DNA of 53,083 nt from Desulfobacterales bacterium (lineage in GTDB: Bacteria > Desulfobacterota > Desulfobacteria > Desulfobacterales > JAUYIZ01): NCBI GenBank assembly GCA_030688615.1, contig JAUYIZ010000333.1:1-53083 (forward strand), read 5' to 3'. The translations under genes were made by a program, and so were the position numbers. This document shows positions 1-53,083 of this stretch, one piece after another. The notes beneath the pieces were generated by a model that had not been told where the DNA came from, did not search any database, and worked only from the letters and a program-made list of their open reading frames with translations. The stretch's first letter is position 1; each line of letters begins with the position of its first letter.

Positions 1-13
1 GGAGGATAGAAAG

Positions 14-1207
14 ATGGCAAAGGAGAAGTTTGAGCGGAAAAAACCGCATGTCAATGTAGGGACGATCGGGCATATTGATCACGGCAAGACGACGTTGACG
101 GCAGCGATAACCAAGCATATGGCATTAAAGGGATTGGCGGACTATGTGCCGTTTGATCAAATTGACAAGGCGCCCGAGGAGAAGGCCCGTGGGATAACGA
201 TAGCCACGGCGCATGTGGAGTATCAGACGGTCAACCGGCACTATGCGCATGTGGACTGTCCGGGGCATGCCGACTATATCAAGAACATGATCACCGGTGC
301 GGCGCAGATGGACGGTGCCATTCTGGTGGTGGGGGCCGATGACGGTCCCATGCCGCAGACGCGGGAGCACATTTTGCTGGCGCGCCAGGTGGGAGTTCCG
401 CGGATTGTTGTTTTTTTAAACAAGTGCGACATGGTGGATGATGAGGAGCTCATCGAGCTGGTGGAGTTGGAGCTGCGGGAGTTATTGGACAAGTATGAGT
501 TTTCAGGTGACGACACGCCGATCGTACGGGGCAGCGCGTTAAAGGCGCTGGAGAGTGACGATGCGGACAGTGCGGAAGCCAAGTGTATTTTTGAGTTAAT
601 GGATGCGATTGACTCTTACATACCGGAGCCGCAGCGGGATATAGACAAGCCGTTTTTGATGCCCATAGAGGATGTATTCAGCATATCCGGTCGGGGAACA
701 GTGGTAACGGGGCGAGTGGACCGGGGGATTTTACGGGTGGGCGATGAGGTGGAGATTGTCGGGATACGGCCGACGTTCAAGACGGTTTGCACCGGTGTTG
801 AGATGTTCCGCAAGTTGTTGGATGAGGGTCGAGCGGGCGACAACATCGGTATTTTATTACGCGGGACCAAGCGTGAGGATGTAGAGCGCGGCCAGGTGGT
901 GGCGATTCCCAAGTCGGTGTCGCCGCACACGAAGTTTAAGGCTGAGGTTTATGTATTGAGCAAGGAAGAAGGCGGGCGGCACACGCCTTTTTTTACCGGT
1001 TATCGGCCGCAGTTTTATTTTCGGACGACGGATGTTACCGGGATATTGAATTTGCCCGAGGGTGTTGAGATGGTGATGCCCGGGGACAACATAACGATCA
1101 CGGCCGAGTTGATCACGCCGATAGCGATGGAAAAAGAGCTGCGGTTTGCGGTCCGGGAAGGGGGCCGGACAGTGGGCGCCGGCGTGGTCAGTGATATAAT
1201 AGAATGA
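14..1207 (+). CDS. tuf: Elongation factor Tu
   Basis: This GTPase delivers aminoacyl-tRNA to the ribosome A site in the cytoplasm. The 397-residue length is that of bacterial EF-Tu. The G-domain motifs are all visible: GHIDHGKT (P-loop), DCPGH and NKCD, followed by the two beta-barrel domains ([16 protein letters not shown]). An SD GGAGGA lies at the very start of the window, 7 bases before ATG. It stands directly upstream of rpsJ, the usual str/S10 junction; rpsL, rpsG and fusA probably lie just outside the window. Codon use looks different from the following genes, with AAG, GAG and TTG strongly preferred over AAA, GAA and CTN. Confidence 0.99.
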
Positions 1208-1268
1208 GTCGATCACAGGGCAAAGAGAAATAAATTTTGAGTAGATTGGATAAAAAGAGAGATAACCC

Positions 1269-1580
1269 ATGATAACAAACTCCAAGATCAGAATCAGGCT
1301 AAAAGCATATGATCATAAGCTGTTGGATCAATCTGCCTCCGATATTTTGGATGCTGCCAAAAAGACGGGCGCAAAAGTCGTGGGCCCGATACCGCTGCCC
1401 ACCCGGATCAATAAATATTGCGTTTTGCGCTCTCCCCATGTGGACAAGAAGTCAAGGGAGCAATTTGAAATCAGGACACACAAACGGCTGCTGGATATTC
1501 TTGAGCCAACCCAGCAGACCGTAGACGCCTTGATGACGCTGGACCTTTCACCAGGAGTGGATGTGGAGATTAAGCTTTAA
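1269..1580 (+). CDS. rpsJ: 30S ribosomal protein S10 (NusE)
   Basis: S10 is a small-subunit head protein that also serves as NusE with NusB in transcription antitermination. The 103-residue product has the family length and the conserved stretch [16 protein letters not shown] in the middle, and ends in the usual VEIKL. ATG follows a purine-rich AAAGAGAGATAA. It is the first gene of the S10 operon, 61 bases after tuf. An overlapping 71-residue reading in another frame is a shadow. Confidence 0.99.
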
Positions 1581-1637
1581 ATAGATTCCGCTCATGATTT
1601 AGATATTCATGGATTGTTTACAAGGGAAAGAAGAGAA

Positions 1638-2276
1638 ATGACTCAGGGTTTGATTGGAAGAAAAATCGGGATGACGGGAGTGTTTTCATCGGAAGGCAAA
1701 TTTATTCCGGCATCGGTTTTACAGGTGGGTCCGTGCGTAGTCACGCAGATCAAGACGGTCAAGACAGATGGATATAATGCGCTTCAGCTGGGTTTTGGAG
1801 AGAAGAAGATCTCACGCGTAAACAAGCCGCTCAAAGGGCACCTGAAAAAAAGCGGCGATGGAAATTTTGCCTTTTTAAGGGAATTTCCCGTGGAGGATCC
1901 TGCCCAATATAAAGTGGGACAGTCCATCGATTTGAATTTATTCAAAGTGGGGGACAAGGTGCATGTGACGGGCAGGACCAAGGGCCGCGGGTTTGCCGGT
2001 GTTATCAAGCGGCATGGTTTCCATGGGGGGCGCAAGACCCACGGGAGCGACAGCCATAGAATCCCCGGTTCCATTGGATCCAGCGCCTGGCCTTCCAGGG
2101 TCGCTAAAGGAAAAAAAATGCCCGGTCATTATGGAGACGATAGAAAAACGGTCCAGAATCTTGAAATTGTCGATATCCGGGCCGGGGAAAATATTATTTT
2201 GCTGAAAGGCGCGGTTCCGGGCGCTCCGTCCGGAATTGTAATGATAACGAAACCGAAAATTTTGATTAAAAAATAG
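1638..2276 (+). CDS. rplC: 50S ribosomal protein L3
   Basis: L3 is an early assembly protein near the peptidyl transferase centre. I start at the ATG giving MTQGLIGRKIGMT, which matches the family N-terminus and has AAGAAGAG just upstream. The frame is open for eight more codons but those residues do not look like L3. The conserved loop GFHGGRKTHGS and the later MPGHYGD are present around residues 125-170. The product is 212 residues. The gene lies between rpsJ and rplD in the standard S10 order. Confidence 0.98.
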   Translation: MTQGLIGRKIGMTGVFSSEGKFIPASVLQVGPCVVTQIKTVKTDGYNALQLGFGEKKISRVNKPLKGHLKKSGDGNFAFLREFPVEDPAQYKVGQSIDLNLFKVGDKVHVTGRTKGRGFAGVIKRHGFHGGRKTHGSDSHRIPGSIGSSAWPSRVAKGKKMPGHYGDDRKTVQNLEIVDIRAGENIILLKGAVPGAPSGIVMITKPKILIKK

Positions 2277-2336
2277 ATCATGTTCGCAAATTCAAGAATC
2301 CAGAAGTAAACATGTAAGATTTTAATGAGGACAATT

Positions 2337-2960
2337 ATGGCGGTGGTAGATATATTAAATGATACGGGGGACAAAATTTCCCAGATTGATCTGCCGGACG
2401 GAATATTCAATATCGATGTAAAATCGAGCATTTTGCATGAAGTCGTGGTCATGCAGATGGCCGCCAGGCGCAGCGGCTCGGCATCCGTGAAACATCGCAG
2501 CGATGTGAGAGGAAGCACCCGGAAACTGTTTCGGCAGAAGGGAACCGGAAGAGCCCGCGGGGGCGACAAAAAGTCTCCATTGCTCAAAGGCGGCGGGGTC
2601 GTTTTTGGGCCGGACCCGAGATCCTATGGCTATAAAGTTCCCAAAAAAGTCAGGAAAAAGGCCCTTAAAATGGCTTTGAGCAGCAAATACCAGGAGAATA
2701 AACTGTTTATCCTGGACAAGATCGCGCTGGAAGAGATTAAAACTAAAGAACTGCTCAAAACCCTGCGTGCGTTGAAGATAGACAATGCGTTAATTTTGAC
2801 CGATCAGGAACACGAAGCCCTGGAGCTTTCGTCCAGAAATCTTCCCAATGTAAAAGTGCTGAATGTTCAGGGTTTGAACGTGTACGATATTCTCAAATAC
2901 CGCAACCTGGTTCTGCTCGAGTCTTCGGTGAAAGGTATTGAAGGGAGGCTGCAGTCATGA
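2337..2960 (+). CDS. rplD: 50S ribosomal protein L4
   Basis: L4 lines the exit tunnel and in some bacteria autoregulates the S10 operon. The 207-residue product contains the tunnel-loop signature [12 protein letters not shown] near residue 60 and [16 protein letters not shown] after it. I use ATG at 2337 (MAVVDILN), which has GAGG 7-10 bases upstream; the ATG at 2325 would place the SD inside the gene. The stop overlaps the rplW start by four bases (ATGA), suggesting coupled translation. Confidence 0.98.
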
Positions 2961-3244
2961 TTCAATACGGAATAATCAGAAGCCCTCTGGATACGGAAAA
3001 GACCAATATCCAGAAAGAGAATTTCAACAAGGTTTCATTTGAAGTTGATCGCCGCGCCAATCGCATTGAAATCAAAAGGGCTGTAGAAAAAATATTCAAT
3101 GTCAATGTCTTGGATGTTCACACCATGCAGGTAAAGGGAAAAACCAAGCGAAGAGGGCGTATCGTGGGAAAACGTAAAGACTGGAAAAAAGCGGTGGTGA
3201 CCCTGAAGGCGGGTGAACGCATCGATTTCTTTGAAGGGGTGTAA
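2957..3244 (+). CDS. rplW: 50S ribosomal protein L23
   Basis: L23 sits at the tunnel exit and docks SRP and trigger factor. The 95-residue product has the family motif [10 protein letters not shown] at the N-terminus and [20 protein letters not shown] in the centre. Its ATG overlaps the rplD stop by four bases. It is followed four bases later by rplB, so the S10 operon is very compact here. Confidence 0.98.
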
Positions 3245-3248
3245 ACCG

Positions 3249-4076
3249 ATGGCAGTTAAAAAAGTTAAACCAACCTCTCCGGGCAGGCGATTTCAGACGT
3301 ATTCAACCTTTGAGGAGATTACCCGGTCAACGTCTGAAAAGAGCTTGCTCAAGGTGGTCAAAAAAACAGGCGGGCGCAACGTAAACGGACGTATTACGTG
3401 CAGGCATCGGGGAGGCGGACATAAACGGAAATACCGGATGATAGATTTCAAGCGGGATAAAACCGGCATTCCGGCCAAGGTCGCCTCCATAGAGTATGAC
3501 CCGAATCGATCCGCACGAATCGCTCTTCTGAACTATGCCGATGGGGAAAAACGCTATATTTTGGCGCCGCTGAATCTTTCCGTGGGCGACAAGGTCATGT
3601 CGGGCCCCGAAGCGGATATTATGCCGGGCAATTGCCTTCCCCTTCGCAACATTCCCCTGGGAACACAGATTCATAATATCGAATTGCGGCTGGGCAAAGG
3701 GGGGCAGATCGTGCGAAGTGCCGGTACCTTTGCACAACTTATGGCCAAAGAAGATCGATATGCACTGGTCAAGCTGCCTTCCGGCGAGGTCCGGATGGTG
3801 CTTCTCAATTGTATTGCGACCATCGGCCAGATCGGAAATATCATTCACGAAAATATTTCCCAGGGAAAAGCAGGCCGGAACCGTTGGCTTGGGAAACGTC
3901 CCAGCGTCCGGGGAGTCGCGATGAATCCGGTGGATCACCCCATGGGCGGCGGGGAAGGAAAATCCTCCGGAGGCAGACACCCATGCTCTCCGTGGGGGAT
4001 ACCGGCCAAAGGTTATCGCACCCGTAAAAACAAAAGAAGTGATCAATATATCGTAAAGAGACGCACGAAGAATTAG
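3249..4076 (+). CDS. rplB: 50S ribosomal protein L2
   Basis: L2 supports subunit joining and peptidyl transfer. The start is set at the ATG that gives [14 protein letters not shown]; upstream in-frame codons belong to the end of rplW. The C-terminal signature [17 protein letters not shown] includes the conserved histidine implicated in activity of the 50S subunit. The product is 275 residues, the normal length. It lies between rplW and rpsS. Confidence 0.98.
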
Positions 4077-4091
4077 TTCCTAGGAGTATTT

Positions 4092-4373
4092 ATGCCCAGA
4101 TCCTTAAAAAAAGGTCCGTTTGTGGACAACAATCTGTTGAAAAAGGTCCTTGTGGCGCATGAAACCCGGAGCAACCGGGTTATCAAGACGTGGTCGAGGC
4201 GATCTACCATTATCCCCAAGATGGTCGGCATAACATTGGCTGTTCATAATGGAAAGAAATTTATTCCGGTATTTATTTCAGAAAACATGGTGGGACATAA
4301 ATTGGGGGAATTTTCACCGACCCGGACTTTTTACGGGCATTCCGGAGATAAAAAATCGAAGTTGAAAAAATAA
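4092..4373 (+). CDS. rpsS: 30S ribosomal protein S19
   Basis: S19 binds 16S rRNA in the head of the small subunit, in contact with S13. The 93-residue product begins [11 protein letters not shown] and carries [13 protein letters not shown] near the C-terminus, both diagnostic. The SD is TAGGAGTATTT upstream of ATG. The 100 bases after the stop, before rplV, hold no recognised signal; a 16-codon reading there (ATG at 4399) is too short to support. Confidence 0.98.
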
Positions 4374-4473
4374 ACCCTGATTTTGTGGATTTGCCATCCA
4401 TGAACTCGTCAGAACCGCCGATAGATATTGTTGATGAATACCGACCATAAGACAAACAAAAGGAATTTCAGCC

Positions 4474-4812
4474 ATGGAGGCTAAAGCCGTATTAAAATAT
4501 GTTCGCATTTCCCCGTTGAAAGTTCGAAGGCTGACGGGTTCGGTCAAAGGAAAATCAGCTGAAGCCGGCATTGAAATTCTTAAATTTATGCCTCAGAAAG
4601 CCGCCGGAATCGTTGAAAAAGTTGTTCGCAGCGCCGTTGCAAACGCCGGGCAGAATTCGAATATTGATGTCGATTCACTGATCATACGCAATATTTTAGT
4701 GGATCAGGGGCCTGTCCTGAAGCGCTTCTCCGCCAGGGCCCGGGGCCGTGGAACGAGAATACTGAAAAGGACATCGCATATAACCGTTATTTTATCCGAA
4801 GGTTCAGCCTGA
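4474..4812 (+). CDS. rplV: 50S ribosomal protein L22
   Basis: L22 has a long beta hairpin that narrows the peptide exit tunnel and is a known site of macrolide resistance. The 112-residue product begins [20 protein letters not shown] and ends with the hairpin region [21 protein letters not shown]. It sits between rpsS and rpsC as in other S10 operons. A weak AAAGGAATTT lies upstream of the ATG. Confidence 0.98.
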
Positions 4813-4839
4813 AGTTGATGCTAAAAAGGAGGTAAACGC

Positions 4840-5490
4840 TTGGGTCAAAAAGTCAATCCCGTTGGGTTCAGATTAGGAATTGTCAAGACATGGGAATCAC
4901 GATGGTATGCAGGAAAGAAATATTCGGATTACATTCTTGAGGATCATAAAATCAGGAAATATATTAAAAAGAAACTTTACCATGCCGGTCTTTCCCGGAT
5001 TGAAATCGAAAGATCGTCCAAACGTGTCAAGTTAAGGATTTTTACTGCCAGGCCGGGTATTATTATCGGGAAAAAGGGTACCGAGATCGCCCTGCTGAAA
5101 AATGATCTTGAAAAACTGATCTCGCAAGAAGTTCTCATTGATATCCGGGAAATCAGGAAGCCTGAGATTGAAGCTCAACTGGTTGCAGAAAATGTGGCGC
5201 TTCAAATTGAGCGCCGGGTCGCCTTTCGCCGCGCAATGAAACGCAGTGTCACCTCTGCAATGAGATTCGGTGCACAGGGGGTGAAAATCATCTGTTCCGG
5301 CCGGTTGGGCGGCGCGGAGATGGCACGGACCGAATGGTATAAGGAGGGCCGCGTCCCTTTGCATACCTTGAGAGCGGATATCGATTACGGTACCACGGAA
5401 GCGAAAACGACATACGGTATTATCGGCGTGAAAGTTTTTGTCTTTAAAGGTGAGATTTTGCAGACAGATCAAGTGGAAGCTGCTGATTAA
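4840..5490 (+). CDS. rpsC: 30S ribosomal protein S3 (TTG start)
   Basis: S3 is at the mRNA entry side of the 30S subunit and contributes to mRNA unwinding. The type 2 KH loop is seen as [11 protein letters not shown] near residues 69-80, and the C-terminal domain has [29 protein letters not shown] in pieces. The start codon is TTG, preceded by an excellent SD AAAAAGGAGG spaced about seven bases; the first residues [12 protein letters not shown] are the family N-terminus, so no other start is plausible. Length 216. Confidence 0.98.
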
Positions 5491-5516
5491 AAATTAAAGT
5501 CAAAGGAGTACCGGAC

Positions 5517-5930
5517 ATGTTAAGTCCCAAAAAAGTTAAGTTCCGCAAGCAGCAAAAAGGGCGTATGCGGGGTATTGCGCGACGGGGCAGTGAGCTGAAT
5601 TTCGGTGAATATGGTTTGCAGGCGCTCGAATGCGGCAAGATCAGTTCACAGCAAATCGAGGCAGCCCGTATTGCCATGACAAGACATGTCAAACGTGGCG
5701 GAAAGATGTGGATCCGGGTTTTTCCTGACAAACCTTTCACCAAAAAGCCTGCCGAAGTTCGGATGGGAAAAGGCAAAGGCGCTCCCGAAGGCTGGGTTGC
5801 GGTCATTCGACCCGGAAGGGTGATTTATGAAATGGGGGGGATTCCCAGGGGTTTGGCCAAAGAAGCGCTGCGGCTGGCATCACATAAATTGGCCGTGAAG
5901 ACCAGGTTTCTGGAGAGGGGTGAAGTATAA
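5517..5930 (+). CDS. rplP: 50S ribosomal protein L16
   Basis: L16 organises the A-site region of the 50S subunit. The product is 137 residues and starts [19 protein letters not shown]. It contains the family motifs [14 protein letters not shown] and [19 protein letters not shown]. An AAAGGAGT SD precedes the ATG. The last base of its TAA stop is the first base of the rpmC ATG (TAATG), so the two are probably translated by re-initiation. Confidence 0.98.
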
Positions 5931-6133
5931 TGAAAGCCAGTGAAATCAGAGAATTAAGCCTGGATGAAAGGACACAGAAGTTAAGTGATCTCACGGAAGA
6001 GTTGTTTAATCTCCGATTTCAGCATCAAACAGGTCAGCTTGAAAACTCTGCCAAGCTTACCCGGATTAAAGGGGATATTGCGCGGATCAAAACGATCATT
6101 CGTGAAAATAAATCAGATAAGTTGGAGCTATGA
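5930..6133 (+). CDS. rpmC: 50S ribosomal protein L29
   Basis: L29 is a small helical protein at the tunnel exit next to L23. The 67-residue product begins [10 protein letters not shown] and has the conserved LFNLRFQHQTGQLENSAKL followed by an arginine/lysine-rich helix. It overlaps rplP by one base and rpsQ by four bases, so the three genes form a translationally coupled string. Confidence 0.97.
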   Translation: MKASEIRELSLDERTQKLSDLTEELFNLRFQHQTGQLENSAKLTRIKGDIARIKTIIRENKSDKLEL

Positions 6134-6390
6134 AAGAAAACAGAGGGTTAAAAAGACAGTTAATCGGGACCGTTGTCAGCAACAAGATGGACAAGAGTGT
6201 GGTCATTCAGGTTGAACGCCTGGTAAAGCACAAATTGTATCAAAAGTATGTTCGGCGACGTTCAAAATTTTCAGCCCATGACAAAAACAACGAATGTCAA
6301 GTTGGAGACAAGGTGTCCATCACTGAATCCCGGCCGCTTAGTAAAACAAAAAGATGGCAGGTAAGTAAAATAATTCAGAAAGCTGTTTGA
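6130..6390 (+). CDS. rpsQ: 30S ribosomal protein S17
   Basis: S17 is a primary 16S rRNA binder with an OB fold. The 86-residue product carries GTVVSNKMDKSVVIQVER and the later CQVGDKVSITESRPLSKTKRW (the family signature GD.V.I.E.RPLSK.K.W). Its ATG overlaps the rpmC stop. It is the last gene of the S10 operon; rplN, the first gene of spc, follows after 21 bases without a visible terminator. Confidence 0.98.
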   Translation: MKENRGLKRQLIGTVVSNKMDKSVVIQVERLVKHKLYQKYVRRRSKFSAHDKNNECQVGDKVSITESRPLSKTKRWQVSKIIQKAV

Positions 6391-6411
6391 TTTTAAAGGA
6401 AATAGAAGAAA

Positions 6412-6780
6412 ATGATTCAGGCAGAAACAAGACTGACGGTTGCGGATAATTCAGGCGCCAAGATATTGTATTGCATAAAAATTCTTGGGGGTTCCAGGAG
6501 ACGTTATGCAAGCATTGGCGATATCATTGTTGTGTCTGTCAAGGAAGCGATACCCAATTCAAAGGTAAAAAAGGGTGAAGTCCTAAAGGCGGTGGTTGTC
6601 CGAACAAAGAAGGAGATTCGCCGGCCGGATGGATCCTATATCAGATTTGATGACAACTCTGCAGTCTTGATTAACACTAATAAAGAGCCCATCGGTACCC
6701 GTATTTTTGGTCCGGTCGCCCGGGAATTAAGGGCAAAAAGATTTATGAAAATTATATCACTGGCTCCTGAGGTATTATAG
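6412..6780 (+). CDS. rplN: 50S ribosomal protein L14
   Basis: L14 binds 23S rRNA at the subunit interface. The 122-residue product has the exact family length and motifs [10 protein letters not shown] at the N-terminus, a lysine/arginine basic stretch in the centre, and [10 protein letters not shown] followed by [26 protein letters not shown] precedes ATG. It opens the spc operon. Confidence 0.98.
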
Positions 6781-6821
6781 GAGCGCGCGGATCAGCTTGA
6801 CAGCTCTAATGGAGAAGGCAC

Positions 6822-7151
6822 ATGGCCAGAGATCGTGGTAATGTAAAAAAGAATGATAAAGTGAAGGTGATCGCCGGTAAGGACAAGGGTAAAATCGGCA
6901 AAGTGATCAAGGTGGTTAAAAATGACAATCGCATTCTGATTGAGAAGGTTAACTTTATCAAACGTCATTCAAAACCGACTGCGCAAAATCGGCAGGGAGG
7001 GATCATTGAAAAGGAGGCGCCGATCCATTTGTCAAATGTCATGCTGATGTGCAACAAGTGCATCAAACCCGCCCGCATTAAAATGCAGTATCTGGAAGAT
7101 GGGAAAAAGATGCGTGTATGTCGAAAATGCGGTGAGATTATTGATGTTTGA
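6822..7151 (+). CDS. rplX: 50S ribosomal protein L24 with C-terminal cysteines
   Basis: L24 initiates 50S assembly. The KOW motif is seen as [16 protein letters not shown] near residues 16-31. The C-terminal part has two CxxC pairs, CNKC and CRKC, that could bind one zinc; this form occurs in many bacterial L24 proteins but not in E. coli L24. Length 109. It ends four bases past the first in-frame codon of the rplE frame, but rplE probably starts later. Confidence 0.97.
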
Positions 7152-7174
7152 GCGGCAGGCGCTGGAGGAAGATA

Positions 7175-7714
7175 ATGTCACAGTTAAAACAGTATTATGA
7201 TCAGGAAGTTGTTCCCGGGCTGGTTAAAGCGTTTAATTTTAAAAATGTAATGCAGATCCCCAAGCTTGAAAAAATTGTGTTGAATATGGGAATGGGAGAA
7301 GCGATTCAAAACATAAAAGTTCTTGATTCGGCGGTTGAAGAACTCAGAATGATATCCGGGCAAAAGCCTGTTATTACCCGGGCAAAAAAATCGATTGCCG
7401 CTTTTAAATTGCGGGAAGGCATGCCCATCGGCTGCATGGTCACCCTGCGGCGAAAAAGGATGTATGATTTTTATTATAAACTGGTAAACGTCACGCTCCC
7501 CCGTGTGCGCGATTTCAGGGGAATTTCAGGAAAAGCATTCGACGGAAACGGAAACTATTCCCTGGGGATAAAAGAACATATCATTTTTCCCGAAATCGAT
7601 TATGATAAAATTGATAAAATTAAGGGATTGAATATTACCATTGTTACCAGCGCTCAAACGGATGAACATGCCAAAGAACTTTTGAAGTTGTTGGGGATGC
7701 CGTTTAGAAATTGA
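7175..7714 (+). CDS. rplE: 50S ribosomal protein L5
   Basis: L5 carries 5S rRNA into the central protuberance. The product from the ATG at 7175 is 179 residues, starting [16 protein letters not shown], the family N-terminus. GGAGGAA lies 6 to 12 bases upstream. Family features are [31 protein letters not shown] and [20 protein letters not shown]. The open frame extends nine codons upstream into rplX but those residues are not L5-like. Confidence 0.98.
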
Positions 7715-7726
7715 TTGTGAACTGCA

Positions 7727-7773
7727 ACAGCGCTCGCTAATCCTGCCCTGGTGCAGGCAGGTTCCATGCGTAA
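7727..7773. repeat. REP-like palindromic insert between rplE and rpsN
   Basis: The 94-base gap between rplE and rpsN contains GCAACAGCGCTCGCTAATCC followed by a short hairpin CCTGC-CCTGGT-GCAGG. Related words occur at 29147-29195, where GCAACAGCGAGCGC and GGTTAGCGAGCG flank CGCAGCTTGCTGCG. The shared words suggest a dispersed palindromic element that has landed inside the spc operon. There is no T-run on the plus strand, so it does not look like a terminator. Confidence 0.5.
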
Positions 7774-7808
7774 GTAGCAGGCAATCATCGATTTGTTAGG
7801 AGGATTAC

Positions 7809-7994
7809 TTGGCAAAGAAAGCGTTAAGAATCAGGGCAATGATTAAGCCGAAGTTTACGGCAAGAGCGTACAACCGATGTCCCCTGTGTGGTAGACCCAG
7901 AGCTTTTATAAGAAAATTCGGGATTTGCCGTATTTGCTTCAGGATGCTTGCTTTACAGGGCAAACTGCCCGGTGTTGTCAAGTCGAGCTGGTAG
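7809..7994 (+). CDS. rpsN: 30S ribosomal protein S14, zinc type (TTG start)
   Basis: S14 is a head protein of the 30S subunit. This is the short 61-residue zinc-binding form: two CxxC pairs (CPLC, CRIC) make the zinc site. The family end [10 protein letters not shown] is intact. TTG is the start codon, preceded by AGGAGGA, and the residues [10 protein letters not shown] follow directly. It lies between rplE and rpsH. The alternative long, cysteine-free S14 is not in the window. Confidence 0.97.
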
Positions 7995-8061
7995 CCCATC
8001 GGAATGGTTAGAGGCATTTACATTTTTTGATAATCACCAACGGTATTTTGCGGAGAAGAAA

Positions 8062-8460
8062 ATGTCCATAAGTGATCCAATTTCAGATATGTTAACGCGA
8101 ATCCGGAATGCTGGGAAGTCCAAAATCAACCGGGTTGATATTCCAGGATCCAAGTTGAAATATGAATTGGCCAAGGTTTTAAAGAGTGAAGGATACATTC
8201 GAAATTACAAGGTGGTAAAGGACGATAAACAGGGTATTCTGCGTGTATATTTAAAATATGATCAGCGGAACGCACATGTGATCCTCGATCTGAAACGGGT
8301 CAGCAAACCGAGCCGACGTATTTATGTCAAAAGGAAAAATATAAAAAGCATATACAACGGCCTTGGGGTTGCCATCCTGTCTACATCCAAAGGGGTCATG
8401 TCGGATCGGGATGCGCGGAAGTGGAACCTGGGCGGGGAGATTCTTTGCCAGGTCTGGTAA
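8062..8460 (+). CDS. rpsH: 30S ribosomal protein S8
   Basis: S8 binds the central domain of 16S rRNA and in E. coli represses the spc operon. The 133-residue product begins MSISDPISDMLTRIRNA, the family start; the open frame runs further upstream across the end of rpsN but without S8-like sequence. The C-terminal signature GLGVAILSTSKGVMSDRDAR is complete. SD CGGAGAAGAAA precedes ATG. Confidence 0.98.
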   Translation: MSISDPISDMLTRIRNAGKSKINRVDIPGSKLKYELAKVLKSEGYIRNYKVVKDDKQGILRVYLKYDQRNAHVILDLKRVSKPSRRIYVKRKNIKSIYNGLGVAILSTSKGVMSDRDARKWNLGGEILCQVW

Positions 8461-8483
8461 CATAAAGAAATTGAGGAGCAAAA

Positions 8484-9020
8484 ATGTCTCGAGTCGGCAA
8501 AAAACCAATTCCGATACCTGAAAAGACCTCGGTATCGTTAGAAGGAAGAAGCTTTACGGTAAAATCGGAAAAAGGCGTCCTGGTGAGGGAATTGAATCCG
8601 TCCGTTGAGGTCAAAATAAGTGACGGGGCCATCCATGTCATAAACGGCGCTGGTAACCGAACCGGACGATCTTTACAAGGGATGACCCGAAGCCTGATTG
8701 CCAATATGGTTGCCGGTGTGGATCATGGATTTGAACGCATCCTGGAAATCAACGGGATCGGATACCGTGCAGAAGTCAGCGGCAATCAAATTATTTTTCA
8801 ACTCGGATATTCTCATCCGATAAATTTTATTCTTCCGGAGGGCATTGCTGCATCAATGGATAGAAGCAATTTAAAGCTCTCGGGAATTGACAAGGAAAAA
8901 ATCGGTCAAACCGCCGCAGCCATACGTCGACTGAGACCGCCCGAACCCTACAAAGGAAAGGGCATAAAATACAGAGAAGAGCACATCCAAAGGAAAGCGG
9001 GAAAAACAGGTACGAAATAG
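8484..9020 (+). CDS. rplF: 50S ribosomal protein L6
   Basis: L6 has two homologous domains and sits near the factor-binding site of the 50S subunit. The 178-residue product begins MSRVGKKPIPIPE and has the C-terminal signature RPPEPYKGKGIKYREEHI with KAGK after it. ATTGAGGAGC is the SD. It lies between rpsH and rplR. Confidence 0.98.
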   Translation: MSRVGKKPIPIPEKTSVSLEGRSFTVKSEKGVLVRELNPSVEVKISDGAIHVINGAGNRTGRSLQGMTRSLIANMVAGVDHGFERILEINGIGYRAEVSGNQIIFQLGYSHPINFILPEGIAASMDRSNLKLSGIDKEKIGQTAAAIRRLRPPEPYKGKGIKYREEHIQRKAGKTGTK

Positions 9021-9115
9021 GCGTCCTTACATACCATTAGACGTCAAATTTGTGGGCGAGATTCCTTTCGCGCCCCCAGGGGCCGGCTTCTGATTTAACG
9101 ATGGGGTTGTCAATC

Positions 9116-9484
9116 ATGGGATCATCATTTTTAAGAAAAAAAGCACGTTTAAAAAGAAAAAAAAGCATAAGAAAAAAAATTTGTGGAACACCACAGCGCC
9201 CGAGGATGAGTGTTTTTAAAAGTTCAAAACACATCTATATCCAGGTTATCGATGATGCCACTGGGACGACCCTGGTTGCGGCATCCAGCAATGAAAGGGC
9301 TGTTAAGGATAATTCCACGGTAAAAAGTAAAGTTGAATTGGCCACTGTCGTCGGAAAGGTGGCCGGCCAACGCGCCATGGAAAAAGGCATCAGACAGGTG
9401 GTGTTTGATCGGAGCGGATTTTTATATCATGGGCGCGTCAAAGCCGCTTCGAACGGGGCCCGCGAGGCCGGGCTGGATTTTTAG
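9116..9484 (+). CDS. rplR: 50S ribosomal protein L18
   Basis: L18 binds 5S rRNA. I start at the ATG giving [16 protein letters not shown]; the basic N-terminal tail and [17 protein letters not shown] are typical of the family. The frame is open for 22 further codons upstream, but they have no L18 resemblance. The product is 122 residues and ends with GREAGLDF-like sequence (AREAGLDF). The SD is poor (GGGG about 11 bases upstream). Confidence 0.95.
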
Positions 9485-9507
9485 AACAACGTAAAGGAGG
9501 CAGCTGC

Positions 9508-10002
9508 TTGTATCAACGGGTTAAGGACGAAAATCAGTTAATTGAGAAAGTCGTGCACATCAACCGGGTGGCCAAGGTCGTTAAAGGCGGCCGCAGGTTC
9601 AGCTTCAGCGCTGTTGTCGTGGTGGGTGATGGAAACGGAAGTGTCGGTTTCGGTCTCGGAAAAGCAGGAGAGGTGCCCGAAGCGATTCGTAAGGGCGCGG
9701 AAAAGGCAAAGAAAAGCATGTCTTTTGTCTCTCTGCTGGACTCCACCATACCCTTCGAGGTTGTCGGAAAATTCGGCGCCGGGCGAGTCCTGTTGAAACC
9801 CGCATCCAAAGGTACGGGGGTTATTGCTGGCGGCGCGGTGAGAGCCGTGGTCGAAGCTGCCGGTATTCAGAACATCCTGACCAAGTGCATTGGTTCGCAC
9901 AACCCCCACAATGTGGTTAAAGCAACGATTATGGGGCTGATGCAGCTCCAGAGTAAAGAGCAAGTCGCTGCCAGACGCGGCCTTCAGGTTGCAGACCTTT
10001 AA
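9508..10002 (+). CDS. rpsE: 30S ribosomal protein S5 (TTG start)
   Basis: S5 acts in decoding fidelity and mRNA entry. The 164-residue product has the double-stranded RNA-binding fold with [20 protein letters not shown] near residues 35-54 and the C-terminal [22 protein letters not shown] at 9508 follows a full AAAGGAGG SD; no ATG lies near. The next gene, rpmD, is 109 bases away because a heptamer repeat array lies in between. Confidence 0.98.
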
Positions 10003-10028
10003 AAAAACAGGGTTCAAGGGTAAAACCT

Positions 10029-10070
10029 GTTTACAGTTGATGGTTTACAGTTGATGGTTTACAGCTAACG
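10029..10070 (+). repeat. Heptanucleotide repeat array inside the spc operon
   Basis: Six consecutive 7-base units can be read: GTTTACA, GTTGATG, GTTTACA, GTTGATG, GTTTACA, GCTAACG, followed by a partial GTTAAAA. The array fills most of the 109-base gap between rpsE and rpmD. The same unit family recurs at 47983-48135 and 51752-51845. Here all units point the same way and I see no inverted partner. Confidence 0.85.
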
Positions 10071-10111
10071 GTTAAAAAAACGGATATAAAATAAACATCG
10101 GGAAAAATTAA

Positions 10112-10309
10112 ATGTCAGGCACTGTAAAAGTTACACTGGTAAAAAGTATGATCGGCCGGCCGGAAAAACACAGGAAGGTATTGCGTGGTATGGGATTGAC
10201 CAAGCTTAACAGGACCGTTGAGCTTGAAAATACGCCCGCTATTCGGGGGATGATAAACGCCGTGTCGCATTTGGTGATGGCTGAGGAGAAGATTGATGAA
10301 ACTAAATGA
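10112..10309 (+). CDS. rpmD: 50S ribosomal protein L30
   Basis: L30 is a small 23S rRNA-binding protein absent from some lineages. The 65-residue product has [23 protein letters not shown] and [11 protein letters not shown], both typical. The ATG has no strong SD (GGGAAAAATTAA). It overlaps the rplO start by 14 bases in a different frame. Confidence 0.96.
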
Positions 10310-10736
10310 ACTTTCTCCGGAAAAAGGTTCACGCAAAAATCGAAAGCGTGTGGGACGGGGGGTCGGATCGGGCTCCGGCAAGACCGCCGGCCGAGGAACA
10401 AAGGGCCACAACAGCCGTTCCGGGGGTGGTGTGAGACCCGGGTTTGAGGGTGGGCAGATGCCGATCCATAGGCGCCTGCCTAAACGCGGTTTTACCAACA
10501 TTTTCAAAAGGCGCTTTCAGGTTATCAACATAAAGGATCTGTCTATGTTTGACAGCGGCAGTGTCGTTGATGAAGCCGAATTAAGACGTATGGGAATGAT
10601 TAAAGGTAAAAAATGTGAAATAAAACTGCTGGGGAACGGCGAGATTGATTTTCCCCTTACGGTGAAAATCCATAAGATCACGAAAAGCGCGCAACAGAAA
10701 ATTGAAGCCGGCGGCGGCAATGTAGAGGTGCTGTAA
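10296..10736 (+). CDS. rplO: 50S ribosomal protein L15
   Basis: L15 is a late-assembly 23S rRNA binder. The 146-residue product has the glycine/arginine-rich [18 protein letters not shown] near residue 22 and the C-terminal [21 protein letters not shown] choose ATG at 10296, six bases after the SD GAGGAGA; a TTG directly before it is also in frame. The gene begins inside rpmD and ends two bases before secY. Confidence 0.97.
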
Positions 10737-10738
10737 TT

Positions 10739-12055
10739 ATGACAGGCGGTGGGTTCCAGAATATTTTTAAGATACCGGAGTTGAAAAAGCGTGTACTTTA
10801 TTCATTGGCGCTGTTAACCGTGTATCGGATTGGTGTCCATGTGCCGACCCCCGGCATTGATGCGGTCGCTCTGGCATCATTTTTTGAGCGGGCCAAGGGG
10901 ACGCTTTTAGGGCTTTTTGATATGTTCTCCGGCGGTGCCCTGGAAAGGCTGTCCGTTTTTGCCCTCGGTATCATGCCGTATATCAGCGCGTCAATCATAC
11001 TTCAACTGTTGACGGTGGTCATCCCTCATCTTGAGCGTCTGTCAAAAGAAGGTGAGCAGGGTCGGAAAAAGATCACCCAGTACACCCGGTACAGCACGGT
11101 GGTTTTAAGCCTTATCCAGGGTTTCGGGATCAGTGTCGGCCTGGAAAGCATGACCTCCCCCGGAGGCGCTCCGGTGGTGATCAGCCCGGGCTGGGAATTC
11201 AGGTTGATGACGGTGCTCACCCTGACCGCAGGAACAGCCTTTATTATGTGGCTGGGTGAACAGATCACCGAACGCGGTATCGGCAACGGGATCTCATTAA
11301 TTATATTTGCCGGTATTATCGCCCGGATGCCCACAGCCATCGGAAACACCTTCCGCTTGCTGAGCACAGGGGAGATCGGAATATTTATCGTTCTCATTAT
11401 TCTGGTGCTGATGGTAGTCGTTGTGGGCTTCATTATATTTTGCGAGCAGGGACAACGACGCATTCCCGTGCAATATGCCAAGCGGGTTGTCGGCCGACGG
11501 ATGTATGGCGGTCAGAGCACTCATCTGCCGCTGAAAATAAATACCTCGGGAGTTATTCCCCCAATATTTGCGTCGTCCATCATCATGTTCCCGGCAACAT
11601 TGGCCAGTTTTATTGATATCCCGTGGATGCAAAGTGTGGCCGCTGCCATGAGACCGGGAAATTTCTTTTATGAAGTATTATATGTCGGGTTTATCTTTTT
11701 CTTCTGCTATTTTTATACGGCCGTGACTTTTAACCCGGTGGATGTCGCGGATAATATGAAAAAGCATGGCGGTTACATCCCGGGCATCAGGCCGGGCAAA
11801 CGTACGGCAGACTACATTGATCGCGTATTAACGCGAATTACACTGGGGGGGGCCGTATATATCTCGGCGGTTTGCGTGCTGCCGTCGATTTTAATCTCAA
11901 ATTTTAATGTCCCCTTTTATTTTGGAGGCACGGCGCTGCTTATCGTGGTGGGCGTTGCAATTGATACGGTTTCACAGATAGAGTCCCATATGCTGACGCG
12001 TCACTATGATGGATTCCTGAAGAAGAGTGGGGCGAGGATAAAGGGGCGGCATTGA
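10739..12055 (+). CDS. secY: Protein translocase subunit SecY
   Basis: SecY forms the protein-conducting channel of the inner membrane with SecE and SecG. The 438-residue product has about ten hydrophobic segments. The family motifs are present: [12 protein letters not shown] at the start, [18 protein letters not shown] in the second membrane segment, and [19 protein letters not shown]. It lies directly downstream of rplO as usual, but adk, which often follows secY, is absent and map comes next after one base. Confidence 0.98.
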
Positions 12056-12056
12056 G

Positions 12057-12812
12057 ATGGTTATTTTAAAATCGCCGCAGGAAATTGAAAAAATTCGTAT
12101 CAGCAACCAGATCGTCGCAGAAATTCTTTTAAAATTAAAGTCGGAAGTCAAGCCGGGAGTCAATACGCTCCATCTGAACCGCATGGCAGAACAGATGGCC
12201 CAGGAAAAAAATGCAAAACCGGCTTTTAAAGGATACCGGGGCTATCCCTATTCAATATGCGCATCGAAAAACAGTATCGTCGTACACGGGTTTCCTTCGA
12301 AAGACGCGCTGGAGGAAGGAGATATTTTGAGTCTGGATTTTGGGGTTCTGTACGACGGATACTACGGGGATGCGGCGTTGACCATACCGGTCGGCAGAGT
12401 GAATGAAAGTGCACTCCGTCTTACGCAGGTCACCAGAGAGGCCCTGTACAAAGGGATCGAGAAGGCTGTCCCGGATGGGTCACTTTCAGATATTTCCCAT
12501 GCGATTCAGTCTCATGTGGAAGCTGCCGGGTATTCCGTGGTGCGTAAGTTTGTGGGGCATGGAATCGGCCAGATGCTCCATGAGGATCCGCAGATACCCA
12601 ATTTCGGGAAGCCGGGAATGGGGACGCGGTTAAAAGCGGGCATGACTTTTGCCATAGAGCCCATGGTCAATGAATGCGGCCATGATGTGAAGATACTGGA
12701 TGACGGTTGGACCGTCGTGACAACAGATGGCGCCTTGTCAGCTCATTTTGAGCATTCAATCGTGATTACAAACAATGGCCCAGAGATTCTGAGCAAAATG
12801 AACGGGAGCTGA
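12057..12812 (+). CDS. map: Methionine aminopeptidase, type I
   Basis: The enzyme removes N-terminal methionine from nascent proteins. The 251-residue product has the metal-ligand set of type I enzymes: VHGFPS (substrate His), DFGVLYDGYYGDAAL (two Asp ligands), GHGIGQMLHEDP (His ligand), AIEPMVN (Glu) and a final Glu in SAHFEHSIVIT. No N-terminal zinc or SH3-binding extension is present, so it is the short class Ia form. It begins one base after the secY stop and is followed by infA after three bases. Confidence 0.98.
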   Translation: MVILKSPQEIEKIRISNQIVAEILLKLKSEVKPGVNTLHLNRMAEQMAQEKNAKPAFKGYRGYPYSICASKNSIVVHGFPSKDALEEGDILSLDFGVLYDGYYGDAALTIPVGRVNESALRLTQVTREALYKGIEKAVPDGSLSDISHAIQSHVEAAGYSVVRKFVGHGIGQMLHEDPQIPNFGKPGMGTRLKAGMTFAIEPMVNECGHDVKILDDGWTVVTTDGALSAHFEHSIVITNNGPEILSKMNGS

Positions 12813-12815
12813 TCG

Positions 12816-13034
12816 ATGGCAAAAGAAGAGCCTATCAGAGTGCAGGGAAAAGTCATTGAAACGTTGCCCAATGCAATGTTCAGGGTTGAGCTTGAAAACA
12901 AGCATAGGATCCTGGCGCATATTTCCGGAAAGATGCGGATGCATTTTATAAAAATATTGCCAGGAGATACCGTGACGGTCGAACTATCCCCCTATGATTT
13001 GACACGCGGCCGGATAACATATCGATCCATATAA
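12816..13034 (+). CDS. infA: Translation initiation factor IF-1
   Basis: IF-1 occupies the A site during initiation. The 72-residue product is a full-length S1-type OB-fold protein: it begins [22 protein letters not shown], contains [25 protein letters not shown] in pieces, and ends RITYRSI, close to the usual RIT.R. Its ATG is three bases after the map stop, and rpmJ follows 20 bases later. Confidence 0.98.
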
Positions 13035-13054
13035 TTTTCAAAGGAGACAGGTAA

Positions 13055-13168
13055 ATGAAAGTCAGGGCCTCCGTAAAAAAGATGTGTAAAAAATGTAAAA
13101 TAATTCGTCGGGATCACGTTGTCAGGGTGATTTGCGAAAATAAACGTCATAAACAACGGCAGGGATAG
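13055..13168 (+). CDS. rpmJ: 50S ribosomal protein L36
   Basis: This 37-residue gene is read directly from the sequence: [20 protein letters not shown] and then [17 protein letters not shown]. The CxxC pair with the later Cys and His forms the zinc-binding (C+) version of L36. SD AAAGGAGACAGG precedes the ATG by a few bases. It closes the spc operon between infA and rpsM. Confidence 0.97.
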
Positions 13169-13181
13169 AGGAGGAAACGTT

Positions 13182-13568
13182 TTGGCAAGAATTGCGGGCG
13201 TAGATCTACCAAAAAAAAAACGGGTCGAGATAGGTCTTACCTATATTTTGGGTATTGGCAGAACCACTTCAAAAAATATACTTTCCACGCTTAAAATCGA
13301 TCCCGATACGAAGACGGACGACCTCTCGGAAACCCAGGTCAACAATATACGGAAAATGATTGACAGTGAGTACAAGGTTGAAGGTGAACTTCGTTCGGAA
13401 GTTTCCATGAATATAAAAAGATTGATGGATCTTGGCTGTTATCGCGGACTTCGTCACCGAAGATCACTCCCGGTCAACGGGCAACGCACGAAGACCAATG
13501 CACGGACCCGAAAAGGGCCCCGAAGAACTGCTGTAAAGAAAAAAGGCGCAGCGGTAAAGAAGAAGTAA
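13182..13568 (+). CDS. rpsM: 30S ribosomal protein S13 (TTG start)
   Basis: S13 contacts tRNA and the 50S subunit from the 30S head. The 128-residue product begins with [20 protein letters not shown] after the initiator, and has the C-terminal signature [27 protein letters not shown] in pieces. TTG at 13182 is preceded by GAGGAAACG, and the family N-terminus leaves no other start. It is the first gene of the alpha operon. Confidence 0.98.
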
Positions 13569-13583
13569 AAGGGAAAACGACCT

Positions 13584-13970
13584 ATGGCTAAAAGAGTCCG
13601 AACAAAAAAGAAAGAAAAGAAGAGTATATCCAACGGTGTCGTCCATATTCAATCCACGTTCAACAACACGATTGTCACCATTACCGATACGGCCGGCAAT
13701 GTTGTCGCCTGGTCGAGCGCAGGGGTTCAAGGCTTTAAAGGCTCAAGAAAAAGCACTCCTTTCGCTGCGCAGCAAACCACAGAGGATGCGGCCAAAAAGG
13801 CGATGGAACATGGCATGAGAAATGTGGAAGTTTACGTAAAAGGACCCGGAGCCGGGCGAGAATCCGCGTTGCGGTCATTGCAATCAGTGGGTTTTCATGT
13901 TGCCATAATCAGAGACGTAACGCCGATCCCGCATAATGGATGCCGACCACCTAAACGTCGAAGAGTATAG
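13584..13970 (+). CDS. rpsK: 30S ribosomal protein S11
   Basis: S11 lines the platform of the 30S subunit near the Shine-Dalgarno helix. The 128-residue product has [32 protein letters not shown] and the C-terminal [19 protein letters not shown], all diagnostic. It follows rpsM after 15 bases. The next gene, rpsD, is 98 bases away; that gap has no repeat or terminator that I can see. Confidence 0.98.
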
Positions 13971-14068
13971 CTGAACCGGCGGTTTCAATCGTACCGGGGC
14001 CGTCAGGTTTTAAAATTAACAGAAATGGCGAGTATCAGGTGACGCGTTAAATCATAAAGGAGGAAAAC

Positions 14069-14698
14069 TTGGCCCGTTATAGAGGTTCAGTATGTCGGCT
14101 GTGCCGGCGCGAAAACTTAAAAATGTTTCTTAAAGGGGATCGTTGCTATTCGGATAAATGCGCTTTTGATCGGCGCGGTTATGCCCCGGGGCAGCATGGT
14201 CAACGGCGCCGCGGAAAAATATCAGACTATGGCATACAGCTTAGAGAAAAGCAGAAGGTCAAGCGTATGTACGGTCTTTCGGAAAAACAGTTCCGCTTAC
14301 TTTTTGAAAAAGCCGATCGCCAGAAGGGAATCACCGGCAGCAATTTGCTCATATTGTTAGAACGCCGGCTTGATAACGTGGTTTATCGCTTGGGACTCGT
14401 AAATTCACGAACTCAAGGACGTCATTTTGTACGCCATAACCATTTTTTAATCAATAACAAAAAGGTTAATATCCCATCGCTGTTAATCAAAGTAAGCGAT
14501 GTGATTGAAGTTCGTGAGAAAAGCCGAAAATTGCAAGCCCTGGAGGACTCGCTGGGCGCCGTGGTCCGGCGCGGAGTGCCGAACTGGCTTGACCTGGAAA
14601 AAGAGAATTTAAAAGGGATGGTAAAAAGTTTGCCTGCGCGCGAAGATCTTACGATGCCGATTAACGAGCAGCTGATCGTTGAACTTTATTCCAAGTAA
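14069..14698 (+). CDS. rpsD: 30S ribosomal protein S4, zinc type (TTG start)
   Basis: S4 nucleates 30S assembly and in E. coli represses the alpha operon. The 209-residue product has an N-terminal cysteine cluster, CRLCRRE and later CYSDKC, typical of zinc-binding (C+) S4, then [16 protein letters not shown] and an S4 RNA-binding domain ([18 protein letters not shown]). TTG at 14069 has AAAGGAGG upstream. It lies between rpsK and rpoA. Confidence 0.98.
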
Positions 14699-14796
14699 AC
14701 GAAGTCTGAACGATTGCGGGTATTTTCTGTTCTGAAGAAGAATACGAATTCCGTCAAGGACGAACTTTTTAACCGTTGTCAATGGAGAAATAACAA

Positions 14797-15828
14797 ATGT
14801 CACAAAATGAACTTATGTATATTCACTGGAAAGAGGTCATAAAGCCGGAAAAAGTTCAAATAGATTCCAGCACACAGACATATGGAAAGTTCGTTTGTGA
14901 ACCACTTGAAAGAGGATTTGGTATCACTATCGGAAACGCCCTAAGGCGCATACTCCTTTCTTCCCTTTATGGCGCTGCGATTGTTTCGGTTAAGTTTGAT
15001 GAGGTTATGCATGAATTCAGCACAGTTCCCGGTGTGTTGGAAGATGTTTCTGAAATTATTCTTAATTTAAAGGAAGTGCGCTTAAGATCGGCCGATACGG
15101 AGCCCAGGGTCATAGAGATCGACATGCAGGGAGAAGGCGAAGTCACCGCGGGTCATATTACAAGCCCTGACGGAAAGGTCGAAGTGCTGAATCCGGACCT
15201 GCACATTGCGACCCTCTCGGGCAAAGAGGTTTTAAAAATGACGATGGTGGTGAAAGTCGGCAAAAGCTACTCCTTGTCCGAAGCCAACAAGGATGAGGAT
15301 GCCCCCATCGGCACCATTCCGATTGACTCGGTCTTTTCACCCATTAACCGGGTGTACTATGTCGTGGGAAATGCCCGGGTCGGCCAGAGAACCGACTATG
15401 ACAAACTGACGGTGGAAATCTGGACTGACGGCAGTGTTAATCCGAGGGACGCGCTCGCATATGCCGCCAAAATACTCAAGGAGCAGATCTCCATTTTTAT
15501 TAATTTTGATGAACATTATGAACCGGCAGGAGATCAGGGAAAAGAAGAGGAGAGCTCGGAGACCAATGACAATTTATTCCGCAGTGTCGATGAACTTGAG
15601 CTTTCCGTCCGCAGCGCCAACTGTCTGAAAAATGCAAATATCCATAAAATTTACCAATTGGTGCAAAAGACCGAAGCAGACATGCTCAAGACAAAGAATT
15701 TCGGCCGCAAGTCTCTGAACGAAATTAAGGAAGTATTAGGTGAAATGGATCTTTTTCTTGGAATGAAACTTGAAGGGTTTGAGAGCCCGGTGGAAGAAAA
15801 AGAGGATGGAGGGGAACAGATTTTATGA
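14797..15828 (+). CDS. rpoA: RNA polymerase alpha subunit
   Basis: Alpha dimerises to nucleate RNA polymerase assembly, and its C-terminal domain binds UP elements and activators. The 343-residue product has the N-terminal assembly domain with [21 protein letters not shown] and an alpha-CTD beginning near residue 265 with [18 protein letters not shown] and ending [10 protein letters not shown]. The extra tail is short. Its stop overlaps the rplQ start by four bases (ATGA). Confidence 0.99.
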
Positions 15829-16370
15829 GACATCGGAAAGCCGTAGGTTTAAAACTGAATAGAACCAGCAGTCACAGGAATGCCATGTTGCGCAACATGG
15901 TGACATCGTTGTTTAAATATGACTGTATCCGCACCACCCAGGCAAAGGCAAAGGCGCTAAGGGGCCTGGCCGACCATATGGTCACCTTGGCCAAGAGAGG
16001 GGATCTTCATGCCAGACGTCAGGCACTTTCAGTTATTCGAGAAAAGGATGTGGTTTACAAGCTGTTTGATGAAGCGCCTGAACGGTTCGGCGCCATATCG
16101 GGAGGATATACACGCACGGTTAAAGTTGGCAGACGCCCGGGAGATGCTTCCCCGGTTTCCGTGATTGAACTTGTTGCTGCCGTCAAAAGTGAAGACAAGA
16201 AAAAAAAGAACAAGAAAAAAAATGCCGCGCCGCAAAAAAAACAGGTCGTCAAAGGCAAGAAACCGCCTGAAAAAAAAGAAGTGAAGGGCGCGCCATCTTC
16301 CTCTGATGCGAGCCAAGTGCAGGCATCCAAAGAGGCCGGTGAGCCTGCGGATGGCGCGGGCGCGAGCTAA
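15825..16370 (+). CDS. rplQ: 50S ribosomal protein L17 with long Lys/Ala tail
   Basis: L17 sits near the tunnel exit. Residues 1 to about 120 are a normal L17: [37 protein letters not shown] and [18 protein letters not shown]. Most bacterial L17 proteins end here, but this one continues for some 60 residues of low-complexity sequence, first lysine-rich ([17 protein letters not shown]) and then Ala/Ser/Gly-rich. The tail is likely disordered. The gene closes the alpha operon and faces a convergent gene; the hairpin 34 bases after its stop has no T-run on this strand. Confidence 0.97.
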
Positions 16371-16394
16371 GGGCTAAGAGGGGGGAATGATCCG

Positions 16395-16425
16395 AAAAAA
16401 GTAAAGGCCTCTTTTCCGAGGCCTT
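16395..16425 (-). terminator. Intrinsic terminator of the diguanylate cyclase gene
   Basis: A perfect 8-bp stem AAGGCCTC/GAGGCCTT with a TTTTCC loop lies at 16404-16425. On the minus strand it is followed by TAC and six T residues (16395-16400), so it fits a rho-independent terminator immediately after the stop codon of the GGDEF gene. On the plus strand no T-run follows, so for rplQ it would work poorly if at all. Confidence 0.8.
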
Positions 16426-16428
16426 GCG

Positions 16429-17454
16429 TTACTGGTGAGATTTATTCGCAGTCTTTGCCTGATAGAGCATTTTGTCCGCTTTCTTCAGCAATGCATCAGC
16501 GCTCCGGGTGCGCTGGTCTTCCGTTGACGCTATGCCGAAGCTGATGGAGAATTTTATTTTTGAGCCGCTGAAGTCTAATGGGTTTTCTGAAAAAAAGGTT
16601 TGAAGGCGCTCCATAAGATTTTTTGTGCTTTTGGGGGAACTTTCCGGGAGTATCACCACAAATTCATCCCCGGCGTATCTGGAAACAACATCCGTGTCCC
16701 GGGTCATGTCAATCAGCTTGTCTGCAACGTACTTTAGTAACGCATCCCCGCCGTCATGACCGTGATTGTCGTTTACCTTCTTAAAATCATCGATGTCGAT
16801 GAACACGACGGAAAGAATTTTTTTATACCGAGTGGTGCGCAGAAATTCACGGTTAAGCGCCGACTCCATGATTCGCCGGTTTAAAAGGCCGGTCAGCGGA
16901 TCGCGATAGGCGAGAAATTTCAGCTTCTCATGTGCTGTAACGTTGGTTAAGCACAGAGACACCTTCAGGGCCAATTGTTCCAGCAGGCTGGTGTCGATCC
17001 CCGGCTGAAACCGCCAGGGAGAAGTGTCAGCCTGATTTAAACTTCCAATGATTCCCCCTTCCATGGAAATAGGCGCCAGGGCCACGGATTTGATCATGTT
17101 TTTTCCCTTGGGGGGGAAAAGCGGAAAGTAGGCATCCAGGTTTTCGTTGATTAAAACAGGTTGCCCCTGGTTGCCGACAAGTTTAAAAAAAATGCCTCGG
17201 TCAACGAAGTTCATCCGTCTTTTTAATAACTCGGAGTTTTCTGCCGATTGAATCAGCAAAGACACTTCGTTGTTCTCTATGATGGATATCCATGCATAGG
17301 GTACTTTGAATTTATCAATGATTTCGGCCAGAAGAACTTCAAAAAGATCCTTGAAGTCCAGGATGGATAAAATCTTTATTTCAATTTGGTGAAACTTCTG
17401 AGCGATTTCATCGTTTCTCCGTAAAATCTGTAATATTTTGTCGAATTTATCCAT
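16429..17454 (-). CDS. Diguanylate cyclase with DUF484/GAF-like sensor
   Basis: The enzyme would make cyclic di-GMP from two GTP. Residues 1-175 form a GAF/DUF484-like sensory part (DFKDLFEVLLAEIIDKFKVP, then IGSLNQAD). The GGDEF domain starts at RDPLTGLLNRR (184-194). The active site loop is AGDEF at 261-265; an alanine in the first position is compatible with activity in known cyclases. An inhibitory I-site RDTD lies at 252-255, exactly five residues before AGDEF, so product feedback is likely. No membrane segment is seen. GGGGAATT precedes ATG. It is transcribed alone, divergent from the amidohydrolase gene. Confidence 0.93.
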   Translation of the reverse strand: MDKFDKILQILRRNDEIAQKFHQIEIKILSILDFKDLFEVLLAEIIDKFKVPYAWISIIENNEVSLLIQSAENSELLKRRMNFVDRGIFFKLVGNQGQPVLINENLDAYFPLFPPKGKNMIKSVALAPISMEGGIIGSLNQADTSPWRFQPGIDTSLLEQLALKVSLCLTNVTAHEKLKFLAYRDPLTGLLNRRIMESALNREFLRTTRYKKILSVVFIDIDDFKKVNDNHGHDGGDALLKYVADKLIDMTRDTDVVSRYAGDEFVVILPESSPKSTKNLMERLQTFFSENPLDFSGSKIKFSISFGIASTEDQRTRSADALLKKADKMLYQAKTANKSHQ

Positions 17455-17489
17455 AATTCCCCAATCATTCCTTCGTACCTTATCTGGTT

Positions 17490-17519
17490 TCCATACGAAA
17501 TATATGGTTGCCGTGTCAA
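17490..17519 (-). promoter_or_regulatory. Putative sigma70 promoter of the diguanylate cyclase gene
   Basis: On the minus strand a perfect -35 TTGACA (17514-17519) is followed after 18 bases by TATGGA (17490-17495). The -10 match is only moderate. The start codon is about 36 bases further on. Called by eye only. Confidence 0.45.
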
Positions 17520-17562
17520 GAATAAAAAATGCTTCTTTTGTTTTCCCACCGAAAATCTGTTC

Positions 17563-17592
17563 TCGACAATACCGGGCCGGATGCGCTATGAT
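17563..17592 (+). promoter_or_regulatory. Putative sigma70 promoter of the amidohydrolase gene
   Basis: TCGACA (17563-17568) and TATGAT (17587-17592) are 18 bases apart. The predicted transcript start near 17599 lies inside the longest open frame, which supports moving the amidohydrolase start downstream to 17680 or 17668. Confidence 0.5.
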
Positions 17593-17679
17593 AAAACCGG
17601 CCTTGTAAAACGTCCGAATTTACCTGGCCGGACTATTGCCCGGGCCGTAACACGGGGTGAAGGGGGGATGCACCGCAGC

Positions 17680-19455
17680 ATGTCGGAATTTGAACTGGTA
17701 GAGGTTGCGAGCATAGAAGATACGAAAGCATTAATGAACGTGGTGCTGGGTCGGGAAAAGGCGGACCTTGCCGTTATCAATGCCCGGCTCATGAATGTAT
17801 ATACCGGCGAGATTCTGGACCATTTTTCGGTCTGCAGCCTGGGCCGGCGCATCGCATATGTGGGCAATAAGCCCAAAGAGGTCATCGGGGAAAAAACAAC
17901 CGTGATCGATGCGGCCGGGCAAACCTTAATCCCTGGATTAATCGACGGGCATGCCCATCTGGGGTGGCTGTTTAATGCTTGCGAGTTTTTGAACCACGCC
18001 ATGGCGGGCGGCACCACCACCATAATCACCGAGTCCATGGAACCTTTTGCGGCGGGGGGCCGTGACGCGGTCCTTGATTTTTTAGCCTCCCTGAAAGATC
18101 AGCCCATCAAGATTTTTGCCACAGTCTCCCCGAATGTGTCCATCAGCCGGAAGTCCCGGGGGATTTCCATCGGGAATTTAGAAGAGCTGTTAGGTCGCAG
18201 CGACATTTTAGGGTTGGGTGAAACATACTGGCAGGCCGTTCTTCAAGAGCCTGATCTCATGCTCCCTTTTTTTTATGAAACGCTTAAAAAAGGCAAGAAA
18301 CTGGAAGGGCATTCGGCCGGGGCCGCAAAAAACAAGCTCATGGCATATGTCGCCGCGGGAATTTCATCCTGCCATGAGCCCATCAACATGAAAGAGGTCT
18401 TGGAAAGATTGAGGCTGGGCCTCTACGTGATGATCCGTGAAGGGAGTGTGAGAAGAGACCTGGAAGCGATTTCTGAAATAAGAAATCATGGGCTGAATCT
18501 CAGGCGGCTTGTTCTGGTCTCGGACGGTATATCCCCAAAGGATATCCTGGAAAAAGGTTATATGGAATTTATCGTCCAAAAGGCGATTGACTGCGGTTTC
18601 GATCCGATCACGGCGATCCAGATGGCGACCTTGAATGTTGCGGAGCATTTTTCTCTGGACCATGTTATCGGCGGCATTGCTCCCGGGCGAGATGCCGACT
18701 GGCTGGTTATTCCGGATGAACGGACGATTGCCCCCCGATATGTGATCAGCAAAGGCCGGATTATCGCCCGGGACGGTAAACTGTTGGTTCCTGCCCGGAA
18801 GCACAATTTTTCAGAAACCAGCTTGCGGAGTGTCCGGCTTCCTGAAAAACTGAAGGCGTCTCATTTTATCATCCATACCCAAGACCACGACTGTCAAGCC
18901 GAAGTTAGAATCATTGATTTGGTAACCGATTTGGTTACCAGAGAATCCAGGTTGACGCTGCCGGTGGTGACCGGTGAGATCCGGGCGGATGTTGACCGGA
19001 ATGTCCTGAAAGTGGCCGCCATAGATCGGACACATATCCCCGGGAAGATGTTTGTCGGACTGGTCAGGGGATTCTGCCTGAGAAGTGGCGCCGTTGCGGC
19101 CACCAGCGCGTGGGATTCTTCGGATATCGTGGTAGTGGGCGCCACAGATGCGGATATGGCAACAGCCGTTAACCGTGTTCGAGATTTAGACGGGGGAATT
19201 GTGGCCTGCAGGGACGGAAAAATCCTGACCGAGGTTCCTTTGCCCATATTCGGGCTTCTCTCTGAAAAGCCCATGGAGACGCTGGCCCGTGAAATGGATG
19301 GACTTAAAAAAGTGCTGTCTGATCTGGGCGCCCCTTTTCCCGATCCGTTCCTGACACTCGGGACGCTCACCTGCGCGGCGATTCCCTATTTTAGAATTTG
19401 TGAAGAAGGATATGTGGATTTTAAGTCAGGGCAATCTCTGGGTGTCCTGGTTTGA
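17680..19455 (+). CDS. Adenine deaminase-like amidohydrolase, divergent
   Basis: Members of the Ade family (EC 3.5.4.2) convert adenine to hypoxanthine with a binuclear metal centre. With the start at 17680 the product is 592 residues. Conserved parts are the HxH pair (DGHAHLG, His 91 and 93), LGLGETYW (bridging Glu), LEGHSAGAAKNKL, a CHE triplet where the family has DHE, REGS, a VSDG Asp, and DPITAIQMATLNVAEHF. Two usual Ade segments are changed: the ESS after HIH is GWL here, and the DPHEIANV segment is replaced by ESMEPFAAGG. It may therefore act on another purine or related substrate. SD AGGGGGG lies 12 bases before the chosen ATG; ATG at 17668 is an alternative. Confidence 0.8.
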   Translation: MSEFELVEVASIEDTKALMNVVLGREKADLAVINARLMNVYTGEILDHFSVCSLGRRIAYVGNKPKEVIGEKTTVIDAAGQTLIPGLIDGHAHLGWLFNACEFLNHAMAGGTTTIITESMEPFAAGGRDAVLDFLASLKDQPIKIFATVSPNVSISRKSRGISIGNLEELLGRSDILGLGETYWQAVLQEPDLMLPFFYETLKKGKKLEGHSAGAAKNKLMAYVAAGISSCHEPINMKEVLERLRLGLYVMIREGSVRRDLEAISEIRNHGLNLRRLVLVSDGISPKDILEKGYMEFIVQKAIDCGFDPITAIQMATLNVAEHFSLDHVIGGIAPGRDADWLVIPDERTIAPRYVISKGRIIARDGKLLVPARKHNFSETSLRSVRLPEKLKASHFIIHTQDHDCQAEVRIIDLVTDLVTRESRLTLPVVTGEIRADVDRNVLKVAAIDRTHIPGKMFVGLVRGFCLRSGAVAATSAWDSSDIVVVGATDADMATAVNRVRDLDGGIVACRDGKILTEVPLPIFGLLSEKPMETLAREMDGLKKVLSDLGAPFPDPFLTLGTLTCAAIPYFRICEEGYVDFKSGQSLGVLV

Positions 19456-19461
19456 TTTTTA

Positions 19462-19491
19462 TTGACATAAAAATTAGCTTTTAGGTATTAT
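19462..19491 (+). promoter_or_regulatory. Sigma70-like promoter abutting the GAF-ANTAR start codon
   Basis: TTGACA (19462-19467) and TATTAT (19486-19491) are separated by 18 bases. The ATG of the next gene begins five bases after the -10 box, so the predicted transcript would start at or next to the start codon. Confidence 0.65.
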
Positions 19492-19496
19492 TTATT

Positions 19497-20201
19497 ATGA
19501 TTTCCGGAAACTCCGACAAATATATCAAAGCGTTGATGGATATCAGTCGGGCGATTACTTCCGATCTTTATCTGGAGGATATCCTCAAGTTGATTGTGAT
19601 GGTCACGGCCAAAGTTACCGGGGTGGAAATCTGCTCTTTGTGGCTGGTTGACGATGAAAAAGAACCGGCCCGAATCCGCCTCAAGGCGACCCAGGCCATT
19701 GATCCGGATTATGTGAAGGATCGGTCTCTGAATCTGGATGAAGGGGTGGTGGGTTTCGTGGTCACGCATAATATGCCGCTGATTGTTGAAAACGTTCTGG
19801 AAGATCCCAGATTTAAAGAAAAAGAGATGGCGAAAAAACTCGGGTTGGTATCCATGGTGGGGGTGCCCCTTCAGGGGCAGGACGATAAAGTTATGGGGGT
19901 GCTGAACTGTTTTACCTCCAGTCGGCACACTTTTTCCGAAACGGAAATCAATCTTGTCCGCACGGTGGCGAACCAGGCCGCGGTTGCCATCCTCAATACG
20001 GAGTTAATGGTTAAGACGCGCGTCATCCAGGAAGAACTTGAAACCCGTAAGCTGGTGGAAAGAGCCAAGGAAATCCTCATGCAGCGGCGAAATAAGACCG
20101 GGGAGGAAGCTTACCGCTGGATTCAGAAACAGAGCATGACGACCCGCAAGTCCATGCGCAATGTGGCCGAGGCCATACTGCTGTCCGAAGAGCTTGACTG
20201 A
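19497..20201 (+). CDS. GAF domain protein with C-terminal ANTAR domain
   Basis: The 234-residue protein has a GAF domain from about residue 12 to 165 (ITSDLYLEDILKLIVMV, LDEGVVGFVV, VGVPLQGQDDKVMGVLNCFT) and an ANTAR RNA-binding helix bundle at about 180-230 (LVERAKEILMQRRNKTGEEA, then a conserved VAEAILL). ANTAR proteins bind dual hexaloop hairpins in nascent RNA and prevent termination. No histidine kinase partner is adjacent, so signal input may be a small molecule bound by GAF. A second in-frame ATG lies at 19536. The gene converges on ftsY with seven bases between the stops. Confidence 0.88.
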   Translation: MISGNSDKYIKALMDISRAITSDLYLEDILKLIVMVTAKVTGVEICSLWLVDDEKEPARIRLKATQAIDPDYVKDRSLNLDEGVVGFVVTHNMPLIVENVLEDPRFKEKEMAKKLGLVSMVGVPLQGQDDKVMGVLNCFTSSRHTFSETEINLVRTVANQAAVAILNTELMVKTRVIQEELETRKLVERAKEILMQRRNKTGEEAYRWIQKQSMTTRKSMRNVAEAILLSEELD

Positions 20202-20208
20202 CGGCTTC

Positions 20209-21111
20209 TTAAAAAAGGGCATCAACAAACTGTCCGGGATCGAAATCCTGGAGTTCTTCGATAGTTTCGCCGGTGCCGATATATTTCAGAGGGATATTTA
20301 AGGTTTTGCAGATGCTGACGGCAATGCCGCCCTTGGCCGTCCCGTCGAGTTTTGTCAGCGCAATCCCCGTCACGCCAAGGGCTTCATGGAAGATCCTGGC
20401 TTGTGAAATGGCATTTTGACCCGTGGTGGCATCCAGGATTAAAAGCACTTCATGGGGAGCACCGGGAAGTTGTTTTGAAATCGTCCGCTTAACCTTTTTC
20501 AGTTCCCCCATCAGGTTGACATTCGTGTGAAGCCTTCCGGCGGTATCCACGATGACCACATCCGAACCCCTGGCGATTGACGCTTCAATACCGTCAAAGG
20601 CTACGGCGGCGGGATCGGTGTTTTCCTTGTGTTTTACAATATCCGCCTTGGCCCGCTGCGCCCAAACGGTAAGTTGTTCGACCGCAGCGGCCCGAAACGT
20701 ATCTGCAGCGGCAATTAAGACTTTTTTCCCGTCGGCGCCGAATCTGGCTGCAAGTTTACCGATGGTTGTGGTTTTTCCCACCCCGTTCACCCCCACCACC
20801 ATGATAACGTGGGGCCGTGTATCCATCGGGGTAACGGCGGAGGGCGTTGAATGAAACAAGGCAAGCAACTGGGCTTTTAATGCCTTTTTCAACTGGTTTA
20901 CGTCCGTTATCTTGGAAGAATTATTTGAGATGTTTTCGATAAGGTCCTGGGTCGCCTGAACCCCGATGTCCGCGGTGATCAAAAGCTCCTCCAGCTGTTC
21001 GATGAGGTCTCCGTCCAGGGATCTTTTCCCCAGAAAGATTCTATCAATGCCGCCGGTCAGGATTTTGCGCGTCTCGGACAGGCGATCTGTAAGCCGGGTG
21101 AAAAAGCTCAT
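20209..21111 (-). CDS. ftsY: Signal recognition particle receptor FtsY
   Basis: FtsY is the SRP receptor GTPase that docks ribosome-nascent chains to SecYEG. The 300-residue product is the short form without the long acidic N-terminal A domain. It has the NG domain motifs GVNGVGKTTTIGKLA (G1), ADTFRAAAVEQL, DTAGRLHTN (G3), TKLDGTAKGG (G4) and YIGTGE, and ends in DFDPGQFVDALF. Its ATG overlaps the smc stop by four bases, so it is translationally coupled to smc, a common arrangement. Confidence 0.98.
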   Translation of the reverse strand: MSFFTRLTDRLSETRKILTGGIDRIFLGKRSLDGDLIEQLEELLITADIGVQATQDLIENISNNSSKITDVNQLKKALKAQLLALFHSTPSAVTPMDTRPHVIMVVGVNGVGKTTTIGKLAARFGADGKKVLIAAADTFRAAAVEQLTVWAQRAKADIVKHKENTDPAAVAFDGIEASIARGSDVVIVDTAGRLHTNVNLMGELKKVKRTISKQLPGAPHEVLLILDATTGQNAISQARIFHEALGVTGIALTKLDGTAKGGIAVSICKTLNIPLKYIGTGETIEELQDFDPGQFVDALF

Positions 21112-24100
21112 AAATTCACCGAGACGATTTTTGAAACCCCCTTTTTTTCCATGGTAATGCCAAACAGGGTGTCCGCAAATTCCATGCTTTTTTTGTTGTG
21201 GGTAATCACCACAATCTGCGATTTTTCCCCGATGATTTTTAACAGTTCGTTAAACCGGTAGACATTGGCGTCATCCAGCGGCGCGTCGATTTCATCCATC
21301 AGACAAAAAGATGACGGTTTGATTAAAAATATTGAGAAAATAAAAGCGATGGCCGCAAGTGCTTTTTCACCGCCGGAAAGGAGGCTCATGCGGGTCAGTT
21401 TTTTTCCGAACGGCTGGATCATCAAATCGACCCCCGTTTCAAGAGGATTCTGGGGTTCCGTAAGGATGAGTTTTGCAGAACCACCTTCGAAAAGCCGGGG
21501 GAAAATTTCCGTTAGTTTTTCATTAATCGCGTCGAAGGTCGCCAGAAATTTTTCTTTAGACACCCTGTTTATTTTTTTTATGACACTGTAGAGGTTGTCG
21601 ATTGCTTTTGACAGGTCATCCTGCTGTTTGGAGAGAAAATCAAAGCGTTCTTCCAACTGCTCGTATTCCTTAATGGCGCCGAGGTTTACATCCCCTATGG
21701 CTTCGGCTTTTTTTCTGTATTGAGTGAGCCGGTCTTCCATTTCTTCGGTCGGCAGGTCCATAATCTCCGACGGGCTGTCGCGCGCGGGGTCTATTTCCGC
21801 CTTCAATGTTTCAAGTGAGGCGCCGTAGCGCTCCTCTACGCGGCTAAAGAGGTTTTCGCGCTTGATCACCCATTGGGATTGTTCAACCTCCAGTATGCGG
21901 ACCTTCTCCAGTATTTTTTCTCGGTCACTTTGAATATTCGATTTCAGGGAATCATTATCTTTGACCTGAAAGTCGATGGCATGATACTCCGCCTCGTTCT
22001 TCTCTATCTGCCGCTCCAGCTGTTTGATATCGTCGTAAAAATCAACAAGGGTGCGATCATGTTCGGTTATTTTCTGTTTTGTGTCGGTCATTTTTTGGTT
22101 TTTATAGACAATTTCATTTGAAAGGAGTTTTGCCTGGCTGACGCCGGCAACCTGAAATTCTCTGAGACGTCTCAGGCTGTTTTGATTATTTTCCAATTTT
22201 GCATTGACACTCGTCAGATTCAGCTTAAGGTCGATGATCTTCTGACTGAAATTTTCCATTTCAGACGACAGGGCGTTGATCCTTTCTGAGGTCCGGGAGA
22301 TACGTTCCTGGGACTTTTTTACCGCTGCGGATATGCCGGACAACGCCTGGTTGTATTTGGCCATTTCATCGTCGATGTCACTCTGGTCCCCCATAAGTTG
22401 TTCCTCTTCCAGGGTCACGATGTCAAGATGGCGGCTGGCATGCTTGAGGTCTTCGGTGACTTTATAGAGCTCTTTTTCAGCCTCGTATTTATTTTGTTCG
22501 GTTTTTTTCATTTCTCCCAGCATCTTTTGCAAATTGTTTTCGAGACTGAGAACCTCGGACTCCAGAATCTGTTTGTCCTGATTAAGGGCTTTGATACGCT
22601 CATCTATCCGGGTGATTTGATGGTTCAGTTCCTTGATCTCCTGTTTTTTCAGGAGGATGCTTGAAAGATCGTCTTTATTGCCGCCCACCATGATGCCCTG
22701 CTTGAAAATCATGTCTCCGTCTTTGGTTACAATGGCCTGTTCCACGCCGTTCCGGTTCCATATTTTCAGCGCTTCCCTGCGGTCGGCGGCCACGATGACA
22801 TCCCCTAAAAGCGCTTCGATCACCGGTTCGAAACCGGGTTTTACGCCAACGTGGTTCAAGAGGCGCCGGGTGGAATCGATGGGGTTGGCTGAATGGCTTT
22901 TGGGAGGCCGGACAGCAGAAAGCGGTATAAAACCGCTGCGTCCGGTCCGGGTCTGCTGCAGATACTCAATATAGTCAAGCCCGGCATCCTGATCTTTAAC
23001 CAGAATGTATTGCAAGGATTCTCCGAGAGCGGCCTCCACCGCAATTTCGTATGATGCTTCAGGCTCCAGCACGTCTGCCATCAGGCCCAGAATGCGACCT
23101 TTTTCCGCATCAGACTGACCGTGGTCCGCACCTTGGGATTGCCTTTTCAATATGCTTTTCACGCCGTCTTTGTACCAGTCAAAATTCGATTCCATTTTTT
23201 TCAATGCGGCATATTTTGACTTGATGCCATTCCGTTCGAGCTCCAGTGTCTGGGACTGCTTGATAAATTCAGCCAGGGATTCGGATTTTCGGCCGAGCTT
23301 TCCGCGCATGTCCTCAAGACGCAGTTCCAGATCTTCCATGGCCGACTGCACTTCTTCCAGCTGTTTTTCAACACTGGTTTTTTTCCGGGTGATCGCATTG
23401 ACCTTCTGGTGGGTCATTTTCTTTTCTTCACCTAACTTCTGGATCCGCCGGAACAGCGTATCTTTCTGGCTCGAGGCGTTTTGGTAGGTATTTTTATACC
23501 GGGCTTCCTGGGCAACAAGGCTCATGAGCTCTGTTTTATTTTTCTCGATCTCGGACGTTAAAATCGACAGCTCGTTTCTGATACCCTGGGAAGCCGCCTG
23601 CTCCCGGGCCAAATGAGAGCCGAGGTCATTTTTCTCAACACTCAGAATATCGCTGTCTTGTTCAATCTGGTTGATTTCAGAAAGCATCTTCTTATTTTTT
23701 TCTTCAAAATTCTTTTGCGAAGCCTGGATTTCACCGATTTCTTCAGAAAGTCTGACAAGGTCCTTTTTCAGATGATGCAGTTCGGTTTCCAGTTTGTCGA
23801 TATGCCGCTGGGACTCATACTTGCGTGATTTCTGTGCGGAGATTTCCTGGTTCTTTTCCCAGCGGTTTAATTTGATTTCTTCAACGGCCGCATCCAGCTT
23901 TTTCAGCTCCGAGGTATGCTGAAGATCGGTATCCTTCAGGCTTTTCAGCAACGTGTCTGTTTGTTCGATCCGGCAGGCATAATCATTATCATATCGCACA
24001 GAGAGGCGAAGGTCGATATGCCGGATTTTCTCCTGAAGCACTTTATAGGTGTTGGCTTTCCCGGCCTGGCGTTTCAGTCCGGCCATCTGACGTTTGATTT

Positions 24101-24698
24101 CGGTAAGGATATCCGTAACGCGCAGAAGATTCTGGTTTGTGGCGTTGATTTTACGCAGTGTTTCGACTTTGCGGGTCTTATAGCGGGTGATTCCCGCGGC
24201 CTCTTCGATAAACAGCCGCTTTTCATCCGGGTTGGAATCGGTGATGGCGCCGATGCTTCCCTGCTGTATGACCGAATAGGCCTTGGCCCCCATGCCGCTG
24301 CCGAGAAAGACGTTATGGATATCCTTCAGACGGCACGGTTGCTTGTTAAGGAGATAGACGCTTTCCCCGGAACGGTAAAGACGCCGGGTTAACATGATTT
24401 CTGTAAAATCCTTAAGCTCTTCAGGAGCGCTTCCATTGTCATTTGCCAGGGTCAAGGAAACTTCCGCCATGTTCATGGGTGGCTTGTCATTCGTGCCCGC
24501 GAATATGATGTCCTCCATGGATTTTCCCCGCAGCTGCCGGACACTTTGCTCGCCCATAACCCATCTTAAGGCATCCACGATGTTACTTTTCCCGCACCCG
24601 TTGGGACCGACAACCGCGGAAATGCCCGGGGGAAATAGGATGCTGGATTTTTCAAGAAAAGATTTAAATCCTGTGATCTCCAGCTTTTTAAGCTTCAT
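21108..24698 (-). CDS. smc: Chromosome partition protein SMC
   Basis: SMC condenses and segregates the chromosome with ScpA and ScpB. The 1196-residue product has the N-terminal ATPase half (GFKSF, Walker A GPNGCGKSN, then QLRGKSMEDIIFAGT), two long coiled coils, a hinge at about 500-660 and the C-terminal half with signature LSGGEKALAAIAF and Walker B FCLMDEIDAPLDD. I start at MKLKKLEITGFKSF; the frame is open for 11 more codons but the family begins here and GGGAG lies about 10 bases upstream. It is co-transcribed with ftsY. Confidence 0.98.
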   Translation of the reverse strand: MKLKKLEITGFKSFLEKSSILFPPGISAVVGPNGCGKSNIVDALRWVMGEQSVRQLRGKSMEDIIFAGTNDKPPMNMAEVSLTLANDNGSAPEELKDFTEIMLTRRLYRSGESVYLLNKQPCRLKDIHNVFLGSGMGAKAYSVIQQGSIGAITDSNPDEKRLFIEEAAGITRYKTRKVETLRKINATNQNLLRVTDILTEIKRQMAGLKRQAGKANTYKVLQEKIRHIDLRLSVRYDNDYACRIEQTDTLLKSLKDTDLQHTSELKKLDAAVEEIKLNRWEKNQEISAQKSRKYESQRHIDKLETELHHLKKDLVRLSEEIGEIQASQKNFEEKNKKMLSEINQIEQDSDILSVEKNDLGSHLAREQAASQGIRNELSILTSEIEKNKTELMSLVAQEARYKNTYQNASSQKDTLFRRIQKLGEEKKMTHQKVNAITRKKTSVEKQLEEVQSAMEDLELRLEDMRGKLGRKSESLAEFIKQSQTLELERNGIKSKYAALKKMESNFDWYKDGVKSILKRQSQGADHGQSDAEKGRILGLMADVLEPEASYEIAVEAALGESLQYILVKDQDAGLDYIEYLQQTRTGRSGFIPLSAVRPPKSHSANPIDSTRRLLNHVGVKPGFEPVIEALLGDVIVAADRREALKIWNRNGVEQAIVTKDGDMIFKQGIMVGGNKDDLSSILLKKQEIKELNHQITRIDERIKALNQDKQILESEVLSLENNLQKMLGEMKKTEQNKYEAEKELYKVTEDLKHASRHLDIVTLEEEQLMGDQSDIDDEMAKYNQALSGISAAVKKSQERISRTSERINALSSEMENFSQKIIDLKLNLTSVNAKLENNQNSLRRLREFQVAGVSQAKLLSNEIVYKNQKMTDTKQKITEHDRTLVDFYDDIKQLERQIEKNEAEYHAIDFQVKDNDSLKSNIQSDREKILEKVRILEVEQSQWVIKRENLFSRVEERYGASLETLKAEIDPARDSPSEIMDLPTEEMEDRLTQYRKKAEAIGDVNLGAIKEYEQLEERFDFLSKQQDDLSKAIDNLYSVIKKINRVSKEKFLATFDAINEKLTEIFPRLFEGGSAKLILTEPQNPLETGVDLMIQPFGKKLTRMSLLSGGEKALAAIAFIFSIFLIKPSSFCLMDEIDAPLDDANVYRFNELLKIIGEKSQIVVITHNKKSMEFADTLFGITMEKKGVSKIVSVNL

Positions 24699-24741
24699 CG
24701 GATAAGATCTCCCTTTTGATGGTTTCAACACTGATGCATCG

Positions 24742-24770
24742 TCTATATCAGGGATATTCAGTCTTGTAAA
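24742..24770 (-). promoter_or_regulatory. Putative promoter of smc-ftsY
   Basis: On the minus strand TTTACA (24765-24770) and TATAGA (24742-24747) are separated by 17 bases. The predicted transcript start near 24735 gives a leader of about 37 bases before the chosen smc ATG. By-eye call. Confidence 0.5.
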
Positions 24771-24920
24771 GAAAAAAACACAATGTGAGGTGTATTTTTA
24801 AATACGTTACTACAAGATATTGGGTATGATCCAAGGATTGATGTTCAAACGCTTACGTAAAATATCAGGCCGCCGCAGCGGTTTCGCTTCCATGCGGATG
24901 TCCGGGGACCTCCAAAAATC

Positions 24921-24950
24921 TTGACATCGATCTTGATGGGCGGCTATATT
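24921..24950 (+). promoter_or_regulatory. Putative sigma70 promoter of pfp
   Basis: A perfect TTGACA (24921-24926) and TATATT (24945-24950) are 18 bases apart, with the pfp ATG about 32 bases downstream of the predicted start. Between smc and this promoter I see nothing else. Confidence 0.65.
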
Positions 24951-24988
24951 AGGGCAAACAAAAGTTTAAGATTTAAAGGAGCGCAACG

Positions 24989-27082
24989 ATGACATCCAAC
25001 ATTGCCGGCAGCATTCAGGACCTTATTGAAAATCCTGAGGTTAAAAAATTAACCGATAATATCACTCCGGAGTTGATGGAAAGAAGGTCGTATCAGCCGC
25101 CGGTTTGCAGTGTGTTTTCCCTTCCATATACTTTTCTCAAGGATAATGCGGACTATCGGTTCGATATCGATAAAGAAGCCGCAAGACAATTGCCGCGTAT
25201 CATCGGTAACAAGGTGCAGAGTGTTTCCGGCCTTGATTCGCCCGACGAGAATTTTATGGGGAATTATCATGAAAAACGCAACATCGGAGTGGTGTTTTCC
25301 GGCGGGCCCGCCCCCGGGGGGCATAATGTGATAGCGGGGATTTTTGATGCGGCAAAAAAAAGCAACCCGGACACAAAATTATACGGATTTCTGGAGGGAC
25401 CCGACGGAATCATCGAAAACGAAGCCATAGAGCTGGATGTTTCCCGCGTGGATGCCTACCGGAACTTAGGCGGATTCACCATGCTTAAAACCGGGAGGAC
25501 CAAAATTAATTCGGCAGAAAAGATGGCGAAGGTCAAAGAGACCTGCAAAGCGCTTGATATGGACGCAATTGTCATCATCGGGGGAGATGATTCCAATACC
25601 AATGCGGCATTTTTAGCCCAGGAATTGTTTGAGGAAAAAATTCAGGTGATCGGCGTTCCCAAAACAATTGATGGAGACATCCAGGTCAAAGACAGTAACG
25701 GGAAAATATTGTGTGCCATGTCGTTCGGCTTTCACACCGCTGCCAGAGCCTATTCAAATGACATCAGTAATTTATGTACGGACGGCAGTTCAGACGTTAA
25801 ATATTGGCATATCTGCAAGGTCATGGGCAGGGTGGCAAGCCATCTGGCCCTTGAGGTGGGCCTGCAAACTCATGCGAATATTACGCTGGTCGGCGAAGAC
25901 CTGGCCGATTATGTGGATCAAAGCCGAATCGAGAAGGCCAGAGCAGAAAACACCGTCGATTACAACGCATACGGCATGACACTCCGTCACCTTTCACGGC
26001 TGATTTGCGACGGGATTGTCAGAAGGGCGGCCGTGGGTAAAAATTACGGGACGATCATCATCCCGGAAGGAATCCTGGAGTCTATCAATGAAATACAGAT
26101 GTTCATCATCAAGCTCAATGCCATAATCTCTGATTACAACAAAACCCACGATACGGATTTTCACTCTGATTTTCCGGTGCTCGAGGATAAACTCGAATAT
26201 TTAAGGCGTCTTGCCAGGCAGTTTCGCGAAAGCGGTGTCATTGCAATCTGGAATGAACGGGATAATGACCTGTTTAACGATATTCCGGAATTTTTTCAGG
26301 AGGGACTTCTGACGGAAAGAGACAGTCATGGCAACTTTCAATTCTCCAAGGTCGAAACGGACCGGGTCATCATGGGTCTGGTCATGGACTATCTGGACAT
26401 TCTGAAAGAGCAGGGGGGGTATCGCATTGGCATTCAGCGAAGATATTACCGCAAGACACTCGCCAAGGAGGGGCTGGATCCGGATTTTTATGGCCCTGCA
26501 TTATTTGAAAACTATCTTCAGGGTGAATATCTGATTTTAAAAGAATCCATCATATCTCTAAAAACCCTTAAGCATACACTGGAAAGCGAGGGCTGTGTCC
26601 ATGATGAAGAAGTCCCGAAAGCTGTCGAAAAAATTTACAACCTGTCGATTCCCGTGTTTAAAACCCAGAGGCATTTTTACGGCTATGACGGCAGGGGCAA
26701 CGATCCCACCCGATTTGACTGTATATATTCTTACAACCTGGGATTGACCGTTTTCAGCCTCATTGCCAATGGCGCAACCGGTCAAATGGCGGCTATAAAA
26801 AATCTGGAACACGATTTCGGTAAATGGGAACCGATCGGAATCCCGATCGGGCCGCTGATGCATCTGGAGGAAAGAAAGGGAAAACTGATGCTGGTTTTGG
26901 AGAAGAGCCTGGTGGATTTAGATTCCCCGGCATTCAGAATCTTTGAAGCCTTCCGGGAAAAATGGCTTGCCGCCGACGCCGCAGCGGACAACTACAGGCG
27001 GCCGGGGCCGGTTCGGTTTGCCGGAAAAAGCGAAGAGGATCGTCCCATAACTTTGGTGTTAAACGCTTTGGGATTGTCATGA
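24989..27082 (+). CDS. pfp: PPi-dependent 6-phosphofructokinase, long form
   Basis: The enzyme phosphorylates fructose 6-phosphate with pyrophosphate reversibly, EC 2.7.1.90, in glycolysis and gluconeogenesis. The product is 697 residues, the size of long, plant-like PPi-PFKs rather than the 320-residue ATP form. Diagnostic residues: GGDDSNTNAAF at 198-208 (GGDD rather than the GGDG of ATP-PFK) and PKTIDGD at 224-230, where the lysine favours PPi; KVMGRVASHLALE follows. SD AAAGGAGCG precedes ATG. It stands alone and converges on ahbD with four bases between stops. Confidence 0.95.
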   Translation: MTSNIAGSIQDLIENPEVKKLTDNITPELMERRSYQPPVCSVFSLPYTFLKDNADYRFDIDKEAARQLPRIIGNKVQSVSGLDSPDENFMGNYHEKRNIGVVFSGGPAPGGHNVIAGIFDAAKKSNPDTKLYGFLEGPDGIIENEAIELDVSRVDAYRNLGGFTMLKTGRTKINSAEKMAKVKETCKALDMDAIVIIGGDDSNTNAAFLAQELFEEKIQVIGVPKTIDGDIQVKDSNGKILCAMSFGFHTAARAYSNDISNLCTDGSSDVKYWHICKVMGRVASHLALEVGLQTHANITLVGEDLADYVDQSRIEKARAENTVDYNAYGMTLRHLSRLICDGIVRRAAVGKNYGTIIIPEGILESINEIQMFIIKLNAIISDYNKTHDTDFHSDFPVLEDKLEYLRRLARQFRESGVIAIWNERDNDLFNDIPEFFQEGLLTERDSHGNFQFSKVETDRVIMGLVMDYLDILKEQGGYRIGIQRRYYRKTLAKEGLDPDFYGPALFENYLQGEYLILKESIISLKTLKHTLESEGCVHDEEVPKAVEKIYNLSIPVFKTQRHFYGYDGRGNDPTRFDCIYSYNLGLTVFSLIANGATGQMAAIKNLEHDFGKWEPIGIPIGPLMHLEERKGKLMLVLEKSLVDLDSPAFRIFEAFREKWLAADAAADNYRRPGPVRFAGKSEEDRPITLVLNALGLS

Positions 27083-27086
27083 GTTT

Positions 27087-28142
27087 TCACGGCTGATAGC
27101 TGCACAGCGGTTCTTCGGCCAGATAATCCCCTGTGGCCTCGTAGGCCCTGGCCCTGCAACCACTGCAAACCTTTCTGAATTCACATATCCGGCACTTTCC
27201 TTTAAGCTGGTCTGTATCCCGCAGAGATTGAAACACCTCTGAATGGCGCCATATATCTTCAAAAGAGGTCTGGTTGACATCGCCGCAATTCAGGTGAAGA
27301 AATCCGCACGGCTGAACAATGCCTGTGTGGGAAATGAAACAAAAGCCCGTGCCTCCCAGGCATCCCCGGGTGACGGCATCCATGCCGTGGGTTTTAACAG
27401 ATATGGAAGCGCCTTCTTCTTTGGTCCGCTGCCTGAGTATGCGGTAATAATGGGGGGCACATGTCGCTTTTAATTGCAAACTTGTCGTTTTTTGCTGATC
27501 GTAAAACCAGTTCAATGTATCTTCATACTCGCTGGCGGAAATTTCCTGATCTGTAATATATTTGCCCCTGCCGGTCGGGACCAGAAGGAAAATATGATGG
27601 GCCGCTGCGCCCAGATTTTCGGCCAGTTGCTGTATCCTGGGAATTTGCTCAAGATTCGCTTTGGTGATGGTCGTGTTGATTTGAAATTCAATTCCGGCAT
27701 CCTGTGCAAATCTGATCCCGTTGAGCGCACCTTGAAACGCACCTTTTACCCCCCTGAAACTGTCATGACTTTGTTCCGAGGCGCCATCCAGGCTGACACT
27801 GATTCTTTTTATGCCGGCCTGGGCCAATTGTTCGGCTATTTTTTTTGTGATGAGGGTTCCATTGGGGGCCATGACCATTTTCAGGCCCCTGTCCGTACCA
27901 TGACGCGTAATGTCGAATATATCGGACCGCAGCAGCGGTTCTCCGCCGGTAAGGATGATGATGGGGCTTCCGACCTGCGCAATCTGATCCAGAAGATGGA
28001 ACGCGCCGTCTGTGCTGATTTCACCGCTGTAGGGGCCTTGCGTTGCGGATGCGCGGCAATGGATGCAGGACAGATTGCAATTGCGCGTGATTTCCCATGC
28101 CACCAGGCGAACGGTGGCGTTGGCGTTTTCTCTTTTTTCCAT
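27087..28142 (-). CDS. ahbD: AhbD, Fe-coproporphyrin III decarboxylase (heme b synthase)
   Basis: AhbD is the last enzyme of the siroheme-based heme pathway: a radical SAM protein that oxidatively removes two propionate carboxyls to give heme b. The 351-residue product has the radical SAM triad CNLSCIHC (Cys 22, 26, 29), GGEPLLR, and a C-terminal auxiliary-cluster region (CLGGTGFC, PCGFLHLNCG, CRICEFRKVCSGCRARAY). Identification rests on overall likeness to known AhbD and on context: it starts three bases after hemB and lies downstream of ahbC. A generic SPASM-type peptide-modifying enzyme is the alternative, but the context argues against it. Confidence 0.88.
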   Translation of the reverse strand: MEKRENANATVRLVAWEITRNCNLSCIHCRASATQGPYSGEISTDGAFHLLDQIAQVGSPIIILTGGEPLLRSDIFDITRHGTDRGLKMVMAPNGTLITKKIAEQLAQAGIKRISVSLDGASEQSHDSFRGVKGAFQGALNGIRFAQDAGIEFQINTTITKANLEQIPRIQQLAENLGAAAHHIFLLVPTGRGKYITDQEISASEYEDTLNWFYDQQKTTSLQLKATCAPHYYRILRQRTKEEGASISVKTHGMDAVTRGCLGGTGFCFISHTGIVQPCGFLHLNCGDVNQTSFEDIWRHSEVFQSLRDTDQLKGKCRICEFRKVCSGCRARAYEATGDYLAEEPLCSYQP

Positions 28143-28145
28143 AAT

Positions 28146-29129
28146 TTACTTTGCCGCCCTTAACTCTTCTGCGGCCTCAAGGGCAAAATAGGTCAGGATC
28201 ATGTCCGCGCCGGCACGCTTGATGGCGGTCAGGGTTTCCATCATGACCTTTTTACCGTCGATCCAACCCATCTTTTCAGCTGCTTTGATCATTGAATACT
28301 CGCCGCTCACACTGTAAGCGGCCAACGGAAGATCGATCTCTCCACGTATCCGGCAGATAATATCCAGATAAGCAAGGGCAGGTTTTACCATGATAATGTC
28401 CGCGCCTTCCTCTATGTCCATGGTCACTTCACGAATCGCCTCCAGCGCGTTGCCGGGATCCATCTGATAGGTCCTGCGGTCCCCGAATTTAGGACTTGAA
28501 TCCGCCGCGTCTCGAAAAGGTCCGTAGTAGGCGGAACAGTACTTGGCGGCATACGACATGATGGGCACATGGCTGAAGTCGTTTTCGTCCAGGATATTGC
28601 GGATTTCGGTCACCCGGCCGTCCATCATGTCCGATGGCGCCACCATGTCCGCACCGGCCTTGGCGTGGGAAAGGGCCACCCTCGCAAGAATGTCCAGGGA
28701 GGAATCATTGTCGATCGTGCCGTGGTCGGTTACCAGGCCGCAGTGGCCGTGGTCCGTATACTGACACAGGCAGACATCGGTTATCACGGCAAGCCCGGGT
28801 ATATTTTTTTTTAGGGCGGAGGTGGCTTTCTGCACGATACCATCCGGGGCATGGGCGCGGGTTGCCAGGGGATCTTTTTTATCGGGGATGCCAAAAAGTA
28901 TGACCCCGGGAATGCCCGCTTCATACGCCCTTTTCGCTGTTTTAATCAGGTTGTCGATGGACAGCTGATAATGCCCGGGCATGGAAGGAATACTGTTTTT
29001 GATTTCTTTGCCGCCGATGGCAAAAAGCGGCAGAATTAAATCATTTGCCGTAAGCACCGTCTCCCGCACCATACGTCGAAAAGCCTCATTTTGTCTCAGG
29101 CGGCGTGGTCTGTAGTCTGGAAATAGCAT
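28146..29129 (-). CDS. hemB: Delta-aminolevulinic acid dehydratase (porphobilinogen synthase)
   Basis: HemB condenses two aminolevulinates to porphobilinogen, an early step of all tetrapyrrole synthesis. The 327-residue product has the two active-site lysines in MSYAAKY (Lys 196) and IIMVKPAL (Lys 249). The cysteines of the zinc site are present: VCLCQYTDHGHCG (Cys 120, 122, 130), so this is the zinc-dependent type. It begins after a 145-base gap containing palindromic repeats downstream of ahbC, and is followed three bases later by ahbD. Confidence 0.98.
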   Translation of the reverse strand: MLFPDYRPRRLRQNEAFRRMVRETVLTANDLILPLFAIGGKEIKNSIPSMPGHYQLSIDNLIKTAKRAYEAGIPGVILFGIPDKKDPLATRAHAPDGIVQKATSALKKNIPGLAVITDVCLCQYTDHGHCGLVTDHGTIDNDSSLDILARVALSHAKAGADMVAPSDMMDGRVTEIRNILDENDFSHVPIMSYAAKYCSAYYGPFRDAADSSPKFGDRRTYQMDPGNALEAIREVTMDIEEGADIIMVKPALAYLDIICRIRGEIDLPLAAYSVSGEYSMIKAAEKMGWIDGKKVMMETLTAIKRAGADMILTYFALEAAEELRAAK

Positions 29130-29146
29130 GTGAAGTTCCTTTGAAC

Positions 29147-29195
29147 CGCAACAGCGAGCGCATTCTACGCAGCTTGCTGCGGGGTTAGCGAGCGA
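29147..29195. repeat. Palindromic REP-like element between ahbC and hemB
   Basis: GCAACAGCGAGCGC and GGTTAGCGAGCG surround a small hairpin CGCAG-CTTG-CTGCG. The words recur in altered order in the rplE-rpsN gap (7727-7773) and partly at 44723-44745. It lies just upstream of the hemB start on the minus strand. Confidence 0.5.
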
Positions 29196-29225
29196 ATCAA
29201 AAAATTGAAAAAATTCCTCTCGGTC

Positions 29226-29260
29226 GAAGATTCCCTGCAGGCAAGCTGCAGGGAATCTTC
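29226..29260. repeat. Perfect 15-bp inverted repeat between ahbC and hemB
   Basis: GAAGATTCCCTGCAG at 29226-29240 and its exact reverse complement at 29246-29260 are separated by GCAAG. On the minus strand the hairpin follows 14 bases after the ahbC stop but no T-run follows, so it is not a textbook terminator. Related GAAGCTCYCTGCAG words occur near 33197 and 53049, which suggests a dispersed element. Confidence 0.85.
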
Positions 29261-29274
29261 AAACTTTAGTGTGT

Positions 29275-30486
29275 TCAATCCCCGGTCACCGGTATTATCC
29301 GGGTGGAATTTGAAATTTCTTCCTCCGAAAGGTAACATGCCGGGTCCGGCGCCCAGATATCACCGGTCATGGCCTCGGCCCGCACCCTGAAATTTCCGGC
29401 ACAAATGTCGAGCCACTGGCAGACGGAACATTTTCCTTTCATGTGCTTTTTTTTCTCTTTCAGTTTTTTCATCAGAGAATTTGACGTGTCGGTCCAAATT
29501 TCAGAAAAGGGTCGTTCTTTGACATTGCCGAAACTGTAATGACGCCAAAACTGGTCTGCGTGGACACTTCCATCCCAACTGACGCATCCGATGCCTCGGC
29601 CGGAATTGTTGCCTTCATTCATTTTGAGAAGTTCCAGCACTTCTTTCGCCCGCTCTGGATTTTCTCTTTTGAGCCGCAGATAAAGGTAGGGCCCGTCCGC
29701 ATGGTTGTCCACGGTGAGAACTTCTTTTTCCTTGCCCTGATCGTACAATTTCCTGGTGGAATCAATGATGATATCCACCGCCTTCCGGGTTTCTTCATGG
29801 GACAAATCGTCGTTGACCAAGTTGGACCCCCGTCCGGCGTAAACCAGATGATAAAAACACACCCTGGGGATGTCCATCTCCTCAAGCAAGTTAAAGATTT
29901 TAGGGATTTCATCTGCGTTGGCTTTATTGATCGTAAAACGAAGCCCGACTTTTATCCCGGCTTCCTTACAGTTGATGATTCCCTGTATGGCAGCGTTGAA
30001 GGCGCCTTTGACACATCTGAAACGATCGTTGATTTCTTCCATCCCGTCAATGCTGATGCCGACATATGACAGGCCGATCTTTTTTAACGTGTGCGCCGTT
30101 TCCTTTGAAATCAGTGTGCCGTTGGTGGAGATTACCGCGCGAAGCCCTTTCTTAACCGCGTAGTCTGCAAGTTCGGGAAGGTCCTTTCGGGTCAGAGGCT
30201 CCCCCCCGGAAAATAACAACACCGGCACGCCGAACCCTGCTAAATCGTCAATCAGACTTTTTCCTTCCGCTGTGGTCAGCTCGTTGTCAAAGGGGATATC
30301 TTTGGCATGTGCATAGCAGTGAACGCATTTCAAGTTGCACCGCCGGGTCATATTCCAGACAACCACCGGCCGCTTATCGCTGGAAAATTGAAGCAGGTGG
30401 GAGGGTAAATTGGATGACAATCGTCCATATCGAAGCGCATCGGACGGCTCGACAGTCCCACAGTAAAGTTTAGATATTCCGATCAT
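29275..30486 (-). CDS. ahbC: AhbC, 12,18-didecarboxysiroheme deacetylase
   Basis: AhbC is a radical SAM enzyme that removes the two acetate side chains of 12,18-didecarboxysiroheme to give Fe-coproporphyrin III. The 403-residue product starts MIGISKLYCGTVEPSDALRY, a stretch I associate with AhbC. It has the radical SAM triad CNLKCVHC (Cys 50, 54, 57), FSGGEPLTR, and C-terminal cysteines for a second cluster (GCVSWDGSVHADQFW, CSVCQWLDICAG, DPAC). AAGGA precedes ATG. It begins three bases after the ClpX-like gene. The earlier steps (AhbA/AhbB decarboxylase, siroheme synthesis) are not in the window. Confidence 0.9.
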   Translation of the reverse strand: MIGISKLYCGTVEPSDALRYGRLSSNLPSHLLQFSSDKRPVVVWNMTRRCNLKCVHCYAHAKDIPFDNELTTAEGKSLIDDLAGFGVPVLLFSGGEPLTRKDLPELADYAVKKGLRAVISTNGTLISKETAHTLKKIGLSYVGISIDGMEEINDRFRCVKGAFNAAIQGIINCKEAGIKVGLRFTINKANADEIPKIFNLLEEMDIPRVCFYHLVYAGRGSNLVNDDLSHEETRKAVDIIIDSTRKLYDQGKEKEVLTVDNHADGPYLYLRLKRENPERAKEVLELLKMNEGNNSGRGIGCVSWDGSVHADQFWRHYSFGNVKERPFSEIWTDTSNSLMKKLKEKKKHMKGKCSVCQWLDICAGNFRVRAEAMTGDIWAPDPACYLSEEEISNSTRIIPVTGD

Positions 30487-30489
30487 TTT

Positions 30490-32238
30490 TTACTTTGTCC
30501 TTATTGTAGTCGTTAAAAAAGTGCTGATAAAAGACTCCGGGTCCGATAAGGCTTCCCTGGTAAGAAAAAACAGGTTCTGTCCGGTTTTTTCCCGGACAAG
30601 CTTTAACCCCAGTTCAAAATTTTCAGACAGCTGTTTGTACAAGTCTTTTATCTGGATTAAAGAATTTACAGTCTGTTCGATGGTGAAATCGATCGCATCT
30701 TCCTCGAAAACGATATTAACGTCATGTTCTTTGAGAAAATAAAGCTCGGTCTTTTTGATTTCATGGTAATAATGTTTTATTTTTTTAAAAACATGATCGA
30801 TGTCCATGATGTTATTAACGTAAGCGGTGGCAATAATATCCATGCGTTTGGGCGTGAGGGGCAGATGATGTTTTTCGGCAAGATTTTTTTTATTTGACAA
30901 CAGATATCCTCGAATGGATTCCCTCTCTTCGATGGACAGTCTTTCAAATGCTTTCTCGGTTGTCTGGGTTTCCAGGGATGTAATCAGTTCTTCAAGGCTA
31001 TTTTCAGGGTTTTCAATAATTTGCGCTGTCGCGGGAAACTTTTTGACATTCGTGGACGGCAGTTTCTTCTCGAACAGCAGCAGGGCTTTTTCCGCGGCGC
31101 TGACCAGACCCCGGGCGCCCGTATTTTCTTCAAACGCTCTTTTGGCCAGGATCTGAAGCAGCTTGTCTTCAAATTTAACACAGATGTCATATGCGGCGAA
31201 GTCCAGTTTTTTACTCAGAATAATCGGACTGTTGGGGTTGTGAAGTATCTGGTAAAGGTCCTCTTCCGTTAATTTGTCGAACACTGCCCGGACCGGCAGT
31301 CGTCCGACAAATTCAGATTCAAAGCCGAACTCAATGATGTCCTCGGATTTTACATGCCGTAGAATGCCTGCTTGATCCTTTGATTTGCCAATGGTTGCGC
31401 CAAATCCGATGCTTTGCTCAAAAAGGCGTTTTTTGATAATTGATTCCAGGCCGTTAAAAGCACCGCTCATGATAAATAGTATATTTTTGGTGCTGATGAT
31501 TTTCCGGTCGCGTTTGCCGGTTTTCCTGAAAAGTTCAATCTCCTGGATCATGGATACGGGGTCGTGGGGAATCTTTAAATCCACATCGGTTTCTTCCATC
31601 GGTTTTAAAAGCGCCCGCTGGACACCGGTTCTGGACACATCCAAACCAATCATATTATGACCGGAGGCAATTTTATCAATTTCGTCGATGTAGACAATGC
31701 CGCACTGGGCAATTTCAATATCCCCGTCGGCCTCCCGGACCAGGTCCCGAACCAGGTCTTCCACATCACCGCCCACATACCCGGTTTCACTGAATTTTGT
31801 GGCATCCCCCTTGATAAAAGGGACCCCGATTTTCTGGGCGATCAGCTTGATCATATAGGTTTTGCCGACACCGGTCGGCCCGATCATCAGGATATTGTTT
31901 TTAATGCTGCCCACCAGTTCCCCCATCTGATCAGGATGGGCTTGGGCGCGTTTAATCCGGTTGAAATGGGTACATATTTTTGTGGCAAGAATCGCTTTGG
32001 CCTCGTCCTGCTTAATAATATACTGGTCAAGAAAAGAGATGAGCTCTTCAGGCTTCAGATTAAAATTGATTTTTTTCTTTTCCCCCGTGCTCTTTTTTGT
32101 GCCCTCTTCCGCGACCTCCCGGGGCATGACGATCGGAGAAACGACTTTGACGTTTTCACCGAATTTCTTTGACAGAAATTCGCTGATTTCTTTTTCAAGC
32201 TCTTTGGGGTCTGGTATGTTTTCGCAATAAATTTTCAT
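30490..32238 (-). CDS. ClpX-like AAA+ unfoldase without zinc domain, extra C-terminal domain
   Basis: The protein resembles ClpX in its AAA+ core: Walker A GPTGVGKT (about 121-128), pore loop GYVG (154-157), Walker B IVYIDEID (182-189), IGF loop SIGFGA (277-282) and sensor 2 TGAR. The IGF tripeptide is the ClpP-docking signal, so ClpP partnership is plausible. The four-cysteine zinc-binding domain of ClpX is missing; a different N-terminal segment of about 60 residues replaces it. The RKH pore-2 loop is replaced by a longer insert (DPVSMIQEIELFRKTGK). About 170 C-terminal residues (from about 412), mostly helical and charged, have no ClpX counterpart and I do not recognise them. The gene heads an operon with ahbC, hemB and ahbD. 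A GTG lies directly before the chosen ATG. Confidence 0.85.
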   Translation of the reverse strand: MKIYCENIPDPKELEKEISEFLSKKFGENVKVVSPIVMPREVAEEGTKKSTGEKKKINFNLKPEELISFLDQYIIKQDEAKAILATKICTHFNRIKRAQAHPDQMGELVGSIKNNILMIGPTGVGKTYMIKLIAQKIGVPFIKGDATKFSETGYVGGDVEDLVRDLVREADGDIEIAQCGIVYIDEIDKIASGHNMIGLDVSRTGVQRALLKPMEETDVDLKIPHDPVSMIQEIELFRKTGKRDRKIISTKNILFIMSGAFNGLESIIKKRLFEQSIGFGATIGKSKDQAGILRHVKSEDIIEFGFESEFVGRLPVRAVFDKLTEEDLYQILHNPNSPIILSKKLDFAAYDICVKFEDKLLQILAKRAFEENTGARGLVSAAEKALLLFEKKLPSTNVKKFPATAQIIENPENSLEELITSLETQTTEKAFERLSIEERESIRGYLLSNKKNLAEKHHLPLTPKRMDIIATAYVNNIMDIDHVFKKIKHYYHEIKKTELYFLKEHDVNIVFEEDAIDFTIEQTVNSLIQIKDLYKQLSENFELGLKLVREKTGQNLFFLTREALSDPESFISTFLTTTIRTK

Positions 32239-32244
32239 CACTTA

Positions 32245-32272
32245 ATTATAAACACAATGAGAGAAATTGCAA
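32245..32272 (-). promoter_or_regulatory. Promoter abutting the start of the ClpX-like gene
   Basis: On the minus strand TTGCAA (32267-32272) and a perfect TATAAT (32245-32250) are 16 bases apart. Six bases separate the -10 box from the ATG, so a transcript from it would begin at or next to the start codon and carry no Shine-Dalgarno site. Confidence 0.6.
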
Positions 32273-32280
32273 TATGAAGA

Positions 32281-32517
32281 TCATTTAATCGAATCCTCGC
32301 GGACTGTTGCGTCCCCGTGAGCGCGATGTTTTTTATTAAAAAAACACCAGAGTAAAGGAAGGATCATGATAACGATTCCGATTAACGGACTGACGTTGAG
32401 CCACCCGGATCTGACTTTGTCGATGTATTTTTCCAGGCCCATAAAGTCCTGGTAGGACATGTTGAATCCGATGGTGCATATTACGCCGGCCCAAAAATAC
32501 TTCCATTCGTGTTTCAT
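32281..32517 (-). CDS. Small membrane protein of unknown function
   Basis: This 78-residue product begins MKHEWKYFWAGVICTIGFNM; the start is chosen because GGAGA lies six bases upstream, while the open frame runs 13 codons further without an SD. One hydrophobic segment lies at about 8-22 and a second, stronger one at about 45-62 (LIGIVIMILPLLWCFF), followed by a basic, charged tail. I do not recognise a family. It is 42 bases upstream of the ClpX-like gene on the same strand and may be transcribed with it. Confidence 0.65.
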   Translation of the reverse strand: MKHEWKYFWAGVICTIGFNMSYQDFMGLEKYIDKVRSGWLNVSPLIGIVIMILPLLWCFFNKKHRAHGDATVREDSIK

Positions 32518-32614
32518 GGCGGTCTCCAAAAAAAGTATTAGCCCTGAACCCTGCACGGGCAGCCCCGGTTCCCGCGGAAACCTGCCGGGATATGGGGAAC
32601 CGAGAAGGTGCTTG

Positions 32615-32644
32615 ATTATTACGCAATGAACGGATAAATGTCAA
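32615..32644 (-). promoter_or_regulatory. Putative promoter of the small membrane protein
   Basis: Minus-strand TTGACA (32639-32644) and AATAAT (32615-32620) are 18 bases apart, giving a leader of about 90 bases. The rest of the 222-base divergent gap holds only short GC-rich palindromes and the SD of the next gene. Confidence 0.55.
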
Positions 32645-32739
32645 CAGGCTATAGTGTCCGTCCATAAATGGGCCTTTTTGCGTCAGGCGGCCTTCTGCGC
32701 AGGTTGAATGTAGAAAACCAGATATAACGGAGGACCCGA

Positions 32740-33198
32740 ATGAAATATTCCCAAGCGAATCTGGGCCGTATCTTCACGATAAGACTGGAAGACGGTGAAA
32801 TTGTTCATAAAGAAATTGAAAAGCTCGCTGAAGATGAGGGCATCAAAGCTGGGGCGCTCGTGGCCGTAGGTGGAGTTGCCCAAGACAGCCGGCTGGTGGT
32901 GGGGCCGGCGGATGGAAGTGCCAGACCCGTACTGCCGATGCTGAATGATCTGACGGACGTCCATGAAATTGCAGGCACAGGAACCCTGTTTCCGGATGAT
33001 GAGGGGAAGCCGACGCTCCATATGCATATGGCCTGCGGGAGAAACGGAAACACCATCACCGGTTGCATTCGCAACGGTGTTAAGGTGTGGCAGGTTATGG
33101 AGCTCATTTTATTTGAGCTCGTCAACACCGGTGGCGTGCGTGTTCCGGACGCTGAAATTGGGTTTAAATTGCTTGATTTTCTGGAAAATAAAAATTGA
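32740..33198 (+). CDS. PPC (DUF296) domain protein
   Basis: The 152-residue product is one PPC/DUF296 domain. It opens with GRIFTIRLEDGEIVHKEIEK, has AGALVAVGGVAQDSRLVVGP and the metal-binding histidine motif HMHMACGRNGNTITGCI. In plants the domain accompanies AT-hook proteins; bacterial single-domain forms are often described as DNA-binding but their role is unclear. GGAGG lies before the ATG. It stands alone, divergent from the small membrane protein and convergent with the transglycosylase. Confidence 0.88.
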   Translation: MKYSQANLGRIFTIRLEDGEIVHKEIEKLAEDEGIKAGALVAVGGVAQDSRLVVGPADGSARPVLPMLNDLTDVHEIAGTGTLFPDDEGKPTLHMHMACGRNGNTITGCIRNGVKVWQVMELILFELVNTGGVRVPDAEIGFKLLDFLENKN

Positions 33199-33243
33199 AG
33201 CTCTCTGCAGCAAGATGCATGGCACTTTTTATATCGCTGGTTA

Positions 33244-35325
33244 TTATTCCAGCAAAAGTTTTTGTCCCGGGAAAATCTTGCTTTTGGGTGTGAGTTGGTT
33301 GATGCTCAATAATTTTTTAAATGGTATTCTATTTTTTTGGGCAATGGTATAGAGGGTGTCTCCCTGTTTTACCCGGTATGCTTTGGGTTCGTCTTGCCGC
33401 GGCATTGGGGAAGGTGCGGGCACGGGTATTTGTAAAATCTGATTGATCTTAAGTTCGGTCGAGGCCAGATTGTTGAACGTCAGAATTTCTCTAACCCTTG
33501 TATCGTGCTGGCGCGCAATTATCCAGAGAGAATCTCCTTTTTTAACCTGATACCTTTTGACGGTGGGCGCTGGGCGTTTGGCCGGCGAAGGGCCGGCAAG
33601 CCTGGCCGGAGGACCTGCTGTTCTGGGTCTGGTTTCGCGAACATCGGGCACTGTCCCGGAGACGGGTATGGTCAAATTTTGCCCGATAAAAAGATGGGTC
33701 GCATCCAAATTGTTTGTTTCCAGGATATTTTTGACCTTGGTATCATATTTCAAAGCGAGCAACCAGAGGGAATCACCACTTTTAACCGTGTGCTGTATTG
33801 TTGGGGGGGGCGGAGGGGCAGCACTTTCTTTGGCCGTGGGAATTAAATAGCCTTTTTGAGGAATTTTAAGTATTTTCCCGGCGACAATGAGGCTGTGTTC
33901 GGACAGGCCGTTGGTGCGTATAATCCGATTGATGCTGGTGTCATATTTTCTGGCGATGGTGGACAGGTTCTCCCCCTTTACGATCCGGTGGTAGACGATT
34001 TCCGGCCTGGGTTTTGAAGAAACAGGCATGTTGTCAAGCTTGGCGAGCAACTCCGCGCCTTTTCCCGGCGGCACGCGAAGCGGATACTGTACATCAGGCA
34101 ATATACTATAACGCAGTTCCGGATTGAGCTTCTTCAATATTTTAACGGGCAGGTTCATCTGGTCGGCCACATCTTTCAAATGGACCTGTTTGGATACGGT
34201 GATAATTTCATATTCCAGGGGCGAATCCAGGGGGATATTGTCCAGGTCGTATTTTTTTAAATTATTTACGATGTGAATCGTCGCCAGGAACCTGGGGACA
34301 TATCGGGCGGTTTCCGTGGGCAACTTTTCGTAAAGGTCCCAAAAGTTGTCCAGATAGTTTATATTTTGAGATCGAATCAGCCTGAGCACCCGCCCTTCTC
34401 CACAGTTGTACGCGGCCAGCACGGTTGTCCAGTCGCCAAAAATCTGGTGTAATGCTTTTAAATATTCAATGGCGCCTTTTGTGGATTTGACCGGGTCAAT
34501 GCGTTCATCGATAAATGTATCCCTCTGGAGGCCGAATTTATATCCGGTGGAGGGGATAAACTGCCAGAGTCCGAGCGCCCTGGACTTTGATAGGGCGGTG
34601 GCGTTAAATCCGCTTTCGATCAAGGGAAGCCATGAGAATTCAACCGGAAGCCCTGCTTTTTTTAAAGCGTCCACAATCAGGGGGCGATACTGTCCGGACC
34701 GTTTATAGGCTCTAATAAAAAAATCCCTTTCCCTGCCCCGGGCCAACAGATCAATTTCGGCCTGAACGTGTTTGTTGTCAATTGACAGGGGGATTTCCTT
34801 GTGTACACCGGTGATGACGGTATTGCGGGATGCATAGATTTCCAGAATTCGCTTTGAAATCGTAAACCGCAGGTCTTCCTTTTGCTGGATCAGTTTAGGG
34901 CTGTCATACGTATCGACTTGTATTATGGATTCATACGCCTGATCCAAAGCTTCCAGGGAGTTGTCCAGCTCTCCTTTCTGCCAAAAATCCTGAGAAGCAT
35001 CGATAAGATTCAGAGCCTCATCCAAAATGGCTTGTGATTCTTTTTGCTGTTCAGGGTCTCCATTCGGAGAGTCGGCAGCGGATGCCCCGTCCCCGGCAGT
35101 TTTTCCGCGGATCGTTCTGGCTGATTTTGAGTAATTTTTTGATGTGGACTGACCGGATTGGGATGACCGGGAACCTATGGCTGCCCCCGGATCAAAAGGT
35201 GCGGCAGGTTTTTCCGGCTTTGGACCTTCATCTTGCTTACCCCTGATACTTGATAAGAATTCAAGACAACCGGATAAGGAGAAAAATATAAAGATGAGCA
35301 ACAACCATAATCGCAATCTGATCAA
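33244..35325 (-). CDS. MltD-like lytic transglycosylase lipoprotein with four LysM repeats
   Basis: The enzyme would cleave the MurNAc-GlcNAc bond of peptidoglycan. With TTG at 35325 as start the product has 693 residues and a clean lipoprotein signal: MIRLRLWLLLIFIFFSLSGC, lipobox cysteine 20. SLT domain: LPLIESGFN (catalytic Glu about 237), SRALGLWQFIPSTG, LAAYNCGEGRV. Four LysM repeats follow, each with a GENLSTIA, GDSLWLLA, GDSLWIIA or GDTLYTIA motif. GAGGGA lies eight bases before this TTG; the longer frame starts with TTG at 35382 without SD and would bury the signal. It is a likely outer-membrane protein. Confidence 0.92.
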   Translation of the reverse strand: MIRLRLWLLLIFIFFSLSGCLEFLSSIRGKQDEGPKPEKPAAPFDPGAAIGSRSSQSGQSTSKNYSKSARTIRGKTAGDGASAADSPNGDPEQQKESQAILDEALNLIDASQDFWQKGELDNSLEALDQAYESIIQVDTYDSPKLIQQKEDLRFTISKRILEIYASRNTVITGVHKEIPLSIDNKHVQAEIDLLARGRERDFFIRAYKRSGQYRPLIVDALKKAGLPVEFSWLPLIESGFNATALSKSRALGLWQFIPSTGYKFGLQRDTFIDERIDPVKSTKGAIEYLKALHQIFGDWTTVLAAYNCGEGRVLRLIRSQNINYLDNFWDLYEKLPTETARYVPRFLATIHIVNNLKKYDLDNIPLDSPLEYEIITVSKQVHLKDVADQMNLPVKILKKLNPELRYSILPDVQYPLRVPPGKGAELLAKLDNMPVSSKPRPEIVYHRIVKGENLSTIARKYDTSINRIIRTNGLSEHSLIVAGKILKIPQKGYLIPTAKESAAPPPPPTIQHTVKSGDSLWLLALKYDTKVKNILETNNLDATHLFIGQNLTIPVSGTVPDVRETRPRTAGPPARLAGPSPAKRPAPTVKRYQVKKGDSLWIIARQHDTRVREILTFNNLASTELKINQILQIPVPAPSPMPRQDEPKAYRVKQGDTLYTIAQKNRIPFKKLLSINQLTPKSKIFPGQKLLLE

Positions 35326-35406
35326 ATCAATTTCCCTCGGTCGTCGGTTGGGAACCCACGCATTTAGACAGATTATTTTCAAACAAGATTGTTAATCTGT
35401 TAATCG

Positions 35407-35434
35407 TTTACACAAACCAGGAAGCCTTTGTCAA
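35407..35434 (-). promoter_or_regulatory. Putative promoter of the transglycosylase gene
   Basis: Minus-strand TTGACA (35429-35434) and TGTAAA (35407-35412) are 16 bases apart in the gap between the phosphopantetheinyl transferase and the transglycosylase gene. The -10 match is partial. Confidence 0.4.
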
Positions 35435-35498
35435 GGATTTATCTGTGAGATACAGGGGGGGGTGCGACGGTCGTCTCCGGTCGTCGTTGATTTCATTG

Positions 35499-36323
35499 TC
35501 AACACTCTTTGGTGGAAATAAGCGGGTTGTTACCGAGGACAGGACAGATAAATTCCTGCTCCTTCACCAAGGGTGTGACCTTTTTTGCCACAAGTTGATA
35601 GCGTCCCCTGCCGTCGTGGCAAACAGAGAGCGCCGCCTTGTGATGCCGGGTAGGCTTAAGAAGCCAAAATTGCCAGTGATGCGGGTTCCCGGGCAACCGT
35701 GGGTCAAAAGAGATCCGCAAGGTCTTATTTGCTGAAAAATGAAAGCTGAACTGGTCTAATGGTACCGACAGCCCCATGCCCCGTGCTTTGATATAGGATT
35801 CCTTGAGCGTCCAATAATCGAAAAATCGATCCAGTTTTCTTTCCTCGGACAGGTGGCGCAGATCACTGACTTCTTCCGGGGAAAAAAACCGGTCAGCAAT
35901 TTCCATTGGTTTTCCACGCCGTTCCGTGTCTTCAACATCAACCCCAATGTCCTGATTCAAGGCGATGGCGCATACGATCAGTCCGCGGGTGTGAGAAAGG
36001 TTAAACCGAAGCTGTGAAAAGATTTCCGGGGATAAAATTTCAGGTTTGCCATGATCGTTTCTGGAAAAGCGCCAGCAGCGTGGTGCGACGTCTGCGTAGC
36101 GGGACAAGGTTGCACGGACTACCGCGCGGGCAACCAGGTATTGATGGCGATCTCTATCAAAATAAAACCGTTGCCGCTGAACCTGTTCATCAGGGGACAG
36201 GAGGTTATTATAAGCTGTGAGAAGTCGGGCATCCTGAATTTGATCAGGAAAAGCAAACCACAAGTGAACCTCATGGGGCTTAAGTATTAAAGCCGGAAGT
36301 TTGTCATGAAGATGCCGCATCAT
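35499..36323 (-). CDS. 4'-phosphopantetheinyl transferase, Sfp type
   Basis: The enzyme transfers 4'-phosphopantetheine from CoA to carrier proteins. The 274-residue product has the family motifs IGVDVEDTE (Mg-binding acidic residues) and FFDYWTLKESYIKARG, and NLSHTRGLIVCAIA in between; its size fits the two-lobed Sfp group. The open frame runs upstream into tRNA-Pro, where it reads the familiar tRNA-derived peptide, so the true start is ATG at 36323 or the adjacent one at 36320. No SD can be seen in the 11 bases between tRNA and ATG. No polyketide, peptide or fatty acid synthase gene is nearby. Confidence 0.92.
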   Translation of the reverse strand: MMRHLHDKLPALILKPHEVHLWFAFPDQIQDARLLTAYNNLLSPDEQVQRQRFYFDRDRHQYLVARAVVRATLSRYADVAPRCWRFSRNDHGKPEILSPEIFSQLRFNLSHTRGLIVCAIALNQDIGVDVEDTERRGKPMEIADRFFSPEEVSDLRHLSEERKLDRFFDYWTLKESYIKARGMGLSVPLDQFSFHFSANKTLRISFDPRLPGNPHHWQFWLLKPTRHHKAALSVCHDGRGRYQLVAKKVTPLVKEQEFICPVLGNNPLISTKEC

Positions 36324-36334
36324 AAAAATGTATT

Positions 36335-36411
<77 letters not shown>

Positions 36412-36425
36412 ACATAAGCGTGCAA

Positions 36426-36454
36426 GTACTATCAATTAGAACTTGTATTGTCAA
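36426..36454 (-). promoter_or_regulatory. Putative tRNA-Pro promoter
   Basis: Minus-strand TTGACA (36449-36454) and TAGTAC (36426-36431) are 17 bases apart, just upstream of the tRNA. The -10 agreement is weak. Confidence 0.4.
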
Positions 36455-36557
36455 GAAATTATATGATACTTAATTCCAACGGTCTCATAATAGGTTCTGG
36501 AAAGGCCTTTTAGGGGGGTGTCAAAATTTAAGTTTTATGTTTTAAGGTCGGTTCAGG

Positions 36558-37460
36558 ATGAAAGCAGGGTCAGACAAACTATTGGTGCCGGGGTTCCTGA
36601 TGCCGGGGGACACCATTGGAATCGTTGCTCCTTCCAGTCCGTTTGACATGGAGAATTTTCGCCGGGGCGTGGCGGTGTTGGAAGACATGGGATTTCACGT
36701 CCATGCTCCGGAAGGTCTTTTTAAAAAATCCGCTTATCTTGCCGGTTCGGATTCCCACAGGGCCCGCATGGTCAATCTGCTTTTTTCAAATGCAAAGATC
36801 AAAGGGATCGTCTGCGCCAGGGGCGGGTTCGGCGCTATGCGAATACTTTCGTTGTTAAATTATGAGATTATCATAAAAAACCCCAAGTTTTTCATCGGGT
36901 TCAGCGACATCAGCGCCATTTTGTCGGCATTGTACACCCGATGCGGTCTCATCACCTTTCACGGGCCCATGGTCTCCTCTCTGGGCCGCGCGACTCAGAG
37001 GACAAAGGATGCGCTGCGGTCGGCCCTGCTGGGGGATAAAAAGATTGAAATCCGTTTAAAAAGCGGCGTGACAATTCAATCCGGCGCGACCCGGGGGCCG
37101 GTGATCGGGGGGAACTTAACCACACTGGTTCACCTGATGGGAACTCCATTCATGCCTTCTTTTAAGGGACATATCCTTTTTCTCGAAGACAGGGGAGAAG
37201 CGGCATACCGGATCGATCGGATGCTGACGCAGATGAAGATGGCCGGATGCTTCGATGGCATCCTGGGCCTTGCCCTGGGGTATTTCAACGCGAGAAACCG
37301 CATGCATGAAATTTTTAAAATTGTGGCGCATGTTTTCACGGGGTTGAACATTCCGATCCTGGCAGGGTTTGACGTGGGCCATGGAAGAACCAACCTTACC
37401 CTGCCCCTGGGGCTTCCGGCGGCGCTGGATGCCGACGCGCACGTGCTGCAGTACAGTTAG
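36558..37460 (+). CDS. Muramoyltetrapeptide LD-carboxypeptidase (peptidase S66)
   Basis: LdcA-type enzymes remove the terminal D-Ala from recycled murein tetrapeptides in the cytoplasm. The 300-residue product has the S66 catalytic residues in order: Ser 116 in FFIGFSDISA, Glu 210 in ILFLEDRGEAAYRIDRML, and His 275 in FDVGHGRTNLTLPLG. ARGGFGAMRIL is also a family hallmark. No signal peptide is seen. It leads into a serine hydrolase gene 29 bases downstream and then the mre-rod cluster. Confidence 0.95.
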   Translation: MKAGSDKLLVPGFLMPGDTIGIVAPSSPFDMENFRRGVAVLEDMGFHVHAPEGLFKKSAYLAGSDSHRARMVNLLFSNAKIKGIVCARGGFGAMRILSLLNYEIIIKNPKFFIGFSDISAILSALYTRCGLITFHGPMVSSLGRATQRTKDALRSALLGDKKIEIRLKSGVTIQSGATRGPVIGGNLTTLVHLMGTPFMPSFKGHILFLEDRGEAAYRIDRMLTQMKMAGCFDGILGLALGYFNARNRMHEIFKIVAHVFTGLNIPILAGFDVGHGRTNLTLPLGLPAALDADAHVLQYS

Positions 37461-37489
37461 GGTGAGCCCTTAGCTTTGAGTCGAACACT

Positions 37490-38599
37490 TTGGCCCGTTA
37501 TGATGCGAATATGTTCAAACCGGTAGACCGCCTGATGCGGCAGGGCCTTCTGGATAATGTTTTTCCGGGGGCGGTCCTTCTGGTATCCAAAAATGGCCGG
37601 GTCATTTTTTTTGAGGCTTATGGGTACGCCCATCCCTGCAAGGGATCCGAAATGACCCGGGAGACTTTTTTTGATCTGGCCTCCCTGACCAAACCGCTTG
37701 CGACAACCTTGGCGGTGATGAAGTTGGTTCAAGAAAAAAAAATAACTCTCGATCAGAATTTAGCAACGACCCTGCCGCTGTTTAAAAACACGGACAAAGG
37801 CGGCATAACCATCAGACACCTTTTAAGCCACAGCTCGGGCCTTCCGCCCTACCGGCCCTATTATCTTGAGATGCATTCTGTCCCACCTGGTAACAGACAG
37901 GCCCTCCTGAGGGGCTTGCTGGTAAAAGAGGCCCTGGTCAATCCCATCGGGGGAAAGATGGTCTATAGCGACCTGGGGTTTATGATTCTTGCATGGCTGG
38001 TGGAAACTGTTTCGGGCCGATCATTTGATGGTTTCGTTACCGGAGAAATTTATCATCCACTCGGGCTCGATGATCTTTTTTTTATCAAGACTGATCCGGC
38101 GCGATCCGGAAAAAAAATTGCTGTCACCGAACTCTGCCCATGGCGCAATCTGCTCCTGGAAGGGGTTGTGCACGATGAAAATGCTTTTGTTCAAGGCGGC
38201 ATCGCTGGGCATGCGGGACTTTTCGGGACTGCCGCTGACATTCAGAAACTCCTGCGCACATTAGCGGCAGCCTACCATGGTGAATGCCGGGGCAATATAT
38301 TCCAGAAGGATTTGGTGCATCAGTTTTTTCGGCGTGACCCGATCATTGGCAGACCGCTGGGATTTGATGCGCCGTCCCGAACGGATTCAAGCTGCGGACG
38401 TCATTTTTCCGACAGAAGTGTCGGTCATCTCGGGTTTACCGGAACTTCCTTTTGGATGGACTTGATGCGCTCAGTAATTGTTGTATTACTGACCAACCGG
38501 GTTCATCCAACGCGCGAGAATATTAAAATAAAAACATTCCGTCCCAAGGTTCATGACATGATAATGGAGAATGTTATAGGGACCCCCTTTCCCCAATAA
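37490..38599 (+). CDS. Serine hydrolase of the beta-lactamase/PBP-like fold
   Basis: This class C beta-lactamase-like protein may be a carboxypeptidase or esterase acting on peptidoglycan fragments. The 369-residue reading starts with TTG; ATG at 37511 (MFKPVDRL) is the alternative. The SxxK motif SLTK lies at 65-68, a YSD triad (MVYSDLG) replaces the usual YxN, and GHLGFTGTS takes the place of KTG. No signal sequence is visible, so it probably acts in the cytoplasm. The tight link to the upstream LD-carboxypeptidase gene suggests a murein recycling pair. Confidence 0.88.
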   Translation: MARYDANMFKPVDRLMRQGLLDNVFPGAVLLVSKNGRVIFFEAYGYAHPCKGSEMTRETFFDLASLTKPLATTLAVMKLVQEKKITLDQNLATTLPLFKNTDKGGITIRHLLSHSSGLPPYRPYYLEMHSVPPGNRQALLRGLLVKEALVNPIGGKMVYSDLGFMILAWLVETVSGRSFDGFVTGEIYHPLGLDDLFFIKTDPARSGKKIAVTELCPWRNLLLEGVVHDENAFVQGGIAGHAGLFGTAADIQKLLRTLAAAYHGECRGNIFQKDLVHQFFRRDPIIGRPLGFDAPSRTDSSCGRHFSDRSVGHLGFTGTSFWMDLMRSVIVVLLTNRVHPTRENIKIKTFRPKVHDMIMENVIGTPFPQ

Positions 38600-38708
38600 A
38601 ATTGAGAAGAACCGGACAGAATAATTTCTTCTTGTATTTATTTAATATTTTTGGTAGTGATTCCAATTGATTTTACCGGGGAAAAATTGAGCGCTTCTGT
38701 TGGTTCTA

Positions 38709-39940
<1,232 letters not shown>

Positions 39941-39944
39941 CTTC

Positions 39945-40748
39945 ATGTTCTCAAAGAAGACAGCGATGATTGTCGGCCTAATCGTTCTGATTGCTGTCAA
40001 CCTTATAATCCTTTCAGTGGTCAACAGACGTTCTGCTTCCTATGCACCGGGACGGGTCGCTTTTAGCATTGTTTCCCCTTTTCAGCGCGCCACGGCACGG
40101 TCCATTCGCCTTTTTAGGGAAGTATGGGCGCATTATTTTTTTCTTGTTTCCGCGGCCAAAGAGAGGGATAATCTTAAAAAAGAGGTAAGCCGCGGCATCG
40201 AAAAAAACAACCAGTTCATCGAAACAGAACTTTCCAACCTGAGACTTCGAAGTTTATTGTCTTTCGAAAAAACTGTGGACAGCAGCCTGCTGGCGGCCGA
40301 GGTGATTGGAAAGGACCCCTCTCCATGGTTTAAAACAATGATCATAAATAAGGGGATGGCCGATGGGGTTGAAAAAGGATTCCCCGTGGTGGTTTCCGAA
40401 GGCCTTGTCGGACAGATCGTTGACGTTTCAACAAATTACGCCAAAGTGCTGCTCTTGGTGGACCACAACAGTGCCGTGGATTCCATGGTGCAAAGATCCA
40501 GGGCAAGGGGAATCGTTAAAGGTGAGTCTGCAACCCGTTTTATTTTTAAGTATGTGTTAAATAAAGAAGATGTTAAAACCGGCGACAATGTGATTTCGTC
40601 CGGGCTGGATGGCGTTTTCCCGAAAGGATTACGAATCGGTGCGGTTACAGCCATTCAGCAGCGGCGTTCAGGGATTTTTCAGGAAGTGGTTGTAAAACCC
40701 TATGTTGATTTTGAAAAACTTGAAGAAGTATTAGTATTGCTTAAATAA
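39945..40748 (+). CDS. mreC: Rod shape-determining protein MreC
   Basis: MreC is a periplasmic scaffold anchored by one N-terminal membrane helix (residues about 7-26, IVGLIVLIAVNLIILSVV). A coiled-coil stretch follows (KERDNLKKEVSRGIEKNNQF) and then the beta-barrel part with VIGKDPSPWFKTMIINKG and FPVVVSEGLVGQIVDVS, the family signatures. The 267-residue length is typical. It follows mreB after four bases. Confidence 0.96.
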   Translation: MFSKKTAMIVGLIVLIAVNLIILSVVNRRSASYAPGRVAFSIVSPFQRATARSIRLFREVWAHYFFLVSAAKERDNLKKEVSRGIEKNNQFIETELSNLRLRSLLSFEKTVDSSLLAAEVIGKDPSPWFKTMIINKGMADGVEKGFPVVVSEGLVGQIVDVSTNYAKVLLLVDHNSAVDSMVQRSRARGIVKGESATRFIFKYVLNKEDVKTGDNVISSGLDGVFPKGLRIGAVTAIQQRRSGIFQEVVVKPYVDFEKLEEVLVLLK

Positions 40749-40761
40749 ATTCGGGGCATCG

Positions 40762-41247
40762 GTGAATTATATTATTTATACCATATCCTGCCTGTGTCTG
40801 GTCATTATTCAGACCACGATTCTGCCTTTTAGCCCGTTTGGGAATAAATTTTACGATCTCCTGTCCCCGCTGGTTATTTTTTTCGGACTATTCCGTCCTG
40901 TGCGGGAAGGCATACCGGTCGTTCTGGTGACCGGATTTATAATGGACGGCCTTTCCGGGGGGCCTGCAGGACTCTATGCCACCACATATTTCTGGCTGCT
41001 TATCGCGGTAAAGTTTATCATTCAATATTTGCATGAAAACAATCGTATCCTGTGGCCGATTGTCGTTATTCTGGGGGTCTTGATTGAAAATTTGATGATT
41101 TATGCCATTGTTTCCCTGGTCAGCCCGCATTACCAGTTTAACATGTCAGATATCAAAGCCGTTTCAATACAGCTGGTATGGGCCGGGTTAACCGGGCCGA
41201 TGATCCTTATGTTTTTATATGCGGTGCTGCGTATCCGCGCGCTTTAG
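40762..41247 (+). CDS. mreD: Rod shape-determining protein MreD
   Basis: MreD is a small polytopic membrane protein of the elongasome. The 161-residue product has about five hydrophobic segments and the recognisable GFIMDGLSGGPAGLYATTYF. The start is GTG at 40762, 13 bases after mreC, with GGGGCATCG upstream. Sequence identity in this family is low, so position between mreC and mrdA carries much of the weight. Confidence 0.93.
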   Translation: MNYIIYTISCLCLVIIQTTILPFSPFGNKFYDLLSPLVIFFGLFRPVREGIPVVLVTGFIMDGLSGGPAGLYATTYFWLLIAVKFIIQYLHENNRILWPIVVILGVLIENLMIYAIVSLVSPHYQFNMSDIKAVSIQLVWAGLTGPMILMFLYAVLRIRAL

Positions 41248-41288
41248 TGTTTCAGGCGGATGCTGCGGATGGACACGAGGTGAATTTT

Positions 41289-43124
41289 TTGGAAAAAACC
41301 CTGGACAAGTACTTAGATACCGTGGACGGCGACTGGTATAAACAACGTATCGCCCAGGCGCTGTTTTTTTTAATTGCGGGCTTTATGATTCTTGTGGCTC
41401 GCCTTTTCTATCTGCAGGTCATTGAAGGGCAGGAGTTCCGGCGGCTTTCTGAAAACAACAGCATCCGGCTGCAAACCATTGATCCTCCGAGAGGAATGAT
41501 TTTTGACCGTAAGGGGAAATTGCTGGTGGATAACCGGCCTTCTTTTGATTTGAGCATCACACGAAAGGACGCCAAACCGATCGAGCGCACGGTGGAAAAC
41601 CTGTCCGCTTATATCGGTGTCTCGGCTGAGGAGCTTATGTCCAAAATAAGGCGGAACCCTAATATTTCCTCCTACAAGCCGATTTTGTTAAAGCAGGATA
41701 TCGGCAGGGAGGCGCTGGCCGCCATTGAGGTGCACAATTTGGACCTTCCGGGTGTTCTGGTCTATGTAACTCCGCGACGGGAATACATTAAGAAACAGAA
41801 TGCAGCGCACATTTTAGGATATTTAGGTGAAATCAATTCCAAGGAACTAAAAAGCGGGAAATATCCGTACAGTAACATAGGTGACTTTATTGGAAAATTC
41901 GGGGTTGAAAGAACCTATGAGCATCTTCTGATGGGGAAACAGGGGGGGCGACAGGTAGAAGTCAATGCATCCGGGCAGGTGGTCCGGGTGCTGAAAACCG
42001 TCCAGGCCCAACCGGGGCATGCAATTTATCTAACAATTGATCAGCAGTTGCAGGAAAAAGCGGAAAATCTTCTGGGCGGTCATGTGGGCGCCATCGTGGC
42101 AATGGAGCCGGGCACAGGCAATATTCTTGCAATGGCAAGCAGCCCTTCTTTTGATCAGAACGCTTTTGTCGGCCGGTTGTCCTTTAAGGAATGGAATGAA
42201 CTTGCGTCCAACCCGTTCCGGCCCATGGAGAACAAGGCGATACAGGCTGAATACCCGCCGGCTTCGGTGTTTAAGATTGTCACGGCCATAGCCGGCTTAG
42301 AGGAAGGGGTCATCACCGAAAACAGCTCATTCTACTGTCCGGGGTACTATGAATATGGAGATCGCGTTTTTCACTGCTGGAACAAATTTGGTCATGGACA
42401 GGTTAATGTCGTCAAGGCCTTGACCGTTTCTTGCGATGTCTTTTTTTATCAGCTCGGTCAAAAGCTGGGGATTGAACGACTGTCTCGATATGCCCGGTTA
42501 TTGGGATTAGGGGCGCCTACCGGAGTGGACCTGGAACATGAAGCCAAAGGACTGGTTCCAACTCCGGCCTGGAAAAAACACAAACTGGGCCAGTCCTGGC
42601 AGGGGGGGGAAACGCTTTTGGCCGCCATCGGCCAGAGTTATAGTTTGGCCACCCCGCTGCAAATGGCGTCGTTGCTATCAGTGGTTGCCAACGAAGGCAA
42701 ACGATACAGGCCCACCATATTGAAAGAAATCATTTCTGCCGATGGAGAGGCGATTTTCCTGGGAAAAAGTCAGACCACCGGACATCTTCCTGTCAGTCCG
42801 GAGACCATCCGGGTTGTAAAAAAAGGATTGTGGAACGTCGTGAACAGCAGCGCGGGGACAGCCCATGACATCAGGTTGGAAGGGGTTGAGATCAGCGGAA
42901 AAACCGGAACAGCCCAGGTTGTCGGCCGGGAGAAATTCAATGGGGTAAAAACCGAGGACATCCCCTATCAGGTAAGGCCGCATGCATGGTTTGCCGGTTA
43001 TGCTCCTGCCGGCGACCCCCAGATAGCTGTTTCCGTTATTATCGAGCATGGCGCAAGCGGCTCCAAAACAGCGGCGCCCATTGCCAGGGATGTTATCCGG
43101 GAATATTTGAGAAAAGGGCGATAG
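41289..43124 (+). CDS. mrdA: Penicillin-binding protein 2 (elongasome transpeptidase)
   Basis: PBP2 crosslinks lateral-wall peptidoglycan with RodA. I start at TTG 41289, five bases after GAGGTGA; a GTG at 41280 and an open frame back into mreD exist but lack an SD. One N-terminal membrane helix (QALFFLIAGFMILVARLFYL), a dimerisation domain with PPRGMIFDRKGKLLVDNRP, and the transpeptidase motifs SxxK (PPASVFKIV), SCD (TVSCDVFFYQLG) and KTG (GKTGTAQVV) are seen. About 612 residues. Confidence 0.96.
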   Translation: MEKTLDKYLDTVDGDWYKQRIAQALFFLIAGFMILVARLFYLQVIEGQEFRRLSENNSIRLQTIDPPRGMIFDRKGKLLVDNRPSFDLSITRKDAKPIERTVENLSAYIGVSAEELMSKIRRNPNISSYKPILLKQDIGREALAAIEVHNLDLPGVLVYVTPRREYIKKQNAAHILGYLGEINSKELKSGKYPYSNIGDFIGKFGVERTYEHLLMGKQGGRQVEVNASGQVVRVLKTVQAQPGHAIYLTIDQQLQEKAENLLGGHVGAIVAMEPGTGNILAMASSPSFDQNAFVGRLSFKEWNELASNPFRPMENKAIQAEYPPASVFKIVTAIAGLEEGVITENSSFYCPGYYEYGDRVFHCWNKFGHGQVNVVKALTVSCDVFFYQLGQKLGIERLSRYARLLGLGAPTGVDLEHEAKGLVPTPAWKKHKLGQSWQGGETLLAAIGQSYSLATPLQMASLLSVVANEGKRYRPTILKEIISADGEAIFLGKSQTTGHLPVSPETIRVVKKGLWNVVNSSAGTAHDIRLEGVEISGKTGTAQVVGREKFNGVKTEDIPYQVRPHAWFAGYAPAGDPQIAVSVIIEHGASGSKTAAPIARDVIREYLRKGR

Positions 43125-43127
43125 GGG

Positions 43128-44234
43128 ATGTTTGATCGGCGACTCGTTGAAAATTTTGACTGGGGGTTATTGGGCATGACCCTGCTGATCGGCTGTTTTG
43201 GGATCATCATTCTTTACAGCGCGGTGGCATCCGGGGGAACGTTTCCGCAAAAGACACTCTTTGTCAAACAGCTCTTCTGGTATACGGCCGGTTTGATGGT
43301 AATGATTGCAAGTTTTTTAATTAATTATAGATATCTGGAAAAATGGGCGCATATGGTTTACGGCATTTCCATTTTTTTCCTGGTCGCCGTGTTAATATTC
43401 GGCAAGCAGATCGGCGGTTCGCGGCGGTGGCTGGTTTTCGGGCCGGTTTCATTCCAGCCGTCGGAACTGGCCAAGGTGGCTGTAATTGTCGTTATGGCGC
43501 GGTATTATTCCAAACGGGTAAGCAATGAAGGGTTTACCTGGCAGGAGCTGTTAACGCCATTCATCTTGATGCTGCTGCCTGTTTTATTAATCGTCAACCA
43601 GCCCGACCTGGGGACGGCAATCCTCATCGTCCTGATTTCAGGCACCTTGATGCTGTTTGCCAAAATTGAAAGGCGTTCCCTGTTGTTTATTGCACTGCTG
43701 TCCTGCGCGGCTGTTCCGATGGTTTGGTTTTTTCTGAAAGAATATCAAAAGCAGCGTATTCTCACGTTTTTAAATCCCGATCGTGACCCGTTGGGCGCTG
43801 GGTATCATATCATTCAGTCCAAAATTGCCATAGGTTCTGGCATGGTGGGCGGAAAGGGGTTTTTAAAAGGGACCCAGAATGCATTGTCCTTTCTTCCCGA
43901 ACACCATACGGATTTCATCTTTTCTGTGCTCGCGGAGGAATGGGGATTTGTCGGGTCCATGGTGGTTTTGTTTATCTTTCTGTTTATCATTTTCAGGGGG
44001 CTGCATATCGCGTATCGGTGCCGGGATTCCTTCGGCACGCTCCTTTCCTTGGGGATTACCGCAATTATTTTTTGGCAGGTTTTTATCAATGTCGGGATGG
44101 CAATGGGACTGATGCCGGTGGTGGGCGTTACGCTGCCTTTTGTCAGCTATGGCGGCTCGTCGCTGGTTACGAATATGCTTTGTGTGGGTATTTTGATCAA
44201 TGTGAGCATGAGAAGATTTATGTTCGAGCCGTAA
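43128..44234 (+). CDS. rodA: RodA, SEDS peptidoglycan glycosyltransferase
   Basis: RodA polymerises lipid II with PBP2 during elongation. The 368-residue product has about ten membrane helices. Family motifs are SRRWLVFGPVSFQPSELAKV, NQPDLGTA, ERRSLLF and near the end GVTLPFVSYGGSSLVTNM. Its ATG follows the mrdA stop by three bases with a good GGGG. Among SEDS proteins, FtsW is excluded mainly by position in the mre cluster. Confidence 0.97.
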   Translation: MFDRRLVENFDWGLLGMTLLIGCFGIIILYSAVASGGTFPQKTLFVKQLFWYTAGLMVMIASFLINYRYLEKWAHMVYGISIFFLVAVLIFGKQIGGSRRWLVFGPVSFQPSELAKVAVIVVMARYYSKRVSNEGFTWQELLTPFILMLLPVLLIVNQPDLGTAILIVLISGTLMLFAKIERRSLLFIALLSCAAVPMVWFFLKEYQKQRILTFLNPDRDPLGAGYHIIQSKIAIGSGMVGGKGFLKGTQNALSFLPEHHTDFIFSVLAEEWGFVGSMVVLFIFLFIIFRGLHIAYRCRDSFGTLLSLGITAIIFWQVFINVGMAMGLMPVVGVTLPFVSYGGSSLVTNMLCVGILINVSMRRFMFEP

Positions 44235-44249
44235 CATGCGGAGATAGGA

Positions 44250-44645
44250 GTGAAAAAGGCAAAACATACGGATGCCACAGCAACTTATATCGGTGCCGAT
44301 GCAGTTATCCGGGGAGAAATCCAGTTCGTCGGCACAATAAGAATTGACGGAAAAGTGGAAGGTAAAATTATCAGCGATGCGGGTGTGGCTATTGTTGCCG
44401 AAAATGCACTTGTCAAAGCGGATATCAATGTTTCGGTTGCAATTGTTTCCGGACAGGTCCATGGAAATATTTACGCGAACCGCAGAATTGAGATTTATCC
44501 TCCCGGGCGCGTGGATGGAAATGTCATGGCGCCGGTTATCTCGGTGGAGGCGGGCTCTGTCATTAATGGAACCTGTGCCATAACCGCCCGGACGATATCT
44601 TTTGAGAAGGAAGGCGGGGCCCCGGACGCAGCCTTGACAGTTTAA
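44250..44645 (+). CDS. Bactofilin
   Basis: Bactofilins are beta-helical polymers that act as scaffolds for localised wall synthesis and other processes. The 131-residue product is almost entirely the DUF583 beta-helix: YIGADAVIRGEIQFVGTIRI, DGKVEGKI, VHGNIYANRRIEIYPPGRVDGNV. GTG is the start codon, preceded by GGAGATAGGAGTG. It lies 15 bases after rodA on the same strand, so it probably belongs to the elongasome transcript. Confidence 0.92.
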   Translation: MKKAKHTDATATYIGADAVIRGEIQFVGTIRIDGKVEGKIISDAGVAIVAENALVKADINVSVAIVSGQVHGNIYANRRIEIYPPGRVDGNVMAPVISVEAGSVINGTCAITARTISFEKEGGAPDAALTV

Positions 44646-44722
44646 CACCTTCTCCGGACCTGTCATCTTTCCGAACCCTCCGCAACGGAATTCGTGCGGG
44701 GCGAACTGAAAAAGGAGTGCAT

Positions 44723-44745
44723 TCCCTGCAGCTTGCGGCGGGGTT
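44723..44745. repeat. Copy of a dispersed CCCTGCAG/GCGGGG palindromic word
   Basis: TTCCCTGCAGCTTGCGGCGG resembles CGCAGCTTGCTGCGGGG at 29169-29185 and the GAAGCTCCCTGCAG words at 33197 and 53049. It lies in the 252-base gap between the bactofilin gene and atpF'. Confidence 0.45.
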
Positions 44746-44781
44746 CTTCCATTTGGGATCCATAATATTTCCAAAAACCAT

Positions 44782-44810
44782 TTGACAAATTACGGGGGCT
44801 GATGTTACAG
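44782..44810 (+). promoter_or_regulatory. Putative promoter of the ATP synthase operon
   Basis: TTGACA (44782-44787) is perfect, but the -10 candidate TTACAG (44805-44810, 17-base spacer) or TACAGA one base on is poor. It is the best candidate in the 252 bases before atpF'. Confidence 0.35.
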
Positions 44811-44897
44811 ACGACGCGAATTCTTTAGAGTTATTAAGACATCAGGGGTGAGTTAGTGCCATAGCGGTGTGCCCAATGTGGGGAAGGAGGATCTCTT

Positions 44898-45323
44898 TTG
44901 ATAGACATCAACGAGTCGGTCGTCATTCAGATCGTCAATTTTATTTTATTGATATGGGTGCTTAATGCCGTTTTGTTTAAACCCGTTCGCGCGATCATGA
45001 ACAAAAGGAAGGAAAAAGTAAACGGGCTGGAGAAAAACATTAATGATTTCCTGCTGAGTGCGAAAGAGAAGCAGGATACGTTTTCTTCAGGGCTGAAGGC
45101 GGCCAGGGACAAAGGTCTAAAAGAAAAAGAAGCTTTGATTCAGAAGGCATCCGCAGAAGAAGAGGAGATCATCAAAAAAATTAATCAAAAGGCCCAGAGT
45201 GACTTGCTGAAGATCCGTGAAAAAATTGTTCAAGAGGCGGACGATGTCAGAAACTCCCTCCGGAAGGAAATCGATTCCTTTGCCGGTTTAATTGCCCGAA
45301 AACTTCTCGGCAGGAGCGTATGA
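44898..45323 (+). CDS. atpF': ATP synthase F0 subunit b'
   Basis: b' pairs with b to form the peripheral stalk. The 141-residue product has one N-terminal membrane helix (VVIQIVNFILLIWVLNAVLF) with the family KPVRAIMNKRKEKV after it, then a long charged coiled coil. It starts with TTG behind a strong GGAAGGAGG. Two separate b-type genes in tandem (b' and b) fit deltaproteobacteria. Genes for subunits a and c are not upstream. Confidence 0.9.
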   Translation: MIDINESVVIQIVNFILLIWVLNAVLFKPVRAIMNKRKEKVNGLEKNINDFLLSAKEKQDTFSSGLKAARDKGLKEKEALIQKASAEEEEIIKKINQKAQSDLLKIREKIVQEADDVRNSLRKEIDSFAGLIARKLLGRSV

Positions 45324-45913
45324 TGCAGCAGCGGGATTTAAAAAAATTTTTACTGTTGCTGGCCGTCATGCTGATCCTCCCTTTTTCCACCGCCCAAGGC
45401 GCGTCGGACGGAGAGCATGGCTCCGGCGAATCAATTGAATGGCAGGCAACCGATACCTATCGGGTGATGAATTTTGTCGTTCTGGCGGCGGGCCTTTTTT
45501 TTCTTTTGAGAAAACCGATCGCCCAGAGTTTTAACTCCAGAATCAGCCGGATCAGAGATCAGCTTGCAGAACTGGAGGAAAAAAAGAAAACTGCTGAGAA
45601 AGAGCTTGCCCGATACGAGGAAAAACTGACAGCCCTGGATGAAGAGGCAAAAAAAATACTGGACGACTTCATCCAACAGGGAAACGAAGCCCGGATAAGA
45701 ATCATTGAAGAGGCCAACTCTCTGGCTGAAAGAATTGAAAAAGAGTCGATTAAGACCATAAAGCATGAGTTTAAACAGTCTAAAATGAAACTGCAGCAAG
45801 ACATTCTGAACCAATCTATTTTAAAGGCTGAAGAAATAATCAGGGATAAAATTACCGATAAAGACCAAGCTGTCTTGATCGATGAATATTTAAAGAAGGT
45901 GGTGTTGCTGTGA
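45320..45913 (+). CDS. atpF: ATP synthase F0 subunit b
   Basis: This is the second peripheral-stalk subunit, 197 residues. A hydrophobic N-terminus ending in STAQGAS looks like a cleaved signal peptide; after an acidic spacer a true membrane helix (YRVMNFVVLAAGLFFLLRKPIA) and a long coiled coil (LAELEEKKKTAEKELARYEEKL in pieces) follow. It overlaps atpF' by four bases (ATGATG) and atpH by four bases. Confidence 0.92.
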   Translation: MMQQRDLKKFLLLLAVMLILPFSTAQGASDGEHGSGESIEWQATDTYRVMNFVVLAAGLFFLLRKPIAQSFNSRISRIRDQLAELEEKKKTAEKELARYEEKLTALDEEAKKILDDFIQQGNEARIRIIEEANSLAERIEKESIKTIKHEFKQSKMKLQQDILNQSILKAEEIIRDKITDKDQAVLIDEYLKKVVLL

Positions 45914-46461
45914 AACAAATTACGATTTCTCGACGTTATGCTAAAGCGCTGTTGTTAATCGGGAAAGATGACGGCAGGGCTCAAGTTTACGGTGAGGAAC
46001 TATGCAAAATTTTGGAGCTGATATCAAAGGAAAAAGAGCTTCAGGAGGCCATCTGCAATCCCTTGTATGACACTGCAAGCCGGAAGAGAGTCCTGCAGGC
46101 CGTTTTAAGCAAACTGGAACTTTTCCCGGTTGTCAACTCGTTTTTACTCCTGCTGTTTGACAAAGGCCGGTTCGGCCTTTTAAATCAGATCAATGATTTT
46201 TATGAGCTTTTCCTGGATGAATTCAATGGTGTTGTCCGGGCGGACCTGACGAGCGCCTTTAAGCTGCAGCCCGAAACCGTTACAAGGGTGAAGCGCGAAC
46301 TTAATCGAATAACCGGCAGAGAGGTTAAACTGGAGCTTTCCGTAGATCCTGCTTTGATTGGTGGAATCGTTACAAAGATAGGTGATCATATTTTGGATGG
46401 GAGTATTAAAACTCAATTGAATAATATGAAGGAATCTTTGAATAGGGGCGATGTTTTATAA
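45910..46461 (+). CDS. atpH: ATP synthase F1 subunit delta
   Basis: Delta (OSCP-like) joins the stalk to F1. The 183-residue product has SRRYAKALL at the N-terminus, [16 protein letters not shown] and the C-terminal [28 protein letters not shown] in pieces, the family's best-conserved region. GTG is the start codon and overlaps the atpF stop. It overlaps atpA by one base (TAATG). Confidence 0.97.
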
Positions 46462-47978
46462 TGGAATTAAGAGCTGAAGAAATAAGCCAGATCATCAAGG
46501 AGCAGATTAAAGATTTCGACAAAAAGGTTGAACTCAGTGAAACCGGGATCGTGTTGTCGGTTGGGGACGGTATTTCCAAGGTGTATGGCATGGAAAAAGT
46601 TATGGCCCTCGAGCTGGTTGAGTTTCCGGGGGGTATTCTGGGCCTGGTGCTGAACCTGGAAGAAGATAATGTGGGCGTCGCCATTATGGGTGAGGATATC
46701 CATATCAAGGAAGGAGACATTGTCAAGCGGACCGGCCGGATAGCCCAGGTGCCCGTTGGAGAGCCTGTTCTCGGCCGGGTGGTTTCGGCCATGGGAGAGC
46801 CCATTGACGGCAAGGGACCGATCGATGCCGCCGAGTTCAGGCGGGTCGAAATGGTTGCCCCCGGTGTTATCGCCAGAAAGAGCGTGCATGAGCCGCTTTA
46901 TACCGGGCTTAAGGCGATCGATGCCATGACGCCGGTGGGCAGGGGCCAGAGAGAACTGATTATCGGTGACCGCCAGATCGGCAAGACCGCCATTGGCATT
47001 GACGCCATCATCAACCAAAAAGGCAAGGATGTTTACTGTATTTATGTGGCCTGCGGGCAGAAAAAATCCACGGTCGCCCAGGTGGTTGCGGTTCTTGAAA
47101 AACATGGCGCCATGGAATATACCACCGTTGTTTCCGCTTGTGCCAGTGATCCGGCGACATTGCAATACATTGCCCCGTATTCCGGATGCACCATGGGCGA
47201 ATATTACCGGGACAAGGGCATGCATGCCCTGATCGTCTATGACGACCTTTCAAAGCAAGCCGTCGCTTATCGTCAGGTTTCCCTGCTGCTGCGCCGGCCT
47301 CCCGGACGGGAAGCTTTCCCCGGAGATGTTTTTTACAATCATTCCCGGCTTCTTGAACGGGCCGGCAAGCTCAATGACGCGCTTGGTAAAGGGTCTTTAA
47401 CCGCTTTGCCGGTTATTGAAACCCAGGCCGGAGATGTTTCCGCATACATTCCCACCAATGTTATTTCCATCACGGACGGTCAGATATATCTTGAACCGAG
47501 CCTGTTTTTTGCCGGGACCCGCCCGGCCATCAACGTGGGGCTGTCCGTGTCCAGGGTCGGCGGATCCGCCCAGGTCAAAGCCATGAAACAGGTGGCCGGA
47601 ACGCTGCGTCTCGATTTGGCCCAGTATCGTGAACTTGAGGCCTTTGCTGCCTTCGGCAGCGATCTTGATGTGGCGACCCAGCGGCAGCTGACCCGGGGGG
47701 CAAGGCTCGTTGAAATTTTAAAACAGCCCCAGTATCAACCACTGCCCATGGAAAAGCAGGTCACCATACTGTATGCGGGGACCAAAGGGTTTCTGGATAA
47801 ATATCCCATTGGGCACATGAGAAAATATGAAGACGGCCTCTATCCGTTTATCGAAGACAACTTCCCGAAAATATTTGAAGGTCTTGCAAGAGAGAATGCA
47901 ATTACGGACGAGCTGGACAAGCTGATGAAGGAAGCCCTGGCCGCCTATGATGCGGAATTCAAAGAGACAATACAGTAA
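46461..47978 (+). CDS. atpA: ATP synthase F1 subunit alpha
   Basis: Alpha forms the non-catalytic nucleotide sites of the F1 hexamer. The 505-residue product has the Walker A form GDRQIGKT at about 170-177, [26 protein letters not shown] in pieces, and the signature [18 protein letters not shown] 180-base gap with heptamer repeats separates it from atpG, unlike the other tight junctions of the operon. Confidence 0.99.
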
Positions 47979-47982
47979 AACA

Positions 47983-48135
47983 GTTTACAGTTTACGGTTT
48001 ACAGTTGACGGTTAAGAAGACCAGGGGGCGGGGATCAGGTTTCAGGGATAAAAGCGGTTGACACTTTACGATTGCCGGAAAAAAAGGAAGGCAATTGAGA
48101 TTTGCCTGGTCCTTAAAAAACTGTCAACTGTAAAC
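47983..48135. repeat. Composite heptanucleotide repeat element between atpA and atpG
   Basis: Four plus-strand units at 47983-48010 (GTTTACA, GTTTACG, GTTTACA, GTTGACG) are followed by degenerate in-phase units at 48057-48077 (GTTGACA, CTTTACG, ATTGCCG). Two units on the minus strand lie at 48122-48135. The outer arrays are therefore inverted, so the transcript could fold with GTTTACAGTTGAC pairing to GTCAACTGTAAAC. Inside, GGCAA-TTGAGAT-TTGCC forms a small extra hairpin. No open frame. Confidence 0.8.
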
Positions 48136-48158
48136 CGATACTTTAGGGCTTAGATTGT

Positions 48159-49052
48159 ATGGCAACGTTAAAAGATGTTCAGAACAAGATCGGCGCGGTT
48201 AAAAAAACAAAGCAGATCACAAGGGCCATGAACATGGTGGCCGCCTCCAAATTGCGCGGGGCGCAATCCCATATGGAGGCCTTCAGACCCTATGCAACCA
48301 AATTTGCCGAGGTCCTCGAAAGCCTTTCCCGAAGTGCCGGCAATGATTCAAATCCCTTGCTGGTAGCCCATGAGAACACCAAGAAGGTTAATATCGTCCT
48401 GTGTACTTCCGACCGGGGGCTGTGCGGCGGGTTCAATACCAGTATTGTTGAGAAGGCCCTTTCTTTTGCCCGTGAGGCAGTCAGTGTCGATAGGGAGGTT
48501 TCCTTCACTACGTTCGGGAAAAAAGGCCGGAACTGGTGCCGGAAGATGCGCTTTGCCATCGATAGCGAATATCTGGATGTCGTTGGATCCAGGATCGGGT
48601 TTGAAGTCGCATCCCGGGTCGGGAAAAAATTGATAAATGGATTTCTGGAAGGGACCTATGATGAGGTCTATCTGATTTATCCGGAGTTCATAAGTTTTGC
48701 CAGACAGGTTCCGGTGGTCAAAAAGATTTTACCCATGACCCCCATTGAAACCCAAAAGGATGAAGAAACTGAAAGAGGCAAGCCCTATGTGCCTGAACAC
48801 ATTTGCGAGCCGTCCTCTGATGAGTTGCTCGCAGAATTGTTACCCAGAAATGTTTATGTTCAGTTGTATAGCGCGCTGCTGGAAACATCCACCAGTGAGC
48901 ACGCCGCCCGCATGGCGGCGATGAATAATGCCACCAAAGCGTGCAAGGATATGATTGACGATCTTGTTTTGGCCTATAATAAAGCTCGGCAGGCAGCCAT
49001 TACGTCTGAACTGATGGATATTGTCGGTGGCGCCGAGGCCCTTAGCGGATGA
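48159..49052 (+). CDS. atpG: ATP synthase F1 subunit gamma
   Basis: Gamma is the rotor shaft of F1. The 297-residue product begins MATLKDVQNKIGAVKKTKQI, has VLCTSDRGLCGGFNT in the centre and ends with the conserved SEHAARMAAMNNATKACKDM and QAAITSELMDIVGGAEAL. The ATG has only a weak upstream purine run, unlike neighbours, perhaps because the repeat element has replaced the native leader. Confidence 0.98.
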   Translation: MATLKDVQNKIGAVKKTKQITRAMNMVAASKLRGAQSHMEAFRPYATKFAEVLESLSRSAGNDSNPLLVAHENTKKVNIVLCTSDRGLCGGFNTSIVEKALSFAREAVSVDREVSFTTFGKKGRNWCRKMRFAIDSEYLDVVGSRIGFEVASRVGKKLINGFLEGTYDEVYLIYPEFISFARQVPVVKKILPMTPIETQKDEETERGKPYVPEHICEPSSDELLAELLPRNVYVQLYSALLETSTSEHAARMAAMNNATKACKDMIDDLVLAYNKARQAAITSELMDIVGGAEALSG

Positions 49053-49071
49053 ATGATTTGGAGGTTAATAA

Positions 49072-50487
<1,416 letters not shown>

Positions 50488-50502
50488 GCTGGAAGGGAAA
50501 AG

Positions 50503-50925
50503 ATGCCTAAAAATATCGGGTTGCAAATTGTAACCCCGGAAAAACTTGTCGTTAACGAAGATGTCCAGATCGTGATGGCGCCCGGTGTTTTGGGGGAGTT
50601 CGGCGTTTTGATAGGGCACACGCCGTTTTTATCGCTGCTTAAACTCGGTGTGGTTCATTACAGGGATGTCCATGGGGTTGAAAAAAATGTTTTTATAAGC
50701 AAAGGGTTTGCTGAAGTCCTGCCGGATAAAGTTACCATTCTGGCAGAATCGGCGGAGAGAAGCAGCGATATTGATACGGATCGCGCGCAAAGAGCCGCAG
50801 AGCGGGCCAGGAAACGTCTGGCCATGAATGCGGCGAAAGAAAATATCGATCATTCAAGGGCCAGCGCCGCCCTCGATAGAGCTATGCAGCGGCTGAAACT
50901 TGCCGGTACAATCAGAAACAGGTGA
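50503..50925 (+). CDS. atpC: ATP synthase F1 subunit epsilon
   Basis: Epsilon couples rotor to F1 and inhibits hydrolysis. The 140-residue product has the beta-sandwich part (LQIVTPEKLVVNEDVQIVMA, GVLGEFGVLIGHTPFLSLLK) and a C-terminal two-helix part ending RALQRLKLA-like (RAMQRLKLAG). It closes the operon; a G-rich run and an intrinsic terminator follow. Confidence 0.97.
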   Translation: MPKNIGLQIVTPEKLVVNEDVQIVMAPGVLGEFGVLIGHTPFLSLLKLGVVHYRDVHGVEKNVFISKGFAEVLPDKVTILAESAERSSDIDTDRAQRAAERARKRLAMNAAKENIDHSRASAALDRAMQRLKLAGTIRNR

Positions 50926-50962
50926 TGGGTCGGGGGGGGGGGTCGGTTGACTTTTTTTGATG

Positions 50963-50992
50963 GGCAGGCCATGTGCAGGGTCTGCCTTTTTT
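50963..50992 (+). terminator. Intrinsic terminator of the ATP synthase operon
   Basis: GGCAGGCC (50963-50970) pairs with GGTCTGCC (50979-50986) with one G-T wobble, loop ATGTGCAG, followed by six T residues. It lies 38 bases after atpC and 15 before glmU, so glmU needs its own promoter or read-through. Confidence 0.85.
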
Positions 50993-51006
50993 ATTGAGGT
51001 GGGAAA

Positions 51007-51798
51007 ATGGGTAACACAGCCAGGTATGTAACCGTCGTCATTCTTGCCGCGGGGATGGGCAAGCGGATGAACTCGGATCAGGCAAAGGTTCTCCAAAAAA
51101 TTCTTGGAAAACCCATGGTTTTGTACGTGGTTGAAACCGCCCAAAAAGTCGGCAATGAAGTCATAACGGTCATTGGAAATCAGGCGGACAAGGTCCGGGA
51201 AGTCATCTCGCAACACGCGGAAAACATAAAATTCGCCTTCCAGGACAGACAGCTGGGGACTGCGCATGCGGTGATGTGCGCCCTGAAACATATTTCAGAC
51301 GATACCGGGCATGTCCTTATCCTGTGCGGGGATGTTCCGTTGATCAGGCCGGCAACGATCAGCAGGCTCTTGGATGATCATTTAGGGGCCCGGCGGGATC
51401 TTTCCCTGCTGGCGGTCGAAATGGACAATCCATCGGGCTATGGGAGGGTGTTGTTTGACGAAAATCGACAGCTGTGCGGTATCGTTGAAGAAGCGGATGC
51501 CACGGAAGGCGAAAAAAACATCAAAACGATTAACACGGGTATTTACTGCGTAAAAAAAGATTTTTTGTTCAGGTCACTGGCCCAGATCACAACGGATAAT
51601 GTTCAGGGGGAATTTTACCTTACGGATATTGTCAAGATCGGTTTTAGGGGGTGCGAGAGCATCGGGTTGACGGTCGCGAAGGATTACCGGGAAGTCATGG
51701 GCGTTAACACCCTTGAACATCTGCTGAAAGTCGAAACATTGATGCGAGACCGTTTACAGTTGCCGGTTGACAGTAAAAAAAATAAAAGGGTGCCTTGA
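51007..51798 (+). CDS. glmU: UDP-GlcNAc pyrophosphorylase, GlmU N-terminal domain only
   Basis: The N-terminal domain of GlmU makes UDP-GlcNAc from GlcNAc-1-P and UTP. Motifs: ILAAGMGKRMNSDQAKVLQK (family LAAGxGTRM, with Lys in the Thr position), LGTAHAV, LCGDVPL, GYGRVLFDEN, TINTGIYCV and QGEFYLTD. The product ends at residue 263, whereas full GlmU has some 450 residues with a left-handed beta-helix acetyltransferase domain; none follows. The last residues (LQLPVDSKKNKRVP) are coded partly by a heptamer repeat. SD GAGGTGGG. A paralogue supplying the acetyltransferase step would be expected elsewhere. Confidence 0.88.
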   Translation: MGNTARYVTVVILAAGMGKRMNSDQAKVLQKILGKPMVLYVVETAQKVGNEVITVIGNQADKVREVISQHAENIKFAFQDRQLGTAHAVMCALKHISDDTGHVLILCGDVPLIRPATISRLLDDHLGARRDLSLLAVEMDNPSGYGRVLFDENRQLCGIVEEADATEGEKNIKTINTGIYCVKKDFLFRSLAQITTDNVQGEFYLTDIVKIGFRGCESIGLTVAKDYREVMGVNTLEHLLKVETLMRDRLQLPVDSKKNKRVP

Positions 51799-51845
51799 GG
51801 TCTTTAAAACTGTAAACTGTAAACTGTGAACCGGCAACCGTAAAC
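51752..51845. repeat. Inverted heptamer repeat across the 3' end of glmU
   Basis: Three plus-strand units (GTTTACA, GTTGCCG, GTTGACA) lie at 51752-51772 inside the last codons of glmU. Five minus-strand units (GTTTACG, GTTGCCG, GTTCACA, GTTTACA, GTTTACA) lie at 51811-51845 after its stop. The two arms are nearly complementary over about 22 bases and would form a strong hairpin with a loop containing the stop codon. Confidence 0.85.
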
Positions 51846-51883
51846 TGCTTTTGTCCAATGACACTGGAGAAGAAACAAATATC

Positions 51884-51913
51884 TTGACTTTGGTCGGCAC
51901 GCAAGTTTATATA
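51884..51913 (+). promoter_or_regulatory. Putative promoter of zapB-zapA
   Basis: TTGACT (51884-51889) and TATATA (51908-51913) are separated by 18 bases, about 22 bases before the chosen zapB start. By-eye call. Confidence 0.5.
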
Positions 51914-51934
51914 CAGGCAGGCAGGGGTGATTTA

Positions 51935-52183
51935 ATGGACAAAGAATTTATTTTGAGTCAATTCGAGACCATCGAGAAAAAAGTTGAAAAGTTAATTGCA
52001 ATTTGCAAATCACTTGAAAAGACAAACCTGGAACTTAGAAATAAAATCGGAAAATTAGAGGAGGATCTTCAATCTAAAGTTTTAACGGAAAACAGCTACA
52101 CAGAGGAGAGGACATTAATCCGATCGAAAATTGACAATCTGTTGGTTAAACTTAAACAAGTTGAAAATATTGGAGAAAATTAG
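51935..52183 (+). CDS. zapB: ZapB-like coiled-coil cell division protein
   Basis: The 82-residue product from ATG 51935 begins MDKEFILSQFETIEKKVEKL and is nearly all heptad-patterned coiled coil, ending LLVKLKQVENIGEN. ZapB in other bacteria is a small coiled-coil partner of the Z-ring through ZapA. AGGGGTGA precedes this ATG; the open frame runs 28 codons upstream across the promoter. Identification rests on coiled-coil character and on zapA 49 bases downstream. Confidence 0.75.
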   Translation: MDKEFILSQFETIEKKVEKLIAICKSLEKTNLELRNKIGKLEEDLQSKVLTENSYTEERTLIRSKIDNLLVKLKQVENIGEN

Positions 52184-52232
52184 CGGTAGTAATCTTTAGG
52201 TTAAAATCCTGGAAAGCGGGAAGAGGTAATCA

Positions 52233-52550
52233 TTGGAACGGCTTATCACCATAGAATTGTTTGGACAATCCTTTACATTTAAAACGGAAGCTGATAATTC
52301 ACGGGCGAAGGAAGTTGCCGATTCTCTCGTGCAGGCGGTCATAAAAGTGGCATCTCAACAGTCAGAGGGAGCTTCCGAGATAAAAAAACTGACGACAATG
52401 ATTTTGGCCTCGCTGAATATCGCAAATGAAAATATCGAGTTGAAAACGGAGCAGGACGAATTCATGCGGACCATCTCCGGGATATCAGCGGTTTTAATAA
52501 AAAACCTGGATGTTTGCATTTTAAGCAGTAAGGATTATCTTCCCGGTTGA
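52233..52550 (+). CDS. zapA: Cell division protein ZapA (TTG start)
   Basis: ZapA crosslinks FtsZ protofilaments. The 105-residue product has the family N-terminus ERLITIELFGQSFTFKTEAD and a middle helix KLTTMILASLNIANENIELK, followed by a coiled-coil end. TTG at 52233 has AAGAGGTAA upstream. It is followed by 6S RNA, the zapA-ssrS linkage also seen in gammaproteobacteria. Confidence 0.92.
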   Translation: MERLITIELFGQSFTFKTEADNSRAKEVADSLVQAVIKVASQQSEGASEIKKLTTMILASLNIANENIELKTEQDEFMRTISGISAVLIKNLDVCILSSKDYLPG

Positions 52551-52680
52551 ATATGAACGATCAATATCAGCAAACCCTGATGACCTATGAGAACTTTCCA
52601 TTTTTAACCTGTATTGACGGAAAAGGTTTTGACCTGGCGGGTCGACTCGACCCCGGTGCCGGGAGTGACGTGTTAATCAG

Positions 52681-52857
52681 AACCCCTGCCGTGTTCGTGA
52701 TTGGAAGTAGTTTTTTGACCCAACATTCAACCCATGGGTGCCTTCGCTGATTTCGGTGTGCATGTTCTGCTCGTTCAGAAAAGCCTAAAGAAACTATAAG
52801 GCGCCCACCTGACTGAAAGGGTTTAAAGACCTGCCACACGGCACTGTGGCGGGGGTT
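52681..52857 (+). ncRNA. ssrS: 6S RNA
   Basis: 6S RNA mimics an open promoter and sequesters sigma70 RNA polymerase. The 5' AACCCCTGCCGTG pairs with the 3' CACACGGCA and GGGGGTT to close the molecule. The conserved middle is seen as GTTCAGAAAAGCCTAAAG, then AAGGCGCCCACCTG, and GGGTTTAAAGACCTGCC, in the order and spacing of known 6S RNA. About 177 bases, the usual size. A possible promoter is TCGACC at 52647 and TGTTAA at 52671 (18-base spacer). The ends are estimated from pairing. Confidence 0.85.
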
Positions 52858-52871
52858 CATTCGTCAGACTC

Positions 52872-52897
52872 CGGGCTTTTTTTGCCGCCCGTATTTT
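52872..52897 (+). terminator. Weak hairpin and T-rich stretch after 6S RNA
   Basis: CGGGC (52872-52876) and GCCCG (52887-52891) enclose a T-rich loop and are followed by TATTTTTGG. The stem is only five base pairs, so termination here is uncertain. The remaining 150 bases to the window edge contain no supported gene. Confidence 0.35.
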
Positions 52898-53047
52898 TGG
52901 GTTTAAGTTGGTTCTGTCTGAAAGCCGCTTTCAGCAACGTATCAGAAACTTTTGTCTTCCCTTTTGTTTTCCCCCGAATGTTTAGGGTCTTTTTTCACCT
53001 CCTCGTTTTGCTCTCCATTGTTATTTTAAGTTATATTTTTGGCAATT

Positions 53048-53083
53048 GAAGCTCCCTGCAGTCCCGCCCATGGCGGGACGGGG
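53048..53083. repeat. Partial dispersed repeat at the window edge
   Basis: TGAAGCTCCCTGCAG matches TGAAGCTCTCTGCAG at 33197 and the GAAGATTCCCTGCAG arm at 29226. It is followed by the hairpin TCCCGCC-CAT-GGCGGGA. The element may continue beyond the window. Confidence 0.5.

Follow-up and report, generated by a model that had tools for sequence, protein, structure and literature searches.

A heptamer-ended block in an ATP synthase operon is probably an old, non-autonomous mobile element of an S23-derived family

The 53,083-nucleotide stretch of Desulfobacterales DNA analyzed here (the window) carries a block of 7-bp units between atpA and atpG, which is best explained (at a probability of about 0.8) as an old, non-autonomous, MITE-like element that would have been mobilized in trans by an IS66-family insertion sequence and would form a hairpin in the mRNA. 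The family to which it belongs appears to derive from an element encoding S23, the 23S rRNA intervening-sequence protein. While the atp copy is a real member of a non-autonomous mobile family, the surprising part is the wider association between S23 genes and heptamer arrays.

The block between atpA and atpG

Convergent arrays of the unit GTTNHCR are located between the stop codon of atpA and the ribosome-binding site of atpG. The features of this region, and of the two sister copies in the window, are as follows:

46461 to 47978, plus strand: atpA (F1 alpha; Pfam PF00006, PF00306 and PF02874)
47975 to 47982, plus strand: putative left outer terminus GTAAAACA, GTAA-type, degenerate
47983 to 48013, plus strand: left heptamer array of four units and a final GTT (GTTTACA, GTTTACG, GTTTACA, GTTGACG, GTT)
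48057 to 48077, plus strand: internal degenerate units GTTGACA, CTTTACG and ATTGCCG, read directly from the sequence
48119 to 48142, minus strand: right heptamer array, inverted, with GTTTACA, GTTGACA and GTT within it; pairs with the left array
48143 to 48158, plus strand: native atpG leader with the AGGGCTT ribosome-binding region, resembling the leaders of relatives (AGGGCTT...ATG)
48159 to 49052, plus strand: atpG (F1 gamma; PF00231)
10020 to 10073, plus strand: sister copy with a GTAAAACCT terminus and a single heptamer array, between rpsE and rpmD
51752 to 51775, plus strand: left array of a sister copy, lying in the 3′-terminal part of a nucleotidyltransferase ORF (51007 to 51798), after atpC
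51808 to 51845, minus strand: right array of that copy, inverted, partner of 51752 to 51775

A preliminary description of this DNA had reported four forward GTT-type units from position 47983 and units on the opposite strand that give the block inverted ends. Both are present, the inverted array at 48119 to 48142 being able to pair with the left one. The inner degenerate units, said to keep the phase, do share a 7-nt register among themselves, but they lie at an offset of 74 nt (10 × 7 + 4) from the first unit and are thus off-phase with the first array.

The gap between atpA and atpG amounts to 180 bp here, compared with 15 to 135 bp in 29 relatives. The TAA stop codon of atpA shares bases with the GTAA at the left edge of the element, and the C-terminus of AtpA is as long as that in relatives. 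As AtpA has kept its C-terminal length and the atpG leader is like that of relatives, the element occupies intercistronic space with neither signal broken; an insertion in this gap would have been tolerated. Its outer ends are degenerate (GTAAAACA on the left, GTATCG on the right) and direct reading of the sequence revealed no recognizable target duplication, which is why the atp copy is probably an old insertion. The interior matches that of an S23 element weakly (p = 0.07), so its presumed descent from such an element rests on the arrays. In a genome of another family (G006), heptamer-like units (AACTGATAACTGACAGAACTGAT) lie at the equivalent atpA–atpG junction (L243), which suggests that this junction is a recurrent landing site.

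When folded as RNA, the transcript of the atp copy yields a long hairpin with a stem of ∼19 bp (z = −5.8). The RNA structure proposed in the preliminary description is thus partly borne out, as a predicted hairpin that follows from the inverted ends of the element; it may conceivably tune the stoichiometry of alpha and gamma, as that description suggested. No known RNA family of Rfam was found at the atp element; elsewhere in the window, a 6S RNA (RF00013) lies on the plus strand at 52680 to 52859, downstream of zapA. Within the polycistronic mRNA, the element would fold into this hairpin and likely be cut by RNase III, by analogy with the Coxiella intervening sequence (IVS), excision by RNase III having been reported for rRNA intervening sequences (PMC4990558).

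The family, its interiors and its termini

As had been claimed, three copies of the heptamer family (10029 to 10073, 47983 to 48142 and 51752 to 51845) lie within about 42 kb (41.8 kb when measured). A 17-mer dimer pattern of GTTNHCR, the family consensus, matched the window 14 times with at most one mismatch, whereas 50 dinucleotide-model simulations averaged 0.2 matches. The units are neither unique to this stretch nor at chance level, either of which would have spoken against a dispersed family: in the 4.78-Mb genome (429 contigs), a 24-mer pattern (at most three mismatches) gave 173 matches versus four for the backwards control, and a 31-mer of the consensus gave 112 versus none. Owing to the degeneracy of the units, a strict 21-mer badly under-counts the family. 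With the 31-mer, arrays were present in 30 of 112 genomes of the order.

Contig stretches of the same genome totaling 365 kb contained 53 elements, with arrays mostly of ∼4 units; 28 elements were convergent pairs, and 42 of the 53 copies were intergenic according to rough ORF calling. Alignments between copies start at the outer boundary of an array and stop inside the element. One sub-family (L036, L037, L038, L052, L060, L067 and L068) has a near-identical single array, GTTGACGGTTGCCGGTTTACAGTTAACGGTTAAGTTGTTTTCATAT, preceded in six of its seven members by a GGTTCAAGGGTAACATCC-like end. What looks like a second MITE-like family is represented in the window by an inverted-repeat element at 38703 to 38858, with GAGACCTTTGAAAAATGCTC close to the start and AAGGTCTCG close to the end; a relative of it adjoins a heptamer array at L058:16428-16465.

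Several copies hold the start and/or the end of an ORF (MGSSFEDLEVWKKACRLSVRLYKLLKDCRDYG...) that belongs to PF05635, that is, S23. A search of the genome for this protein family gave 17 matches, and seven of the eight truncated ones were in or beside GTTNHCR arrays. An intact S23 gene between GTTNHCR arrays was found in a genome of a different family (L121, genome G023), with 91% identity to the remnant over 46 aa. The interior of this element was matched well above shuffles by 14 of the 53 copies, whose internal deletions differ, and by four further copies that had been found via their S23 remnant. Judged by these alignments, many of the sister-copy interiors are internally deleted pieces of the S23/IVP gene. 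The ancestor would have been an element of ∼0.4 kb with this four-helix-bundle protein as its sole gene and convergent tandem-heptamer arrays as its ends, and the family would have arisen from it by internal deletion.

Two copies with S23 remnants in the own genome (L084 and L085; 255 and 257 bp) end on either side in the terminus GTAACCGTTCACGG and are framed by 8-bp target duplications without mismatch (GTATTTAT and AAATGCCT); another copy (L070) has the 8-bp duplication GCGCCCGC. Target duplications of unknown length gave no overall signal among the own-genome pairs; anchoring on the GTAACC terminus revealed them. A 230-bp MITE of the complete genome G049, likewise with the GTAACCGTTCACGG terminus, has perfect 8-bp duplications at five of nine sites, compared with none of 72 mismatched pairs reaching even 7 of 8. 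The same genome contains a 2.8-kb insertion sequence with the ends GTAACCGTTCACGGG and genes for a DruA-domain protein and an IS66 DDE transposase; of the four copies examined, one retains an 8-bp duplication. One end of a matching insertion sequence is present at a contig edge of the own genome (DruA 83% identical over 82 aa, terminus GTAACCGTTCACGGGCGATAATCG), where the ends of other IS66 copies differ from the GTAACCGTTCACGG-type terminus. More generally, GTAA occurred no more than 16 bp outside the array for 34 of 84 arrays, with preferred offsets of 6 and 9, compared with 5 of 168 control windows.

IS66 elements start with GTAAGCG and make 8-bp duplications (PMC11946415). The duplications around S23 remnants, together with an insertion sequence of equal termini, thus argue for a MITE-like family that is probably moved in trans by an IS66-family insertion sequence (DruA and DDE transposase), which is the best inference from the sequences at hand. 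The transposase would recognize the GTAACCGTTCACGG terminus in trans, move the element as DNA and generate the 8-bp target duplication. Duplications of this length do not fit an IS200/IS605-type mechanism (REPIN/RAYT, Y1 transposase). Of the origins considered in the preliminary description, a non-autonomous mobile element is therefore borne out by homology that ends at the array edges, by S23-bearing sisters with 8-bp duplications and by an insertion sequence sharing their terminus.

S23 genes and their flanking heptamers

The association of S23 with heptamers was surveyed at 158 loci, including 69 from other genomes of the order and 80 named ones spread over many phyla. In the own genome, nine S23 genes are intact and mostly flanked by other heptamers, such as CTCAGTC, ACCCATA, GAGAGCG and AATCAAC. 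At the 69 order loci, 75 of 137 flanks showed lag-7 periodicity, as against 5 of 126 control windows; besides its multiple at 14, lags 8 (17 versus 3) and 9 (6 versus 1) were the only ones in clear excess. The 80 pan-bacterial loci gave 78 of 160 flanks versus 7 of 145 controls at lag 7 and 25 versus 0 at lag 8; shared ancestry may inflate these counts as well as those for the order. Leaving out one locus with a run of N (L158), the S23-locus array count was 62 of 78. At 57 loci an array could be called on either side of the gene, and 50 of these pairs were inverted. Four S23 genes (L105, L122, L146 and L155) have arrays of 8-mers or 9-mers in place of heptamers. The heptamer unit tracks the similarity of the S23 proteins (41% of units within one mismatch on the same strand for proteins at least 70% identical, 1.4% for distant ones), which indicates that array and gene are inherited together. 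The structure entries 2gsc and 2rld each contain five S23 chains, which points to a pentamer. S23 genes were present in 89 of 116 genomes of one order and none was found in phages; a single genome of the order (G112) had 38 S23 matches, possibly a burst of the element.

Ten S23 genes on cyanobacterial plasmids lie nearly all between inverted heptamers, for example AGTAGGG/CCCTACT. Comparison with 98%-identical plasmids lacking S23 delimited an insert of exactly 428 bp, comprising arrays and gene, whose two junctions both carry GTAAT. The insert in Nostoc plasmids, ∼417 bp long, occupies a 3-bp intercistronic gap. Plasmid S23 genes were also seen inside cas operons, twice between cas6 and cas4 with different heptamers and once between cas10 and cmr3 (L271, L278 and L279). 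Natural pairs of filled and empty sites include Picosynechococcus PCC 7003 versus PCC 7002 (cas10–cmr3) and one involving Trichormus variabilis ATCC 29413. The cyanobacterial filled and empty sites lack 8-bp duplications, one of them resembling a 5-bp duplication, and no consistent target duplication was found at most of the pan-bacterial S23 loci. GTAA ends of the IS66 type were weakly enriched at S23 elements in general (18/171 versus 14/342), and were rejected as a general feature of these elements on that account. Given the lack of a consistent duplication at most S23 loci, the cyanobacterial sites without 8-bp duplications and the weak GTAA enrichment, transposition by IS66 cannot be the rule for all S23 elements, and the machinery may differ from one S23 lineage to another.

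These observations bear on three other explanations. S23 and the inverted heptamer hairpin might drive an RNA-based mobility, by transcript insertion and reverse transcription, with the IS66-type ends a secondary capture in this lineage. Such a route is suggested by the fold of bAvd, an accessory protein of diversity-generating retroelements, which is similar to that of S23. It would also suit the insertion at intercistronic stop/start junctions, the occurrence of S23 elements in rRNA (PMC4990558) and the orientation of S23, which is sense with both neighbors in 93 cases and antisense in 5. Ordinary small ORFs, however, are likewise sense-biased (31:7), and the 8-bp duplications and insertion sequence termini in this lineage indicate DNA transposition, which makes an RNA-based route improbable here. 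Somewhat less probable still are arrays that are bound, as DNA or RNA, by a regulatory protein (IHF/HU, S1, Csp or Csr) and were selected in operons. Regulatory sites have been proposed for the paired heptamers of Geobacter (PMC2700814) and the TAACTGA repeats of Beggiatoaceae (PMC4679880), and the intergenic position of most copies conforms to such a role, but it would not account for interiors made of an S23 gene, for target duplications or for insertion sequence termini; some copies may have been exapted later. Simple repeats produced by local replication slippage, with no mobile element involved, are the least credible, as the filled and empty sites and the target duplications largely refute them, along with the convergent pairing and the conserved interiors, even though heptamers are a favored slippage length (Mrazek, as cited in PMC4679880) and slippage may still set the unit number, which varies among S23 loci.

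With transposition of an S23-derived element as the preferred reading of the atp copy, a broader proposal can be made tentatively, at slightly less than even odds: heptamer-ended elements with S23 as their only gene may form a pan-bacterial mobile class, in which S23 recognizes the heptamer of its own lineage and aids mobility, and of which rRNA IVSs, cyanobacterial STRRs, TAACTGA repeats and many heptamer MITEs would be members or remnants. For decades, scattered bacterial heptamers have been treated as regulatory sites or slippage products with no agreed origin, which a link to S23 elements may explain. S23 genes, in turn, have had no agreed function beyond that of "selfish" rRNA inserts, and joining the two provides a testable account of both. 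In that account, S23 genes reside in small mobile elements that insert between the cistrons of operons (cas operons among them) and give rise to non-autonomous hairpin elements, by which mRNA processing may be changed.

Comparison with known systems

The preliminary description knew of no named family with this unit. The unit does belong to the TAACTGA heptamer class (PMC4679880), and the Coxiella IVS has a heptamer array upstream of its S23 gene (PMC4990558), but the general link between arrays and S23 appears to be undescribed, no earlier report of it having been found in the open-access literature.

The 23S rRNA IVS of Coxiella burnetii, 428 nt in length, consists of an S23 ORF, a 28-bp terminal stem and three GACAGAT heptamers before the ORF (PMC4990558). 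The S23 ORF, inverted terminal repeats and tandem heptamers are common to it and the elements described here; of these S23/IVS features, the atp copy has terminal repeats that form a stem (19-bp paired arms) and tandem heptamers at its ends. In contrast to the IVS, which is located in helix 45 of the rRNA, the elements here are dispersed among protein genes and mostly gene-less. As the atp copy sits between atpA and atpG rather than in 23S rRNA, it does not, strictly speaking, count as an rRNA IVS.

The TAACTGA repeats of Beggiatoaceae, cyanobacteria and Bacteroidetes have mostly been presented as direct repeats close to start codons, with no link to S23 (PMC4679880). Their unit fits GTTNHCR (GTTATCA), and the tandem units of the family described here fall within AACYGDN. 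An S23 gene of Vibrio salinus is preceded by about nine TCAGTTA units, which are of the TAACTGA type. The cyanobacterial STRR heptamers appear to resemble the inverted heptamers, such as AGTAGGG/CCCTACT, around the plasmid S23 genes. Through S23, the 23S rRNA IVS and the TAACTGA repeats can be linked, and the cyanobacterial STRRs probably too. The paired inverted octamers and heptamers of Geobacter metallireducens, tandem 7- to 8-mers on opposite strands with a variable spacer, have been read as IHF/HU sites (PMC2700814); compared by description rather than by sequence, they are alike in layout. With IS66-family MITEs, finally, the family shares the GTAA terminus, the 8-bp duplication and a matching DruA/IS66 insertion sequence, from which it is set apart by its subterminal tandem-heptamer arrays and by an interior derived from S23 instead of from the insertion sequence.
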